Positions 1 to 5,608 of a DNA stretch of 5,608 nucleotides are shown one piece after another. Under the pieces are notes generated by a model. That model was not told the origin of the DNA and did not search any database. It saw only the letters and a program-made list of their open reading frames with translations. The position numbers and the translations under genes were made by a program. Positions within the stretch are counted from its first letter, which is position 1, and each line of letters starts with the position of its first letter. The stretch is from positions 1 through 5,608 of the forward strand of contig JAPOZF010000022.1 in assembly GCA_026706165.1 (NCBI GenBank), given 5' to 3'. This stretch comes from Gemmatimonadota bacterium (GTDB taxonomy: Bacteria > Latescibacterota > UBA2968 > UBA8231).

Positions 1-2
1 CG

Positions 3-599
3 GAAGTGGAGGTCACGGTCCTGGGCGACGCCGTCGAGGGGTTGACCGTCGAGTTTTCCCGCGCCATCGCCGGCCGTTCCCGCCATTTCGCCTGGAACGC
101 GACCACCGATGCTGACGGCCAGGCGTCCCTGACTATTTACGGCGGGAGGCAGGTGAGCGGGTTCTATCAGGCCCGTGCCCGCGACGCCGACGGCGAGGTC
201 GTCGGTCAGTGGCACAGCATTCCCCTCAATGGCAACAAACGCCAGATCCTGGAACTGACGCTGGGCGGCGGCATGAGGATTGCAGGCGTCGAATCACTGG
301 CCGCGGCCAAGGCAGCAGCATCCGCCAGCGGACTGAGCCCCAATGTGCCCAACCCCTTCAACAGCACCACGCAGATCGTCTACCATCTCGCCGAGGCCGC
401 GCCCGTGCGGCTGGCGATCTACAACCTCCTCGGGCAGCCGGTGCGCACCCTCGTGGATGAGTTCCAGTCCGCCGGGGTGTACCAGGTTCTCTGGGACGCC
501 CGCGACCGGCAGGGCTCGGCGGTTGCCGCCGGGGTTTACATCGCCCGCCTGCAATACCCGGGAGGGGTGCAGACGAGGCGGCTCCTCTATCTCAGATAG
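3..599 (+). CDS. Secreted/surface protein, C-terminal part, with FlgD-Ig-like (T9SS-type) C-terminal cap; 5' partial
   Basis: The frame is open to the left edge, so the GTG at position 6 is probably internal and the gene begins upstream. The visible ~198 residues have two parts. The first ~90 look like an Ig-like or carboxypeptidase-regulatory-like beta domain ('TTDADGQASLTIYGG'). After an Ala-rich linker ('AAAKAAASAS') comes a ~85-residue FlgD-Ig-like module: 'NVPNPFNSTTQIVYHL', 'LAIYNLLGQPVRTLVDE', 'WDARDRQG', 'VAAGVYIARL', ending 'RRLLYLR'. In FCB bacteria this cap sits at the extreme C-terminus of exported proteins and often serves as a type IX-like sorting signal. The catalytic or binding part, if any, lies outside the window, so the protein's specific function is unknown. 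The stop TAG (597-599) runs directly into a hairpin. No link to the opposite-strand defence operon is visible. Confidence 0.85.
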   Translation, partial: EVEVTVLGDAVEGLTVEFSRAIAGRSRHFAWNATTDADGQASLTIYGGRQVSGFYQARARDADGEVVGQWHSIPLNGNKRQILELTLGGGMRIAGVESLAAAKAAASASGLSPNVPNPFNSTTQIVYHLAEAAPVRLAIYNLLGQPVRTLVDEFQSAGVYQVLWDARDRQGSAVAAGVYIARLQYPGGVQTRRLLYLR

Positions 600-640
600 C
601 AGATTGATCCTTCCCTGCAATCTGCCGCTGTCTGCTTCTT
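599..640 (+). terminator. Terminator-like hairpin after the secreted protein gene
   Basis: A perfect 8-bp inverted repeat, GCAGATTG (599-606) and CAATCTGC (618-625), encloses an 11-base loop and starts on the last base of the stop codon. It is followed by a T-rich but interrupted stretch (626-645), not a clean T run. This fits a weak intrinsic terminator separating the secreted protein gene from the membrane protein gene. Position and symmetry are seen directly; terminator function is inferred. Confidence 0.5.
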
Positions 641-704
641 TGGTTGTAAAGAGTGGTCCGCAAGGAAGAGCCCGAACCAACTATCGAGGACCGCAAGGTA
701 CTCG

Positions 705-713
705 AAAGGGGAG
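705..713 (+). promoter_or_regulatory. Ribosome binding site deciding the ATG 719 start
   Basis: AAAGGGGAG sits 5 bases before ATG 719, while the upstream in-frame GTG at 653 has no purine-rich site. This favours the 228-residue form of the PH-like membrane protein. No convincing sigma-70 promoter is visible in the 600-718 gap. Confidence 0.65.
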
Positions 714-718
714 TTGCC

Positions 719-1405
719 ATGTCAGAATCAAAGACAGGTGAACCGGTGTTCCTGCGGCCTTCCTTGCGGTCAAAGCTCAGTTCACTGGTAATCGTTTTGA
801 TTTTGGCCGCCCTGGCCTACGGGACGTATCGCTGGCATCCTGAGTTTGACTTTCTGGACCGACTTCTGGGAGCCTGGAGGCCGGATATTGTCGTCTTCGC
901 CTATTTCGCCTTTCTGGCCGGCGCGATCCTGCAAATGGCGGTCCTTCTCTACCACACCGTAGGAACCAGCTATTCGATCACCGGCGACCAGGTCGAGGAA
1001 TGCCATGGAATCATCGCCCAACACATCAACAGAGTCGACACGGAACACATCCGGTATGTGCACCTGGACCAGAGCATGTTGGGCCGCATCCTGGACTACG
1101 GCGACGTGGGCCTTTCGACCCTTGGAGGCCACCACCATGGATTCGATATAACCCTGGCGGGCATAATCCGTCCGAATCAAGTCCGGAACCAACTGCAAGC
1201 CGCGGCGCGGGAAGCCGAGGACAGGCGGGTTTCGAGACCTCTTCAGCCTATCGTCGAGAAGCTGACCCGTATCGAGTGCCTGTTGGAAGACCTGAATAAA
1301 GGAAAGCGGGAGGACAGGCCCCCAGGGGTCTCGGAGAATCCGAGCAGGGCCAGCGCCGGAGAGAGCAATTCGGAGGAGGACGGGGGGTCCTCATCCAGTT
1401 CATGA
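719..1405 (+). CDS. Two-helix membrane protein with bacterial PH-like domain
   Basis: The product is 228 residues. ATG 719 is chosen because AAAGGGGAG (705-713) lies 5 bases upstream; the longer GTG start at 653 would add 22 polar residues with no comparable ribosome site. Domains in order: a short charged N-terminus, TM1 about residues 21-37 (SSLVIVLILAALAYGTY), a short loop, and TM2 about 58-78. Next comes a ~75-residue soluble domain (about 84-160) with the bPH_2/YdbS-like pattern: 'YSITGDQVEECHGIIAQHINRV', an 'H/Q-S-x-L-x-R-I-L-x-Y-G-D-V' core and 'LSTLGG'. A charged helix (160-195) and a disordered acidic, Ser-rich tail ending in five serines close the protein. Such proteins are membrane-anchored with the PH-like domain probably cytoplasmic; their biochemical role is generally unknown. 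It converges on the PT operon and is probably not part of it. Confidence 0.8.
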   Translation: MSESKTGEPVFLRPSLRSKLSSLVIVLILAALAYGTYRWHPEFDFLDRLLGAWRPDIVVFAYFAFLAGAILQMAVLLYHTVGTSYSITGDQVEECHGIIAQHINRVDTEHIRYVHLDQSMLGRILDYGDVGLSTLGGHHHGFDITLAGIIRPNQVRNQLQAAAREAEDRRVSRPLQPIVEKLTRIECLLEDLNKGKREDRPPGVSENPSRASAGESNSEEDGGSSSSS

Positions 1406-1441
1406 CCGATGCCTGCTTTCCCTACCTCTTCTGGAGCATTC

Positions 1442-1465
1442 CCTCGCGGGGGTAAACCCCCGAGG
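1442..1465. terminator. Strong GC hairpin between convergent genes, possible bidirectional terminator
   Basis: CCTCG (1442-1446) pairs with CGAGG (1461-1465), and inside it a G run (1448-1452) faces a C run (1457-1460) around a TAAA loop, with one unpaired C at 1447. An alternative register gives the perfect stem CGGGGGT/ACCCCCG (1447-1453 with 1456-1462). The hairpin lies in the 141-base gap between the convergent stops of the PH-like gene (1405) and the HNH gene (1547), where a shared terminator is expected. Neither strand has a T run after the stem, so it may pause or stabilise transcripts rather than terminate them. The rest of 1406-1546 shows nothing else recognisable. Confidence 0.5.
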
Positions 1466-1546
1466 ATCACCCCAAACCTGATGCCACCTGATCCCTTTGC
1501 CAAATTAGCCCGTCACGTAGGGGTAATGATTGCCGATTGGCCGCGG

Positions 1547-2452
1547 TCAGGTCAGCGCCGGGCGGCGGAACACCTCTTTCTCATGCCACTTCACGAACCT
1601 GGGGTCGGGGCCGAGGCAGGTGTCCCGGGGCGCTCGAAGCGGACTGTCGTGGTAGTCGAGGAACCAGCGGACCGGGGCGCTGAGGCCGTGGACCTCGCTC
1701 GAGACCAGCACCCTGTAGCCCCCGGACTCTATCGGTTCCAGACCTAGCGCACCACGGTCGAACGCCTTGTGGTGCAGCCCGCACAACGCCAGTCCATTGG
1801 CGACCTCGTCCGGACCTCCTGCGGCATGCCACTTGATGTGTGCCGCTTCCAACCCGATCAACTCATTCCCCAGACGCACGTCGAAGTCACAGATGGCGCA
1901 CCGGCGCTGGTACTCCCGCAGAACATCGTCGCGAAAAGCCGGATCGCGCCGCGGGGGCAGGGGCGCGTCCCGTACCACCCAGGTTCGCGGGATTCCGACA
2001 GCATCGCGGATTTCATCGTGCAGGGATTCGGGGAAGTGCCCGTCCAGTAGTCTTTGGGCCGCCTCTCTCCCGAGCTCCGGCCGGTTGCGGAGCAGGTCGT
2101 ATAGCGGCCCTGGAAAACCGCCCTGCAGGCCGCGCTCGCGCAAATCACGTACTCGAAGGTCTCCACTGGCAGTGCGGTACAGGGTCTCGCTTCCGGGGAT
2201 CTCCCAGAGTCCGTCGGCGGGAAGGCGGCCGAACGGGAACTCCGGGTGCCGCGCCCTGCGGGGCGGACCAAAGTTTTTCAGGAGGTCCGTAAGCCGGGGC
2301 TCGATCTGTATGTATGGGACAAGGCGGTCCTCCATGCGGAGGATCCGCCCGAGGGCCAACAGCAGCAGCAGGGGTTTATGCGGCGCGCGTTCACCGCGTC
2401 GCTGCCAGACGTTGATGCGCTCGATCTTCTCGAGGAACTCGTCCCGGTCCAT
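1547..2452 (-). CDS. Phosphorothioated-DNA-binding HNH endonuclease (SBD-HNH, ScoMcrA/SprMcrA type)
   Basis: The product is 301 residues. The N-terminal half (about 1-155) matches the sulfur-binding domain (SBD) family: 'APHKPLLLLLALGRIL' (23-38), 'FGPPRRARHPEFPFGRL' (61-77), 'DGLWEIPG' (80-87), 'HFPESLHDEI' (139-148). In characterised members this domain holds the phosphorothioate sulfur in a hydrophobic pocket. The C-terminal half (about 171-290) is an HNH nuclease: CxxC at 185/188, 'LEAAHIKWHAAGGPDE' with H205, 'NGLAL' N219, and 'CGLHHKAFDRG' with C224, H227 and H228; the cysteines probably bind zinc. All core nuclease residues are present. Known relatives are type IV-like enzymes that cleave near PT-modified sites. 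The gene follows the PP-loop gene by 39 bases and lacks a clear ribosome site, so it may depend on translation from upstream. An in-frame TGA two codons before ATG 2452 fixes the start. It appears to be the effector of this operon; whether it cuts self or only non-self DNA cannot be told from sequence. Confidence 0.9.
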   Translation of the reverse strand: MDRDEFLEKIERINVWQRRGERAPHKPLLLLLALGRILRMEDRLVPYIQIEPRLTDLLKNFGPPRRARHPEFPFGRLPADGLWEIPGSETLYRTASGDLRVRDLRERGLQGGFPGPLYDLLRNRPELGREAAQRLLDGHFPESLHDEIRDAVGIPRTWVVRDAPLPPRRDPAFRDDVLREYQRRCAICDFDVRLGNELIGLEAAHIKWHAAGGPDEVANGLALCGLHHKAFDRGALGLEPIESGGYRVLVSSEVHGLSAPVRWFLDYHDSPLRAPRDTCLGPDPRFVKWHEKEVFRRPALT

Positions 2453-2491
2453 AGATCAGAAAGAGGCCGAGATCCGGGCGTACCGTCAAGG

Positions 2492-3307
2492 TTACAGATG
2501 GCACACGGCACAACCTTCGGCCAGATCTGGCGCCGGGATCTCCTCGCGTTCCGGCAGCTCCGCAATCCTGAGTAGCGGTCGTCCGTCTACCCAGGTATAG
2601 CCCCGGTCTCCGGCGCTATCCTGCTCATACCCCATTGCTTTTTCGAAAAGATCCGGGTGGACTTCCTTGAGGTTCTGCCACTCCCCGACCTGCTGGTAGA
2701 AACAGAAATAACATCCGGAACGGGACCGCCAGCGGTAGTAACCGGGCAAACCGATTCCCGATTCGGTCAGAATTCGCTTGATGTCCTCAAGGTCCATCCC
2801 CGCGTCCTTGAAAGGGTACACGGGCAGGATGTTCGGCCGCTGCGAAATCACCGGTGGCTTCTTCGATTGGTACCCCTCTCTGTCCTCGTCGCCGCGGATC
2901 CCGATATAGCTGAACGCCTGGCTGTCGCTGACGAAGCGTTCGAACGGCTGAATCTTCAGCGCCCTCGTGCACCATCTCGAACGGGGATTCGGCAGGTATC
3001 CGCCATAGAGCTCGTTCAGGTAGAGGTCGAAGGGATTGCGCCCGGGCTTCCTCGCGACCTTGAGGTCGTCGAGAGCATTGAGTCGCTGCACCTCCACGCC
3101 CAGGAGTGCTTCCAGCCGTTCGAGATACTCGTAAGTTTCGGGCAATTCGCAGCCGGTATCGCAGAACACGTACTCCGCGGGGATCTCCGGGAAACTCTGG
3201 CGCAAGTACAGGGCGAGCGCGGTCGAGTCCTTGCCGCCGGAAATACTGACGATGTGGCGGATGCTCTTGTCGGACAGGCTTTCCAACGCCTCTTGCATGC
3301 TAGCCAT
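2492..3307 (-). CDS. sspD: PP-loop ATP pyrophosphatase / PAPS-reductase family, DndC/SspD-like DNA sulfur-modification protein
   Basis: The product is 271 residues from ATG 3307. The PP-loop 'SISGGKDSTALAL' lies near residues 22-34. It is followed by 'EYVFCDTGCELPETYEYL', a typical PAPS-reductase-family strand/turn, 'SRWCTRALKIQPFERFV' (Cys ~113), 'GIRGDEDREGY', a 'SGCYFC' CxxC pair (~199/202) and a C-terminal 'GCAVC' CxxC pair (~266/269). The PP-loop hydrolyses ATP to AMP and PPi to activate a substrate. In DndC/SspD the cysteines hold an Fe-S cluster used in sulfur transfer to the DNA backbone; which cysteines do so here is inferred. The start is ambiguous: TTG 3310 has the better spacing (6 bases) to GGAGG at 3317-3321, while ATG 3307 has 9 bases and forms TGATG with the upstream small ORF; ATG is preferred. 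The SspD reading, rather than a metabolic PAPS reductase, rests on the DUF4007, desulfurase and SBD-HNH neighbours. Confidence 0.85.
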   Translation of the reverse strand: MASMQEALESLSDKSIRHIVSISGGKDSTALALYLRQSFPEIPAEYVFCDTGCELPETYEYLERLEALLGVEVQRLNALDDLKVARKPGRNPFDLYLNELYGGYLPNPRSRWCTRALKIQPFERFVSDSQAFSYIGIRGDEDREGYQSKKPPVISQRPNILPVYPFKDAGMDLEDIKRILTESGIGLPGYYRWRSRSGCYFCFYQQVGEWQNLKEVHPDLFEKAMGYEQDSAGDRGYTWVDGRPLLRIAELPEREEIPAPDLAEGCAVCHL

Positions 3308-3526
3308 CAAGCGATTCCTCCCTCCTCTTTCGGCGAATCAGGGACAGCCTTCTCAGCTTCCATCTCGCCGAGGAGACGACGAGCCCGGCGAACAATTCAT
3401 CAATTCGGTCCTCGACGGAAGTGGGCGATCCGACCTGGCTCTTCCGTCGTTGACGATGTTTATCGAACGCAGAAATGAGTCCTGCGAGACAGGGTCTCTG
3501 GCCGTGGATTTTGATTTAAGCTGCAT
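3307..3526 (-). pseudogene. Frame-disrupted small ORF between the DUF4007 and PP-loop genes
   Basis: No family was recognised. Seen directly: ATG 3526 has GGAGG (3533-3537) six bases upstream and overlaps the DUF4007 stop by 11 bases. The frame starting there ('MQLKSKSTARDPVSQDSFLR', 57 residues) stops at 3353. A second frame is open in the middle ('TSVEDRIDELFAGL'), and a third at the end ('RRLLGEMEAEKAVPD', then 'SPKEEGGIA') stops in a TGATG overlap with the PP-loop gene. Reading across the three frames needs one extra base near the C run at 3423-3425 and one near the G run (minus strand) at 3384-3386. That gives a continuous ~73-residue charged protein with one amphipathic helix. This reconstruction is inference: it could be a decayed gene, two sequencing or assembly indels, or a real 57-residue ORF (3353-3526) followed by a short spacer. 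Confidence 0.45.
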
Positions 3527-4424
3527 GGAGCCCCTCCGATCCCGCATGGGTGAAATATTCATCCAGCCAGTTCGTTTCTTCCCGTCGCTCGACGACGAGG
3601 TTTCGCTGCCCCGCCAGTCCGTGGATTTCGAGACCGACCTGCTCGTCTTCCGCCTGAATCGCGGCCTCGTACAGGTCTTCCGCGGACATGCAGAAGGCGT
3701 TCCCCGGACCGCCCCGCCGGTGTGACGACTCCTGGACCGAGGCCTGGATCGGGCCGTCGTGGGCGTCGTCGCCGAAGGCCCTGGTCAGGGAATAGCACAG
3801 GATATGAGCGGGAATCGCTTTCGTGCCCTGGTCGACCTCGTAGTACCCGCTTGTCCGGTAGTGGGACAGCAAGCCGAGCTCGGTGAACGGAGACTCCTGC
3901 GCCTCCTCCGGATCCACTTCCCTGTCCGGGATGCTTTTCGAATAGCTCAGAAGCAGGCAGCTCACGTCCCGGTCGAGGGTGCGGGGGCTGGGCATGCGGC
4001 CGCGATGCATCTGGAGGAACCGTTGCAGTCCCTCGACGCATACCGCCTTGTCGAAGCGCTGGAGCTTGAATCTGTTGAAGAACCAATCCCAGGTGAACGC
4101 GTGCTCCTCCCTGCTGATCAGGTTCACGTGAAGCGCCCACCAAGTGCCTGTGTCGGTGAAGTAGGGATCGCGTTCCCAGATTAGGCGCCCCAGGCGGGTA
4201 GTTTTCAGCTGGGCGCTTTTCCGAGGCCTCTTCCCCGAGACTTGCTCGCACAGGCCGGTCGCCTGGAGCCAAAAGCGGATCGACTTGGCCATGTTTCTGC
4301 CCACACCGAGCCAGTCGGCAACGTGCTCGTCAACGAGCTTTTCGGGTTCTTCGACGACGAGCTTCAACCCTTTGTGCAGCCACCCTTCCCGGACGGGGAA
4401 GGTCTCGTGTCCTCCGAATTTCAT
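3516..4424 (-). CDS. sspB: DUF4007 family protein, SspB-like component of DNA phosphorothioation
   Basis: The product is 302 residues, the usual length for the family. The N-terminus 'MKFGGHETFPVREGWLHKGL' is the DUF4007 signature (F-x-G-H-E-T-F-x-x-R-x-x-W-L-x-K-G). Next come a helical, winged-helix-like region ('DWLGVGRNMAKSIRFWLQATG', about 39-59), an aromatic stretch ('TGTWWALHVNLISREE', 'FTWDWFFNRF') and a mixed C-terminal half with 'ERDPYF' and 'LLSHYRTSGYYEVD' motifs. Members sit beside PAPS-reductase-like and desulfurase genes in PT clusters. I equate it with SspB, reported as the DNA-nicking component of SspABCD, from family memory and context; no catalytic motif is assigned. ATG 4424 overlaps the desulfurase stop as ATGA and has GGAGG (4432-4436) seven bases upstream, indicating translational coupling. 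No disruption is seen. Confidence 0.82.
   Translation of the reverse strand: MKFGGHETFPVREGWLHKGLKLVVEEPEKLVDEHVADWLGVGRNMAKSIRFWLQATGLCEQVSGKRPRKSAQLKTTRLGRLIWERDPYFTDTGTWWALHVNLISREEHAFTWDWFFNRFKLQRFDKAVCVEGLQRFLQMHRGRMPSPRTLDRDVSCLLLSYSKSIPDREVDPEEAQESPFTELGLLSHYRTSGYYEVDQGTKAIPAHILCYSLTRAFGDDAHDGPIQASVQESSHRRGGPGNAFCMSAEDLYEAAIQAEDEQVGLEIHGLAGQRNLVVERREETNWLDEYFTHAGSEGLHAA
3533..3537 (-). promoter_or_regulatory. Ribosome binding site inside the DUF4007 gene, for the small ORF
   Basis: GGAGG, within GGAGGGG on the minus strand, lies six bases before ATG 3526 and inside the last codons of the DUF4007 gene. A well-placed site at this point is the main reason to believe that a small gene starts here, rather than that the 200 bases are plain spacer. 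Confidence 0.5.
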
Positions 4425-4436
4425 TCGGTCACCTCC
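4421..4436 (-). promoter_or_regulatory. ATGA translational coupling junction with strong ribosome site
   Basis: The desulfurase stop TGA (4423-4421) and DUF4007 start ATG (4424-4422) share two bases. GGAGGTGA begins at 4436 inside the last desulfurase codons, with seven bases between GGAGG and ATG. This supports co-translation of the two proteins from one message. Confidence 0.75.
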
Positions 4437-5608
4437 GACGGCTCCGTTTGGCTTGTGTCCTTCCAGTCCGAAAATGCCCTTACCTGTTCCACAACTTCGG
4501 CCACAGCGGTGGCCGCAGCGACCACCTCCTCCTCGCTGTTCAGCACCGACAAGCTGAAGCGGACGCTTGCGTAGGCTTCCTCCTCAGACAGTCCCATTGC
4601 CCGCAGCACGTGCGAGGGCTCCGGCCGGTGGTTGGTGCATGCCGAGCTTTGCGAACACCGGATCCCGCGCTGGTCCAACCGGGCAACCAGGGCCTGCCCG
4701 TCCACGCCGTCAAGGAGCAGGTTCGTGGTGTTGCACACGCGGGTGGCGCGCCCCCCGTTTAGGGACACGCCGGCGCACCGGTCCATGACCTCGCTCTCGA
4801 ACAGATCGCGCAGCTTGTCGAGCCGGGTGATGGTCTCGAGGAGAGAGCCTGCACGTATGCCGGCAGCACATCCCATCCCGGCGATGCCCGGGACGTTCTC
4901 GGTGCCTGCCCGCAGGCCCGACTCCTGATCGCCGCCGTCCAGGAGCCCCCTGAGGTCGCCGCTGCCGCGCAGGTACAGGACGCCTGTGCCGGGCGGGCTG
5001 TGAAACTTGTGCCCGGCAATCGACGCAAAGTCGACCGGCAGTTCCCGCAGATTCACCGGCAACTTTCCTATTGCTTGGGCCGCGTCCGTGTGAAAGGGCA
5101 CCCCGGCTTCCGAGCAGATTCGCCCGAAATCCTCGACGGGTTGGACGACCCCGGTCTCGCTGTTCACCCACTGAATCGATACCAGGGCGGTCTCCCCGGC
5201 AATCGCTTCCCGCAGGTCTTCCGGATCGACGAGCCCGCTCCTGCCCACGGGAAGCAGCACGACCTTTGTCCCTTCACCCTCGGCCCTTTCGAGAGCGGCG
5301 AGGACGGAGGAGTGTTCGACCGCGGTCGAGACGATCCTTTTTCCCGGCCCGGAGAAACTGCGAATGAGGGTGTTGTTCGCTTCGGTGGCGCCGCTGGTGA
5401 AGACGACCGAGGTGGGCTCGCATCCGAGAAGGGAGGCCAGCGACGACCTCGCGTCGCTCAGCTGCTCGCGCGAACGGTCGCCTGCTGCATGGCTGCTTGA
5501 GGGATTGCCGAACGCCTCGCCCATTGCATTCAGTACCGCGGCTCGGACTTCCGTGGCCAGGCTGCCGTGTTCTTCGGAGAGACTGAGCAGCTCAATCCCC
5601 GGCGGGTC
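4421..5608 (-). CDS. sspA: Cysteine desulfurase (class V aminotransferase fold), SspA/DndA role; 5' end outside window
   Basis: A PLP enzyme that takes sulfur from L-cysteine as a persulfide. 395 codons are visible and the frame is open to the right edge, so the first in-window ATG (5524), which lies just before 'GEAFGNPSSSH', is internal. Numbering from that Met: 'FTSGATEANN' (42-51, PLP phosphate binding), H71 in 'AVEHSS' (stacks on PLP), 'FHTDAAQAIGK' with D147 and Q150, K173 in 'AGHKFH' (the PLP Schiff-base lysine), 'GLRAGTENVPGIAG' (203-216), and catalytic Cys296 in 'CSQSSACTNHRPEPSHVL'. The fold and active site are complete. Two oddities: the usual 'GPKG' after the lysine is 'SPPG', and the family's N-terminal 'D-x-N-A-T-T' is not seen where expected. 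The ATGA overlap with DUF4007 makes it the sulfur donor of the operon; a general IscS-like role is less likely. Confidence 0.9.
   Translation of the reverse strand, partial: DPPGIELLSLSEEHGSLATEVRAAVLNAMGEAFGNPSSSHAAGDRSREQLSDARSSLASLLGCEPTSVVFTSGATEANNTLIRSFSGPGKRIVSTAVEHSSVLAALERAEGEGTKVVLLPVGRSGLVDPEDLREAIAGETALVSIQWVNSETGVVQPVEDFGRICSEAGVPFHTDAAQAIGKLPVNLRELPVDFASIAGHKFHSPPGTGVLYLRGSGDLRGLLDGGDQESGLRAGTENVPGIAGMGCAAGIRAGSLLETITRLDKLRDLFESEVMDRCAGVSLNGGRATRVCNTTNLLLDGVDGQALVARLDQRGIRCSQSSACTNHRPEPSHVLRAMGLSEEEAYASVRFSLSVLNSEEEVVAAATAVAEVVEQVRAFSDWKDTSQTEPSEVTE

Follow-up and report, generated by a model that had tools for sequence, protein, structure and literature searches.

An ssp operon that carries a remnant of sspC, leads into an SBD-HNH nuclease gene and has probably ceased to write phosphorothioates

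In other organisms SspC is indispensable for Ssp phosphorothioation, and the locus described here raises the question of what remains of an ssp operon when no SspC lies between its B and D genes. The window analysed (the whole stretch of DNA, 5,608 nt) carries four genes, sspA, sspB, sspD and a gene for an SBD-HNH protein, all on the minus strand. A sequence-only reading had described it as an Ssp operon without SspC between B and D, and the PADLOC matches to SspA, SspB and SspD together with the 205-base B-to-D interval (3311-3515) bear this out; family scans likewise agree that this gap holds no ATPase. The same reading had seen genes running in one direction with coupled junctions, which holds for the direction, for the 4-base overlap of A and B and for the 39 bases from D to the HNH gene, but not for the B/D junction, which is uncoupled. 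As regards the SspABCD set, the operon encodes SspA, SspB and SspD, with SspC represented by a 5' scar only and the region upstream of sspA lying outside the window. The features are as follows:

4421..5608, minus strand: sspA, cysteine desulfurase, open at the window edge (PADLOC SspA, 385 bits)
3516..4424, minus strand: sspB, DUF4007 protein, frame intact (PF13182, 222 bits; PADLOC SspB, 368 bits)
3353..3562, minus strand: small open reading frame of 69 codons, overlapping sspB by 47 bases, no family match
3415..3526, minus strand: scar, 5' end of sspC, 27 codons in frame and then about 10 codons in the next frame
3343..3416, minus strand: candidate scar, 3' end of sspC, weak (shuffle test against the last 60 SspC residues)
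2492..3310, minus strand: sspD, PP-loop ATP pyrophosphatase / PAPS-reductase-like, frame intact (PADLOC SspD, 300 bits)
1547..2452, minus strand: SBD-HNH, sulfur-binding domain plus HNH nuclease (NF045808, 308 bits, cut-off 180; HNH_2)

The sspB product matches the SspB structures 6juf and 6lb9 in the PDB (E 8e-37), and the probable start of sspD is the ATG at 3304. The SBD-HNH protein belongs to the family of phosphorothioate (PT)-dependent restriction enzymes that includes ScoMcrA, SprMcrA and EcoWI, with a full-length match above the curated cut-off and both the SBD and HNH parts present. Its SBD part matches the ScoMcrA structures 5zmm and 7cc9, and when it is aligned on the ScoMcrA pocket residues given in the available text of PMC6224610, an HK pair falls at the HR of ScoMcrA and Phe-Pro at its Tyr-Pro. 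From its sequence, the protein should be a cutter of phosphorothioated DNA. An Rfam search of the window returned no RNA feature, and neither promoter-like sites (0, against 0.5 in shuffles) nor terminator-like sites (5, against 3.9 +/- 2.5) exceeded chance there.

The explanation that we favour, with a probability of about two in three, is that an sspABCD operon lost a large internal part of sspC, that PT writing is off and that the reader nuclease would cut marked invaders. The operon has a 5' scar of sspC, lacks the ATPase and keeps open B and D frames. The scar begins inside the end of sspB, as sspC does in intact operons, and when it was scored against the first 60 SspC residues, none of 2000 shuffles reached the best score with P0188, P0172 or P0123 as the query, and 4 of 2000 did so with P0225. 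For the 3' trace, the best score was reached in 26 (P0188), 53 (P0172), 299 (P0123) and 1204 (P0225) of 2000 shuffles. The deletion would have left the first ~37 codons of sspC, frame-broken, and perhaps also its tail. When the scar reading was compared with a protein collection, a search with a very short query and without a positive control, one candidate and no match resulted. The 69-codon frame, for which profile scans of the window proteins matched no family, has a GC content by codon position of 0.46/0.58/0.61, as compared to 0.61-0.74/0.42-0.50/0.76-0.79 in the A, B, D and HNH genes, and is most likely a mechanical reading frame through the scar rather than a gene. The idea that it encodes a different, new small partner protein was rejected on these two grounds, the sspC scar beneath it and a GC pattern unlike that of its neighbours.

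The nearest relatives show what the operon would have looked like before this loss. Among 72 judgeable loci of the nearest SspB relatives, 66 have a full-length SspC, 4 a frameshifted one that keeps the normal B-D spacing, and 2, L001 among them, have lost it. Where SspC is full-length and a D gene was located within 6 kb (60 loci), the B-D spacing is 2843-3697 bases (median 3308), versus 205 in the window. Across three phylum samples, which re-find several of the earlier loci, SspC directly follows B for 37 of 39 distinct SspB genes, the other two being L001 and L021. The pairing of SspB and SspC proteins by contig was indirect: clusters may list different members, and absence among the matches listed is only suggestive. 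In the SspC search, the 7993 candidates sharing most words were scored and the best 120 of 835 matches were listed; 52 of the best 120 listed SspB proteins, mostly from longer contigs, were entered, and 17 of these 52 paired with an SspC among the matches listed. P0008 and P0009, whose SspB is 72% and 62% identical to that of the window, were paired in this indirect way with the SspC proteins P0188 and P0172 on apparent shared contigs, and therefore the ancestor probably had SspC. Among plasmid records, 96 match SspB and 67 match the SspC of L002, counts that were not paired record by record. Because SspC follows SspB almost invariably in the nearest relatives, losses of SspC only are natural knock-outs, which can show the purpose of the ATPase and any function of A, B and D alone. 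In the parts of PMC11931770 and PMC8569181 that were available, nothing is said of SspC-less loci.

L001, from the closest genome examined, has the same A-B-D arrangement as the window, followed by a different SBD nuclease with a nuclease-like NOV_C domain. A search of its whole genome bin gave no SspC match, whereas 12 of the 13 bins searched do match (the L021 bin through a truncated piece only), and relocation of sspC within the L001 bin was thus discarded as a candidate. A replacement DndD ATPase in that bin was discarded likewise, with no match to a DndD model that is sensitive rather than specific (it matched 9 of 14 control genomes, none above cut-off). In the window, the scar covers 9 SspC residues with a conservation of 90% or more, and all 9 are still present, as read by eye from the SspC alignment; a rough clock gives them a chance of about 2e-5 to 7e-4 of surviving without selection since the window and L001 lineages split. 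The deletion in the window looks younger than that split because of these retained residues, and judged by scar age the sspC losses in the window and L001 are probably separate deletions; L001 would have come to a similar outcome through its own deletion, beside a different SBD nuclease.

What does the operon still do? Known Ssp systems use SspC as an AAA+ ATPase, a role given in the available portions of PMC12707154 and PMC10853773, and for this reason PT writing at this locus has most likely stopped. With the writer off, the SBD-HNH protein could serve on its own as a type IV defence that attacks marked DNA entering the cell and leaves the host unharmed. The persistence of A, B and D would then reflect either a recent loss or some retained use. 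The window and L001 proteins are 94% identical for SspD and 80% for SspB, and the dN/dS values between them (NG86: A 0.155/0.73, B 0.146/0.88, D 0.038/1.07) show strong purifying selection on all three genes in the past; pairs that bear SspC span these values, with B toward the higher side. Near-invariant columns are changed at 2 of 46 positions in SspB, at none of 57 in SspD (57/57 kept) and at 4 of 66 in SspA, 3 of the latter in the N-terminal motif. The first ~20 visible SspA residues, at the window edge, are without the D-N-N-A-T type N-terminal motif of relatives, and sspA has an internal ATG at 5524. This altered N-terminus is a possible further sign of decay, as is the SspB of the clade member P0080, which is out of frame. 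That strong purifying selection acted on A, B and D and that few conserved residues were lost speaks against the favoured explanation, as does the fact that the need for SspC is known from other organisms; under plain decay, two lineages without SspC would not be expected to have retained all three genes. As the recognisable scar makes the loss recent in the lineage of the window, the constraint may simply predate it.

The alternative that survives best, which we nonetheless consider unlikely, is a reduced PT system without SspC, in which SspB would nick, SspA and SspD would supply sulfur and the SBD nuclease would serve as a dedicated reader or effector. The constraint on A, B and D fits it, with nearly all conserved residues kept, as do the same order of A, B, D and SBD nuclease in L001 with its other nuclease-like domain, the L001 bin without SspC or DndD matches, and the fact that the relatives on long contigs, P0001 (SspB 98% identical), P0003 and P0005, pair with no SspC among the matches listed (best 120 of 835). 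It has to contend with a scar that points to recent loss, with the altered SspA N-terminus and with relatives in which SspC otherwise follows SspB; no candidate replacement ATPase was seen, and next to a writer that is active, a nuclease for marked DNA would be harmful to its own host, except where the sequence contexts of the two differ. It is improbable that another part of the genome provides SspC, be it a separate locus or the stretch upstream of A, which lies past the window end at 5608 and is out of view, given that the bin of L001, which may be incomplete, has no SspC and that the 443-codon frame upstream of the L001 A gene has no family match. An assembly artefact or misjoined metagenome contig hiding a real sspC, suggested by the single window and the odd A gene at its edge, is very improbable, as the scar keeps the sspC start, has its own frame change and sits between open genes, and as L001 (contig coverage 27.6 by its title) is also without sspC.

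The comparison with known systems places the window nearest to SspABCD of the Vibrio cyclitrophicus FF75 type, with which it shares SspA, SspB and SspD, the usual order and strand, and an sspC scar at the usual place; it differs in having no SspC ATPase, and no SspE or SspFGH among the window proteins scanned. Type 4 BREX (BrxC/PAPS reductase/DUF4007/PglZ/BrxL, as set out in the available text of PMC12839542) shares the DUF4007 and PAPS-reductase-like components, but no BrxC, PglZ or BrxL match was found among the window proteins scanned, and the D protein scores 300 bits as SspD versus 33 bits as BrxP. DndABCDE shares desulfurase and PP-loop sulfur transfer, but D scores no more than 24 bits with the DndC model, whose cut-off is 290, and neither DndD nor DndE has a match in the window. 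Some distant DUF4007 proteins, in Streptomyces plasmid regions, do occur without SspC, an observation that runs against the favoured explanation: 4 of 4 such regions, out of 29 such records, have no annotated large ATPase or SspD nearby, and DUF4007 alone therefore does not imply SspC.

The SBD-HNH gene differs from its relatives in being the last gene of an ssp operon; in its available text, PMC7461809 reports such enzymes as rare beside dnd genes and expects PT-cutting SBD enzymes there only rarely, for example where the modification cluster is mutated. Both SspC-less A-B-D operons (window and L001) lead directly into an SBD nuclease gene, and an SBD protein is encoded nearby at all 3 SspC-less loci (window, L001, L021) versus 1 of 70 judgeable SspC-keeping loci (66 full, 4 frameshifted), an association noticed after the fact, on three cases. 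The SBD profile used was built from the same five proteins it found and might overlook SBDs of another type; no others came up with it at a convincing E-value. If this link holds, it is a concrete case of the predicted conflict between a PT writer and a PT-cutting enzyme. Also unlikely is a broader proposal, in which Ssp operons would repeatedly trade writer for reader: an SBD nuclease would arrive, sspC would be lost (separately in the window and L001, truncated in L021), and in the first two A-B-D and the nuclease would persist as a working module that dispenses with SspC. This module would be either a minimal PT system or a sulfur-relay/nicking complex that has been repurposed and is coupled to the nuclease. 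Genome-wide the trade-off fails: 9 of 80 Ssp genomes have an SBD-HNH above cut-off, and in 5 of these 9 the locus includes a full SspC. L052, which keeps SspC, has a fragmented sspA with an SBD-HNH gene (179 bits, just below the cut-off of 180) immediately upstream.

In the window, an Ssp operon has been crippled by loss of sspC through deletion, and its last gene encodes a predicted type IV enzyme that cuts phosphorothioated DNA. The encoded SspA, SspB and SspD (A, B and D) match their PADLOC models at 385, 368 and 300 bits, and the protein joining a sulfur-binding domain (SBD) to HNH scores 308 bits against NF045808 (phosphorothioated-DNA restriction endonuclease; cut-off 180). The features are as follows:

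1547-5608, minus strand: sspA (open at the window edge), sspB, sspD and the SBD-HNH gene
653-1405, plus strand: bacterial PH-domain protein, seemingly unrelated to the ssp operon
3-599, plus strand: end of a protein carrying FlgD-like and Por-type sorting domains, with no apparent link to the operon

sspA and sspB overlap by 4 bases, and 205 bases separate sspB from sspD, a space that in related loci is normally filled by an ATPase of about 990-1240 residues. The sequence-only reading was right that this interval of about 205 bases has no SspC-type ATPase, but the small ORF that it placed there instead is an accidental frame through an sspC scar. The start of SspC is readable at 3526-3446 in the start-codon frame and continues in the next frame at 3444-3415; combined, the two frames track the conserved N-terminus FLRSIN...EEPxRIAHFR, and the reading ends ahead of the Walker A region. 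Aligned with the first 60 residues of four SspC proteins, the interval scores 54 (P0188), 52 (P0172), 61 (P0123) and 41 (P0225), values reached by 0, 0, 0 and 4 of 2000 dinucleotide shuffles, respectively. The rest of the interval matches the SspC end more weakly; since shuffles reach these scores 26, 53, 299 and 1204 times per 2000 (same order), a 3' scar is only suggestive.

The SspB alignment (A1) led to 82 related loci: 80 from genome contigs, retained as the best of 170, and two from viral contigs. SspB was above threshold in 81, the exception (L059) carrying SspC, and nine of the 81 were too short to judge SspC. Among the 72 judgeable loci (from the best 80 of 170 genome loci plus two viral), SspC is full-length in 66, frameshifted with normal spacing in four (L008, L044, L045, L053), and lost in two, namely L001 and L021, the latter a planctomycete contig. 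Both viral contigs (L081 and L082, from IMG/VR) carry an A-B-C-D operon whose SspC is 1118 residues long. In two SspC-bearing operons, proteins downstream of sspD gave weak DGQHR/DndB-like matches (L002, 15693-17987; L011, 15614-17428). Phylum samples gave SspB matches in 13 of 64, 14 of 395 and 11 of 392 genomes; their 41 loci represent 39 distinct genes, several already found earlier, and SspC immediately follows SspB in 37 of the 39 (short flank), the exceptions again being those of L001 and L021. This linkage is true of the nearer relatives: the four Streptomyces plasmid regions opened, out of 29 distant-match Streptomyces records, all have a DUF4007 gene (SspB identity about 27-33%) without annotated SspC or SspD beside it. 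These regions (L124-L127) have nearby genes for N-6 DNA methylases (3/4) and DUF6884 (3/4), and are possibly a separate DUF4007 setting.

The ancestor of the window operon probably had SspC. In the SspB tree, the window groups with P0001 (98%) and P0002 (97%), within an 11-member group (support 0.999) that also includes L001 and P0008. P0008 and the outgroups P0009 and P0099 are paired with the SspC proteins P0188, P0172 and P0225, indirectly, through equally long contigs; for P0001, P0003 and P0005, no SspC on an equally long contig was found among the 120 of 835 SspC matches listed. L001 belongs to a MAG titled Gemmatimonadaceae COS4_bin_9 (its phylum sample includes the genomes of loci titled Latescibacteria or Latescibacterota), and is 77% (A), 80% (B) and 94% (D) identical to the window. 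Its bin (about 5.6 Mb, completeness not given) has no SspC match, where 12 of 13 bins searched alike do, that of L021 among them, and no DndD match. The window and L001 deletions look separate, because all nine SspC residues at least 90% conserved in the SspC alignment (A2) and lying inside the window scar are kept (read by eye), while the 59 bases between sspB and sspD in L001 have no comparable remnant. By a rough clock argument, the chance of such survival is about 2e-5 to 7e-4 if the scar was unselected since the L001 split. In L021, a contig of very low coverage according to its title, sspC (693-1097) ends shortly past Walker A; its bin matches SspC by a truncated piece only and has no SspD match.

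SspC is described as an ORC/Cdc6-clade, ring-forming ATPase acting with SspB (PMC10853773, PMC12707154), and no description of an Ssp locus without it was found in the passages and listed titles covered, although one may be in print. An SspA-SspD complex (PMC7188994) and replacement of the desulfurase by IscS (PMC8092258) have been described. The window operon is most likely no longer a phosphorothioation writer; alternatively, A, B and D may still work without SspC. Between the window and L001, dN/dS (NG86) is 0.155/0.73 for A, 0.146/0.88 for B and 0.038/1.07 for D. SspC-bearing pairs of similar divergence give 0.151/0.99, 0.060/0.87 and 0.030/0.64 (L067/L071), 0.099/0.84, 0.072/0.76 and 0.003/1.05 (L020/L029), and 0.110/0.39 for B (L002/L005); the window/L001 pair therefore lies inside the SspC-bearing range, with B toward the higher side. 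Near-invariant columns are changed at 4/66 (A), 2/46 (B) and 0/57 (D) in the window and at 0, 1 and 0 in L001; the corresponding counts for 23 SspC-bearing loci are 0-5 for A, 0-3 for B and, except for a few mispredicted or partial sequences, mostly 0-1 for D. On these figures, selection acted on A, B and D through most of their past, a conclusion that covers the time before the deletion. The DNNAT-type N-terminal motif, which accounts for three of the window A's four changed columns, is absent from the window desulfurase (5545-5608), which aligns poorly there with that of L001. Lying at the window edge, this absence may be an artefact, or may be a second lesion. The motif is matched in 56 of 67 long A proteins; besides the window, the non-matching ones are seven motif variants, one starting inside the motif at a contig end, and two not resolved. 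In P0080, of the same SspB group (90-kb contig), the later part of SspB is out of frame.

A search of the fetched flanks with our own SBD profile found SBD proteins at L001, at L021, at L039, where SspC cannot be judged, and at L052, which keeps an intact SspC. Those at the two SspC-less loci are:

L001, 11811-12890: SBD-NOV_C fusion directly after sspD; SBD matching the solved SBDHga1 (8h0l, E 4e-44), C-terminal part matching the PADLOC candidate PDC-S36 (175 bits)
L021, 5418-6317: SBD-HNH (201 bits), on the opposite strand to sspB and 4.6 kb from it

In this set (best 80 of 170 plus two viral), SspC is lost in two of three judgeable loci with an SBD and 0 of 69 without (Fisher 0.0012), or in three of four with an SBD once the window is added (Fisher 6e-5), an association noticed post hoc. 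Counting against it, nine of the 80 Ssp genomes (best 80 of 170) have an SBD-HNH above the cut-off, and in five of these nine (L016, L019, L052, L054, L069) the locus has kept its full SspC. Phosphorothioate-cutting enzymes beside dnd genes have been described as expected rarely, for example where the modification cluster is mutated (PMC7461809), and the window fits, for ssp, this expectation stated for dnd.
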